Source: Lachnospiraceae bacterium (GTDB taxonomy: Bacteria > Bacillota > Clostridia > Lachnospirales > Lachnospiraceae). From it: a stretch of 45,712 nucleotides of DNA. Shown here piece by piece: positions 1 through 45,712 of the stretch. The notes under the pieces are model-generated. The model did not search any database and was not told where the DNA came from. It saw only the letters and a program-made list of their open reading frames with translations. A program made the translations under genes and the position numbers. The stretch is from the NCBI GenBank assembly GCA_015057085.1, contig SVFB01000099.1, positions 1-45,712 on the forward strand, given 5' to 3'. Position 1 is the stretch's first letter; every line of letters starts with the position of its first letter.

Positions 1-82
1 CGCTCGCGAGACTTGGCGCGAGATTTGCGTCAGCGTAGCTGACATATTTCATATGCAAATCTCTGCGCATCCTCGCGGAGCG
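1..82. repeat. Nested palindrome, cut by the window edge
   Basis: The segment folds on itself. CGCTCGCGAG (1-10) pairs with CTCGCGGAGCG (72-82) around one bulge, and GCGCGAGATTTGC (16-28) pairs with GCAAATCTCTGCGC (55-68) around one bulge. Two small hairpins sit inside: GTCAGC-GTA-GCTGAC (29-43) and ATAT-TTC-ATAT (44-54). The result is a multi-branched, cruciform-like structure. No coding frame fits it. It could be a palindromic repetitive element or a structured RNA. Its left end may extend beyond the window. Confidence 0.55.
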
Positions 83-182
83 TTTATCTCAGTCGGAGAT
101 TGTAACCCCGACTGAGACCAGTTTGTTATAACCCCTACCTTTGCTTCGCTTAGAGGAAGGGGTCTTATCCGACTGAGATAAA
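83..182. repeat. 100-bp element with 15-bp perfect terminal inverted repeats
   Basis: TTTATCTCAGTCGGA (83-97) is exactly reverse-complemented at 168-182. A third, inverted copy of the core CCGACTGAG lies at 108-116 and can pair with 88-96 as an alternative. A separate 10-bp hairpin with one mismatch occupies 131-163 (ACCCCT paired with AGGGGT, outermost). The element lies about 95 bp upstream of the promoter of the first ATPase gene. MITE-like element or alternative-folding RNA are both possible. Confidence 0.5.
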
Positions 183-247
183 TCAACAACTATGCTTATA
201 TGTTGAAAAATACAATATCAAAAATAATAAACATTAAATCAAAAATG

Positions 248-260
248 GAACAAAATGTTC
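248..260. promoter_or_regulatory. Possible operator palindrome upstream of the ATPase promoter
   Basis: GAACA-AAA-TGTTC is a perfect 13-bp palindrome placed 16 bp before the -35 box of the first ATPase gene. It resembles but does not match a Gram-positive LexA box, because the GAAC and GTTC halves are five rather than four bases apart. It may bind another regulator. Confidence 0.25.
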
Positions 261-276
261 TAAAATGAAAATTCTG

Positions 277-305
277 TTGACGATAATTTGGGCGTGTGCT
301 ATTAT
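277..305 (+). promoter_or_regulatory. Sigma-A promoter of the ATPase/TOPRIM pair
   Basis: TTGACG (277-282) and TATTAT (300-305) are separated by 17 bp. The predicted transcript starts near 312, leaving a short leader before the GGAGGTG site at 330-336. Confidence 0.7.
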
Positions 306-340
306 GGGTTTACGAATAGATGCACCCATGGAGGTGAAAA

Positions 341-1735
341 ATGGGAGATTATATTGTACGTTTGTCTTCGTTGACATTAGAAAATATAAAAAACGTTAAG
401 AAGGGTACTATTTTTATGCCTATGGCCAATGAAAAATCGCATAGTGTTGGTGGAGCTGAGATTCTAGGGATTTATGGACAGAATGGTTCCGGAAAAACTG
501 CAATTGTAGATGCTCTTTATTTTCTTCAGCAGATAATAATTGGTCAGAGTATTTATCAGAGTATAAGTGATTATATTGGAGCGGATGATGATACTGCTAA
601 TATGAATGCTGAATTTAAGATATTCAGAAAAGGAACGGTATATGAGGTTGGATACAATATTAGTTTAAGAAAAATAGAGGGTGAGGTTGTAATAGAGCGA
701 GAATTCTTGAACTGTGCAATTAACCGTGGTGGAAAGCGAACTAATAAAAACATTTTTATGGATTATGTACGCTCTGAGTCAGAGAGTATTTTTAAACCAC
801 AAAAGAGACTTGAAGAGTTAATTGGTAAGAATAAAGAGAGGAAAACAGATTTAATCGTGGCCAGAAAGATGGCTGAGAAGAGCAATTGTTCCTTTATTTT
901 TGGAGAAAGTAGTAGAGAAATTTTTTGTCAAGAAGTAGAGAGTGAATTCGAGGATTATTCTACAGTAATCAGAGCTTTGTTTGAATTTTCTTTGAAGGAC
1001 TTATTTGTTATTAGAAACGCTCATTCAGGAATGATAACAGCTAATTTCCTATTACCAATGGCTTTCCGCATAGAGACTAATAAGATGGGGGCAAAGGGAG
1101 AGTTCGCGATTCCTCTGACGGAGCCTGTTGTGTTAGATGCAGTCAAAAAGGATATTTTGGATGTAATTGTTAAACAGATAAATACTGTATTATATACAAT
1201 TATTCCAGGAATGATGATTGATGTTAAAGATTATGGTCAGCAGGTATTAGATTCAGGAGAGGACGGATGGAAAGTGGAACTTATGTCTGTTCGTGAGGGA
1301 AAGAAACCTATTCCTATCCGTATGGAGTCAGAGGGGATTATAAAGATTATTTCTATCTTGAATGTTCTTATTCAGGCTTTTGGAAATCCATCCATCTGTC
1401 TTGTGATTGATGAATTGGATGCAGGTATCTTTGAATATATGCTTGGAGAACTTCTTGATATCTTTGGAAAGAGTGCCAAGGGTCAATTGATATTCACTTC
1501 TCATAACTTAAGAGCTTTAGAGATGCTTGACAAGAATAGTATCATGTTTTCGACTGTTAATCCAGAGAATCGATATATCCATATGAAGAGCGTAAAGGAA
1601 AATAACAATCTTCGTAGCATGTATATTAGAAGTATTACTTTAGGTGGACAGGACGAAGAGATTTATGAAGAAACAGACAGTTTAAAGATTGCACGAGCAT
1701 TCCGTAAAGCAGGAAGGAGCCTTCATAATGAGTGA
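341..1735 (+). CDS. AAA15-type (ABC/SMC-like) ATPase, candidate defence protein
   Basis: This 464-residue protein has an ABC-like ATPase fold of the AAA15/OLD/RloA kind. The Walker A loop GQNGSGKT is at residues 46-53, the Walker B motif LVIDELDAG near 350, and the H-loop TSHN about 30 residues later. The middle is a long, poorly conserved insertion, as usual in this group. No nuclease domain is fused; the next gene supplies a TOPRIM domain and overlaps it by 8 bases, so the two are translationally coupled. The start has a GGAGGTG site five bases upstream. Related two-gene modules such as RloAB and PARIS act against phage, with the ATPase sensing or holding the nuclease. That role is inferred from architecture. 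A second, diverged ATPase of the same layout lies at 6539-7894. Confidence 0.8.
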   Translation: MGDYIVRLSSLTLENIKNVKKGTIFMPMANEKSHSVGGAEILGIYGQNGSGKTAIVDALYFLQQIIIGQSIYQSISDYIGADDDTANMNAEFKIFRKGTVYEVGYNISLRKIEGEVVIEREFLNCAINRGGKRTNKNIFMDYVRSESESIFKPQKRLEELIGKNKERKTDLIVARKMAEKSNCSFIFGESSREIFCQEVESEFEDYSTVIRALFEFSLKDLFVIRNAHSGMITANFLLPMAFRIETNKMGAKGEFAIPLTEPVVLDAVKKDILDVIVKQINTVLYTIIPGMMIDVKDYGQQVLDSGEDGWKVELMSVREGKKPIPIRMESEGIIKIISILNVLIQAFGNPSICLVIDELDAGIFEYMLGELLDIFGKSAKGQLIFTSHNLRALEMLDKNSIMFSTVNPENRYIHMKSVKENNNLRSMYIRSITLGGQDEEIYEETDSLKIARAFRKAGRSLHNE

Positions 1736-2405
1736 GAAGAAAGTTATTGCGGTAATTGTTGAAGGTCCTAGTGATGAAAATGCTATTGGTGGAATCTTAA
1801 AAGAGTTTTTTTCTTCAGAAGAAGTGCAGTTTGCAGTAGTACATGGAGATATTACGTCGAATGATTTAACTACTGTTGATAATGTTATTACAAAGATTGA
1901 TAAGCTTATAGACGGTATTAGAACAAAATATGGGTATTGTTGGGATGATTTTGTAAAGGTAATTCATATTGCTGATACAGATGGTGCATTTACTAAAAAT
2001 AATGTGAAAGAATCGGAAGTTGAAGGTATTCAATACTTTGAGGATCACATTGCAGGGGCTAATGTTGAGGCAATAGAGCGCAGAAATAAGCATAAGGCAG
2101 AAATATTATTTAAGCTGTATTCCACTGGAAAAGTTCATGGTATAGGATATCGAATATATTTTAATTCCTGTAATTTGGAACATGTATTATATGGTACACT
2201 GCAAAACTTTTCAGATGAAGAGAAGGAAGAAATGGCTGACGATTTCGCGGAAAAATACGAAGGTAGGGTGGATGATTTCATTAGCTTCATATCGGATGAA
2301 ATTGTTGCTGTTCCGGGAACATATAAGGCTACTTGGAGATTCATAGAGAAAGAAAAGCATTCTTTGGAGAGACATTCTAATATGCATTTGATATTTACAA
2401 AGTGA
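1728..2405 (+). CDS. TOPRIM-domain protein, partner nuclease of the ATPase
   Basis: The start is the ATG at 1728, preceded by AGGAAGGAG (1711-1719); an upstream in-frame ATG at 1689 lacks such a site. The 225-residue product begins with a TOPRIM signature: hydrophobic strand, VEGPSDE with glutamate 12, then IADTDG with aspartates 83 and 85. These are the acidic positions that bind metal in TOPRIM nucleases and primases. The rest is not recognised in detail. TOPRIM effectors paired with AAA15 ATPases include AriB of PARIS, RloB and OLD-family nucleases; which of these, if any, is closest cannot be settled here. It ends the unit, which is followed by a hairpin at 2507-2541. Confidence 0.72.
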   Translation: MSEKKVIAVIVEGPSDENAIGGILKEFFSSEEVQFAVVHGDITSNDLTTVDNVITKIDKLIDGIRTKYGYCWDDFVKVIHIADTDGAFTKNNVKESEVEGIQYFEDHIAGANVEAIERRNKHKAEILFKLYSTGKVHGIGYRIYFNSCNLEHVLYGTLQNFSDEEKEEMADDFAEKYEGRVDDFISFISDEIVAVPGTYKATWRFIEKEKHSLERHSNMHLIFTK

Positions 2406-2506
2406 ATTTCGAGGGATCAGCTTAGGGGCAGTTGTTCTTATAAAGAATTTATAATCTTTGCACATTTATTTATAGAGTCACTTCATGCAAAAAACTATAA
2501 TAATTG

Positions 2507-2541
2507 CAGACAGCCACCGCAGGATATGTGGCTACTGTCTG
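2507..2541 (+). terminator. Hairpin, likely weak terminator
   Basis: CAGACAGCCAC pairs with GTGG...CTGTCTG around a small bulge (about 11 bp) and is followed by TAATTTATTT. It closes the ATPase/TOPRIM unit or lies in the leader of the esterase gene. The rest of 2406-2506 shows no gene. Confidence 0.45.
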
Positions 2542-2566
2542 TAATTTATTTCAGGGAGGTTTTTTC

Positions 2567-4147
2567 ATGAGTGACTTTTTTTGTGGATTGGACAATCCAA
2601 TCGTAGAGACAACCAAAGGAAAACTGCGCGGATTCTTGTTTGATGGGATTTACCATTTTCAGGGAATTCGTTATGCGAAGGCGAAACGCTTCGAGATGCC
2701 ACAGCCGGTGGATGCCTGGGATGGCGTGAAGGATGCGATGAGCTATGGCATGATTTGTCCGGTGCTGTCGGAGCCGATGCCGACAGGAGAGGTGATGACA
2801 CCACACCGTTTCTGGCCTTCTTCAGAGCACTGCCAATACTTAAATGTATGGAGCAGTTCACTTGATGAGACAGCGAAGAAGCCGGTTATGTTCTGGATCC
2901 ATGGTGGCGGATATGCAGCAGGTTCATCGATTGAGCAGGAATGCTATGATGGATTTAATTTGGCAAAGCTTGATGATGTTGTTTTTGTATCAGTGAATCA
3001 TCGTCTGAATGCATTTGGATTCCTGGATGTTTCTGACTTTGGTGAGGAATATGCGAATTCTTATAATGTTGGTATGGCGGATCTGGTTGAGGCGCTGCGC
3101 TGGGTGCGTGACAACATCGCGAAGTTTGGTGGTGACCCGGAGAATGTGACCATCCTGGGACAGTCCGGTGGTGGCGGAAAGGTGACCGTATTGGGGCAGA
3201 TTCCGGAAGCAGATGGATTGTTTGCAAAAGCGATTGTGATGTCCGGCGTGATTCCAGAGGGAGATTTTGGAACGGATGTAGCGCCGAAAGAACTGGTGGA
3301 AAAGGTCATGGATGAATTGCGCATCGAAGACCATGACATCAAGAAACTGGCAAAAACACCGGTGCCGCAATACATTTGGGCGATGAACAGAGCGATTGCA
3401 TTCTTTAGTAAGCAAGGTAAGCGCGTCAACTGGTCTCCGAAGCCGAATGATTATTACAAGTGCGATCCGGTGACAGAAGATTTCACTGCGCATTCTTTGA
3501 CGGTTCCAACTATGGTGGGCACCGTGATTGCAGAATTTGGTTTCCCGATGCAGGTGGGAGACAGGAAGAAGCTTTCAGTGCAGGATCGCGAAAAGTATGT
3601 CAAAGAATATTATGGAGAAGAAGGCGGACAGGCCATTCTTGATGCATTCAGAAAAGTTTATCCCGGCAAAAATGAAATCTATGCCACAGATCTCGAGTGC
3701 ATGTTCCTGCCGGATACCGTGAAATATGTCAAGAAAAAGGCGGCAGAGGCAAGCGCACCGGTTTACAATTATATGTTTGCAAAGGTGTTTGATTATGATA
3801 TGGGAAGAGCAGCATGGCATTGCTCTGATATTCCATTTTTCCTGCACAATGCAGAGCGGATTCCGATTTGCCATCAGAGCAATTACCAGATGCTTGATTG
3901 TGTGATGTCCGGTGCATTTGTCAATTTTGCACGCACGGGCAATCCGAATGTGGAAGGATTACCGGAGTGGAAACCTTGCGAAAAGGACAAGATGTTTACC
4001 ATGGTATTTGATGATACCTGCCATGTAAATGTCAATATGCAAGACGAACTTTTGCCATTGATTCAAAAGCACAAACCACCGTTTGAGTTTGATTTTGGAG
4101 CGCCGGCAGATGACGAAGAGGAGTCAGGAAATGCCTGGGTATTTTGA
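2567..4147 (+). CDS. Type-B carboxylesterase (PnbA-like)
   Basis: The 526-residue protein is an alpha/beta-hydrolase of the carboxylesterase/lipase family that hydrolyses carboxylic esters. Visible marks are the oxyanion-hole loop WIHGGGYAAGSS, the nucleophile elbow GQSGGGGKV with serine 200 (the usual GESAGG is altered), and the histidine region WHCSDIPFF with histidine 418. No signal peptide is present, so it is probably cytoplasmic. An upstream in-frame ATG at 2504 lies inside the preceding hairpin region, whereas the ATG at 2567 follows AGGGAGG (2553-2559), so the latter was chosen. It is convergent with the response-regulator gene, with only 12 bases between stops. Substrate unknown. Confidence 0.88.
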   Translation: MSDFFCGLDNPIVETTKGKLRGFLFDGIYHFQGIRYAKAKRFEMPQPVDAWDGVKDAMSYGMICPVLSEPMPTGEVMTPHRFWPSSEHCQYLNVWSSSLDETAKKPVMFWIHGGGYAAGSSIEQECYDGFNLAKLDDVVFVSVNHRLNAFGFLDVSDFGEEYANSYNVGMADLVEALRWVRDNIAKFGGDPENVTILGQSGGGGKVTVLGQIPEADGLFAKAIVMSGVIPEGDFGTDVAPKELVEKVMDELRIEDHDIKKLAKTPVPQYIWAMNRAIAFFSKQGKRVNWSPKPNDYYKCDPVTEDFTAHSLTVPTMVGTVIAEFGFPMQVGDRKKLSVQDREKYVKEYYGEEGGQAILDAFRKVYPGKNEIYATDLECMFLPDTVKYVKKKAAEASAPVYNYMFAKVFDYDMGRAAWHCSDIPFFLHNAERIPICHQSNYQMLDCVMSGAFVNFARTGNPNVEGLPEWKPCEKDKMFTMVFDDTCHVNVNMQDELLPLIQKHKPPFEFDFGAPADDEEESGNAWVF

Positions 4148-4159
4148 TTGGAACCTTGA

Positions 4160-5428
4160 TTAGGATCGTTCCTGACTTGGTGTAATACCGTAGGTTTCAC
4201 GATAGACTTTGCTGAAATAGGCAAAGCTATCGTAACCGCATTTGAAAGCAATTTCACTAATTTGATATTTTGTGTTTTGGAGCAGGCCTTTGGCGTGCTC
4301 CATTTTTATTTTGGTCACGAGTTCCTTCACGGAGCAAGACTCGGTGCGCTTAATGATATAGCTTACATGATCCGGCGGAATCATGAGATAATCGGCCAGA
4401 TCAGTACGCGTAATTGCGTCACTGATATGATTCTCGATATATTCGTGAATCAGTTTATTGTAATGCTGATAATTATCTGAGCCGAGTGCTTCGCTGTACA
4501 AATCATCATTGTTGACTTCGATCATGCGGCAATCGTTCTTGTGTGTAAGTGTATCTTTTTTTTCGATACCGATGATACCTTCCATGGTATTTTTGATGAA
4601 GCGTACTTCAGTTTTAGCAAAGAAGAGTCGCGTCGTGGCACCGATGTCGGACGGAATGCGCTCGTGCAGTGCCTCGATTCCGCGGATGATTTCGTCTGTT
4701 CCCTCGGTAAAGAATACAGTGATGAAATATTTGTCATCCAGATAATATGAGATGGTAGTCGTATCAGCTGGAAAGAGTTCATGGAGCAAATGATTGTAAT
4801 GATTCAGAAAATCGGCAGCAGTCAGCGGAAGCTTCTTCCATTTGCGAATGTTGATCAGTGTGATGATGCATGGATTTTCTGCTTCGACATTGATCCTGAA
4901 TTGCTTTAACTGCGTGATGCGTTTTTCAAGCTTGGCCGGATTGATAATCGATGCCTCGATGACCGGCCATTCCTCAAACAAAGTCTTGATGACAATATTT
5001 TGCGCTGCATAATTAAACTGGTCTGCGGCAAGCAGCACCGGAGATGTTTCACCGTTTGCTTTAATTTTTTGAATGGCATGTTCGATGGCATGGATGATAT
5101 CATCCTGCTTCGCCGGCTGAATGACATATTCGAGTACACCCAGCGAGATGGCTTTTTGCGCAAAGGTAAAATCGGCATGGGCGGTCAGAAGGATGCATTC
5201 ATAATCATAGCCCTGTTCGCGTGCCCACTGCAAAAGCGAGATGCCATCTTCCCCCGGCATTTCGATGTCTGAGACGACGATATCGACTTTGTTATCACTT
5301 AGAATTTCTCTTGCGGCATTGGCGCTTTGTGCGGTAAAGATAGAAGAAAAACCCATCTCCAGCCAGGGAATGCCGGCCATCAGGGAGGAAAGAATATTTG
5401 GTTGGTCATCAATTAATAAAACATTCAT
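4160..5428 (-). CDS. YesN-like response regulator with AraC DNA-binding domain
   Basis: The 422-residue protein has an N-terminal receiver domain (residues 1-120) with the acidic pair DD at 7-8 and the phosphoacceptor aspartate 54 in VVSDIEMPGEDG. A variable middle follows, and a C-terminal AraC/XylS double helix-turn-helix (about 330-420) ends in the family signature FAYFSKVYRETYGITPSQ. Such regulators are normally paired with a YesM-type membrane histidine kinase and control sugar transport or hydrolase genes. No kinase is encoded on either side here, so it is an orphan or acts with a distant kinase. It is convergent with the esterase gene, a plausible but unproven target. Confidence 0.9.
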   Translation of the reverse strand: MNVLLIDDQPNILSSLMAGIPWLEMGFSSIFTAQSANAAREILSDNKVDIVVSDIEMPGEDGISLLQWAREQGYDYECILLTAHADFTFAQKAISLGVLEYVIQPAKQDDIIHAIEHAIQKIKANGETSPVLLAADQFNYAAQNIVIKTLFEEWPVIEASIINPAKLEKRITQLKQFRINVEAENPCIITLINIRKWKKLPLTAADFLNHYNHLLHELFPADTTTISYYLDDKYFITVFFTEGTDEIIRGIEALHERIPSDIGATTRLFFAKTEVRFIKNTMEGIIGIEKKDTLTHKNDCRMIEVNNDDLYSEALGSDNYQHYNKLIHEYIENHISDAITRTDLADYLMIPPDHVSYIIKRTESCSVKELVTKIKMEHAKGLLQNTKYQISEIAFKCGYDSFAYFSKVYRETYGITPSQERS

Positions 5429-5465
5429 AACATACCTCGGTATTATTTTTGTATCGAATCGATAT

Positions 5466-5509
5466 GAATCGGGAAGCGCAGCCTTGATATGGCAAAGCCA
5501 TCCCGATTC
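5466..5509. repeat. Inverted repeat between divergent genes
   Basis: GAATCGGGA (5466-5474) is exactly reverse-complemented at 5501-5509, with an inner TGGC-AAA-GCCA hairpin at 5490-5500. It lies between the start of the response-regulator gene and the RNase III-like gene, exactly where the latter lost its normal N-terminal coding part. It has no T-run. It could be a regulatory structure or the scar of a rearrangement. Confidence 0.45.
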
Positions 5510-5526
5510 TCAAATTGCAACAGATA

Positions 5527-6396
5527 ATGGTCTCCGTAAATCAGCCACATGCGATATTTAAAGAATATCAATCGGAATATCAGGAGAATGAACTGACCGA
5601 ACTTAAAAAACATTTAGTGGAGAAAAGAACACTAGCGGAACGAATTGATCAGCTTGATTTGGCACAGTATCTGATTATGGGACGCGGCGACCAGAAGAAT
5701 CATATTGAGGAATCTCCATCGGTGAAAGAGGATTTATTTGAGGCGATTCTTGGGGCAATTGCAATTGACTCAAACTACAATATCAAAGAGATGCAAGATG
5801 CTGTTGAAGAAATGCTAAATCCGGATTTGTATATTTTCGAAGAAGATATCAACTACATTGATGAAATTCAGCAATGGTCACTTCGAAAATGCGGCGAATT
5901 GCCGAAGCGAGAGTTTCGAGAGCATATGGGAAGTCTTTGGGCTAATGTTCCGGGGGTGCTGACTCAGGCACCGCTACCGCATGCAAAGTATGAGTGTTTT
6001 TTACAACTAAACGATTTTGAAATGCCGGCGAGAGCCTATGGCACTTCAAAGCGAGAAGCGCATGAGGCTGCTGCAAAATTACTTTATGATGAATTGGAAA
6101 AAAGAGGAATTCTATTTACAATTCGCGATGAAATAGATGAACCGACAATTACGATGGCAATTAATCAGTTAGAAACACTTGCTCGTCGTGGGTATTTTTC
6201 TTTGCCGGAGTACAAATTTGAGCAGCAATACGATGAAAATGGGAATCCGGTTTGGTACGTAGAATGTCATATAGCTGAGATGGAATACTACTATTATGCC
6301 ACATCGAATTCAAAGAAACAGGCCAAAAAAGAGGCTGCATATGACATGCTCCTATATGTTTTAGACCATTACGAAGCGAAAGATACCAATCGCTAG
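5527..6396 (+). CDS. N-terminally truncated RNase III-like protein with two dsRNA-binding domains
   Basis: The product is about 289 residues from the ATG at 5527; a TTG at 5515 is also in frame, and the frame opens at 5488 after a stop. Neither start has a good ribosome site. Residues 10-110 match the second half of an RNase III domain: ELTELKKHLVEKRTLAE, YLIMGRGDQ, and the catalytic motif VKEDLFEAILGAI with the expected D and E. The first half with the signature LEFLGD, which supplies the other two catalytic acids, is absent and is not found in any frame upstream. Two dsRNA-binding domains follow; the second (about 215-280) is clear, with GYFSLPEYKFEQQ and NSKKQAKKEAAYDML. Housekeeping bacterial RNase III has one. 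It is either a decayed nuclease or a dsRNA-binding protein. Confidence 0.7.
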   Translation: MVSVNQPHAIFKEYQSEYQENELTELKKHLVEKRTLAERIDQLDLAQYLIMGRGDQKNHIEESPSVKEDLFEAILGAIAIDSNYNIKEMQDAVEEMLNPDLYIFEEDINYIDEIQQWSLRKCGELPKREFREHMGSLWANVPGVLTQAPLPHAKYECFLQLNDFEMPARAYGTSKREAHEAAAKLLYDELEKRGILFTIRDEIDEPTITMAINQLETLARRGYFSLPEYKFEQQYDENGNPVWYVECHIAEMEYYYYATSNSKKQAKKEAAYDMLLYVLDHYEAKDTNR

Positions 6397-6450
6397 GTCT
6401 ATGCTTTTTGACGTTTCAATTTTCAGGAGTGTTTACTATTAAAAACGAAA

Positions 6451-6480
6451 TTGACATGTAATCTGAAATTATGTTATATT
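6451..6480 (+). promoter_or_regulatory. Sigma-A promoter of the second ATPase gene
   Basis: A consensus TTGACA (6451-6456) is followed after 18 bp by TATATT (6475-6480). The gene is thus transcribed independently of the RNase III-like gene upstream. Confidence 0.75.
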
Positions 6481-6538
6481 GTAAAAAATATACATTTTGT
6501 ATATTTTTGTCTCTCGAATAGACGATGGAGGAAATACA

Positions 6539-7894
6539 ATGAAGGATGTTTTTTTGGTAAACTATACGGTGCAGGGAGTAAAGTCATTAGAGAAGAAAGT
6601 ATCATTATCATTTTATAAAAAAGTGATTGAAAGGACTCCTAAAACACAGAACTATAATATTAAAGCAATATATGGAATGAATGGATCTGGAAAATCAGCT
6701 ATTATTACATCGATTGATATCTTAAGAAATTTATTGATTAATCCTGGGTATTTAAATAATCCTATTGTTCAAAAAAACTTTGAAAAGATAATTAATAAAA
6801 AGACCGGAAAAGTAGATTTGAGTTCAGACTTTATTGCAGATATGGGCGATGAACTTAGGTATTATAGTTATTCTATAGAATTAAAAAAAGATGCGATCGG
6901 AAAATTCGTTATTGCCAATGAAGTCCTTTCTACGAGAAAAGCAACTTCAAAGAGTGAAAAGATGGAGAATATCTATACTGTAGAAAATGGAGTTTTAACT
7001 ATCGGAACTGATGTGGACGAAGATTTAAGTACTATCGTTATTGGTAAAACGGCAAATCTACTTGAGAATTCCTCCTTATGCGAACTATTTTTTGAAAAGA
7101 TATTCTTGCAATTAAAGGATAGGTCAGAGTATGTGAAAGGCTTATTCGTCAGAAGTATAGCGTGTCTTTATGTGTTTGGAAGAAGAATTCATGTATATAT
7201 TGATCAATCAGATGATCATAGAGAGTATTTTCTGAGAAATTCCATGCAAACAATGGAGGATTCTTCTAAAATTGATGAGTGGTTAAATCATTTCGTCCAA
7301 ATGGACTCTGAATCTTTGAACACAATTTCGGTATCAAGGAATGTAGTAAGCAAAGATTCATTCTCTCAGTTTGAAAAAGATGTTGAAAAATTATTTGATT
7401 TTATAAAAATTTTTAAATCTGATTTGCAGGAAATAAAAATTGAGAAAAAGGATGATAAGGATTGCTATATATGTAATTTGGTAATGACGTATTTAGATTA
7501 TAATGTTGATGCTGAATTTGAGAGTACAGGGGTAAAAAAATTAATAAAATTATATACATATTTAAGAGAAATGGTTCAAGGCGGAATCGTATTTGTAGAT
7601 GAATTTGATTCAAATCTTCACGATGTCTACTTATGCGCTCTATTAGAGTACTTAATGGAGTATGGAAAGGGTCAATTATGTTTTACAACGCATAATGTAG
7701 GGCCTATGGATGTGCTAAAACAGAATAAAAAATCTATTGATTTCCTATCTGTTGACCGTGAGATTCATCCTTGGGTGACAAATGGAAATTATTCACCATC
7801 CAAGTTATATAGAGGTGGTATGATAGAAGGTTCACCTTTCAATGTAGATTCCATTGACTTTATTGGAACGTTTGATCCAAAGGTGGATAATTGA
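6539..7894 (+). CDS. Second AAA15-type ATPase (RloA-like)
   Basis: The start is the ATG at 6539 after GGAGG (6527-6531); an in-frame ATG at 6497 lies only about 10 bases after the predicted transcription start and lacks a ribosome site. The 451-residue protein carries Walker A GMNGSGKS at residues 46-53, the same position as in the ATPase at 341-1735, Walker B VFVDEFDSN near 355 and an H-loop TTHN. The two are diverged paralogues rather than copies. The stop codon overlaps the ATG of a short, broken frame (TGATG), the coupling expected for an ATPase/nuclease pair. If the partner is lost, this ATPase may be inactive as a defence system or act alone. Confidence 0.78.
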   Translation: MKDVFLVNYTVQGVKSLEKKVSLSFYKKVIERTPKTQNYNIKAIYGMNGSGKSAIITSIDILRNLLINPGYLNNPIVQKNFEKIINKKTGKVDLSSDFIADMGDELRYYSYSIELKKDAIGKFVIANEVLSTRKATSKSEKMENIYTVENGVLTIGTDVDEDLSTIVIGKTANLLENSSLCELFFEKIFLQLKDRSEYVKGLFVRSIACLYVFGRRIHVYIDQSDDHREYFLRNSMQTMEDSSKIDEWLNHFVQMDSESLNTISVSRNVVSKDSFSQFEKDVEKLFDFIKIFKSDLQEIKIEKKDDKDCYICNLVMTYLDYNVDAEFESTGVKKLIKLYTYLREMVQGGIVFVDEFDSNLHDVYLCALLEYLMEYGKGQLCFTTHNVGPMDVLKQNKKSIDFLSVDREIHPWVTNGNYSPSKLYRGGMIEGSPFNVDSIDFIGTFDPKVDN

Positions 7895-8039
7895 TGGGGA
7901 GAAAAAAGATGAATCTGCAAAATTTAAAGCAAAGAAAGGCATTGAACTAGTTAAAAAAAGTAATTTGACAGCAAATACATACGGTCAAAATACAAGCAAT
8001 ATTATTAATGTGCTTAAGAAATATTTAGCGGAAAAATAA
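7894..8039 (+). pseudogene. Possible remnant of a RloB-like partner gene
   Basis: An ATG at 7894 overlaps the ATPase stop and opens a frame that dies after 18 residues (MGRKKMNLQNLKQRKALN). Another frame over the same DNA stays open to 8039 and ends in residues such as TSNIINVLKKYLAEK. The first resembles the basic N-terminus, and the second the C-terminal helix, of RloB-type TOPRIM proteins. A RloB gene with most of its body deleted would give this picture. The resemblance is from memory of the family and is weak; a short unrelated ORF is possible. Confidence 0.35.
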
Positions 8040-8096
8040 CAGAAATTAAAAAGGTTCATAAACATTAAAAGTGCAGGAACCCAGGAGGAATAATTC

Positions 8097-8315
8097 GTGG
8101 AAGAATACTCGAGAATCGTAATTGAAGAATACTGCAAAACTCATCGAAAAACCAAGAAAAGCGCATTCTTATGGGATCTGGTTGAATTGTCATATACGAT
8201 GGAATGTGAGCCGGAGGACTGGGAAGGAATTCAACTGGAACGGTACATCGCCCAGGAGAAAAATCCAGAATTGAAAGCAGCGCTTGAAGACTTGAATGAG
8301 TTTCTCTTTTGTTGA
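8097..8315 (+). CDS. Small hypothetical protein
   Basis: A 72-residue ORF starts with GTG after a strong AGGAGG (8083-8088) at ideal spacing. The product is acidic and soluble (EEYSRIVIEEYC at the start, ending in LNEFLFC), with no signal peptide or membrane segment. No family is recognised. The ribosome site and the isolated position behind the ATPase remnant support a real gene. Confidence 0.5.
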   Translation: MEEYSRIVIEEYCKTHRKTKKSAFLWDLVELSYTMECEPEDWEGIQLERYIAQEKNPELKAALEDLNEFLFC

Positions 8316-8351
8316 AAAAGACCCTGATCAGACTAGTGCACAAGCACCATT

Positions 8352-8377
8352 GGGGACGAAGATTAGCGGTCAGTTGC
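8352..8377. repeat. Dispersed extragenic repeat, copy 1
   Basis: The 15-mer TTAGCGGTCAGTTGC (8363-8377), preceded by GGGGACG, recurs exactly at 26841-26855, there preceded by GGGACGG. Its AGCGGTCAG core is shared with the 62-bp array units near 40.2 and 45 kb. Confidence 0.5.
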
Positions 8378-8418
8378 GCAAATGTAAACCGCAAATTGGT
8401 GGAATGCAACCATATGGT

Positions 8419-8441
8419 TTGTTACATTAATGTTGTAACAA
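8419..8441. promoter_or_regulatory. Candidate operator and promoter of the Xre gene
   Basis: TTGTTACA and TGTAACAA form an 8-bp perfect inverted repeat with a 7-bp centre. The left arm overlaps a possible -35 (TTGTTA), with a TAATAA -10 at 8442, 17 bp downstream. The position fits autoregulation by the Xre regulator that starts at 8479. Confidence 0.4.
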
Positions 8442-8478
8442 TAATAATCATATGCATAGGAGATTAAGGGGGAGTTAG

Positions 8479-9126
8479 ATGGCCTTTTCGGAAAATCTGA
8501 TTAAACAAAGAAAAATTAAGGGATTTACGCAGGATGACATTGCTGAAGCTATGAATGTATCTAGACAATCGGTTAGTAAATGGGAAAACGGAGAGTCGCA
8601 GCCGGATATTGGTAAAATTGTGAAATTGGCAGATCTGCTAGAAGTAAGCTTAGATACATTATTTGATCGAGATAACGCAATTAAAACTGAGCAAAAAATA
8701 GTCGCAACACAGGATGTGAAAATTGGATTCAGCTCAAATGGGAAAAGAGCAATCATAATAGGGCTTCTGATTCTTATACTAGTAGGTGTCGTTGGCTTTT
8801 TCATAGGCTTATCATGGAAGCAGCATACAACGCAAATAGGTGGGGCAGAACAAATAAGTGTAAGTGGTGTGGATATTTCTTCTTCTCGTGAAGAAGGATA
8901 CTACGATGTAGAGTTTGTTCCGTCGGTATATAAAGAAGGATATACGTACACAATCCGCGCATCAGACGGATTGAATCATTCAACTAGTTGCGAAGCAGTA
9001 TTCGAAAACGGAAAATGCATAGGGAAAATGAAACTCAGCGAGAATGAGCATTATACGTTCATTTTGCAGATAGAATATAATGGTGAAATACAAAATATCA
9101 CACTTGCACAAAAGGTTTGGTTATAG
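8479..9126 (+). CDS. Membrane-anchored Xre-family regulator
   Basis: The 215-residue protein has an N-terminal Cro/CI helix-turn-helix (residues 5-62; GFTQDDIAEAMNVSRQSVSK), one transmembrane helix (about 91-113) and an external C-terminal domain of about 100 residues that looks like a small beta-sandwich. It would bind DNA at the inner membrane face. A GGGGGAG ribosome site precedes the ATG. The single-gene layout with an upstream palindrome suggests autoregulation. The external domain could sense an envelope signal; this is inference. Confidence 0.85.
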   Translation: MAFSENLIKQRKIKGFTQDDIAEAMNVSRQSVSKWENGESQPDIGKIVKLADLLEVSLDTLFDRDNAIKTEQKIVATQDVKIGFSSNGKRAIIIGLLILILVGVVGFFIGLSWKQHTTQIGGAEQISVSGVDISSSREEGYYDVEFVPSVYKEGYTYTIRASDGLNHSTSCEAVFENGKCIGKMKLSENEHYTFILQIEYNGEIQNITLAQKVWL

Positions 9127-9162
9127 CCATGTGAATACGTCTCCTATGGTATAAATGTCTCA

Positions 9163-9191
9163 TTGACACAAAATTAACAGATAGATATAAT
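9163..9191 (+). promoter_or_regulatory. Consensus sigma-A promoter
   Basis: TTGACA (9163-9168), 17 bp, TATAAT (9186-9191) is an exact consensus promoter. Transcription should begin at about 9198, one base before the hairpin at 9199-9223. Confidence 0.85.
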
Positions 9192-9198
9192 TCTCCTT

Positions 9199-9223
9199 GG
9201 CGCCTGGGGTTTAGGCGCCTTTT
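9199..9223 (+). terminator. Terminator-like hairpin at the 5' end of the transcript
   Basis: GGCGCCT (9199-9205) pairs with AGGCGCC (9213-9219) and is followed by TTTT. Because it lies directly downstream of a consensus promoter, it would form the very 5' end of the mRNA. It may act as a 5' stabilising stem-loop, or it may terminate upstream transcription from the Xre gene. Confidence 0.6.
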
Positions 9224-9266
9224 ACAATGCTCATTTATATGTAAAACAAAGGAGGAAACAATCAAA

Positions 9267-10436
9267 ATGAAAATGAGACAAAAGGGGAAGCGGGTATTAA
9301 CCGCATTGCTTGCAATGCTCATGGTGATTACCATGATTCCTGTACAGAAGGTAAAGGCAGCAGAAAACTTCACAAACATTCGTGTAAACGAGGCAGTTAC
9401 GACAACCTTTTCAACGGACACATATGAACAGCAGAAGGTTATTTATCATTTCAAAGCACCTAAAAATGGTGTTTTCAGAGTTGATTTTAATTTGTTACAG
9501 TATCAAGGAAATGATTCCGATAGTCAAAACTTGAATGTCTATGATTCGAAAGGCAATAAGCTTTTGAATAATATCTCTGTAAGCCGTTCACAGCCGTCAG
9601 TTAGTTCTAATATTTTTGCATCAAAAGCAGGACAAACCTTTATTGTTATTGTAGATTCTTATGGCGTAGGAACATCACAATTTAATGTGGCATACACCAA
9701 TTCAGAAAACTGGGAAAATGAATTTAATGATTCTGCAAAGACAGCTTGTACGCTGAAAAACAATACTTTTAAATATGGAACATCAAATGATCAATCATTT
9801 AATAGCTGGAATGATCATGATTACTTTAAATTTACATTGAAAAAGACTTCCAAGGTAAAATTTACATTTGGACCAAAGGAAGTTGATGGAAGTAGCAATT
9901 ATTGGACAGTAACACTTTTTAATTCAAATAATGAAACTAAAATATTATTTGGAACATCGTCTGTTAAAACTAATACGGTTTATTTAAAGAAGGGTACCTA
10001 TTATGTATTAGTTAAAGGATCTGGCAAAATGCCATACAAGCTTAAGTATCAAGCAAGTGCATACACAGTGAAGGCTCCAACGATTAAATCCGTAAAGATT
10101 GGAAAGTATCAGACTTATCAGGGTCGTAAATATGTGTATAAGAGATATCTTGACACCATTTCAATGGCAAAGAACAGCGGCTTGACTGCAGGATATACTG
10201 TTCAGGTTGCAAAAGATAAGGCCATGAAACACAAATATATCAACGAAACGATGAAGATTGTATCATACAGTGATGCTGTAACTGCAAAGGCAATCCATTA
10301 TTATAATCGGACATACAAGCGCAATCTTAAGACATCAAAGAGTACCTACTATGTGCGCGTTCGTGCATATATCTTAGATCCGTTTGGACATGAGATTTAC
10401 AGTAGCTATAGCAAAGTAAAGAAAGTAACAAAATAA
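9267..10436 (+). CDS. Secreted protein with PPC-like beta-sandwich domains
   Basis: The 389-residue protein has a classical Sec signal peptide (basic start, hydrophobic stretch to about residue 25, cleavage near VKA-AEN). Two modules of roughly 115 residues follow (about 32-150 and 150-265). They resemble bacterial pre-peptidase C-terminal domains, with patterns such as VFRVDFNL, FIVIVDSYG, DYFKFTLKKTSKVKFTF and GTYYVLVKG. The last 120 residues look like a fibronectin-III or Ig-like domain (TYYVRVRAYILD). No catalytic domain or anchor is visible. It is probably an extracellular binding protein. A strong GGAGG precedes the ATG, and the gene is monocistronic between a consensus promoter and a terminator. 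Confidence 0.75.
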   Translation: MKMRQKGKRVLTALLAMLMVITMIPVQKVKAAENFTNIRVNEAVTTTFSTDTYEQQKVIYHFKAPKNGVFRVDFNLLQYQGNDSDSQNLNVYDSKGNKLLNNISVSRSQPSVSSNIFASKAGQTFIVIVDSYGVGTSQFNVAYTNSENWENEFNDSAKTACTLKNNTFKYGTSNDQSFNSWNDHDYFKFTLKKTSKVKFTFGPKEVDGSSNYWTVTLFNSNNETKILFGTSSVKTNTVYLKKGTYYVLVKGSGKMPYKLKYQASAYTVKAPTIKSVKIGKYQTYQGRKYVYKRYLDTISMAKNSGLTAGYTVQVAKDKAMKHKYINETMKIVSYSDAVTAKAIHYYNRTYKRNLKTSKSTYYVRVRAYILDPFGHEIYSSYSKVKKVTK

Positions 10437-10454
10437 GCCCATTTATCATTATGG

Positions 10455-10485
10455 AAAAGGATCAGCAGTAGCTGGTCCTTTTTTG
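10455..10485 (+). terminator. Rho-independent terminator
   Basis: AAAAGGATCAG and CTGGTCCTTTTTT form a stem with one G-U pair and a T-run, ending the secreted-protein gene. Confidence 0.8.
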
Positions 10486-10527
10486 ACATTTAGGTACAAA
10501 TGATACAAATCGCCGAATTTACCTTTA

Positions 10528-10557
10528 ATGGCATAAATAATCGTTATTTGTTATAAT
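10528..10557 (+). promoter_or_regulatory. Candidate promoter of the glycan operon
   Basis: A TATAAT box at 10552-10557 is preceded, 18 bp away, by a weak -35 (ATGGCA). It is the only good promoter candidate between the terminator at 10485 and the fifteen-gene operon starting at 10622. Confidence 0.45.
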
Positions 10558-10621
10558 AGAACTATTAAAAAATAGAACGATTTTGGCGATAAAATTTTAA
10601 TATGATCAGTGAGGTAAAGAA

Positions 10622-10858
10622 ATGAGTATTTCAGAAAAAATCAGGGAAATTATGGCGGGGATTTTAGACATTAACAAGGAAGAAATTGAGGATGATTCAG
10701 CAATTGGAGATTTCGCAACATGGGATTCATTAAATCATTTGAAGATTATTTCTACAATTGAAAAAGAATACGGGATACGTTTTACTCCGGATGTTTTGAT
10801 GGATATTGAGGATTTTAGTGATATTGTTGCAGCAACCGAGGAAAGGGTCAAAGAATGA
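10622..10858 (+). CDS. Acyl carrier protein
   Basis: The 78-residue acidic protein has the carrier-protein fold and the phosphopantetheine attachment motif in TWDSLNHLKI, with serine 36. It would carry an acyl or aminoacyl group as a thioester in the cytoplasm. It is the first gene of the operon, and its stop overlaps the start of the AMP-forming ligase (ATGA), which most likely loads it. It is a specialised rather than fatty-acid-synthesis ACP, since no fab genes surround it. ACP plus AMP-ligase pairs are known from Campylobacter flagellin-glycosylation loci. Confidence 0.9.
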   Translation: MSISEKIREIMAGILDINKEEIEDDSAIGDFATWDSLNHLKIISTIEKEYGIRFTPDVLMDIEDFSDIVAATEERVKE

Positions 10859-12324
10859 AAACAATCGTTGAGCAAATTTTTGAGCATGCGAAAGAATGTC
10901 CGAATAAAATCGCTCTTCATAATGGCAAACAGTCCTATTCATACATTGAATTGGCCAGAAGAATCATCGAGTCAAAAGATCTATTAGAATCGCAGTTTGG
11001 GTTAAAAGAACAAGATGCGGTTATCATTGCTGCGGATAAACAACTTGTGTTTGTATCCGTTTATTTTGCATGTCATTTATTAGGAATTGTAACATTGCCG
11101 ATTGCACCTGATACGAACCCGAAGAGATTTGAGCTTATTTATGGTCAGTTAAATCCTAAGCTGGTAATAGGATTCGAGAATGAGTGTATTCATACGCAGG
11201 TTGCAACTTTAAAAGAATTTGAAACCGACGGAACAAAAAATTTTGATTTTCAAGAAATTTCATTTCCGGATTTAGACAATTTAGCCGATATTATATTTAC
11301 AACAGGAACGACAGGAATGCCAAAAGGCGTCACCCTTTCCCAAGAAAATATTGCGGCGGCTGCGCAAAACATTAATACGTTTATTCAAAATAGTAAAGAG
11401 GATGTGGAAATGCTGGCGCTTCCGATTTCGCATTCGTTTGGTTTGGGAAGATTGCGTTGCGCGCTCTCAAATGGTCAAACGGTGATTATACTGGGCAGTT
11501 TTGCGAATATGAAACGCTTTTACCGCTTTATGGAAGAGTTTCGCGTAAATGGGTTTGGTATGGTTCCGGCCAGTTGGGCGTTGATTAAGAAGATGAGTGG
11601 CGACAAAATCAAAGAGTATGCTTCTCAATTACATTATGTGGAGATTGGGTCAGCACCAATGCCAATTGAAGATAAGAGATTATTGATGGAGTATCTTCCT
11701 GATACAAGAATTTGTATGCATTACGGGCTTACGGAGGCTTCAAGAAGTTGCTTTATGGAGTTTCATGAGGACCGCTGTTATTTAGATACGGTTGGACGTC
11801 CATCACCAAACATGGATGTTGTAATCATGTCGGAAGATGGAAGTACTGTTCCTCCAAATGTGGAAGGTGAAATCTGTGTGAAAGGTTTGGCTGTTACAAA
11901 AGGATACTATCATTTGGAAGAGCTAAACGCCAGTACGTTCTTTGGTGACTACTTTAGAACCGGTGACTGGGGAGTCAAAGATGCGGAAGGCAGAATCAAG
12001 CTTTGTAGCAGAAAAAAAGAGCTCATTAACGTGGGTGGCAAAAAGGTCAGTCCAATGGAAGTAGAAGAATTATTATGCCAATTGGATTACATTCAAGAAT
12101 GTGCTTGTATCGGTATTCCGGACCCGGAGAACATACTTGGAGAGGTCGTAAAAGCTTGTGTTGTCACGAATCATCCGGAAAAGATAAACCCGGAAGAAAT
12201 CAACCGGTTTTTAAGTGATAAACTGGAAAATTATAAAATACCAATCGCATATGAGGTGATTGGGGAAGTGCCAAAAACATCATCGGGTAAAATTCAGCGA
12301 TTGCGTTTAAAAAAAGAGTCGTAA
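10855..12324 (+). CDS. AMP-forming acyl/aminoacyl ligase (ANL superfamily)
   Basis: The 489-residue enzyme activates a carboxylic acid with ATP and passes it to a thiol, presumably that of the adjacent ACP. Core motifs are present: the phosphate loop TGTTGMPKG at about 149-157, YGLTEAS near 290, the FRTGDWG motif near 368, the hinge SRKKELINVGGKKVSPMEVE, and the C-terminal catalytic lysine in TSSGKIQRLRL. All essential elements are intact. The substrate (fatty, hydroxy or amino acid) cannot be read from the sequence. It is translationally coupled to the ACP gene. The following 65-bp gap is made of imperfect AAGAATTAA repeats. Confidence 0.9.
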   Translation: MKTIVEQIFEHAKECPNKIALHNGKQSYSYIELARRIIESKDLLESQFGLKEQDAVIIAADKQLVFVSVYFACHLLGIVTLPIAPDTNPKRFELIYGQLNPKLVIGFENECIHTQVATLKEFETDGTKNFDFQEISFPDLDNLADIIFTTGTTGMPKGVTLSQENIAAAAQNINTFIQNSKEDVEMLALPISHSFGLGRLRCALSNGQTVIILGSFANMKRFYRFMEEFRVNGFGMVPASWALIKKMSGDKIKEYASQLHYVEIGSAPMPIEDKRLLMEYLPDTRICMHYGLTEASRSCFMEFHEDRCYLDTVGRPSPNMDVVIMSEDGSTVPPNVEGEICVKGLAVTKGYYHLEELNASTFFGDYFRTGDWGVKDAEGRIKLCSRKKELINVGGKKVSPMEVEELLCQLDYIQECACIGIPDPENILGEVVKACVVTNHPEKINPEEINRFLSDKLENYKIPIAYEVIGEVPKTSSGKIQRLRLKKES

Positions 12325-12389
12325 AGAAGAATTAAAAAAGAAGAATCAAAAAGAATTAATATAAAGATTAATATTAAAAAGGTGAAATT

Positions 12390-13511
12390 ATGTTCAAACC
12401 ACAGGGCATTTATGCAGACTTTAAATTATATCAACCGACAATCTTTCATGGGGAAAATGCTTTGTTTGGATTGTCCTCGTTTCCTGGGTCGCGTATTGCA
12501 GTGATTTGCAGTTCCAGTGTGACGGATGAGACGAAAAATAATATTTTAAAAGTGTTCAAAAAGAAGTCTGTGCAGTTCATTTCGAAAAGCTGGAATGGGG
12601 AACCGGACTTGGAAAGTTTAAAAGGCTCCATTGCTCAAATCGAGGCATTTTGCCCGGATATTATTTTGGCGATTGGTGGCGGTTCTGTCATTGATGGGGC
12701 CAAATTGTGCAGATTATTTTATGAGTGTCCTTATTTTATGGGAAATGAGACAAGAATTGGATCAATAGGTTTTAAAACCAGGTTTTTCGTTGCACCGACA
12801 ACCATAGGAAGTGGAGCTGAAAGCTCTTCGGCAGCGGTATATATTGATAGGGAATCACAATCCAAAAAAATGATTGTAAGTCATGATTTGCAGCCTGATG
12901 TAATCGTGTATGAGAAGAAATTCGTATGCCATACTCCATATCATAATATTGTGGCTTCGGGCTTGGATGCAATGAGCCATATCATTGAGGGCTACGTTTC
13001 ATCTATTCATAATGCATGGTGTGAAATAGATGCGGAAAATGCACTGAGCGTATTAATCAAAGAGTTGTCAAAAGAAAACACCGCTGATATGGATTTCCTA
13101 AGATTACAATATGCCGGATATCAGGGTGGAATCATTCAGAATCATTGTGTCGTAGGTGCTGCACATGGGATTGCGCATCAATTGTCAACTTATGGATTTG
13201 GACATGGAGAGGCAGTGGCTCTGTTGCTTAACCCAGTAATTCGTGTCAATTCTCAAAATGCGAATGTGGCAAATCAATATCAGAGATTATGCAAAAATGC
13301 AGGTACATCGGTTGAGTCTGTTGTAAGTTTGATCGATACGTTACTGGATCGAAGTTCCATTGGCGAAAGAAAAAAGGAATTAAGAAATCTACTGGAATCT
13401 TTTGTGGAAGATGAATCGTTTGTAGATAAAGTGAAAAATGATTTAGGCGGAAGAGGAAATCCGGTGGAAATCACAAAAAGCTTTTTAATATCAGTGATAA
13501 AGGAATTATAA
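12390..13511 (+). CDS. Iron-type alcohol dehydrogenase family protein
   Basis: The 373-residue protein belongs to the group III metal-dependent alcohol dehydrogenase / dehydroquinate synthase-like superfamily. The nucleotide-binding GGGSVIDGAK and the metal-ligand set aspartate 193 and histidine 197 (GLDAMSHIIEGY), histidine 259 (GAAHGIAH) and histidine 272 (FGHGEAVAL) are intact. It would reduce an aldehyde to an alcohol, or the reverse, with NAD(P)H. Its position next to a LuxC-type acyl reductase makes the aldehyde released by that enzyme its natural substrate. The start has AAGGTG upstream, and the stop lies one base before the next ATG. Confidence 0.88.
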   Translation: MFKPQGIYADFKLYQPTIFHGENALFGLSSFPGSRIAVICSSSVTDETKNNILKVFKKKSVQFISKSWNGEPDLESLKGSIAQIEAFCPDIILAIGGGSVIDGAKLCRLFYECPYFMGNETRIGSIGFKTRFFVAPTTIGSGAESSSAAVYIDRESQSKKMIVSHDLQPDVIVYEKKFVCHTPYHNIVASGLDAMSHIIEGYVSSIHNAWCEIDAENALSVLIKELSKENTADMDFLRLQYAGYQGGIIQNHCVVGAAHGIAHQLSTYGFGHGEAVALLLNPVIRVNSQNANVANQYQRLCKNAGTSVESVVSLIDTLLDRSSIGERKKELRNLLESFVEDESFVDKVKNDLGGRGNPVEITKSFLISVIKEL

Positions 13512-13512
13512 T

Positions 13513-15978
13513 ATGGCATTGAAAACAGAAGAATTACTACGCCAAGCTCCTTATGAATTTGGGGATAACGAAAAGAATAATGGGCAGTTTTATGAAAGCT
13601 TATTAGAAGAACTCGCATTTCATTATGATTGTAATGAATTGTATAGGAGATTTTGTGATAACAAAAACTTTAATCCACATGAGTTTGCAGGGGGGCTTGG
13701 AGAAATTCCGCCTGTGCAAGTGAGTGTGTTTAAAGAATTAGGACAGAAATTAGCTTCTGTTCCAAAATCAGATATTAAATTAACACTTCAATCATCTGCA
13801 ACATCAGGGGTTCCAAGCAGTATTCCTGTTGATAAACTAACATCTAAACGTCAGGCCAAAGCGATGGTTAAGGTGGTAGGCGATTTCATAGGAAATGAAA
13901 GAAAACCTTTTTTGGTAATGGATGTGAATCCGGAGGAGGGGTTTCGGCAGATGCTTGGTGCACGATTTGCTGCAGTCAGCGGCTATCTGAATTTCGCCTC
14001 ACAAGTTGGATATTTCTTAAAAGTAAATGACAAGAATCAATATTATTTTGATATTGAGGGAATCAGAAAATATATCAGTGAATTGGATCAAAATCAACCA
14101 ACTGTAGTATTTGGTTTCACATATATTTTATATTCAGAGGTGATTTTACCTTTATATGAACATGATGAGCATTTTCAATTACCGCGTGGATCAAAGGTCA
14201 TTCACATTGGAGGTTGGAAAAAACTCGAAAGTGAAAAAATATCTAAGGCAGAGTTTAATGAAAAAGCAGCGCGTTTATTTGGATTAGAGCCGGAAGATAT
14301 TATTGATATTTATGGATTCACAGAACAAATGGGATTGAATTATCCGGATTGCAAATGTGGCTGTAAGCATGCCCCTTTGTATTCAGAGGTGATCGTGCGG
14401 GACATTTCAACGAAAGAGATACAAAAGCCCGGTGAAGAAGGATTACTGGAATTTCTTTCTCCAATTCCCCATTCATATCCCGGGAATGTGGTTTTGACAG
14501 ATGATGTAGGAATGATTGTGGAAGGTGAATGTCCATACGGTAGGAGCGGTACTCGATTTAAGATTAATGGACGTTTAAAGAAAGCGGAGATTCGAGGTTG
14601 TGGTGATATTTTGTCCAGTAAATTAAAGTTTACGGGTGAAACGCTTTCAGGAGGGGAGATGAAAACCGGAAGCGACTATCGAGTTGAGTTTTTCTCCGGT
14701 TCAAATTCTTTGCCTGACAATCCGATAGAATCTTTGCAACAAATTATTGCAGATATAAAACAAAAGCATGAGTGGCTGGTGGCACAGCCGATTGACGCAC
14801 TGATCGGACTGGTGGCTAAGGTGGCTGCAAAATGGAATCAAACTGAGTTAAGGATGAATGGACTTGGCTTTTTGGCTACATGGTGCACTCCTGAGCATTT
14901 AAATGAACTTATGAACGAAGGGCTGTATGGCAACAGAATGCATATGGATGCATTTTTGCCATGCTCAGATTTATCGGTTAAAAAGAGAAAGGCTGTATCG
15001 AGAGGCTTGGCATGTCATTGGCTTGCTGGCAATGTTCAAGTATTAGGAATGTTTGTTCTAATAGAGAGCATACTTACCAAAAACGTGAATCTGATAAAAG
15101 TATCTTCCCGCGATAATGGAATCTTTTGTGAATTGCTATCTGCGTTCAAGGGAGAATCTTTTACGACTTTAGGTGGATATACAATCACAGGTGATGAGCT
15201 ATTAAATACGATTGCGGTAGTATATTATGGTCATCACGAGGACAAACTTGGAAGACTGATGTCGGAGAAAGCGGATATCAGGATTGCCTGGGGAGGAAAG
15301 GATGCAGTTACAACTGTTTCGAATTATCCTGCTAAATATGATTGTGAAGATTTGATTATGGGACCGAAACTATCATTTTCGGTCATTGCAAAAGAAGCAA
15401 TCATGGATGAACACAAGGTGAAGAAATTAGCAAGAAGAGTGGCAGTTGATGCTTCGGTGTTTGATCAAACAGGTTGTGCAAGCACGCACAATGTGTTTGT
15501 AGAAAGGGGTGGGGCTGTAACCCCAGAACAATTTGCAGAATATTTGAATCTAGGGATGGAAAAGGTAAATCGCCAAATCACAAAAGGCCCAATGTCAGCA
15601 GAACAAATTTCTGCCATACATTCTGCTAGAGGGATTTATGATTTTAAAGGAAAAGTATGGGGTGATCCGGACAGTTTATGGACGGTGTTATATTCAGATG
15701 ACGTTGAATTAAATGCGCCGGTATATTCACGCGTAATACATGTTCATCCGGTAGATGATATAGAAGAAACTTTACAATTTATAAATGGCGATATACAAAC
15801 CATCGGAATGGCAGCCGAAGGCGAAAAGGAATTAGCATATGCTGTGAAAGCATCCGAAAAAGGTGCTGTAAGATTTCCGGTGTGTGGAAAAATGCTAAAC
15901 TTTGATTCCCCATGGGATGGGATGTATTTAACATCCAGAATGGTAAAATGGGTAACCTTAGGCGGCCCTAGTGTATGA
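13513..15978 (+). CDS. Fused LuxE-like acyl-protein synthetase and LuxC-like acyl reductase
   Basis: The 821-residue protein joins two enzymes that are separate in bioluminescence operons. Residues 1 to about 380 are LuxE-like: the nucleotide loop SSATSGVPSS, then IDIYGFTEQMG, a cysteine cluster (CKCGCKHAP) and the C-terminal GRLKKAEIRGCGD. Residues 385-821 are LuxC-like, an acyl-CoA/acyl-protein reductase of the aldehyde dehydrogenase superfamily, with the catalytic cysteine at position 655 in DQTGCASTHNVFVE. In the lux system LuxE activates an acid with ATP and transfers it to LuxC, which reduces it to the aldehyde with NADPH. Here the fusion would channel the acyl group, and the ADH upstream could make the alcohol. 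No luciferase genes are present. The reading frame is continuous with no break at the junction. Confidence 0.85.
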   Translation: MALKTEELLRQAPYEFGDNEKNNGQFYESLLEELAFHYDCNELYRRFCDNKNFNPHEFAGGLGEIPPVQVSVFKELGQKLASVPKSDIKLTLQSSATSGVPSSIPVDKLTSKRQAKAMVKVVGDFIGNERKPFLVMDVNPEEGFRQMLGARFAAVSGYLNFASQVGYFLKVNDKNQYYFDIEGIRKYISELDQNQPTVVFGFTYILYSEVILPLYEHDEHFQLPRGSKVIHIGGWKKLESEKISKAEFNEKAARLFGLEPEDIIDIYGFTEQMGLNYPDCKCGCKHAPLYSEVIVRDISTKEIQKPGEEGLLEFLSPIPHSYPGNVVLTDDVGMIVEGECPYGRSGTRFKINGRLKKAEIRGCGDILSSKLKFTGETLSGGEMKTGSDYRVEFFSGSNSLPDNPIESLQQIIADIKQKHEWLVAQPIDALIGLVAKVAAKWNQTELRMNGLGFLATWCTPEHLNELMNEGLYGNRMHMDAFLPCSDLSVKKRKAVSRGLACHWLAGNVQVLGMFVLIESILTKNVNLIKVSSRDNGIFCELLSAFKGESFTTLGGYTITGDELLNTIAVVYYGHHEDKLGRLMSEKADIRIAWGGKDAVTTVSNYPAKYDCEDLIMGPKLSFSVIAKEAIMDEHKVKKLARRVAVDASVFDQTGCASTHNVFVERGGAVTPEQFAEYLNLGMEKVNRQITKGPMSAEQISAIHSARGIYDFKGKVWGDPDSLWTVLYSDDVELNAPVYSRVIHVHPVDDIEETLQFINGDIQTIGMAAEGEKELAYAVKASEKGAVRFPVCGKMLNFDSPWDGMYLTSRMVKWVTLGGPSV

Positions 15979-15988
15979 GGCGCTGAAA

Positions 15989-17008
15989 ATGAAATTAAAT
16001 CTATATGAGATAAGATTATGTAAAAAAGAAGAATATGAAAAATTAATGCGTTTTATTAGAGACTATTGGAGTGAAAAACATATTTTTCTGAAATCAAAAG
16101 AGTTATTTGAATTTCAACATGGAAAAGCTGACAACGGATTTTATGATTTCCTGGTTGCGGTTCATAAAGAAACTGGTGAGTTTCATGCGGTATTAGGGTT
16201 TATAAATTCATCCTTATATGATGGACAAAGTAAAGAAGAACCGGAATTTACAGCCGGTGCAATCTGGAAGGTCCGTGATGATGTCGAAAATAAAGAAATA
16301 CATAAATTAGGATTAGGTATTTTATTTACATTAATCCAATTGTATCCGAAATCTTTGTATATCACCTTGGGATTAAGCCAAAATGCACAGAGAATTTATG
16401 ATGCGCTACATTATAATTTTTCGACAATGAATCATTATTATATCGCGAATGATTCCATCGAGGAATTTGTGATTGCGGATAAGGTTATAAAGCAACCGCA
16501 AGCCACAGACAAATCGGTGGAAATCAAACTAGAACACGACGCAAGTGACGCTTTGGAAAATCAATTGGTTCCAAATAAAACAGCTGAATATGTTCGCAAC
16601 CGGTATATCAACCATCCGTTTTATCACTATGACATCTATGGAATTTATGTAGATAATGTTTTAAAAGCAGAATGGGTGGTAAGGGAAATTGAAGTAAATG
16701 GAGCAAAATGTTTGCGTATAGTAGATATGCGTGGATGTTCGAATGTTTTGCATAATTGTTATGGAAAAGTCCAAGCCTTGTTAAAAGAAACAGGGGCGGA
16801 GTATCTTGATTGCTATAATTACGGAATCTCGAAAAAAGATTTCGAAATGATGGGCTTTGTAGAAAAACGAGGAGATACAGTTATCCCAAATTATTTCGAA
16901 CCATTTGAAAGAAAAAACGTCGAAATCTATTGTGCGCATTGTGGAGATGGAGACGTTTCGATTTTTAAGGGCGACGCAGATCAGGACCGCCCAAATGACC
17001 TAGCGTAA
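15989..17008 (+). CDS. GNAT-like protein of the glycan operon
   Basis: The chosen ATG (15989) follows GAGG at good spacing; an in-frame GTG at 15971 would overlap the LuxE-LuxC gene. The 339-residue product has a GNAT-like N-terminal half (IRLCKKEEYEKLMRFIRDYW, then AVLGFIN and HKLGLGILFTLIQLYP) and a second similar half (NVLKAEWVVREIEVNG, LRIVDMRG). It may therefore be a tandem acyltransferase fold. Such proteins in surface-glycan clusters can N-acylate amino sugars. It may use the acyl group held by the ACP, but no catalytic residue can be assigned. Confidence 0.6.
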   Translation: MKLNLYEIRLCKKEEYEKLMRFIRDYWSEKHIFLKSKELFEFQHGKADNGFYDFLVAVHKETGEFHAVLGFINSSLYDGQSKEEPEFTAGAIWKVRDDVENKEIHKLGLGILFTLIQLYPKSLYITLGLSQNAQRIYDALHYNFSTMNHYYIANDSIEEFVIADKVIKQPQATDKSVEIKLEHDASDALENQLVPNKTAEYVRNRYINHPFYHYDIYGIYVDNVLKAEWVVREIEVNGAKCLRIVDMRGCSNVLHNCYGKVQALLKETGAEYLDCYNYGISKKDFEMMGFVEKRGDTVIPNYFEPFERKNVEIYCAHCGDGDVSIFKGDADQDRPNDLA

Positions 17009-17062
17009 AAGCAGCGTAATAGGTATAATAAAAAATGCTAGAAGATACGAAGGGGAATGGTT

Positions 17063-18034
17063 ATGAACGAATTATATGTTGCAATGTATCACTATACAAG
17101 GGATCTTGCTCATAGCAGATATCCGGAAATAAAAGGATTGGATGCTAAGTTATTTCAGCAGCAGATTCTGTTTTTTAAAGAGAATTTTACCTTTGTATCC
17201 ATGGATGATATTTTAGAAGCTTCAAATGGGGGAAAACCCCTTCCGGAAAAATCGATTCTTTTAACGTTCGACGATGGCTATATAGACAATTATACCGTCG
17301 CGCTTCCAATCTTAGAAGAAGCAGGAGCAAAAGGCCTGTTTTTTATTCCCGGTAAAACTTTTACAAAACATGAACTTTTGATTGTGAACAAGATTCATTT
17401 TATTTTAGCCTGTGCAGGTGAAAATGAAGTGTTTGAAACTCTAAAGAAGAGAATGGACGATTATAGAGGCACTGAGTTTGATTATCCATCGAATGAGGAA
17501 TTGTTTCAAAAGTATGTAGGTGGAGATATTTATTCGCAGACACAGAGATTTAATAATGCAAAGACAACTTTTATCAAAGTGATGTTGCAGACGGTGTTGC
17601 CGGAACGTTTGAGAAATATCCTTGCGGATGAATTGTTTCGGTTATATGTGGATGTAGATGAAGAGAAACTGGCATATGAATTGTATATGACGAAGCAGCA
17701 GATTCGCGCTATGAAACGCCGAGGGATGGATATTGGTATACATGGCTATGATCATAATCGGTTAGGCAAGATGCCAAAGGAAGATGCAATAAAGGATATC
17801 GAGATGGCAATGGAATGTTTGGATGGAATGATTGATCCGAAGCAGTGGGCGATGTGCTATCCATATGGCGACTATAATGACGAAGTATTGCAAATCGTAA
17901 AAGAACGCGGAGGCTGTATGGGAGTTACGATTAAACCGGGAGTTGCTAAAATCGGAGTCGATTCAAATTTGATTCTTCCGCGATTTGATTGTAATGACTT
18001 CCCGCCAAAAAGTAATCGATACACAGAAGGATAG
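17063..18034 (+). CDS. Polysaccharide deacetylase (NodB domain)
   Basis: The 323-residue protein starts best at the second ATG (17063), seven bases after AGGGG. It has the NodB catalytic motifs: LTFDDGY with aspartates 70 and 71, and the metal-binding pair histidine 227 and histidine 231 in HGYDHNRLG. Family members remove N-acetyl groups from GlcNAc-containing sugars with a divalent metal. No signal peptide is seen, so it acts in the cytoplasm, presumably on a glycan precursor made by this operon. The middle (about 110-200) is an insertion absent from small chitin deacetylases. It ends inside a tandem 18-bp duplication that leads into neuA. Confidence 0.85.
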   Translation: MNELYVAMYHYTRDLAHSRYPEIKGLDAKLFQQQILFFKENFTFVSMDDILEASNGGKPLPEKSILLTFDDGYIDNYTVALPILEEAGAKGLFFIPGKTFTKHELLIVNKIHFILACAGENEVFETLKKRMDDYRGTEFDYPSNEELFQKYVGGDIYSQTQRFNNAKTTFIKVMLQTVLPERLRNILADELFRLYVDVDEEKLAYELYMTKQQIRAMKRRGMDIGIHGYDHNRLGKMPKEDAIKDIEMAMECLDGMIDPKQWAMCYPYGDYNDEVLQIVKERGGCMGVTIKPGVAKIGVDSNLILPRFDCNDFPPKSNRYTEG

Positions 18035-18065
18035 CGATAAGAGAGTAGATAGCGATAAGAGAGTA
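18030..18065 (+). repeat. Tandem 18-bp duplication at a gene junction
   Basis: GATAGCGATAAGAGAGTA occurs twice back to back (18030-18047 and 18048-18065). The first copy holds the deacetylase stop. The second supplies the AAGAGAG ribosome site and the first base of the neuA start codon. Confidence 0.9.
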
Positions 18066-18763
18066 TGTTTGAAAAGAAAAAAATCCTGGGCCTGATTCCG
18101 GCGAGAGGCGGAAGTAAAGGCATTAAAGATAAAAATATTATAGATTTATGTGGGAAACCGCTGATTTCTTACACAATTGAAGCCGCAAATAAGAGCCGGT
18201 ATATAGATAACGTTGTGGTTTCAACAGATAGCGAAAAAATCGCGAAAGTGGCAAAAGCAGCAGGCGCGGATGTTCCCTTTATGAGACCGGCAGAATTGGC
18301 TTCTGATACATCTAAAACCATCGATTCTGTACTGCATGCAATCAATACCCTAGAGGGCATGGGACAAAAATTTGATGTGGTGGTATTATTGCAGCCGACG
18401 CAGCCGCTGAGGACCGCAGAGGACATAGATGCGGCGATAGAATTTTATTTTTCATCAGGGGAAAGAGATTTGGTTAGTGTATCCGAGGTAGATGATCATC
18501 CGATTTTGATGAGAAGATTTGGAGAAGACGGTCAAATGTATCATCTTCTTGAGGGCAGCAGCACCTGCAGAAGACAGGACATGGATCGCTACTATCGCGT
18601 GAATGGCTGCATTTATATCAATCAGGTTTTGAAATTAAATGACAAGACAAGTTTTAATGATAATGAGCTTGGTTTTATTATGGCTCGGGAAAAAGCAGTA
18701 GACATTGATGAGATGAAAGATTTATATATTGCAGAGTATTATCTGAAGAATCGGGAGGAATAA
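18065..18763 (+). CDS. neuA: CMP-sialic acid synthetase (acylneuraminate cytidylyltransferase)
   Basis: The 232-residue enzyme activates a nonulosonic acid with CTP to its CMP-sugar. The family signature LIPARGGSKGIKDKN is at about residues 10-24, followed by VVSTDSEKIA, LLQPTQPLRTAEDID and the C-terminal FIMAREKAVDID. Length matches the short bacterial NeuA/LegF/PseF type without an O-acetylesterase domain. It is followed directly by neuB with no gap, then neuC. The choice of neuraminic over legionaminic acid rests on the absence of diNAcBac-making genes nearby. Confidence 0.92.
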   Translation: MFEKKKILGLIPARGGSKGIKDKNIIDLCGKPLISYTIEAANKSRYIDNVVVSTDSEKIAKVAKAAGADVPFMRPAELASDTSKTIDSVLHAINTLEGMGQKFDVVVLLQPTQPLRTAEDIDAAIEFYFSSGERDLVSVSEVDDHPILMRRFGEDGQMYHLLEGSSTCRRQDMDRYYRVNGCIYINQVLKLNDKTSFNDNELGFIMAREKAVDIDEMKDLYIAEYYLKNREE

Positions 18764-19804
18764 ATGTTTTCTGAATTTGAATTTGGTGGAATTAAGATTG
18801 GTGGAGGAGCTGAACCATTAGTGATACCGGAAATTGGTATTAATCATGAAGGCTCTCTTGCAGTGGCAAAGGAAATGGTAGATGCTGCATATCGTGCAGG
18901 CGCTAGACTAATCAAGCATCAAACACATGTGGTAAATGATGAGATGTGTCATGTGGCAAAAGGTGTCATTCCGGGAAACAGTGATGACTCTATTTATGAT
19001 ATTATGGCCAGATGTGCTTTGAGCGAAGAGGAAGAGTATGAGCTTAAGCATTATGTTGAAAGCAAAGGAATGGTATTTTTAAGCACGCCGTTTTCGCGAG
19101 CAGCAGCAGACCGTTTGGAGTCCTTTGGCGTTGTTGCATACAAAATTGGATCCGGAGAATTAAATAATTATCCGCTAATCAAGCATATCGCATCTTTTCA
19201 TAAACCGATGATTGTTTCCACCGGGATGAATGACATTCCATCGATTCAAAAAGCAGTAAATATTCTTGAGGAGTACCGGGTTCCATTCGCCTTAATGCAT
19301 ACGACAAATCTTTATCCGACTCCGCCGGAACTGGTGAGATTAGGGGCAATGCAGGAAATGATGAATGCATTCCCGAATGTTCCAATCGGTCTTTCTGATC
19401 ATACATTGAATAACACTTCCTGCATCGCAGCTATGGCAATGGGAGCTGCGCTTGTAGAGCGCCATTTCACGGATCATAAGGGGCGCAAGGGTCCGGATGT
19501 AATCTGTTCGATGGACGAGGACGAGTGTGCAAAACTGATTGGCGCGGCAAAAGACATAAAGAAAATGTTAGGCGGCAAAAAAGAGGCTGCAAAAGAGGAA
19601 CAAGTCACAATTGATTTTGCATTCGCTACGGTTGTTTCGATTAAACCTATTAAAAAAGGTGAAGTATTCACAAAAGAGAACCTTTGGGTGAAGCGTCCGG
19701 GAACAGGTGAAATCTTAGCAGAGGAATATGAATCTCTCTTAGGAAAAAAGGCAGCCTGTGATATCGAAAATGATACGCAAATCTGTAGAAATATGGTGAT
19801 GTAA
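18764..19804 (+). CDS. neuB: Sialic acid synthase
   Basis: The 346-residue enzyme condenses N-acetylmannosamine (or a related hexose) with phosphoenolpyruvate. It has the NeuB barrel start [15 protein letters not shown], the motifs IKHQTH and [32 protein letters not shown] and [10 protein letters not shown]-terminal SAF/antifreeze-like domain (about 285-346; [18 protein letters not shown]) closes the active site in the partner subunit. The HTTNLYPTP loop is of the NeuB/LegI rather than PseI style. It lies between neuA and neuC, each within a few bases. Confidence 0.93.
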
Positions 19805-19819
19805 CAAGAGGTAGATAAG

Positions 19820-20962
19820 ATGGCGACAATCAAAAAGAAAATCGTTTTTCTGACCGGAACAAGAGCCGATTATGGAAAAATGAAATCTTTGATGAAAATA
19901 TTAGATCACGATCCGAGATTTGAAATCTATATCTTTGTATGTGGAATGCATTTATCAAAGGAATTTGGATCGACGTATAAAGAAATTCAAAAAGATGGAT
20001 ATCAAAACATCTATATCGCTTATGGTCTTACGCAAACAAGAGATTATAGTGTAAATCTTGGAAATACAGTGACGCATTTCTCCGGCTATGTAGATAATAT
20101 TCAGCCGGATATGATTATTGTTCATGGAGATCGAATGGATGCCATGGCCGGCGCTTTGGTAGGAGCCCTTCACAATATTATGGTTGGACATATTGAAGGC
20201 GGAGAATTATCCGGAACGGTGGATGAGTCCATTCGTCATGCAATTTCAAAATTTGCTCATGTACATTTTGTTTGTACGGAAGAAGCTAAGAGTAGACTCA
20301 TTCAATTAGGCGAGGAGGAGCAAAGGATTCATGTCATCGGAAGTCCGGACATTGATATTATGATGAGTGACGCGCTTCCGGAGCTTAGTGCTGTCAGAGA
20401 GAGATATGATATTTTATTCGATCATTACGGGATTTTGATGTATCATCCTGTCACAACCGAATATGATGTGATTGGCGAAAATATAAAAGAGGTGGTGGAT
20501 GCCATCATCGAAAGCAAGAGAAATTATGTGGTCATTTATCCAAATAGCGATTTGGGTTGTGAAGTGATTTTAAATGAATATAAACGATTTGAAGGAAATG
20601 AACACATTCGAGTATTTCCGTCGATTCGTTTTGAATATTTCCTGACAATCCTAAAGCATGCTGATTTTATGATCGGCAATTCCAGCGCCGGGGTTCGAGA
20701 AGCCGGAATATACGGGGTTCCAACCATTGATATCGGAACCCGTCAGGTTGGAAGATATACAAAGCAAACCTCTCCGAACATTCTTCATACAATAGAATCG
20801 CAAAGTGAAATCATGGAAGCAATTGAGAAAATTTCTGATTATGCAATCGAAAGCTATGTGTATGGAGATGGAAATAGTACAAAACGTTTTTATGAGATTA
20901 TTCAGAAAGATTCGTTTTGGAACACAGATATTCAGAAGCATTTTGTGGACTTTAAAATGTGA
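19820..20962 (+). CDS. neuC: Hydrolysing UDP-GlcNAc 2-epimerase
   Basis: The 380-residue protein is a NeuC-type epimerase that converts UDP-GlcNAc to free ManNAc and UDP, feeding NeuB. Visible signatures are LTGTRADYGKMKSLMK at the N-terminus, VHGDRMDAMAGALVG, GHIEGGELSGTVDESIRHAI and the UDP-binding ADFMIGNSSAGVREAG near residue 290. A LegG enzyme acting on UDP-diNAcBac is the alternative. No dehydratase, aminotransferase or acetyltransferase of the diNAcBac route lies beside it, which favours ManNAc. Confidence 0.9.
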   Translation: MATIKKKIVFLTGTRADYGKMKSLMKILDHDPRFEIYIFVCGMHLSKEFGSTYKEIQKDGYQNIYIAYGLTQTRDYSVNLGNTVTHFSGYVDNIQPDMIIVHGDRMDAMAGALVGALHNIMVGHIEGGELSGTVDESIRHAISKFAHVHFVCTEEAKSRLIQLGEEEQRIHVIGSPDIDIMMSDALPELSAVRERYDILFDHYGILMYHPVTTEYDVIGENIKEVVDAIIESKRNYVVIYPNSDLGCEVILNEYKRFEGNEHIRVFPSIRFEYFLTILKHADFMIGNSSAGVREAGIYGVPTIDIGTRQVGRYTKQTSPNILHTIESQSEIMEAIEKISDYAIESYVYGDGNSTKRFYEIIQKDSFWNTDIQKHFVDFKM

Positions 20963-20980
20963 TTTGAACAGGTGGATGTT

Positions 20981-22081
20981 ATGAGCGGAGGAACTGATAA
21001 ACGTTATAGTAATCAGTGCATCATCTGGGGCGCCGGCTATTGCGGTGGAATCGCTTTAGAGGCATATGGAAAAGAGAATGTTCATTGTTTGGCTGATACG
21101 GATCTAAGAAATGTGGGATCTATTCGATGGGGCAAGGAAATTATTTCTTTTAATCAGATGATAAAAAAGGCAAAAGAAGAGAATATGCGCATTATCGCAG
21201 CATCGGAAGACTACGGTGCAGAAATGGAGCGTCGACTAAAGGAAGAAGGAATTACCAATTATGATCTGTTTCGGGCGGAATATGCACGAAGGATTGTGGA
21301 GGATCGTAAGAAAGGGATTCCGATTCTGGAGCAAGAATATCATGGAAATGTTCTGCCGTTGGAACATCCAAAACTACAGCACTTTCATAATATTCACTGT
21401 GGAAAGCGTATTTTTATCGTGGGAAATGGGCCAAGCTTACGTGCAAAGGATTTGGAACTGCTTCATAAAAACCACGAGATTTGTTTTGCTTTTAATAATA
21501 TTCATATGATTTTTGACCGGACAAATTGGCGACCGGACTATTATGGAATCGTGGATTTCTATGGGTTTTTGTTAAACAAAGAAAGATTAAAGAAAATTCC
21601 GGGAAAACATTTATTGTGGGATATTTTTCGCCCTTTGATGAGTTGTGAAGAAGCTGATGCGGCGGAGAATTATTTTTTTCATTATGAGCGAGCAGGATAT
21701 ACAACTTCAATGCCGGAGTTTGCGGATGATATCACAAAAGGAGTTTATCTTGGATATTCTTCGGTTTATGATATTGGATTTCAATTTGCCGCATATATGG
21801 GAGCAAAGGAAATCTATCTTTTAGGTGTGGATCATAATTATCCTGATTTAAAAGGGCATGAAGGGAACCATTTTGAAGGTTATTTAGAACCGGGGGAAAG
21901 ACGCCTGGAATTCTTTCCTATGGAGAATATAAAAAAGGGATACGAAGCCGAAAAGGTGGAACTGTCATTTATGAAAGCAAAACAATTTGCAAAAGCTCAT
22001 GGATTTAAAATCTATAATGCAACGCGTGGTGGAAAATTAGAAGTATTTGAACGGGTTTCATTTGATCATCTGTTTAGCTAG
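20981..22081 (+). CDS. DUF115/Maf-like protein, candidate sialyl or glycosyl transferase
   Basis: The ATG at 20981 follows AGGTGG; an upstream in-frame GTG (20972) overlaps that site. The 366-residue protein has an N-terminal Rossmann-like sugar-binding domain (IIWGAGYCGGIALEAYG) and a central DUF115 domain with IFIVGNGPSLRAKDLE at about 144-158 and FNNIHMIFDRT. The C-terminal half has GAKEIYLLGVDHNY. The GNGPSL loop also occurs in GT42 sialyltransferases and in Maf proteins, which attach nonulosonic acids to flagellin. Coming straight after neuABC, it is the best candidate to use the CMP-sialic acid. The motif and position are seen; the activity is inference. Confidence 0.65.
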   Translation: MSGGTDKRYSNQCIIWGAGYCGGIALEAYGKENVHCLADTDLRNVGSIRWGKEIISFNQMIKKAKEENMRIIAASEDYGAEMERRLKEEGITNYDLFRAEYARRIVEDRKKGIPILEQEYHGNVLPLEHPKLQHFHNIHCGKRIFIVGNGPSLRAKDLELLHKNHEICFAFNNIHMIFDRTNWRPDYYGIVDFYGFLLNKERLKKIPGKHLLWDIFRPLMSCEEADAAENYFFHYERAGYTTSMPEFADDITKGVYLGYSSVYDIGFQFAAYMGAKEIYLLGVDHNYPDLKGHEGNHFEGYLEPGERRLEFFPMENIKKGYEAEKVELSFMKAKQFAKAHGFKIYNATRGGKLEVFERVSFDHLFS

Positions 22082-22103
22082 GAGACTGGGGTAAGGAGTC
22101 ATT

Positions 22104-23255
22104 ATGAAGCAGTTTGACATAAAACTTAAAGAACGATATTTTCGAGCGGAAAGTATTACCGGAAATGAGCAATATATTTTTTATAAGACAAAAAGATATA
22201 ATTGTGTGATTCAGGTAGAACGTAGCAGTGGAGCTGCGAATTTAATTCGGTTGCCGGAAGAGTACGATCAGGTAATTGGCGCATACAGAGTTCTTGAATA
22301 TTACGAAGGCTTTTTGTATGTATTTCCGTTTGGGGCGAAGGATATTCTTAAGATCAATATAGAAGACAAGACGATGGAACGTATTCCATTGCCGAAGGAG
22401 TATCTGGAGGCGGAGACCGGGAATTATGTGATTCAAAGCTATCTCTGGGGGGAGACGTTTGTATTATACGGATATGGCCCGGAAATATTGCTGTTTCATA
22501 CAAAATCGAACAGCTTTGAACACATAACAGGAATTAAGGATTTGTTCCCATTGGAGTTTTCTCCCAATGTATGGTTTGGCGATAGCGCACTAAAAGAATC
22601 AATTCTGTATACCTATCTGGCAACCACAAAAAGTTTTTTGATTACGGATTTAGACAAGAAGCAGATCAAAAAGTGTGATGTCCCAATCGAAGGGAACTTT
22701 ACTTTTTTTGATGGAATATGTATTCAGGAAGACTCCATCTGGTTTATTCCAAGAGAAGAGGATAAGCCTCTTCACTTATGCAAATGGGATGTGAGTCAGA
22801 ACGCAGTTTGCGAATATGAATGTTCGACGGTTTGGAATCGTGGAGTATTCCCCTACGGCTGGTGCTGTTATTATAATGACCGTATTTGGTCGCTTCCGGT
22901 TCGCGCAGAAGAAGGATTATGCTATTCAGTAAAAAATCAGGTAGCGGAAATACTTCAGGATATACCGCGATGGACTTTTTCAGAAATGGAGAGTCAAAAG
23001 GGCGCAGGTATTTTGAATTATTCATCTGTTTATTTCACACCGGATCATAAAATGATATCGGTACATATTGGAACCGGTGCGATTGTGGAAGTCGATTTGA
23101 GTACTCGAAGGTCGAAGACATATGAGATTCAATTTTCAAGAGAGCATAAAAATATATTCAGCGGATATGAGTGGAAATATATCGGCAAAAAACAACTTTA
23201 TTATGAATCGAAACAATTTGGATTGGAAGATTATCTGGGGCTTCTTCTCGTTTGA
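22104..23255 (+). CDS. Propeller-like protein of unknown function
   Basis: The 383-residue protein has no signal peptide. It shows repeated strands of the kind seen in WD/Kelch-like propellers, with about seven blocks rich in aromatic and glycine residues (EQYIFYKTKRYN, EGFLYVFPFG, DSIWFIPREE, NDRIWSLPVR). No catalytic motif is apparent. It has a good AAGGAG site and lies between the DUF115 and TylF-like genes. Similar unassigned propeller-like proteins occur in carbohydrate clusters, where they may bind a glycan or a partner enzyme. Confidence 0.5.
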   Translation: MKQFDIKLKERYFRAESITGNEQYIFYKTKRYNCVIQVERSSGAANLIRLPEEYDQVIGAYRVLEYYEGFLYVFPFGAKDILKINIEDKTMERIPLPKEYLEAETGNYVIQSYLWGETFVLYGYGPEILLFHTKSNSFEHITGIKDLFPLEFSPNVWFGDSALKESILYTYLATTKSFLITDLDKKQIKKCDVPIEGNFTFFDGICIQEDSIWFIPREEDKPLHLCKWDVSQNAVCEYECSTVWNRGVFPYGWCCYYNDRIWSLPVRAEEGLCYSVKNQVAEILQDIPRWTFSEMESQKGAGILNYSSVYFTPDHKMISVHIGTGAIVEVDLSTRRSKTYEIQFSREHKNIFSGYEWKYIGKKQLYYESKQFGLEDYLGLLLV

Positions 23256-23288
23256 AAATATCGTCACACTTGGTAAAGGAGAAAAAAT

Positions 23289-23954
23289 ATGATTAATCAA
23301 TATGATGAAACAAAGCAGTTTGAATATGAGAATGGATTTTATCTAACTTCTCAGCCATATAGAATGGGGAATATATTGTCTCATTATGAGCTTTACAAAA
23401 AAATCACAAATCTTCCGGGAGAAGTGGTAGAACTAGGTGTTTTTAAAGGGAGTTCCATTGTACAATGGGCAACTTTTCGAGAACTGTTGGAGAATGAAAA
23501 ATCTCGTAAAATTATTGGCTTCGATATGTTTGGACCATTTCCAAAGACACCCGGTGAAGTACCTTCAGACAATGAATTCATTGATAAATGGAACTCAGAT
23601 TTCGAAGGGAATTTTGTGTCAAAAGAAGAGTTGCTTCAATCAATGGAGTTAAAGGGCATTCATAATGTGGAACTGGTGAAGGGAAATATTCTGGATACTT
23701 TGCCGGAATATCTGGAAGCTCATCCAAATTTGAAAATTTCCTTGTTACATATTGATGTGGATGTGTATGAACCATGTAAAAAGGGACTGGAATTGCTGTT
23801 TGAGAGAGTGATTCCGGAGGGAGTGATTGTATTGGATGATTACGCAGTCATCGAAGGAGAAACAAAAGCGGTGGATGAATTTTTTGCCGGGAAAGATGTA
23901 AAATTGCAGAAGTATCCATTTTCACATGCAAAGCCAACATTTATTATTAAATAG
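23289..23954 (+). CDS. TylF-like SAM-dependent O-methyltransferase
   Basis: The 221-residue enzyme matches the macrocin O-methyltransferase (TylF) family. It has the SAM-binding strand VVELGVFKGSSIVQWA near 47, GFDMFGPFP, LLHIDVDVYEP near 155 and LDDYAVIEGETKAVDEFF with metal-binding acids. It would put a methyl group on a sugar hydroxyl. TylF-like genes are frequent in surface-glycan and flagellin-modification clusters. A strong AAAGGAG precedes the ATG. Confidence 0.85.
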   Translation: MINQYDETKQFEYENGFYLTSQPYRMGNILSHYELYKKITNLPGEVVELGVFKGSSIVQWATFRELLENEKSRKIIGFDMFGPFPKTPGEVPSDNEFIDKWNSDFEGNFVSKEELLQSMELKGIHNVELVKGNILDTLPEYLEAHPNLKISLLHIDVDVYEPCKKGLELLFERVIPEGVIVLDDYAVIEGETKAVDEFFAGKDVKLQKYPFSHAKPTFIIK

Positions 23955-23970
23955 TAACTGGGGTATTGAG

Positions 23971-24870
23971 ATGGCGGGAAAGACTATAGAAAGACAGTTA
24001 GAAGAAGTAATTGCATATTGTGTAAGAGAGCCGAGAGATAAAATCATTCTTTATCCTTATGGACAGATTGGAAAACAAGCATATCAGATGTTGGTAGATC
24101 AGTATGGAATAAAACCGGCTTATGTCGTGGATGACAATCTGTGCAACACGGTTGAGGGAATTCTTTCAACTGAACAGATGATGAAATTGGATGCCTCGAA
24201 TTATAAATTGTTGATCACATCGGTGAATGAAAAAATATATAGTGAACTGAAAGAGGCTGCGATTCGTTTTCGGGAAAAAGGTGGAAGATTATTTGAAATT
24301 GGAAGGATGCGGCATTACACGATTTGTGGAAAATATAGTTATGGACCGCTGACAAAGCATCGTTGGGTCGAAAAAGTAGGTGCGTTTTGCTCCTTTGCAG
24401 CCGGATGCGATGTGGTAATTAATCATCCTATTGAATATGTTTCCTTGCACCCATTTCTGTATTATGGAGAGTTTGAGGGGGTTCCATACGAGGACTATCA
24501 AGATTCTCCTCTTTATTTTCCGGGCGTTAAGCCACATGGAAAATTACATAAAACAACTTCTGATAAGTTGGAGATTACAATTGGCAATGATGTGTGGTTG
24601 GGAAAGAATGTGATCATTACAAACGGTGCGTCCATCGGTAACGGTGCCATTGTAGGAGCTGGTGCAGTGGTTACGAAGGATGTTCCTGACTATGCAGTAG
24701 TGGCTGGCGTACCGGCTAAGATTATTCGTTACCGTTGTGATAAAGAAACGATTGAACGGTTGAATCAGATTGCTTGGTGGGATTGGCCGGACGAGTTGAT
24801 TCGTCAGAGGTATGAAGATTCTTATCTCCCGCTTGAAATATTTGCAGAAAAATATAAGAAAAATCCTTAA
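23971..24870 (+). CDS. Left-handed beta-helix acetyltransferase with Rossmann N-domain
   Basis: The ATG at 23971 is chosen over 23926, which lies inside the previous gene. The 299-residue protein has an N-terminal nucleotide- or sugar-binding half (ILYPYGQIGKQAYQMLVDQ) and a C-terminal hexapeptide-repeat acyltransferase of the CatB/NodL type. This ends in the signature IGNDVWLGKNVIITNGASIG, GAIVGAGAVVTKDVPDYAVV and AGVPAKIIR. It would O- or N-acetylate a sugar of the glycan. Its stop lies at the end of the first copy of a 17-bp tandem duplication. Confidence 0.85.
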   Translation: MAGKTIERQLEEVIAYCVREPRDKIILYPYGQIGKQAYQMLVDQYGIKPAYVVDDNLCNTVEGILSTEQMMKLDASNYKLLITSVNEKIYSELKEAAIRFREKGGRLFEIGRMRHYTICGKYSYGPLTKHRWVEKVGAFCSFAAGCDVVINHPIEYVSLHPFLYYGEFEGVPYEDYQDSPLYFPGVKPHGKLHKTTSDKLEITIGNDVWLGKNVIITNGASIGNGAIVGAGAVVTKDVPDYAVVAGVPAKIIRYRCDKETIERLNQIAWWDWPDELIRQRYEDSYLPLEIFAEKYKKNP

Positions 24871-24887
24871 ATAAGAAAAATCCTTAA
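24854..24887 (+). repeat. Tandem 17-bp duplication at a gene junction
   Basis: ATAAGAAAAATCCTTAA is perfectly repeated (24854-24870, 24871-24887). The first copy encodes the last residues and the stop of the acetyltransferase; the second lies in the gap before the next ribosome site. Confidence 0.9.
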
Positions 24888-24904
24888 AATGGAGGAACAC
24901 CATT

Positions 24905-26350
24905 TTGATAGAACAAAAAGCCTTGGATATCACCGCTTTTATAGATGATTTTCTAAAATTTGAAGAAGAAAAGCATATGTTTGATATCGAATTAAATGGT
25001 ATCAAAATATGGCAATATATGAGAGTGATTTTTTATCGTCATATTCGCACCGAGTTGATGGCTTATGAAATCGAGCAGGTACCCGCAATACCGGAGAAAT
25101 ACAGAGGAAAGAAAACGTTAAGAATTTTATTTGATCAATATTTTAAGAAAAACCAAATGTTTGCAAGGCACAGAGATGTGTTGCTTGTCAGCATGGCAAG
25201 GAAGCAGGAATACGAAAAAAATCACTATCGTTGTATTTATACGGATGATTTAGAAACAGCCTTAAAGCCGACGAAGTATGTATTGAGCAGAAATAATAGA
25301 GCGAAGGATTATGTGTACGAAAAATCAAAAAATATTATAAACTTTGATGTCGGTCTATTTATGGATATGAAAAATATAACCTACGAGAGCAAGGTGAATA
25401 AGTACGAGGCATACGATAAACTGATTTCGCCGATTGAAGAATGGTTTGGGATTCATTTTGATATCCGAGTGCAAAAGAATATACTCAGAGATTTGAATTA
25501 TAGGACGCGCCATTATTATATATTTGGTGATTACTATCGCTATCTATTAAAAAAGATACGTCCAAAGGTGATTGTGTTGACTGCAGGATATGATTTAGCC
25601 AATCAGGTCTTAATCAAGATTGCAAAAGAAAAAAATATCCCAACAATAGAGTTAGAACATGGGATGACTGGAAAAAACAATATGGCATACAATTTCTTGA
25701 AAAAGCGGAAGTTGGAATGCTTTCCTGATTATTTCTTTTGTTTTGGACAATATGACAGGGATACTACGCGTTGGCCGATTGAGACTTCTCACGTGATTGC
25801 TGTGGGTTTTCCGAATCTTGAAAAGCAGGTAATTGAAGCAAAAAAAGAATTACCGCAACAGAAAAATCATATTTTGTTCATTTCACAAATGAATAATGAA
25901 ATTTTTACTGCGGCAAGGGATTTAGCTGCGCGTATCGATACCGATAAATATAAGATTGTGGTAAAACTGCATCCGTCTGAATATGCAAGATATTATGAGG
26001 ATATCGAACCTTTCTTTAAAGGAACTGGAGTTGAAGTGATTCATACATCTGAAAAGACGTTATATCACTATTTTAATGAAGCGGCATGGATTGTAGGGGA
26101 AGGCAGTTCTACTGCGCTGTTTGAAGCAACAATGTTTGACTCGAAAATCGCTGTCTTAAAAACCGAAAGAATTGAAGATAATATTCTTGTGGAAACAGGG
26201 AAAGCATTAGGTGTGGATAACATCGAAGAATTAGTGGAAGCCATCAATCATAACACATTTATTCCAAGCGAAGAGTACTCCTTTTTTGAAGAAGATAGTA
26301 TCAATAAAATGTGTACCAATATTGAAGAAATTATGAAGAAGGGAAGATAA
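24905..26350 (+). CDS. GT-B glycosyl- or polyol-phosphate transferase
   Basis: The 481-residue protein starts with TTG nine bases after GGAGG. The C-terminal half looks like a GT-B fold of the CDP-glycerol glycerophosphotransferase / capsule transferase kind: PTIELEHGMTGKN, FCFGQYDRDTT, VIAVGFPNLE, NHILFISQMN, VVKLHPSE and WIVGEGSSTALFEA followed by KIAVLKT. The N-terminal 200 residues are family-specific and unassigned. It could transfer a sugar, a polyol phosphate or sialic acid. There is no membrane segment. Confidence 0.7.
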   Translation: MIEQKALDITAFIDDFLKFEEEKHMFDIELNGIKIWQYMRVIFYRHIRTELMAYEIEQVPAIPEKYRGKKTLRILFDQYFKKNQMFARHRDVLLVSMARKQEYEKNHYRCIYTDDLETALKPTKYVLSRNNRAKDYVYEKSKNIINFDVGLFMDMKNITYESKVNKYEAYDKLISPIEEWFGIHFDIRVQKNILRDLNYRTRHYYIFGDYYRYLLKKIRPKVIVLTAGYDLANQVLIKIAKEKNIPTIELEHGMTGKNNMAYNFLKKRKLECFPDYFFCFGQYDRDTTRWPIETSHVIAVGFPNLEKQVIEAKKELPQQKNHILFISQMNNEIFTAARDLAARIDTDKYKIVVKLHPSEYARYYEDIEPFFKGTGVEVIHTSEKTLYHYFNEAAWIVGEGSSTALFEATMFDSKIAVLKTERIEDNILVETGKALGVDNIEELVEAINHNTFIPSEEYSFFEEDSINKMCTNIEEIMKKGR

Positions 26351-26352
26351 AC

Positions 26353-26844
26353 ATGCAATTTGTGTGTGGATTGGCCGTAGGATTGATTGTAGGAGCTGTG
26401 CTTGCATTAGTCCTGGGAATCAAAGGAGTTCATAGGCAGAGAGAAGCAATTCGAAAACTACTAGCCTTCTATCGGCTATTGGTGAGATGGTTGCATATTA
26501 GACTACACGGAAGAGGTCTGGTTGAGTATTTAGAGAAGAATGGATATCAAAATATAGCTATTTACGGAAAAAAGGAGTTAGGGGAACTCTTATATACCGA
26601 GTTGGAATCGTCCTCTGTCAATGTGTCATGTTTTATAGATCGGGATGCAGACTATATCATATCGGAAATCGAAATGATACGTCCGGATGAAATCAATCAA
26701 TATCAGGTAGATGCAATTATTGTCACTGCGGTAACTTATTATAATGAAATAGCAGAAAATTTAAAGAACTATACAAGCTGCCCGGTTATTTCGCTATCTA
26801 GTGTAATCAATGCAATATTGCGAACCGTTAGGGACGGGGGTTAG
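26353..26844 (+). CDS. Small membrane-anchored Rossmann-like protein
   Basis: The 163-residue protein has one N-terminal transmembrane helix (FVCGLAVGLIVGAVLALVLG), a basic linker and a Rossmann-like domain (NIAIYGKKELGELLYTELE, VSCFIDRD, VDAIIVTAV). This domain is also seen at the N-termini of the DUF115 and acetyltransferase proteins of the operon. It may dock the glycan enzymes at the membrane. It is the last gene, and its stop codon lies within a dispersed repeat, suggesting the repeat may have set the C-terminus. Confidence 0.6.
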   Translation: MQFVCGLAVGLIVGAVLALVLGIKGVHRQREAIRKLLAFYRLLVRWLHIRLHGRGLVEYLEKNGYQNIAIYGKKELGELLYTELESSSVNVSCFIDRDADYIISEIEMIRPDEINQYQVDAIIVTAVTYYNEIAENLKNYTSCPVISLSSVINAILRTVRDGG

Positions 26845-26866
26845 CGGTCAGTTGCCTGTCCCAACT
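26831..26866. repeat. Dispersed extragenic repeat, copy 2
   Basis: It contains TTAGCGGTCAGTTGC (26841-26855), identical to 8363-8377, in a GGGACGG context. CAGTTG and CAACTG around it can form a small hairpin. It supplies the TAG stop of the preceding gene. Confidence 0.5.
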
Positions 26867-26880
26867 GGTCAAACTTTTTA

Positions 26881-26907
26881 GGCTGAGCAGCAATGCTCAG
26901 TCTTTTT
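26881..26907 (+). terminator. Terminator of the glycan operon
   Basis: GGCTGAGCA and TGCTCAGTC form a 9-bp stem with a GCAA loop followed by TTTTT. Confidence 0.85.
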
Positions 26908-26912
26908 AGGAC

Positions 26913-26941
26913 TTGAAAAAATAGTAAAAAGGGACTATTAT
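26913..26941 (+). promoter_or_regulatory. Sigma-A promoter of the beta-helix protein gene
   Basis: TTGAAA (26913-26918), 17 bp, TATTAT (26936-26941), directly behind the operon terminator. Confidence 0.7.
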
Positions 26942-26973
26942 GATTAGCATCATAACATGAAAGAGGACAAATC

Positions 26974-28878
26974 ATGAGAATAAAGCTATGGAAATTTGTC
27001 CCGCTTTTCTTGCTGATTGCTTTGTTTGCACTCTTGCCGATGCAATCTAGTCAGCTGACCGGAACGCAATCCGTAGAAGCGACGCAAGTGGCATCATCTG
27101 CAAAAACGTACAAGATTACTTACAAGAATCTAAAGGGAGCGAAGAATTCAAATCCTTCCACCTATACTTACAGCACCACAAAGGCGCTGAAGCTAAAGTC
27201 CATCAAGCGCGATGGTTATAAATTTGGCGGATGGTACACAGATTCTAAATTTAAGCACAAGATTACCTCCATTGCAAAGAAGACTAAGGGAAATATCACG
27301 CTCTATGCGAAATGGACGGCAATCAAATACAATGTGACTTTCGTTGGAAATGGTGCAACCTCCGGTTCAACCGCGAAGCTTACGAAGTGCGTCTACGGAA
27401 AGTCTTATCGCTTGACGGACAATGGCTTTAAACGCAGCGGCTATACTTTCGCCGGTTGGAATACGAAGGCTGACGGTTCTGGAACGGCTTATACGAATAA
27501 GGCTTCTGTCAAGAATCTTCGCAAAACAGCAGGCACGGTGAAACTGTATGCGCAGTGGGCGAAGTCCGGCAGCAATTATATCTATGTATCGCCGAAGGGA
27601 AAAGATACCAACAAGGGAACAGTCAACAGCCCGCTTAAGACCGTTCAAGCCGCAATCAAAAAGGCAAAAGCCGGTGATACCATTTATTTGCGTCAGGGAA
27701 CTTACAAGGGCACAAACAAATTTGTGCGCTCCGGAAAAGAGAACAAGCCAATTACAATTACGCGACTAAACAGCGAGAAAGTCGTATTGACTTATACCAC
27801 ATCCAAATCAACGGAGGCAGCAGTCTTTGATTTGAATGGGAACTCCTATATCACCATCAACCGCTTAGAGATTGGCAAGGTGAAAGGGCAGAATGTGTAT
27901 GGAATCATCCTTAGAGGCGGCGAGCAGCATGTAAAGATTACAAACAATAACATTCACAACATCGAAACCACCAAGCCGGATGGCGAGGGTGAGGCCAATG
28001 GAATCCTCCTCTTTGGAGAATCCACCACTTCGATTAGCGATGTCTCCATCACCGGAAATAAGGTGCATGATAACATAAATGGTTGGTCCGAAAATATTTC
28101 TGTATCAGCCAATTGCGAAAACATTTCTGTGAAATACAATAAGGTTTACAACAATACAAACATCGGAATTGACTTCGCCGGAAATGCTGGATATTGCAGC
28201 GACAATAGTCTGGATCATCCGCGTAATTGTGAGGCAAAAGGGAACACTGTTTACAATAACAAGAGTGCATATGCAGATAATGCCGGAATCTATGTGGATG
28301 GCGCGAAGAACATTACGATTACAGAAAATACCGTCTACAATAATCGCTACGGAATCGAAGTCGGATCTGAAATCTGGAAAGATAGCTTTACTGCCCAATA
28401 TAATCAGGTTTCCGACATTACAGTAAAGAACAATAAAATCTATAATAATCCTTGCGGAGGAATACGCATTGGCGGTTATACCGCTGCGGATGAAGTGGAT
28501 GCAGAGACCGGTTTTATGACAGGTGTAGTAACCAAAGTGACAATCACAGGAAATACACTTCGCACAAACGGATCCGGTGAAGATGGCTATAATGGCGAAA
28601 TCTTTCTTGCAAAATGTGACCATATCACCATCAGCAAGAATCATTTATACAAAAAGGATGCTGAGTATCCAATGGTGAATTGTGATAAGGCTATTGCAGC
28701 AAAAGGAGGCATTACCAATATCACCTTCACCGGCAATGTATATCACAGCCCGGCTGAAGATGACACCTGGTTCTATTATCCAAATAGAAATTTGAATGGG
28801 CTGATAGAACGCAGCAGTGTATCAGCATTTAACGAGTTAATTAACGGAACAGAAAGCTGGAAGGCATACGCAAAATAA
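26974..28878 (+). CDS. Secreted beta-helix protein with two InlB B-repeats
   Basis: The 634-residue protein has a Sec signal peptide, then two Listeria-Bacteroides (InlB B) repeats at about 45-115 and 117-195 (YKFGGWYTDSKFKHKIT, LYAKWT; YTFAGWNTKADGSGTAY, LYAQWAK). From about residue 200 a right-handed parallel beta-helix follows, with the start YVSPKGKDTNKGTVNSPLKT of the DUF1565/pectate-lyase type. Many NITITENTVYNN-like rungs come after it. Such proteins are polysaccharide lyases or carbohydrate-binding surface proteins; no lyase catalytic set could be assigned. There is no LPXTG or other sorting motif. It ends in a strong terminator. Confidence 0.82.
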   Translation: MRIKLWKFVPLFLLIALFALLPMQSSQLTGTQSVEATQVASSAKTYKITYKNLKGAKNSNPSTYTYSTTKALKLKSIKRDGYKFGGWYTDSKFKHKITSIAKKTKGNITLYAKWTAIKYNVTFVGNGATSGSTAKLTKCVYGKSYRLTDNGFKRSGYTFAGWNTKADGSGTAYTNKASVKNLRKTAGTVKLYAQWAKSGSNYIYVSPKGKDTNKGTVNSPLKTVQAAIKKAKAGDTIYLRQGTYKGTNKFVRSGKENKPITITRLNSEKVVLTYTTSKSTEAAVFDLNGNSYITINRLEIGKVKGQNVYGIILRGGEQHVKITNNNIHNIETTKPDGEGEANGILLFGESTTSISDVSITGNKVHDNINGWSENISVSANCENISVKYNKVYNNTNIGIDFAGNAGYCSDNSLDHPRNCEAKGNTVYNNKSAYADNAGIYVDGAKNITITENTVYNNRYGIEVGSEIWKDSFTAQYNQVSDITVKNNKIYNNPCGGIRIGGYTAADEVDAETGFMTGVVTKVTITGNTLRTNGSGEDGYNGEIFLAKCDHITISKNHLYKKDAEYPMVNCDKAIAAKGGITNITFTGNVYHSPAEDDTWFYYPNRNLNGLIERSSVSAFNELINGTESWKAYAK

Positions 28879-28909
28879 GATGATTCAACAATAGGAAATC
28901 TAAATGATA

Positions 28910-28945
28910 AAACACCCAGGCTATTATATGGCTTGGGTGTTTGTC
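28910..28945 (+). terminator. Terminator after the beta-helix gene
   Basis: ACACCCAGGC (28912-28921) pairs with GCTTGGGTGT (28931-28940), followed by TTGTCTTT. The stem closely resembles that of the terminator at 32471-32512. Confidence 0.8.
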
Positions 28946-29020
28946 TTTAAATGGCAAAAAAATGTTGGCAAAGCGGATAATAATGCAGATAATAATCTTG
29001 GCAGAACGGATATTTTTTGA

Positions 29021-29262
29021 TTTATATTTGCCAAAAATGAATACAAATCCTACATATTGATAGATTTTTCAGAAGCATCGAAGGATATCAAGGACTGCTT
29101 TGATGATGTAGCAGATCTGGACAGATTATTTCTTAGACTTCAGACAATTACAGGTGTACAGCTTATAAATAGAGATTCAGTTATTTTTTTGATGAGGTTC
29201 AGCTATATCCTAAGGCAAGGCAGTTAAGTAACTTGAAGACAATGAAATCGGGGATGCGATAG
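29021..29262 (+). pseudogene. Remnant of an AAA_14/DUF4143-type ATPase
   Basis: An open stretch encodes FAKNEYKSYILIDFSEAS, then DVADLDRLFLRLQTITG and NRDSVIF. A one-base deletion in a T-run near 29190 shifts the frame, after which DEVQLYPKARQL continues. This is the segment around the Walker B motif of AAA_14/DUF4143 ATPases. The N-terminal Walker A part and the C-terminal DUF4143 domain are gone. From 29263 to 29450 no gene is visible. Confidence 0.7.
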
Positions 29263-29451
29263 AGGATGAGGATCAGTATGAGCTGGTCCTTCTTTTCTAT
29301 GGAGTATGTAATCTGTTGCCTAGGGAATAATATTACTAAACAAATATGCGTGTATGAAATGTGGTTGGTGTTTTTTTGAGACAACCACTCTGATGGTTAA
29401 AAAATACGACAAATTAATAATTTGACAAACCATAATGAAAAGAAAATAAAC

Positions 29452-29480
29452 TTGACTTGGTATAATTATGGTAGTATATT
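29452..29480 (+). promoter_or_regulatory. Sigma-A promoter of the AbiE operon
   Basis: TTGACT (29452-29457), 17 bp, TATATT (29475-29480). AT-rich inverted motifs lie between the promoter and the gene; AbiEi antitoxins are known to repress their own promoter. Confidence 0.65.
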
Positions 29481-29550
29481 GGGTTTAAAATAATTACAAA
29501 ATAGTTTATACATAACCTAAGTTGATTTATATAATATGGAGGTGCCAATC

Positions 29551-30318
29551 TTGAATTTGTATTTTAAACTATTAAAAACTCCAGTATTTGCTGTAGAAGA
29601 TGTAAATAAATATTACGATAATATGGACAGCGCTCGATCTGCAATCAAACGACTGATGAAAGAAGGAATGGTAGCAAAAATCCGCAACAATATGTATACC
29701 TGCATCAGTGGCGAGACTGGAGCTCCGGTTGCCAATCGATTTCAGATAGCGAGTAAGATTACACCAACATCTTATGTGTCTCACCATACTGCTATGGAAT
29801 ATTATGGGATAACAGATCAGGTATATTATGATGTCTATGTTGCTTCAGAAACCAGCTTTCGAGAATTTAATTTTGACGGATATACTTATCGATATGTGGC
29901 TTCTAAGGACATGGAAGGAGTGGAAACGCCAGCTTTAAGTGGTGGAATTCGTATAACCAATTTGGAGCGAACCTTGGTAGACAGTGTAAAGGATATGGAC
30001 AAGATTGCCGGAATTGAGGAAGTGCTTCAGGATATTGGAAGCTTGAAACGAATGCAGGAGAAAAGAGTGTTGAAGTATTTGGAACTCTTATCGAATCAAT
30101 TTCTGTATCAGAAGATGGGATTCTTGCTCTCGAAACACAAGGAACAGATGGGATTGTCAGATGAATTCTTTGAGGTATGTAAAAGCCAGATTGGAAAGAG
30201 TAAACGTTACCTGACAAAGGATATGTCTGATGGACGATATGTTGATGAGTGGAAGCTTGTGATTCCAGAGAATATTCATAATTTGAAAAATGGGGTGATG
30301 GAAGATGCCACAATATAA
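29551..30318 (+). CDS. abiEi: AbiEi-type antitoxin (winged-helix repressor)
   Basis: The product is about 255 residues. The GGAGGTG ribosome site (29538-29544) overlaps the upstream ATG at 29536, so the TTG at 29551 is the more likely start. The N-terminal winged helix (FAVEDVNKYYDNMDSARSAI, EGMVAKIRNNMYTC) and the following SHHTAMEYYGI region are typical of AbiEi, the antitoxin and autorepressor of type IV toxin-antitoxin systems. The C-terminal half is the antitoxicity domain. It overlaps the toxin gene by 14 bases, and the frame is intact. Confidence 0.85.
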   Translation: MNLYFKLLKTPVFAVEDVNKYYDNMDSARSAIKRLMKEGMVAKIRNNMYTCISGETGAPVANRFQIASKITPTSYVSHHTAMEYYGITDQVYYDVYVASETSFREFNFDGYTYRYVASKDMEGVETPALSGGIRITNLERTLVDSVKDMDKIAGIEEVLQDIGSLKRMQEKRVLKYLELLSNQFLYQKMGFLLSKHKEQMGLSDEFFEVCKSQIGKSKRYLTKDMSDGRYVDEWKLVIPENIHNLKNGVMEDATI

Positions 30319-31129
30319 TAGAGCTGAACTAGGAAGAATGGCTACAGAGAGTGGTTTTGTGAGAGACACCTTTGAAAAGGTACTTCGATTAAAAGAAATA
30401 CTCAAATTCTTGAATGAGGATGAGCTCCTAAGGGCGCATTTGCTCTTAAAGGGCGGTACAGCAATTAACCTTACCGTGTTTAATCTGCCAAGATTATCTG
30501 TAGATATCGATATGGATTACATACCTAATGATAGCAGAGAAGATATGCTTGAATGCCGCGAAAAAATAACTGATGCAATTAAAACATATATGGAATCTGA
30601 AGGGTATCAGTTGTCAGATGCTTCGAGATTCAGTCATAGCTTGGATGCATTTCACTATAATTATCAGAATGCAGGTGGCAATCGAGATATGGTAAAAATA
30701 GAGTTAAATTATTCTCTTCGAGCACATATCTTCGAACCAGTGTATAGAAATATATTGCCTGAAACTTTTGATGATGGATTGCAGGTACGAATGGTAGATC
30801 CCATGGAAATATTCGCAGCTAAAGGAAATGCCCTAATTACAAGAGCCGCGGCTAGTGATTTGTATGATTGGTGTAATATGATGACAGAAGGTTTATTCGA
30901 GGGTCAGAGAGATTTGTTTAGAAAATGCTTTGTATTCTACATGACTATTTCAGCGGATACGCTTAATAAATCGTTTGATACATCAGCAATTGATACACTT
31001 GATTTCAATAAAATTAGGCGAGATTTATTTCCTGTACTTAATAAGAAAGATAATTTTCAGTTGGATGAGAGAAAAAAGCTGGCAAAGGATTACATAGAAA
31101 GTCTTATGGTTTTAACTGCTAGTGAGTAG
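30305..31129 (+). CDS. abiEii: AbiEii-type nucleotidyltransferase toxin, interrupted by a stop
   Basis: The 274-residue product carries the nucleotidyltransferase motif LKGGTAINLT (GG at 50-51) with aspartates 67 and 69 in LSVDIDMDY and the DPMEIFAAK lysine region. AbiEii toxins modify tRNA or other targets by adding nucleotides. The frame stops at TAG 31127-31129, but 38 further in-frame codons up to 31246 encode the normal C-terminal tail. This is therefore a nonsense-truncated toxin, unless the stop is read through. It overlaps and is coupled to the antitoxin gene. Confidence 0.85.
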   Translation: MPQYNRAELGRMATESGFVRDTFEKVLRLKEILKFLNEDELLRAHLLLKGGTAINLTVFNLPRLSVDIDMDYIPNDSREDMLECREKITDAIKTYMESEGYQLSDASRFSHSLDAFHYNYQNAGGNRDMVKIELNYSLRAHIFEPVYRNILPETFDDGLQVRMVDPMEIFAAKGNALITRAAASDLYDWCNMMTEGLFEGQRDLFRKCFVFYMTISADTLNKSFDTSAIDTLDFNKIRRDLFPVLNKKDNFQLDERKKLAKDYIESLMVLTASE

Positions 31130-31246
31130 GAATATCTAAATAAATTTGAACAGAAAAAGTATATGCCAGAGTTACTTTTTGAAAATGCAGGGATAGTTGA
31201 AAGAGTGAAGAATCATCCAATGGCATTGTGGAAATGCAAGGAGTAG
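31130..31246 (+). pseudogene. In-frame C-terminal tail of the AbiEii toxin
   Basis: After the TAG at 31127 the same frame is open for 38 codons and ends at TAG 31244-31246. It encodes YMPELLFENAGIVERVKNHP and MALWKC, the usual end of AbiEii proteins. The stretch has no start or ribosome site of its own. Confidence 0.75.
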
Positions 31247-31411
31247 ATGAAAAATCATATAGCGATTCGTAACACAAAAATAATACATTCACCCAGAAAA
31301 ACATAGGATTTTATAAATTTTTATAGGAAGATAGTATTATTTGGATGATAAATCATCTGTGTTACAAATGTGTTATTTTATCAAGCTTTGAGAGGATTTA
31401 TTAAGTAATGA

Positions 31412-31552
31412 CGGGAAAAAATAAACGGTGTAGATAGATTGTATAGTATTAGACATCCTGAATCAAAGAAAAATGTTAGGATAATATATGCTATTGAAGA
31501 GGGTGCGATTATTTTACTTGTTGCTTTTTTAGAAAAGAATGATGGTGACTAA
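31412..31552 (+). pseudogene. Fragment of a HigB/RelE-like toxin
   Basis: A frame without a start codon encodes LYSIRHPESKKNVRIIYAIE then ILLVAFLEKNDGD and stops. This is the C-terminal core of RelE/ParE/Gp49-type mRNA interferases, in which IR...VRIIY...AFLEKN is characteristic. After the TAA (31550-31552) the frame continues RLQWLNG to 31576, so the last residues may also be cut by a nonsense change. The N-terminal half is missing; 31247-31411 shows no gene. It directly precedes a HigA-like antitoxin, the usual toxin-first order. Confidence 0.65.
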
Positions 31553-31597
31553 AGATTACAATGGCTTAATGGTTAAGTGATTTATGTGGAGGAATAG

Positions 31598-31999
31598 ATG
31601 ATGGGTATTGCAGAAAAATTAGCAAATGCAAAAAAAACAGATTGGGTTTCAGAAGGATTTTCAGAAGCTGAAGTAAAAACAATGATTGAGTTAGCGAAGA
31701 TTTCTGCACGTATTGAAAGATGTAGAATCAATATGCAAATGACACAAAAAGAATTTGCAGATTATATGGGAGTAACCCATGGAATGGTTTCTAAGTGGGA
31801 AAGTAGGGAGTATAATTTTACGATTAAGACCTTGAATGAAATTTGCCAAAAGATTGATTTGGAATTATCCGTTAGTTTGGAAAAACCATGTGTTAAATCG
31901 GACTACACAATTTTTAGATGGGATTCGGAAAGAGTTGCAACAAAGCACAAGAAGAGCGGATGGGCGACATTTCTTCCGAATAAGGAGGCTATAGCATAA
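31598..31999 (+). CDS. HigA-like antitoxin of a toxin-antitoxin-chaperone system
   Basis: The 133-residue protein has an Xre-type helix-turn-helix (about 45-95; MTQKEFADYMGVTHGMVSKW) and a C-terminal extension of about 40 residues rich in W, F and basic residues (FRWDSERV, KSGWATFLPNKEA). In toxin-antitoxin-chaperone systems such an extension (chaperone addiction domain) makes the antitoxin depend on a SecB-like chaperone, and here a SecB-like gene follows with TAATG overlap. Two ATGs (31598, 31601) lie behind GGAGG; the second has the better spacing. Confidence 0.75.
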   Translation: MMGIAEKLANAKKTDWVSEGFSEAEVKTMIELAKISARIERCRINMQMTQKEFADYMGVTHGMVSKWESREYNFTIKTLNEICQKIDLELSVSLEKPCVKSDYTIFRWDSERVATKHKKSGWATFLPNKEAIA

Positions 32000-32436
32000 T
32001 GGAATTGAATTTGATAGAAACAGGAATAGAATTGGTTGGCACAACAATCAAAAATATTTCGGTTGAGAATAATATAGTTGATGTTGAAAGAGAAGCTAGA
32101 AGAAATTTTGGATTAAATATTAATGAGCCATATTTCGAGAAAGTTAAAGAGGGTTACTTTTCTCAAATGACAATAGATTTTGAAGTTGAGATTGAACAAT
32201 CTGAAGAACAGAAATTTAAACTTGAGCTATCATTAGAAGGGGCTTTTCTTTCCAGTGATGGAATAGAAGAGGATAATTTTAAGCAGCTAGTTGGAGTTAA
32301 TGGAGCTGCGGCTCTCATTGGAATAGCAAGGGGAAAGGTTGAATCAATAACTGCGAATATATTTAACAATGGTAAAATTGTAATTCCTTTTGTAAACGTT
32401 ATTGATTACTATAAGGGAATATCAGAAGAAAAATAG
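31999..32436 (+). CDS. SecB-like chaperone of a toxin-antitoxin-chaperone system
   Basis: The 145-residue protein resembles SecB: strands KFKLELSLEGAFLSS and the signature VNGAAALIGIARGKVESITA followed by IVIPFVNVIDYY, which match the SecB VNxAxxLFPFAR region and the end of the fold. SecB is the export chaperone of proteobacteria and is not part of the Firmicute Sec system, but SecB-like proteins occur with HigBA-type modules, where they protect the antitoxin. The one-base overlap with the HigA-like gene supports that role. The frame is intact even though the toxin is only a fragment. Confidence 0.72.
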   Translation: MELNLIETGIELVGTTIKNISVENNIVDVEREARRNFGLNINEPYFEKVKEGYFSQMTIDFEVEIEQSEEQKFKLELSLEGAFLSSDGIEEDNFKQLVGVNGAAALIGIARGKVESITANIFNNGKIVIPFVNVIDYYKGISEEK

Positions 32437-32470
32437 AATTAGACGGCAACATTCAATACTGGATGACAAA

Positions 32471-32515
32471 ACACCCAAGCCAATTTGAGTTGTATACTCG
32501 TGGCTTGGGTGTTGT
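32471..32515. terminator. Bidirectional terminator between convergent genes
   Basis: ACACCCAAGCCA (32471-32482) pairs perfectly with TGGCTTGGGTGT (32501-32512), with an 18-base loop and short T-runs on both strands. It serves the SecB-like gene and the convergent CHAP gene. Confidence 0.75.
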
Positions 32516-32548
32516 TAGTTTCAAATATCTATTGGTTTTGAGTAGCGA

Positions 32549-35416
32549 TTAGTATTTCGGTGATGCGAAACCACGGATGTATCTTGCATCAACTGCAATC
32601 TTGCGATAGCCTACGGAATCACCATAATTTCCTTCGATAACCGTAATCATGCCATCTTCACAAGAGACCACGATGCCCACGTGGTTCGGCCACTTGGTGC
32701 AATCGCCTGAACCGTAATCGCTCCAGCAATAGTAGATGATATCGCCGGTCTTTGGAACATAGGCATCATTTTCAATCCAGACACCCATTTCCTGCCATAG
32801 GGCAACCTGTCTACCGCAACTGCATTCAAGCGCTGTCACTGCGGTGTATCCGCACTTGATAAACATCGCTGAAACGAAAGTCGCACACCAGGAATCTTTA
32901 TAGGTTACATTGTATCCGCTGGTTGCTAAATTGTAGGTGTCTACAATGTTTTTATGCTCTTTGCTTCCCTCATCAATGCCAAGATATTTTGCAGCTGCAT
33001 CCACAAGGCGCTGTCTCGCTTGTGCACTGGTCAACTTCTGATCAATCTTTCCACTATTGTAGTAGATGTAATAGAAATTGCCATTTACATATTTGAAATA
33101 TGTAGTGGACTTATTCTTGTTGCGAATATATTTTGTGGCTGCACCATCCTTTGTCATGTAATACAAATAGTTGTTATAAACACGATAGTATGCGCCGCTT
33201 GCGGTTCGAACCTTTCCGCTTTCGTAGTACTTGCTCTTGTACACGCCGGTGAATGCTTTGGCTTCACCGGTATTGTAAGAAATTTGCAGGAGAACTCCAC
33301 CGGATTTCTTGTACCAGTAACCGGTTTTTTCAGCATCCTTCTTTACAATGGAAGCCTTGGCATTTGTTGGATTTACGCTGACATAATACTGGTTTCCGTT
33401 ATCGCCCCAGACTAAGGTGTAATACACTTCAGTGGCATCAGGCTTTTTGTATTTCGTAAGCTTTCCGGCCTTGCTTGCTTTGTAAAGATAGCCCTTGTAA
33501 TAAACATAGTAAGCACTGCTTGCGGTTTTCTTTAAACCATTGTAGTAATAATAGTTCTTATAAACTCCGGAATACTTCGTCGCCTTTCCGGTTTTGTCTG
33601 CCGTGAATAAGTATTTTGAATTCGATACAAAATTCTTGGCAGAAGAATAGGTCTTTACTTTGCCTTTGACAACGGAATAAGTATAGGCCTTTGAGCCATA
33701 GGTGATGCTCAAAACCGTGGTTCCTTTATACACAGATGCGATGCCATCAGAGTTCATCTTGTAGATCACAGCAGATGAATAAGAGGAAGCCTTCGCCGGT
33801 GAAATAATCTTATAAGTAGGAACACCCTTTGAAGTGGTCTTAACTGCCATAAGATATTTGCTCTTTTTGAGCTCGCCGTTGATTGCAAAATAATATTTAC
33901 TATCTAAGAGATTTTTAAAATAACCTGTAAACTCGGTTGCTACACCAGCTTTCGAAATCATATAAGCCACATTATTGTAGATGGTGTAGGTAATGGCGCT
34001 TCCACTTTGGATTTGGCCCTTATAGATGTAGTACTTCGTATCCGAACCGTTGTAAATAGTGCCGATGCGAGTACCGGTGTACTTTGAACTTGAACCGGTG
34101 GAACTGAGCTTTAAAATCAGTGGAGATGAATACTCCGCAGACTTTGCAGGATCCATGATTTGATATTTCCCGATTCCGCTTTTGGTTGCCAAAGTAACAA
34201 TGACAAATTGGTCTTTTAAAATCTTATAATTGCTTAATGAAAAATAATACTTGCTATCCAGCATGTTTTTAAAGTAGCCGGCATAAGCAGTTGCTACACC
34301 ATTTTTTGCCACCTTATAAGCTTTGTTATTGTGAATGGTATAGCGAGTGGAAGTACCGGTGGAAACAACGCCTTCATAAATATAATACTTGTTGGTGCTG
34401 TCTGTATAAATGCCGCCTACACGAGAACCCTTATATTTGGTGGTGATTCCGTTTTCGGATGCATAATAAATAGTCGCATCCGGATAATTGGCTGCTTCAC
34501 TTGGATTGATAATGGTATAGGTAGGATAACCGTTGACTTTTGCATAAGTTGCCAGGATATATTTGCTTTTCAAAATTTTATTGCTTGCGTTCGCAAAGTA
34601 GTATTTGCTATCTGCAAAGTTTTTGAAATATCCGGTAAAGGCAGTAGCCCGGCCTAATTTATCACAGCGATATGCAGTATTATCATAAATTGCATAATAG
34701 ACTTTATCAGAGGTTTTGATCTTACCCTGATAAACATAATACAAAGTTTTGACTCCATCATATAAAATATTGATGCGCTTTGTGCCTGTATCAATGACAC
34801 CCTTTCCGGTGGAATCGCAATGCACAATCATGGTATCACTGTAATCAGCTGACTTTGTAGGATTTACAACCTCGTATGCTGATGCAGCCGTTGAAGCGTC
34901 TTCACTTGTTGCACTATTGCGTCCAAGAAGAATGTAGCAACTCTTTAAAAGAGAACCATTATAGGTGATATTGTATGCGGTTTTATTAATCGGTGTGATG
35001 ATGTAATTTGATTCGGTTGCATCTAGAGGAATATCTTGAACAGGCGTATCATCTTCCACAATCTCATCCACAATTGTCTCGGTTGAATCAGTAGCCTCGG
35101 TTGAATCAGTAGCCTCAGTTGAATCAGTAGCCTCAGTTGAATCAGTGGATTCAGTCGAGTCAGTAGAACCGGTCGAATCAGTAGATTCGTTCGAAACAGT
35201 AGAATCAGTCGAAACAGTAGAATCAGTCGAAACAGTAGATTCGTTCGAAGTGATAGATTCAGTTGAGTCAACAGATGCGGTTGAATTCGTGGATTCCGTA
35301 ACCTCGACAGCACTGCTTGCCTCTGTCGCAAAAAGTGCATCCGGATTTGCAACAGTAGATGAAAGCAATGTCGCAGCAGACAATAAGATCGCTAGATTAT
35401 TCTTAAAAAACTTCAT
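32549..35416 (-). CDS. Large secreted CHAP-domain cell-wall protein
   Basis: The start chosen at 35416 gives a signal peptide (MKFFKNNLAILLSAATLL) behind TTGGAG; a longer frame to 35479 adds an unlikely N-terminus. The 955-residue protein has a Ser/Thr/Asp-rich stalk (about 35-125). It continues with four or more modules of about 110 residues (KYYF...ILKSKYI...YTI.NPS, then YYIY.G and GYFKN), shorter YK-rich repeats, and a C-terminal CHAP amidase/endopeptidase domain (about 810-955). The CHAP domain has the catalytic cysteine in DSWCATFVSAMF and histidine in WPNHVGIVVS. The enzyme would cut peptidoglycan; the repeats probably bind the wall. Confidence 0.82.
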   Translation of the reverse strand: MKFFKNNLAILLSAATLLSSTVANPDALFATEASSAVEVTESTNSTASVDSTESITSNESTVSTDSTVSTDSTVSNESTDSTGSTDSTESTDSTEATDSTEATDSTEATDSTETIVDEIVEDDTPVQDIPLDATESNYIITPINKTAYNITYNGSLLKSCYILLGRNSATSEDASTAASAYEVVNPTKSADYSDTMIVHCDSTGKGVIDTGTKRINILYDGVKTLYYVYQGKIKTSDKVYYAIYDNTAYRCDKLGRATAFTGYFKNFADSKYYFANASNKILKSKYILATYAKVNGYPTYTIINPSEAANYPDATIYYASENGITTKYKGSRVGGIYTDSTNKYYIYEGVVSTGTSTRYTIHNNKAYKVAKNGVATAYAGYFKNMLDSKYYFSLSNYKILKDQFVIVTLATKSGIGKYQIMDPAKSAEYSSPLILKLSSTGSSSKYTGTRIGTIYNGSDTKYYIYKGQIQSGSAITYTIYNNVAYMISKAGVATEFTGYFKNLLDSKYYFAINGELKKSKYLMAVKTTSKGVPTYKIISPAKASSYSSAVIYKMNSDGIASVYKGTTVLSITYGSKAYTYSVVKGKVKTYSSAKNFVSNSKYLFTADKTGKATKYSGVYKNYYYYNGLKKTASSAYYVYYKGYLYKASKAGKLTKYKKPDATEVYYTLVWGDNGNQYYVSVNPTNAKASIVKKDAEKTGYWYKKSGGVLLQISYNTGEAKAFTGVYKSKYYESGKVRTASGAYYRVYNNYLYYMTKDGAATKYIRNKNKSTTYFKYVNGNFYYIYYNSGKIDQKLTSAQARQRLVDAAAKYLGIDEGSKEHKNIVDTYNLATSGYNVTYKDSWCATFVSAMFIKCGYTAVTALECSCGRQVALWQEMGVWIENDAYVPKTGDIIYYCWSDYGSGDCTKWPNHVGIVVSCEDGMITVIEGNYGDSVGYRKIAVDARYIRGFASPKY
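35081..35152 (-). repeat. 18-bp tandem repeat in the stalk of the CHAP protein
   Basis: Four units of GGTTGAATCAGTAGCCTC, starting at 35081, 35099, 35117 and 35135, encode (on the minus strand) a TDSTEA hexapeptide. Flanking degenerate copies extend the Ser/Thr/Asp stalk to about 35290. The length is a multiple of three, so unit gain or loss would change stalk length without a frameshift. Confidence 0.85.
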
Positions 35417-35549
35417 GATAAAACTCCAAAAACTAAAACTGCAAAAACTCCATACATTACAAAAAAGAAATAACATCAAATTAATAGACGTTACTTAAGT
35501 ACTATGATAACAAAAGGTGACAAATAAAGGAAGTCTTTTGGCGAATTTA

Positions 35550-35579
35550 TTGACGAAATGCCGAAAATTATTTTATAGT
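35550..35579 (+). promoter_or_regulatory. Candidate promoter of the papain-like protein gene
   Basis: TTGACG (35550-35555), 18 bp, TATAGT (35574-35579), in the 253-bp region between divergent genes. No equally clear promoter was found for the opposite (CHAP) gene. Confidence 0.5.
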
Positions 35580-35669
35580 AGGTATATAAAGAGGCATTCT
35601 ATGCTTTTTGACCGAAAATATGTGTATAAGCAATTGTGATATAAGGTTACGATACGAGGAACGAGTTTT

Positions 35670-38519
35670 ATGAAAAAGAAATTAGCGTCCAAAATCTGTG
35701 CGAGCGTATTAATTGCCGGGGTGATGCTCACGTCGGTGGATATGAATGCGTTTGTTTATGCGGCTGAAATATCAGAATCTGAAGATGTATTGTCCGAAGA
35801 GGTGGAGGAAGACGAGTCTGCCGGATATATTTCAATGGATTCGGATTATAATGCGGCAGAGTACGATGGAGATATAGAAGAAGCCGAGGATGTCGATACT
35901 TTTTTTGACTTAAATACATCTGAAACAGCAGATGCATCTAGTGCTGCATATCCGTCAAGCGATCCGCTGGAATATATGACCGAAAACTATCCGGCAACAA
36001 GACAACAATTCGAAGGAACCTGCTGGGCACATTCCACAATCGCAAATGCGGAATTTAGTTCCATCAGCAATGGCGTTGTCTCCACCGGAGCATCTACTGA
36101 CTTTAGTGAGTATCAATTTGCATATCAGGCATATCATTTTGTAACAGATCCGCTCGGAGGAACAGAAGGCGATTACTATGGCTTTGATGCAGATAATGCC
36201 GGAAGCGAGACCTGGTACAATGCCGGTCATAATTTGATTTTTGTCATCAATACGCTGAATCAATGGGTGGGCGTCGTGAATGAATCCGATGTTCCAACGC
36301 CGGAGGATCTGGAGGAAGGTGTCGCAGATGAATATATTTATGATTCTAATGAAGTCGTAATGACGGACACCCGAATGATAATGATTAAGGATAGCGATGG
36401 AAATCTTATCGACAGTGGAGTAGAAGCAACAAAGGCTGCAATTGTAGCAAATGGAGCAGTGTCTACATCATATTATAGCAATAGCAAATATAGAGGTCCT
36501 GCCGGTACTTCGGAAGAAGTAAATTATTATTGCAATGTAAGCAATACTACAAATCATGCGATTGCAATTGTGGGATGGGATGATAATTATTCTGCAACTA
36601 ATTTCTGGACAGAGGCGCCTATTGACGGAGCCTGGCTCGTGCGAAATAGTTGGTCTTCAACAGCGGAAATGAGCTGCTATAGCTATTTTTGGCTTTCCTA
36701 TGCAGATATGGGATTGGCAAATGTTGTATATGCTATGAATTTTACGGATGAAGATACATATGATAATAACTATCAGTATGATGGAGGAAATTATACAGTT
36801 GGAGGTGGCACTGTATCAAAAACTTCAGTAGCAAATGTCAGTAGCCTGCCGAAAAGTGCAAATGTATTTACAACCACAAATACAACTAAGGATGAGGTGC
36901 TAAAAGCTGTTAATATTTCTTTGCCGGATTATTCAAATGTACATTATCAAATTGATATATACTTAGATCCGCAAGATGATAATCCTTCTAGTGGAACTCA
37001 TGTAGAAAATGCGACAACTATAGGTGATACAACCTATGCCGGATTATATACAATCCCTTTAGCTAATGAAGTAGAATTGGAAGCTTCACAATCATATGCG
37101 GTTGTGGTCACAATGTGGACTCAAACTGATAGTGGAACTTATAAAGTACTATTTGCAGAACGAGAATATGCTTTTCATGGCTGGGATATTATGGCGACGC
37201 AAGTCACCGCAGAAGAAGGGCAGAGCTATCGATATCTAAATGGTAGTTGGAGTTCTATAGCCACATCTGGTAATTACGGAAACTATAGAATAAAGGCCTT
37301 CACTGGTTACGTTGAGCCGGAGGACAATTCTGAATACAGAGTTGTATATGAAGGAAATACCGGTGCGACAGGTTCTATGGATGAAACTGATTATTCGCTT
37401 GGTGTCAATGGAATCGCAGCAGAGTGTGGTTTTGAAAAATCAGGATATCGCTTTATTGGATGGAATACTGAAAAAGATGGAAGTGGAACCACATATCAGC
37501 CGGGGGATGAAATTACAGCCTTAGAGACAGCCGGTAAGATTACGCTGTTTGCACAATGGGTGAATTGCTATAGCCTGGTATTTGATGGAAATGGAAGTAC
37601 ATCCGGAAGTATGGAAACTTTACCGGTAGAAGGTGGACAGATTTATACTTTGCCACAAAATACATACGAGAAGACTAATTATGTATTTTCCGGTTGGAAT
37701 ACGAGTGCTGATGGAAGCGGAACTGCTTATGGGAATCAGATAAACTATACTGCGAATTCTAACAGGACAGACAACTTAATCTTATATGCTCAGTGGACTC
37801 CGGTTGAATATACTCTTTCATACAATTTAAACGGAGGCACAAACGCTTCTGCGAATCCAAAAACATTCACCATCAACAGCAATGTGACCTTGGCGTCTCC
37901 GACAAGAAAAGGTTATTCATTTGGTGGTTGGTATCTGGATTCTTCATATCAGAATCGATTGACCAAAATTAGTTACGCAGCGTTGACATCAGCGGGAAGA
38001 AGCCTCGGAAATATCACGCTCTACGCGAAGTGGACTAAGGTAAAATATACAATCACCTATGTGTTGAACGGTGGCAAAAATAATAGCGCAAACAAGACGG
38101 CCTACTATGTCACCACTACGACATTTACCCTTAAAAATCCTACGCGGACCGGATATACCTTCGCAGGCTGGTATTCGGATGCGAAATTTAAGACCAAGGT
38201 GACCAAGATTACAAAGGGCACTGTTGGAAACAAGAAGCTTTATGCGAAATGGACAGTAAACAAATATACCATCAAATTCAATGGCTACGGCGCAACTTCC
38301 GGCAAGATGTCTAGCCTGACATCACGCAAATACGGAACCACTTATACTCTTACAAAAAATAAATATAAGCGCACCGGCTATGTGTTTAAGGGATGGGCCA
38401 CAAGCAAGGCAAATGCAAAGAAAGGAATTGTGAAGTACAAAAACGGCGCGAAGGTGAAAAACCTTTCCTCAAAAAATGGTGCAACAATTACTTTATATGC
38501 TGTTTGGAAAAAGAAGTAA
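35670..38519 (+). CDS. Secreted papain-like (C1A) peptidase with five InlB B-repeats
   Basis: The 949-residue protein has a signal peptide (to about residue 31), an acidic propeptide-like stretch, and a C1A peptidase domain (about 95-350). Cysteine 118 lies in GTCWAHSTIANAEF, histidine 296 in NHAIAIVGWDD and the asparagine in WLVRNSWS. A beta-rich lectin-like domain (about 370-555) comes next, then five Listeria-Bacteroides repeats from about 560 to the end, each closing with LFAQW, LYAQW, LYAKW or LYAVW. It is an extracellular cysteine protease of a type common in Lachnospiraceae and Clostridia. No sorting signal is seen. Confidence 0.88.
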   Translation: MKKKLASKICASVLIAGVMLTSVDMNAFVYAAEISESEDVLSEEVEEDESAGYISMDSDYNAAEYDGDIEEAEDVDTFFDLNTSETADASSAAYPSSDPLEYMTENYPATRQQFEGTCWAHSTIANAEFSSISNGVVSTGASTDFSEYQFAYQAYHFVTDPLGGTEGDYYGFDADNAGSETWYNAGHNLIFVINTLNQWVGVVNESDVPTPEDLEEGVADEYIYDSNEVVMTDTRMIMIKDSDGNLIDSGVEATKAAIVANGAVSTSYYSNSKYRGPAGTSEEVNYYCNVSNTTNHAIAIVGWDDNYSATNFWTEAPIDGAWLVRNSWSSTAEMSCYSYFWLSYADMGLANVVYAMNFTDEDTYDNNYQYDGGNYTVGGGTVSKTSVANVSSLPKSANVFTTTNTTKDEVLKAVNISLPDYSNVHYQIDIYLDPQDDNPSSGTHVENATTIGDTTYAGLYTIPLANEVELEASQSYAVVVTMWTQTDSGTYKVLFAEREYAFHGWDIMATQVTAEEGQSYRYLNGSWSSIATSGNYGNYRIKAFTGYVEPEDNSEYRVVYEGNTGATGSMDETDYSLGVNGIAAECGFEKSGYRFIGWNTEKDGSGTTYQPGDEITALETAGKITLFAQWVNCYSLVFDGNGSTSGSMETLPVEGGQIYTLPQNTYEKTNYVFSGWNTSADGSGTAYGNQINYTANSNRTDNLILYAQWTPVEYTLSYNLNGGTNASANPKTFTINSNVTLASPTRKGYSFGGWYLDSSYQNRLTKISYAALTSAGRSLGNITLYAKWTKVKYTITYVLNGGKNNSANKTAYYVTTTTFTLKNPTRTGYTFAGWYSDAKFKTKVTKITKGTVGNKKLYAKWTVNKYTIKFNGYGATSGKMSSLTSRKYGTTYTLTKNKYKRTGYVFKGWATSKANAKKGIVKYKNGAKVKNLSSKNGATITLYAVWKKK

Positions 38520-38530
38520 TCCGTGATATA

Positions 38531-38575
38531 ATGAGATATCATTCGTGGAAACACTGATGATATCTCATTTTTAAT
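38531..38575 (+). terminator. Rho-independent terminator
   Basis: ATGAGATATCAT (38531-38542) and ATGATATCTCAT (38557-38568) form a perfect 12-bp stem followed by TTTTTAATTTTTT. Confidence 0.85.
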
Positions 38576-38599
38576 TTTTTACTAGACGGGGGAACCCAT

Positions 38600-40093
38600 A
38601 TGGAACGTGAAACAAAAAAAGTAACAAAGAAAAAGAAAACACAGAAGCAAAAGATTGTAGAGCAATTCCTGTTTATGTTGGATTGGCTTATATTGGCAGT
38701 GACTCTTGCTGCCGCAACAATGGTTCTGGTGAAAGTTCAGGTGATGGGAATTTTACCGGCGAAGTTTTTCGTGCCAATCGTCATCCTGTTTCTCATTTTG
38801 CTGGGATTGGGAGTCTTCTTTACAATTAAAAAGAAAGGCCAGATTCCGATTATCATCGTATCAGTGATTATGTTGGGCATTCTCATTTACGGTGCGCTTG
38901 CAATCGGTAAACTGGATAAGACCTTAAACGAACTGAACAATGTAACCACAAAATCCATGGTATTTTCAGTTGTGGTTCGCGATGATGACCCGGCTAAGTC
39001 ATTATCCGATATCGATGGATATGATGTGGGATATTACAAGAATGAAGAGAAGATTTACGATGCAAACAAGAAGTTAAAGTCTGAACTTGGCAAGGTTTCA
39101 GTCAACATGAAATCATATGATAGTCAGGATGCAATCGTAGAATCATTGCTGAATTCAAAATCCTTAGGCGCAATTTTCCTGAACCAGACAAGCATTGCCT
39201 TGATTTCGGATAGTGAAGAATACGAAAACTTTGAAGAAGAAACCAGAGTAATTGGAACGGTTACAATTACATATCAAGTGAAAGTGAACGATAACTCTGA
39301 TGCAGAATTGGGTGATACCCTTGTAGTCTATATGAGTGGTATCGATACCTATGGCGCAGTCGACATCACAAGCCGAAGCGATGTAAACATCCTGGCCTTT
39401 ATCAATGTAAAGACCGGAAAGATTCAGCTAATCAGCACACCGCGTGACTATTATGTGCAATGTCCTCTTCATGATAATGCATATGACAAGCTGACCAACT
39501 GCGGTCTGTATGGAATCGATTGCTCCGAGGATACCTTGGAACAATTATATGGTGGCGATTTTGAAATCGATTATTATTTACGCGTTAACTTCAGCGGATT
39601 CATTGATATCATTGATGAGTTAGGCGGCGTAGATGTGACAAACGAAACTGCATTTACATCAGTTGATGGAATGTATTTCGAGGCCGGCGACTTGCACCTC
39701 GACGGACAAGCTGCGCTTTACTTCGCCCGTGAGCGTAAAGCATTTGCAGCCGGAGACATTATGCGTGCAAAGCACCAGATGGCTGTAATCTCAGCAATGG
39801 TGAAGAAATGTACATCATCAAAAGAGATACTAACCAATTACGCAAATATCTTAGATGCAGTTTCAGAATGTTTCCAGACCGATATGCCGGCAAGCATCAT
39901 TTATCAATTGGTAAATCATCAGCTTAGCAGCGGAACCTCATGGGATATTCAGTCATACACCTTAGAAGGTGAAGGCACCAGATCAACAGAAGCATATTCG
40001 CAGTACGGACGCAGCACCTATGTCATGCTGCAAGACGCAGATATGATTGCAGAAGCAAAGAAGTTGATTGATGAAGTCTTAAGCGGAAATTAA
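38600..40093 (+). CDS. LytR-CpsA-Psr (LCP) family wall-polymer ligase
   Basis: The 497-residue protein has a basic N-terminus, three transmembrane helices (about 22-50, 55-77, 82-103) and an external part. This holds an accessory domain (about 110-235) and the LCP domain (about 240-420) with YMSGIDTYG, the phosphate-binding arginine in STPRDYYVQ, SGFIDIIDELGGVDVTN and YFARERKAF. LCP enzymes move undecaprenyl-linked polymers such as teichoic acid or capsule onto peptidoglycan. It has its own terminator, followed by the first repeat array. Confidence 0.92.
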   Translation: MERETKKVTKKKKTQKQKIVEQFLFMLDWLILAVTLAAATMVLVKVQVMGILPAKFFVPIVILFLILLGLGVFFTIKKKGQIPIIIVSVIMLGILIYGALAIGKLDKTLNELNNVTTKSMVFSVVVRDDDPAKSLSDIDGYDVGYYKNEEKIYDANKKLKSELGKVSVNMKSYDSQDAIVESLLNSKSLGAIFLNQTSIALISDSEEYENFEEETRVIGTVTITYQVKVNDNSDAELGDTLVVYMSGIDTYGAVDITSRSDVNILAFINVKTGKIQLISTPRDYYVQCPLHDNAYDKLTNCGLYGIDCSEDTLEQLYGGDFEIDYYLRVNFSGFIDIIDELGGVDVTNETAFTSVDGMYFEAGDLHLDGQAALYFARERKAFAAGDIMRAKHQMAVISAMVKKCTSSKEILTNYANILDAVSECFQTDMPASIIYQLVNHQLSSGTSWDIQSYTLEGEGTRSTEAYSQYGRSTYVMLQDADMIAEAKKLIDEVLSGN

Positions 40094-40120
40094 AAAACAA
40101 ATAACAAATGAAAAAGAAGC

Positions 40121-40157
40121 AAAAGACCTGTGAACCGATGTGTTCACAGGTCTTTTT
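40121..40157 (+). terminator. Terminator of the LCP gene
   Basis: AAAAGACCTGTGAAC pairs with GTTCACAGGTCTTTT, a near-perfect 15-bp stem with a T-run. Confidence 0.9.
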
Positions 40158-40185
40158 AGTGAAATCAAGGTGCAAGCGGAAGAGT

Positions 40186-40597
40186 GGTCAGCAGAACCAA
40201 ACGAAAAAGGAAAATCTGCTGACTAATTCTTCTCCGCCCCGGAGAGCGGTCAGCAGAAACAAGCGAAAAAGGAAAATCTGCTGACCATTCTTTGCTGGTC
40301 CGGGAGAGCGGTCAGCAGAACCAAGCGAAAAGGGAAAAGTTGCTGACCATTCTTCCCCCGCCCGTGAGAACGGTCAGCAGAACCAAACGAAAAGGGAAAC
40401 TCTGCTGACCAATCTTCCCCCGCCCGTGAGAACGGTCAGCAGAACCAAGCGGAAAAGGGAAACTCTGCTGACCAATCCCTTCAAACCAAGGAGAGCGGTC
40501 AGCAGAACCAAGCAAAAAGGGAAAATCTGCTGACCATTCTTTCCCAGTCCAGGAGAACGGTCAGCAGAAGCAAAAGAAAATAGAAAAGTTGCTGACC
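40186..40597 (+). repeat. Array 1: seven 62-bp hairpin repeats
   Basis: GGTCAGCAG starts at 40186, 40248, 40310, 40372, 40434, 40497 and 40559, a period of 62 bp (once 63). Each unit is GGTCAGCAGA, about 20 purine-rich bases, then TCTGCTGACC and a linker ending in GAGAGC or GAGAAC. The arms form a stem in every unit. The array lies between the LCP terminator and the transglutaminase gene. No coding frame is maintained, since 62 is not a multiple of three. Confidence 0.95.
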
Positions 40598-40740
40598 AAT
40601 CCATCCCACCCCACCCACATTTTATAATATTAAGAATCTTGCTTGGAAATATTAAGAAAACCTTAAAACACTTTTGGTAAGAAAATGTTATATTATCCTT
40701 GAAAGCGGAATTACCCGCAAATTTAGAAGGAGAAAAGCTT

Positions 40741-41934
40741 ATGAGTGAGATTATGAAAGAGAGCGCTAACACATCTGTGAATGAAGCTGGCGCAAAAAAG
40801 AAAAACAAAAATGGAGCTATCATTGCTTTGATCGTGTGCGTGGCATGTCTTCTGGTGATGAACGGTTGCTTAATTGCTTTCTCGGTTATTTCAAATCAGA
40901 AGGTAAGCAAGTTTATTGATGATGAGCGTGAGCGTCAGGCAAAGGAGCTTGAGGGTGAGGGATACATAGAAGATGGATATGTAGTTGGTGATCAGTACGA
41001 GATTAAAAGTACAAAGGCTATCTCTGATGCATATATTGCAGGGGATTCCTCTTCTCTATCAGGAAATGATTTGTCTACTTATGAGATGGCATCTGCTGTA
41101 ATTGACGAAGTAATTAAGGATGGCATGAGCGATTATGAGAAGGAAGTTGCAATCTATGATTGGATGTGCAAGAACATTTCTACTTCAGAGGGTGGTGCAA
41201 TCGTAGTTCCTGGTGTTTCTTCTACAGAAGCTGTTTCTACACCTTATGGTGTATTAACCGGTAAGCAGGCTGTTTGTGTTGGATATGCAACAACTTTCCG
41301 TTTATTAATGAACATGCTCGATATTGATGTCCACATTGTACATAATGATTATCACAGCTGGGATTTGGTTCATATCGGAGACAGCTGGTATCATGTAGAT
41401 ATCTATTCTGATTCTAGCACGGGAAATTATGCAAACTTCAATATGACAGATTCTATGGCACGCAATGGTCATGAATGGAATGATGAAGGATATCTTCCAA
41501 TTGCTGATAGCTATGAATATTGCTACGCATACCAGAATGCGGTTGCTTTGGATGATATTACTACAATTCCTGCTACTGTATACGAAGCTGCTTACGGTGT
41601 ACATGAAAACCATGCTTGGTATTACAACATTGGTGCATACGACGACACCAAGATTGCTGAAATCAGCATCATGGCAGAGATTATGAATGGTGTATTTGAA
41701 TCAGGAGAAGATATCAACCTTTCAAACAAGAACATTGAAACCAATGTCATTCCTGTAGATGAGAATACTACTTTAGTTGCCTTGAATCTTATCGATTATT
41801 CATCCGGTGAATCAGGCGGAGATGTAGATCGTGAAGCAATCTACTCACAGATGATTGAATTAATCAACCAGACATTTGGCACAAACTTCTATGGCGGTGA
41901 TTATTATTATGATTACTCTGAAGGACGTGGCTAA
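40741..41934 (+). CDS. Membrane-anchored transglutaminase-like protein
   Basis: The ATG at 40741 follows AGAAGGAG; an upstream in-frame ATG at 40699 has no site. The 397-residue protein has one N-terminal transmembrane helix (AIIALIVCVACLLVMNGCLIAF) with a basic cytoplasmic start, a linker, and an external transglutaminase-like domain (about 110-260). Cysteine 179 lies in GKQAVCVGYATTF, and the histidine and aspartate in HSWDLVHIGDSWYHVDIYSD, a complete Cys-His-Asp triad. Such domains act as proteases or crosslinkers at the cell surface. It opens the envelope gene group after array 1. Confidence 0.82.
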   Translation: MSEIMKESANTSVNEAGAKKKNKNGAIIALIVCVACLLVMNGCLIAFSVISNQKVSKFIDDERERQAKELEGEGYIEDGYVVGDQYEIKSTKAISDAYIAGDSSSLSGNDLSTYEMASAVIDEVIKDGMSDYEKEVAIYDWMCKNISTSEGGAIVVPGVSSTEAVSTPYGVLTGKQAVCVGYATTFRLLMNMLDIDVHIVHNDYHSWDLVHIGDSWYHVDIYSDSSTGNYANFNMTDSMARNGHEWNDEGYLPIADSYEYCYAYQNAVALDDITTIPATVYEAAYGVHENHAWYYNIGAYDDTKIAEISIMAEIMNGVFESGEDINLSNKNIETNVIPVDENTTLVALNLIDYSSGESGGDVDREAIYSQMIELINQTFGTNFYGGDYYYDYSEGRG

Positions 41935-41955
41935 CATTCGACGAGGAGTGTGCGT

Positions 41956-42516
41956 ATGAGACACAATAGAGCAACAGATAAACATAATGACTTTATGAAA
42001 AAGATTGCTGCGACCGTTATGGTCGCAGCCCTTTCCGTTGTAACTTTGGTGGGATGCGGTTCCGGTAACAGCGATCATTTGACCGGAGACGAATTAAATG
42101 ACTTACTTTCAACTGTTGGCGAGAAGATTGTATCAGAAGATACTACACTTTCAGAAATGACAGTAGATACTTCTGCCGGCGATGATGCAGAATTAAATTT
42201 CACTGCGGCTTGCGATGCGGATTACAGCAAAATCGAAGGCTATTATCATGCATATGCTTCAGATGGAACAGCCGGCGAGATTACGATTATCTGTGTAAAG
42301 AAAAGTGATGATGTGACATCTGTTATGAATTCACTGAAATCACATATTGATACCCGTCGAGGCACAATGGAGAATTATTCTCCGGAACAGGTGGAAATCG
42401 TAGACAAAGCAGTTGTCACACATGTGGGCTGCTACGTTGGACTTTTCATTTCCGAAAAGAGTGGCCTTGATAAGAACAATTTTGTAGCGGAGTTAGAAGC
42501 AAATGGTATTCAGTAG
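41956..42516 (+). CDS. DUF4358-like lipoprotein
   Basis: The ATG at 41956 lies seven bases after GAGGAG. The 186-residue protein has a lipoprotein signal (FMKKIAATVMVAALS, then VTLVGC with the lipobox cysteine) and an acidic external domain. The domain matches my recollection of DUF4358 (YSPEQVEIVDKAVVTHVGCY, VGLFISE). Such lipoproteins often accompany MBOAT and DHHW proteins. It overlaps the MBOAT gene by 14 bases, so the two are coupled. Confidence 0.75.
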   Translation: MRHNRATDKHNDFMKKIAATVMVAALSVVTLVGCGSGNSDHLTGDELNDLLSTVGEKIVSEDTTLSEMTVDTSAGDDAELNFTAACDADYSKIEGYYHAYASDGTAGEITIICVKKSDDVTSVMNSLKSHIDTRRGTMENYSPEQVEIVDKAVVTHVGCYVGLFISEKSGLDKNNFVAELEANGIQ

Positions 42517-43906
42517 CATTACATTTTTATTTGTATTTTTGCCACTGACATTGATTATTTATTACCTATGTCCTCAAAAGTTAAAGAATATCTGGCTGTT
42601 GATTACAAGCCTTGTGTTCTATGCTTTCGGAGAACCGATGTATATTATCCTCCTCATATCCTCCATAGTAGTAAACTACGGAAGCGGACTTTTGATTGGA
42701 CGGGCGAGGGATAAAGCTTCTCCGGGAATGGAGAAGCTTGTTCTCGTTTTGAGTCTGGTATTAAATCTCGGTGCATTAGGCGTATTTAAATATTTGGATT
42801 TGGGAATCGCATTGGCTTCCTCTGTGGCAAAACTCTTTGGAAGCACCGGCTTTATGGCAGTTGGCTTGGCGCTTCCAATCGGTATTTCATTCTTCACATT
42901 CCAGGGACTTTCCTATGTGATTGATGTGTACCGCGGAAAAGTACAGGTGCAGAAAAATCCACTATATTTTGGTATGTATATCGCATTGTTCCCACAGCTG
43001 ATTGCGGGACCAATCGTGCGTTACAGTGATGTAGAAACCGAAATTGCTACGCGAAAAATCACAGCCGATATGTTGGGCGATGGCATGGAGCGTTTCATCA
43101 TGGGCCTTTGCAAAAAGGTTTTGATTGCAAATATTTGCGGTGAAATGGTGACCTCTCTGGCGGCAGCCTCAAAGGGTGGAAACGGAACTGTTTGCATGGC
43201 ATGGATTTCTGCGATTGCTTATATGCTTCAAATTTATTTTGATTTCTCCGGATATTCGGATATGGCAATCGGAATCGGCTTGATGCTGGGATTCCATTTC
43301 CCGGAGAACTTCCTACATCCGTATGAATCCAAAAATATTACGGAATTCTGGAACAGATGGCATATCACTTTAAGTTCATTCTTTAAGGAATATGTGTACA
43401 TTCCGTTGGGCGGTAATCGAAAAGGTGTTGCAAGACAAATCTTTAATTTGTTTATTGTATGGGCGCTCACGGGATTATGGCATGGAGCCGGTGCAAACTT
43501 CATTGCCTGGGGAATTTATTATTTCCTGTTCCTTGTTTTAGAAAAATTTGTATTGATGAAATATTGCGAGAAATGGCCGACGGTCATCAAGCATATCTAC
43601 ACCTTAATCGTAGTCTTGTTTGGCTGGGTGCTTTTCTCAAATACCACATGGGAAGGACTGGTTACGCAGCTGAAGGCGATGTTTGGAATCGGAGTTTCCT
43701 TCATCAGCGGAGCAAGCAAATTCTATGGCGCAGAATATGGAATCTTGCTCATCATCTTCGCATTGTTTGCGACCACTCTTCCAAAGAAATTATATGATAA
43801 GTGTCCGGGCGTGGTTCGAATTCTCTTGGGATTAATTGGATTTGGATTGTCTGTAGCACTTTTGATCAACGGAAGTTACAATCCGTTCTTGTACTTTAGA
43901 TTCTAA
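42503..43906 (+). CDS. MBOAT-family O-acyltransferase (AlgI/DltB-like)
   Basis: The 467-residue polytopic membrane protein has about ten helices and the MBOAT signatures FFTFQGLSYVIDVYRG, GPIVRYSDV, FDFSGYSDMAIGIGLMLGF, ITEFWNRWHITLSSFFKEYV and the catalytic histidine 327 in LWHGAGANFIAWG. It passes acyl groups across the membrane for O-acetylation of an external polymer. The DHHW/AlgX-like protein encoded next would be the extracellular partner that places the group. The neighbouring LCP protein suggests a wall polysaccharide as substrate. Confidence 0.93.
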   Translation: MVFSSITFLFVFLPLTLIIYYLCPQKLKNIWLLITSLVFYAFGEPMYIILLISSIVVNYGSGLLIGRARDKASPGMEKLVLVLSLVLNLGALGVFKYLDLGIALASSVAKLFGSTGFMAVGLALPIGISFFTFQGLSYVIDVYRGKVQVQKNPLYFGMYIALFPQLIAGPIVRYSDVETEIATRKITADMLGDGMERFIMGLCKKVLIANICGEMVTSLAAASKGGNGTVCMAWISAIAYMLQIYFDFSGYSDMAIGIGLMLGFHFPENFLHPYESKNITEFWNRWHITLSSFFKEYVYIPLGGNRKGVARQIFNLFIVWALTGLWHGAGANFIAWGIYYFLFLVLEKFVLMKYCEKWPTVIKHIYTLIVVLFGWVLFSNTTWEGLVTQLKAMFGIGVSFISGASKFYGAEYGILLIIFALFATTLPKKLYDKCPGVVRILLGLIGFGLSVALLINGSYNPFLYFRF

Positions 43907-43934
43907 AACAGATGCACAATTTTAGGGAAACGTT

Positions 43935-45035
43935 ATGAAGAAAATATATTTTGGACTGTTCCTTGGCTTGATGGTGCTAGGAGGGATTAGCATCTTCGCC
44001 ACGGGACAAAAAGAATTCTCGTCTAACGAGAATCGATATCTTAAAACAGTATCCGACATCAAATCCACAAGCGATATTGAAGGCACCTTGGCCGATCAAT
44101 TCCCGCTTCGTGATGGATGGCTGACAGTCGCATCAGGTGCGCGATATCTCACCGGCGCCCGCGAAATCAACGATACCTACATCGGTAAGGACGGATACTT
44201 GTTTGACAAATGCAGCGAGAATGATTTCTCAATGATGCAATACAAAAACAATTTGTCTTATCTCGGAAAGTTTGCAGGCAGTTATGAGGTGGATGACATC
44301 AGCCTGGTTCTGGTGCCATCACCATATACCATTCTTTCCGAAAAACTTCCGGATAATGCGCAAGCATATGATGCTGCTCAGAAATATAAGGCGGCCGAAA
44401 CTGCCATGAGTGGAAGTGCAAACGTAGTAGATTTGCGCGATACCCTCGAGTGCCTCTCCCGAGAGACACAAGTGTATTACAGAACCGATCATCACTGGAC
44501 GACCCGCGCAGCCTACGCAGCTTATCTATCCGCAGTCTGTGGATACGATTACGAAAAAGCAGTCGACGAAGCCGTAAACTTTGAAGGCTTAACCGCTGTC
44601 AGCGAAGAATTTCACGGTACTCTTTATTCGAGAGTTCTTCTTCGCGACAAAGTTTACGACACCATCGACGCGCTCGACCTTGAAAAAGCCGGGCTTAGCG
44701 AAATCAGCGAGCAACTCTATGACGCATCGAAGCTGGAAACAAAAGACAAATATGCATATTTCCTCGGTGGAAATACAGGCCGAATGGATATCAAAGGCAC
44801 CGGCGAAGGCAATCTCCTCCTAATCAAAGATTCCTTCGCAAACTGCATGGTGCCATTCCTCGCCCAGAAATATGCCAACATCACCATCGTGGATTTGCGT
44901 TATCTCAGCGAAGAAATTGCACATCTCATGGAAAACGGTGTAGATGGGGAAAGCTACAATGATGTGATCGTGCTATACGAAATGAGTAATTTCGCGGATG
45001 ATGTAAACATCTATAAGCTTGCAAGAGGCTTATAA
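43935..45035 (+). CDS. DHHW-family protein (AlgX/AlgJ-like acetylation partner)
   Basis: The 366-residue protein has an N-terminal signal anchor (YFGLFLGLMVLGGISIFA), then FSSNENRYLKT, GYLFDKC and the DHHW motif YRTDHHWTT with residues 185-188. A C-terminal LLIKDSFANCMVPFLAQ block corresponds to the SGNH-type serine region. It is expected to act outside the membrane as the acetyltransferase partner of the MBOAT protein. Only 29 bases separate the two genes. The stop is followed within a few bases by array 2, with no terminator between. Confidence 0.88.
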   Translation: MKKIYFGLFLGLMVLGGISIFATGQKEFSSNENRYLKTVSDIKSTSDIEGTLADQFPLRDGWLTVASGARYLTGAREINDTYIGKDGYLFDKCSENDFSMMQYKNNLSYLGKFAGSYEVDDISLVLVPSPYTILSEKLPDNAQAYDAAQKYKAAETAMSGSANVVDLRDTLECLSRETQVYYRTDHHWTTRAAYAAYLSAVCGYDYEKAVDEAVNFEGLTAVSEEFHGTLYSRVLLRDKVYDTIDALDLEKAGLSEISEQLYDASKLETKDKYAYFLGGNTGRMDIKGTGEGNLLLIKDSFANCMVPFLAQKYANITIVDLRYLSEEIAHLMENGVDGESYNDVIVLYEMSNFADDVNIYKLARGL

Positions 45036-45045
45036 AACTAAAAAG

Positions 45046-45555
45046 AAAATCTGCTGACGAATTTTTGCCCGGGCGGGAGAGCGGTCAGCAGAGACAGGAT
45101 AAAAAGGAAAAATTGCTGACCAATCTTTGCCGGGGTGCGGGAGCGGTCAGCAAAATATTTTATAAAAGGAAAAGTTGCTGACCAATCTTCGCCAGGTCGG
45201 GAGAGCGGTCAGCAGAAACAGGATAAAAAGGAAAAGTCGCTGACCAATCTTCGCCAAGGTGCGAGAGCGGTCAGCAGAATATTTTATAAAAGGAAAATCT
45301 GCTGACTAATTTTTGCCAGGGAGTGAGAGCGGTCAGCAAAATATTTTATAAAAGGAAAAGTTGCTGACGAATCTTTGCTGGGGAGTGAGAGCGGTCAGCA
45401 GAAACAAGCGAAAAAAGAAAATCTGCTGACGAACCTTTGCCAGGGAGTGAGAGCGGTCAGCAGAAACAAGCGAAAAAAGAAAATCTGCTGACCAATCTTT
45501 GCTAGGGTGGGAGAACGGTCATCAGAAAACGAATAAAAAGGAAAAATTGCTGACC
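45046..45555 (+). repeat. Array 2: eight 62-bp hairpin repeats plus a leading half unit
   Basis: After a half unit (right arm CTGCTGAC at 45051), GGTCAGCA (GGTCATCA in the last unit) starts at 45083, 45145, 45207, 45269, 45331, 45393, 45455 and 45517, a period of exactly 62 bp throughout. Units match array 1 in sequence and orientation. Two units with left arm GGTCAGCAA have right arm TTGCTGAC, keeping the pairing. The loops fall into three types (CAAGCGAAAAA, CAGGATAAAAAGG, TATTTTATAAAAGG). The array follows the DHHW gene directly and is cut by an IS256-like element. Confidence 0.95.
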
Positions 45556-45571
45556 AATCTTTGCGGGGGAG

Positions 45572-45712
45572 GGTAACGTCTATATAATGGTGTAAATTCA
45601 AATAATTATTTAAAAGAGCCAAAGGCTCAACCTTTAGGTATAATAGAATCACCACAATCCAAATAATACCGGAGGTAGAACACAATGGCTCAACTCAATA
45701 TTACTTTAAATC
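45572..45712 (+). mobile_element. Left end of an IS256-family insertion sequence
   Basis: The stretch from about 45572 (GGTAACGTCTATATAATG, then GTGTAAA) resembles the IS256 terminal inverted repeat, in which GTCCGTATAAT and GTGTAAA are characteristic. It begins inside the linker of a 62-bp unit, where GAGAGC would be expected. An inner GAGCC-AAA-GGCTC hairpin and a TATAAT box follow. The element runs off the window. Confidence 0.6.
45685..45712 (+). CDS. IS256-family transposase, N-terminus only
   Basis: An ATG at 45685 follows GGAGG (45671-45675). The nine visible residues, MAQLNITLN, match the usual start of Lachnospiraceae IS256-type (mutator) transposases. The gene continues beyond the window. 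Confidence 0.55.

Follow-up and report, generated by a model that had tools for sequence, protein, structure and literature searches.

A REP sequence folds into a short hairpin by itself. Dispersed palindromic arrays (REP, BIME and REPIN) have been tied to RAYT transposases in two papers (PMC2817692, PMC3116915), the second of which also reports that compensatory changes are common in REPINs. Insertion sequences (IS) are described as entering REP palindromes, the IS256-family element ISRm5 among them (5 of 7 in a table of PMC1525189). For the IS1202 family, found at dif/pdif sites, the authors suggest a contact with bound XerC (PMC10132070).

The window analysed here is the whole contig SVFB01000099.1 (45,712 nucleotides, assembly GCA_015057085.1), from a genome that we infer to be a Roseburia. 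As in the REP/BIME/REPIN systems, its arrays consist of extragenic repeats in regular alternating orientation, present at many loci. The REP-type tetranucleotide GTAG/CGTC at the palindrome foot is absent from the column composition of 103 units, and inspection of the consensus revealed no internal palindrome in the 8-bp core, so that the core differs from a REP with a hairpin of its own. No RAYT (Y1) gene flanked by the repeat was found in the host genome or in the relative G017, both represented by incomplete assemblies.

Organization of the arrays in the window

The two arrays and their neighbours, all on the forward strand, are as follows.

38600..40093, +: LytR_cpsA_psr-family gene, upstream of array A
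40121..40158, +: hairpin with a T-run in the gap that separates array A from the LytR gene, an intrinsic terminator as read by eye
40186..40597, +: array A, seven units, each GGTCAGCA-N23-TGCTGACC plus a 23-bp linker (pattern and covariance-model matches)
40699..41934, +: transglutaminase-like gene that follows array A
43935..45035, +: DHHW/AlgX-like gene immediately preceding array B
45039..45059, +: half unit TAAAAAGAAAATCTGCTGACG opening array B, a few bases past the stop codon ending at 45035
45083..45555, +: array B, eight units, all seven intervals being 62 bp (covariance-model matches)
45556..45571, +: leftover linker of the last array B unit; its last 8 bp (45564-45571, CGGGGGAG) are an IS target duplication and recur at the start of contig C52
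45572..45712, +: IS256-type element, left end (GGTAACGTC...), carrying a GGAGG and an open frame that starts ATG GCT CAA CTC; the contig breaks off inside the element

Array A units start at 40186, 40248, 40310, 40372, 40434, 40497 and 40559 (intervals of 62, 62, 62, 62, 63 and 62 bp), while the full units of array B run from a first start at 45083 to a last one at 45517. Our unit scan agrees with an earlier sequence-only reading, which counted 7 plus 8.5 units with a period of 62 bp, on one strand and of one plan, apart from the single 63-bp interval; several loop types recur in mixed order, where it had named three. Both arrays sit between long open frames, in agreement with its statement that they encode no protein. 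It had also set CRISPR aside, and the repeat anatomy fits this: loops and linkers all vary around a single consensus and are not unrelated unique spacers between near-identical repeats. An Rfam search of 39800-45712 gave no family at gathering score over the arrays; two sub-threshold hits in this region fall outside them.

The repeat set of the host genome

The search of the host genome proposed by the sequence-only reading returned about 111 units in 20 array pieces, and the arrays, around 20 across the genome, are intergenic. These figures come from a covariance-model search in which 150 of 2467 first-look candidates were scored and 111 matched at E<=1, the last three with E above 0.01. The two-arm pattern, which is palindromic and hence seen on both strands, occurs at 50 sites versus none for a reversed-pattern control; because of this difference, together with the 111 covariance-model matches, a chance origin of the arrays is excluded.

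Neighbouring units are spaced by 62 bp in 83 of 86 pairs. Units differ from one another by 31% at the 46 non-core positions, whereas at the 16 core positions the difference is 5%; the length of the unit is conserved, while its sequence outside the cores is not. The conserved element is the 8-bp core GGTCAGCA alternating with its inverted copy, the core centres being 31 bp (three helical turns) apart on both sides. RAGA stands two bases outside the core GGTCAGCA, and the extended half-site GAGANCGGTCAGCA has 75 matches, every one of them inside an array. Over 103 units, the column composition shows the core preceded by GAGARC and the inverted core followed by AATCTT.

Pairing, folding and strand

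Compensatory arm changes had been taken by the sequence-only reading as a sign of selection on an RNA or cruciform stem. The A-U variants on which it drew are literally present (units at 45145 and 45331, GGTCAGCAA with TTGCTGAC); five CAG arms also stand opposite the T of this variant pair (four times in TTG and once in TCG). The inferred selection was not borne out. Among the 15 window units, one of nine pairs changed on both sides, and the observed covariation score was reached by 97 of 500 shuffles; across 103 genome units, no stem pair among the nine covaried above shuffles. Of the 106 units found, two had been set aside for an arm distance of 32 bp and one because a contig end truncates it. 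With no stem signal in either set, compensatory RNA pairing was rejected. The end pairs are often broken, pair 1-39 being unpaired in 26 and pair 9-31 in 22 of the 103 units. The loop pair 12-28, one of 12 pairs tested in the host genome, pairs more than when shuffled (p 0.009). In G017 (36 units, 35 distinct), pair 9-31 covaries (p 0.001) and pair 1-39 does not; pairs -5/45 (p below 0.0005), 11-29 (with G-U, p 0.007) and 13-27 (p 0.01) also exceed shuffles. This covariation can come from two unit subtypes in the set.

Two units folded together as RNA, a check that the earlier reading had proposed, gave a strong fold (z -4.7). Loops containing GGA are common, and some units have none. With arrays masked, the purine strand coincides with the leading, mostly gene-sense strand in 15 of the 20 host array pieces and in 10/10 from G017; the orientation is opposite in the remaining 5/20 and in one of three R. 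hominis arrays. Such a strand bias is also compatible with a transcript or with a process linked to replication.

Arrays in related genomes and their proposed helical phasing

By covariance model, the host's own unit was found in none of the other 61 genomes of the genus (E<=0.001) and in none of 24 genomes of the same order, in searches whose filters may miss weak matches and which scored no more than 87 to 89 candidates per genome. The unit pattern had no match in viral contigs and one in 84,980 genomes (a set that may omit the host's own), with no array within 1500 bases around it. Pieces of four other Roseburia genomes contain alternating arrays with unrelated cores, and each unit was found in a single genome among the 62 of the genus searched. 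In R. hominis A2-183 the core reads AGACCCG. One further array (L178, ATACATACC / GGTATGTAT) was recognised by eye, and visual inspection of the 52-bp arrays of Roseburia sp. 831b (L127, L132) revealed no inverted cores. A literature search, whose coverage left out most subscription journals, retrieved no paper on such arrays in Roseburia, and a term search of a Roseburia comparative-genomics paper (PMC7478625) returned nothing on them.

In G017, when cores with up to one mismatch are counted, all 43 neighbouring pairs have the inverted core 29 or 30 bp from the core, and the linker measures 21, 32, 53 or 73 bp in 35 of 36 cases, the remaining one being 48 bp at a contig end. Same-strand spacings of all detector hits in the relatives fall near multiples of about 10.35 bp (10.3-10.4; p 2.5e-5 for 22 distinct per-genome values, not all independent, as 124 and 145 in G017 are sums, and several taken from weak four-site hits of unchecked coding status). 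Leaving out one genome at a time, p was at most 0.00095. A control list of 16 other tandem periods gave p 0.40; it was hand-typed, holds duplicates and two host-genome periods, and at least its value 51 (L141:345-494) may come from a diverged array of the same kind. Hand-picked spacing sets were tested before the unselected detector set. Off the grid among the 22 values are 75 (twice), 112, 138 and 161, as is the spacing of 75 measured in the ACATATAA array of G017. Taking one modal value per family (5 values) gave p 0.007 at 10.3-10.5, yet the best period was 12.55; once further intergenic tandem periods were included (12 values), p was 0.001 and the best period 12.70. The 831b 52-bp arrays belong to the hand-picked and 12-value sets and are absent from the detector set. 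Overall, support has grown for what the sequence-only reading had offered as its alternative, namely a DNA-binding role on one face, 62 bp being close to six turns.

IS256-type elements at the arrays

The host genome holds four copies of the IS left end, all four in arrays. Their target duplications cover positions 47-54 or 48-55 of the unit and have the linker dyad (position 51) at their centre. As in the IS256 family, there are terminal inverted repeats, with both ends at four sites and matching 8-bp duplications; at three of the four sites the duplication could be 8 or 9 bp, because a G follows. In G017, 3/3 copies of one element (IS-A) begin exactly 20 bp after TACAT, and 4/4 copies of another (IS-B) lie beside ACACCCA at 7, 27, 28 and 37 bp (phase p 0.0095), so that each of the two IS types pairs with one core type. 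Altogether, the 11 left ends examined in the two genomes all stand at cores, with either the distance or the helical phase kept constant. The three IS types have similar ends, while the cores differ. No IS end is seen in 12 of the 20 host array pieces, several of which stop at contig ends. In Lachnospira eligens, a similar IS end precedes a gene annotated as an IS256 family transposase, with no core beside the one copy examined. No match to PF00872 (Mutator-type transposase) was found in the host assembly, and the IS gene body is therefore missing from it. A 12-base match (AAACACCTAAAG) links the IS right end with the array box of Roseburia sp. 831b.

Interpretation

We give an even chance to the arrays being helically phased double-stranded DNA sites for a putative core-binding protein, used as landing sites by IS256-type elements. 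With the core GGTCAGCA alternating with its inverted copy, all cores would lie on one face of the helix (centres at 31 bp, 62 bp per unit), and we infer that a sequence-specific protein might bind them and build a regular complex along the array. The class would be common to several Roseburia genomes, each with its own core sequence and with spacing near whole helical turns; such helix-following spacing in species with unrelated cores points to a bound protein. Related IS256-type elements would land in the arrays at a constant distance from the core or in a constant helical phase with it, which in the window genome would put the landing point on the symmetry axis of the linker. Since the insertion points keep one distance or helical phase, the IS can be regarded as natural probes of the putative complex. 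The host may gain from the arrays (chromosome organisation, transcription boundaries), or they may be mainly selfish repeats that draw IS from genes.

A selfish origin in the strict sense appears unlikely, though it deserves serious attention: the arrays would be REPIN/BIME-type palindromic repeats without a host role, which a trans-acting transposase spreads in the form of single-stranded hairpins and whose spacing is set by the fixed length of the mobile unit. The finding of each unit in a single genome among the 62 of the genus fits this scenario, as do the dispersal of the repeats between genes, their use as IS targets and the strand bias. Single-strand transposition could give such a bias. 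The regular alternating arrangement is also that of BIMEs (PMC2817692). However, the one Y1 transposase match of the host genome lies on a 4553-bp contig without a core, G017 (89% complete) has 41 units and no Y1_Tnp match, there is no GTAG foot, and linkers changing by about whole turns within one array are left unexplained. The Y1 results in these two incomplete assemblies speak against a RAYT-driven REPIN in particular.

We find it distinctly improbable that the arrays act as structured RNA, co-transcribed with their neighbours, with purine-rich-loop hairpins that bind a protein (e.g., CsrA-like at GGA) or set mRNA stability. The mostly gene-sense purine strand, the strong two-unit fold, the common GGA loops and some of the G017 covariation would suit such a function, but the stem shows no covariation over 103 units and its end pairs are often broken, spacing tracks the DNA helix across unpaired linkers, some loops lack GGA, and the reversed pieces of the host and R. 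hominis run the other way. Less credible still is a safe-target role, in which the arrays would be generated and kept up for an IS256-type element whose transposase itself recognises the core. That every examined left end sits at a core, and that in G017 each IS type goes with one core type, would follow from it; yet similar IS ends meet different cores, more than half of the array pieces have no IS end, and an IS does not explain the multiplication of units.

Returning to phased protein-binding sites, a broader version is somewhat doubtful and is proposed tentatively: Roseburia might possess a fast-diversifying site system of species-specific core words in helix-phased arrays across the genome, a matching fast-evolving putative binding protein, and cognate IS256-type elements homing to the complex at a fixed helical phase. 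If true, bacteria would possess an array-forming nucleoprotein system that has so far gone undescribed. As for the arrays themselves, a common gut genus carries the REP/BIME/REPIN-like layout with another core and without the RAYT transposase.

Comparison with known systems

In form and behaviour, the arrays resemble BIMEs without the GTAG tag or the RAYT partner. BIMEs, as described in PMC2817692, are likewise intergenic, present at many loci, regularly alternating in orientation, clustered in tandem and targeted by IS; the Roseburia arrays differ in repeating an 8-bp non-hairpin core at near-whole-turn spacing. With REPINs they share two inverted conserved ends at a fixed distance, a variable spacer and the existence of tandem clusters, whereas neither the RAYT tie nor the compensatory changes given in PMC3116915 were found in the window genome. 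Both in the arrays and in the REP insertions of PMC1525189, the IS lies on the symmetry axis of a palindromic repeat with dispersed copies, or close to that axis, although the Roseburia target is a core array without the REP tag, and one G017 IS type uses several distances in one helical phase. Finally, while the IS1202 case concerns another IS family, and the protein of the Roseburia arrays is putative, PMC10132070 describes for dif/pdif what we see for the Roseburia IS: insertion at a constant distance from a recognised site, which in the IS1202 case is a protein-binding one.

Arrays of the 62-bp unit in the host genome

The positions and spacing of the units confirm the two window arrays of a 62-bp unit described in the sequence-only reading. 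The unit follows the plan GGTCAGCA-N23-TGCTGACC, then a 23-bp linker. The features are as follows:

40186-40597: array A, 7 units; one step of 63 bp, the others of 62 bp
45039-45059: half unit opening array B
45083-45555: array B, 8 units; every step of 62 bp
from 45572, at the right end of the window: left end of an insertion sequence (IS), one of four host copies

A LytR-type gene precedes array A and a transglutaminase-like gene follows it; array B starts a few bases after the stop codon of a DHHW/AlgX-like gene; these genes are co-directional with the arrays. Elsewhere in the window, an 18/36/54-bp tandem repeat (35085-35239) lies close to the beginning of a large minus-strand gene with a CHAP domain (32549-35479), and a gene of 949 aa (35670-38519) combines a lectin-like domain with five List_Bact_rpt (Flg_new) repeats.

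The two-arm pattern occurs at 50 sites in the host genome versus 0 for a reversed-pattern control. Scoring 150 of 2467 candidates against a covariance model built from the 15 window units gave at least 111 matches (E<=1), which fall into 20 array pieces, or 16 arrays once IS-split pieces are joined. With 62 bp for each of 111 units, arrays constitute ~0.25% of the 2.79-Mb genome. At E<=0.001, the model matched nothing in the 61 remaining genus genomes. We infer that the host is probably a Roseburia, because a genome placed in its genus, G078, belongs to Roseburia sp. 831b; 20 kb of the second G078 contig are 100% identical to the plasmid record of this strain.

Conserved spacing and the proposed RNA stem

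A script recovered 106 host units, 103 of which were used for the pairwise difference and pairing tests. Throughout the host genome, the unit-to-unit step is 62 bp in 83 of 86 cases, 63 bp in two and 60 bp in one, and core centres lie 31 bp from each other on both sides. Units differ pairwise by 5% at the 16 core positions and by 31% at the remaining 46 (n = 103). Two bases outside the core, RAGA is common to the flanks of both inverted cores (GAGARC; AAGATT read inverted). GAGANCGGTCAGCA has 75 exact matches in the host genome, every one inside an array, indicating an extended site without the scattered single copies typical of a classical regulator.

Compensatory arm changes had been read as selection on an RNA structure, a claim that the larger sample does not bear out: in 103 units, pairing does not exceed the shuffled level at any of the nine stem pairs, and pairs 1-39 and 9-31 are unpaired in 26 and 22 of them, respectively. 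The compensatory cases look like chance combinations of two positions varying independently. Loop pair 12-28 did exceed shuffles (p 0.009, among 12 pairs tested on the 103 units), and two units together give a strong RNA fold (z -4.7), as expected of palindromes.

IS insertions

One IS (GGTAACGTC...) has four left ends in the host assembly, all of them within arrays, and 8-bp duplications join both sides of each insertion (contigs C110/C52, C68/C46, C95/C113 and C115/C64). Within the unit, the duplications span positions 47-54 or 48-55 and are centred (50.5-51.5) on the linker's axis of symmetry (51). Three insertions are oriented one way and one the opposite way. The transposase body was not found in the host assembly. 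In L. eligens, a related element carries the annotation IS256 family; one of two IS places was examined there, and no such core was present.

Two related IS types, with seven left ends in total, were found in the related genome G017. IS-A starts exactly 20 bp past TACAT in 3/3 copies, TACAT having been recognised as a core only afterwards and occurring about once per kb and strand; one copy lies in a measured ACATATAA array, another in an array that was read by eye and the third at a single TACAT. IS-B lies next to ACACCCA in 4/4 copies, at 7, 27, 28 and 37 bp, distances that share one helical phase (p 0.0095); three copies are within measured arrays and one adjoins a single hairpin unit. Overall, every left end examined in the host and G017 (11/11, excluding one match in relative G079 that covers a different part of the query) is at a core: eight in measured arrays, one in the by-eye array and two at a single unit or core.

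Arrays in relatives and helical spacing

Relatives were surveyed as pieces by tandem-repeat searches and a detector of alternating k-mers, which gave 0 hits in shuffled sequence; because of this sampling, absence in relatives means little. Relatives carry arrays of like layout with cores unrelated to that of the host. The G017 core TTGGGTGTA forms 41 units, and this unit was found in none of the other 61 genus genomes. The genome that we take to be R. hominis A2-183 (G034) has array cores AGACCCG and CAGACC (pieces L140, L141); its L140:10334 array follows an ABC transporter gene and is not crossed by any long frame. Core AGTCAAC of genome G003 forms 52-bp and 61-bp arrays, and Roseburia sp. 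831b has a candidate core, AAATGGGC, at two places with four sites each. In 400 kb of G076, presumably R. intestinalis, there were two four-site hits, both on piece L241 and neither an evident array.

Other repeats were seen in pieces of these relatives. Roseburia sp. 831b has 52-bp arrays (L127:2782-3244 and L132:8162-8434) whose boxes, CACCTAAAG and AATGGAGT, are not mutually inverted copies; AAACACCTAAAG of these arrays recurs in the right end of the window-genome IS. R. hominis has, near its AGACCCG array, a 77-bp tandem repeat that contains several nested hairpins (L140:10815-11076).

In G017, core and inverted core are 29 or 30 bp apart in 43/43 cases, and 35/36 linkers measure 21, 32, 53 or 73 bp. 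Taking every detector hit in relatives without selection (7-mers, >=4 alternations), the distances between same-strand neighbours comprise 22 distinct values per genome. These match multiples of 10.3-10.4 bp (mean cosine 0.66, p 2.5e-5 versus uniform lengths), in a set of few independent families with repeated sums (124, 145) and weak hits included. The best period is 10.35 (scan 7-16 bp), and p stays <=0.00095 with each genome omitted in turn. Off-grid values within this set are 75 (twice), 112, 138 and 161; the G017 ACATATAA array, with spacing 75, is also off the grid. Sixteen other tandem periods, listed by hand, showed no helical fit (p 0.40), and hand-picked spacing sets favour other periods (5 values, 12.55; 12 values, 12.70).

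Orientation and flanking repeats

Positive GC skew was taken to mark the leading strand. After masking of the arrays, the purine-rich strand is the positively skewed one in 15/20 host array pieces (11/16 after joining IS-split pieces) and in 10/10 in G017; in R. hominis it is so in 2/3 arrays. Such a bias could come from transcription, replication or the mode of insertion. The five host arrays of opposite orientation (C3, C16, C30, C48, C50; L035, L036, L038, L042, L043) have extra flanking repeats in common, some of them also present with C46. On C50, inverted copies flank the array, giving it the look of one component of a larger composite element.

A second dispersed palindromic repeat (GCGCGAGATTTGCGTCAGC..., TCTCAGTCGGA...) occurs in L039, L042, L045 and L050 (C38, C48, C64, C113) and in L058; its C38 copy falls within an array unit. 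On host contig C26 (L058), positions 584-1360 encode a 258-aa Y1 (RAYT-like) transposase, and a GGGGACGGGG...CCGTCCCC palindrome comes after the gene; the array core is absent from this contig.

Nature of the arrays

We favour the interpretation that the arrays are double-stranded DNA bound by a putative protein, because four observations point to it together: length kept without sequence, helical linkers, IS insertion in phase, and a stem that does not covary in the window genome. The arrays are like BIMEs in their layout and as IS targets; they differ from REP, BIME and REPIN elements in features that define these, the tag and the RAYT.
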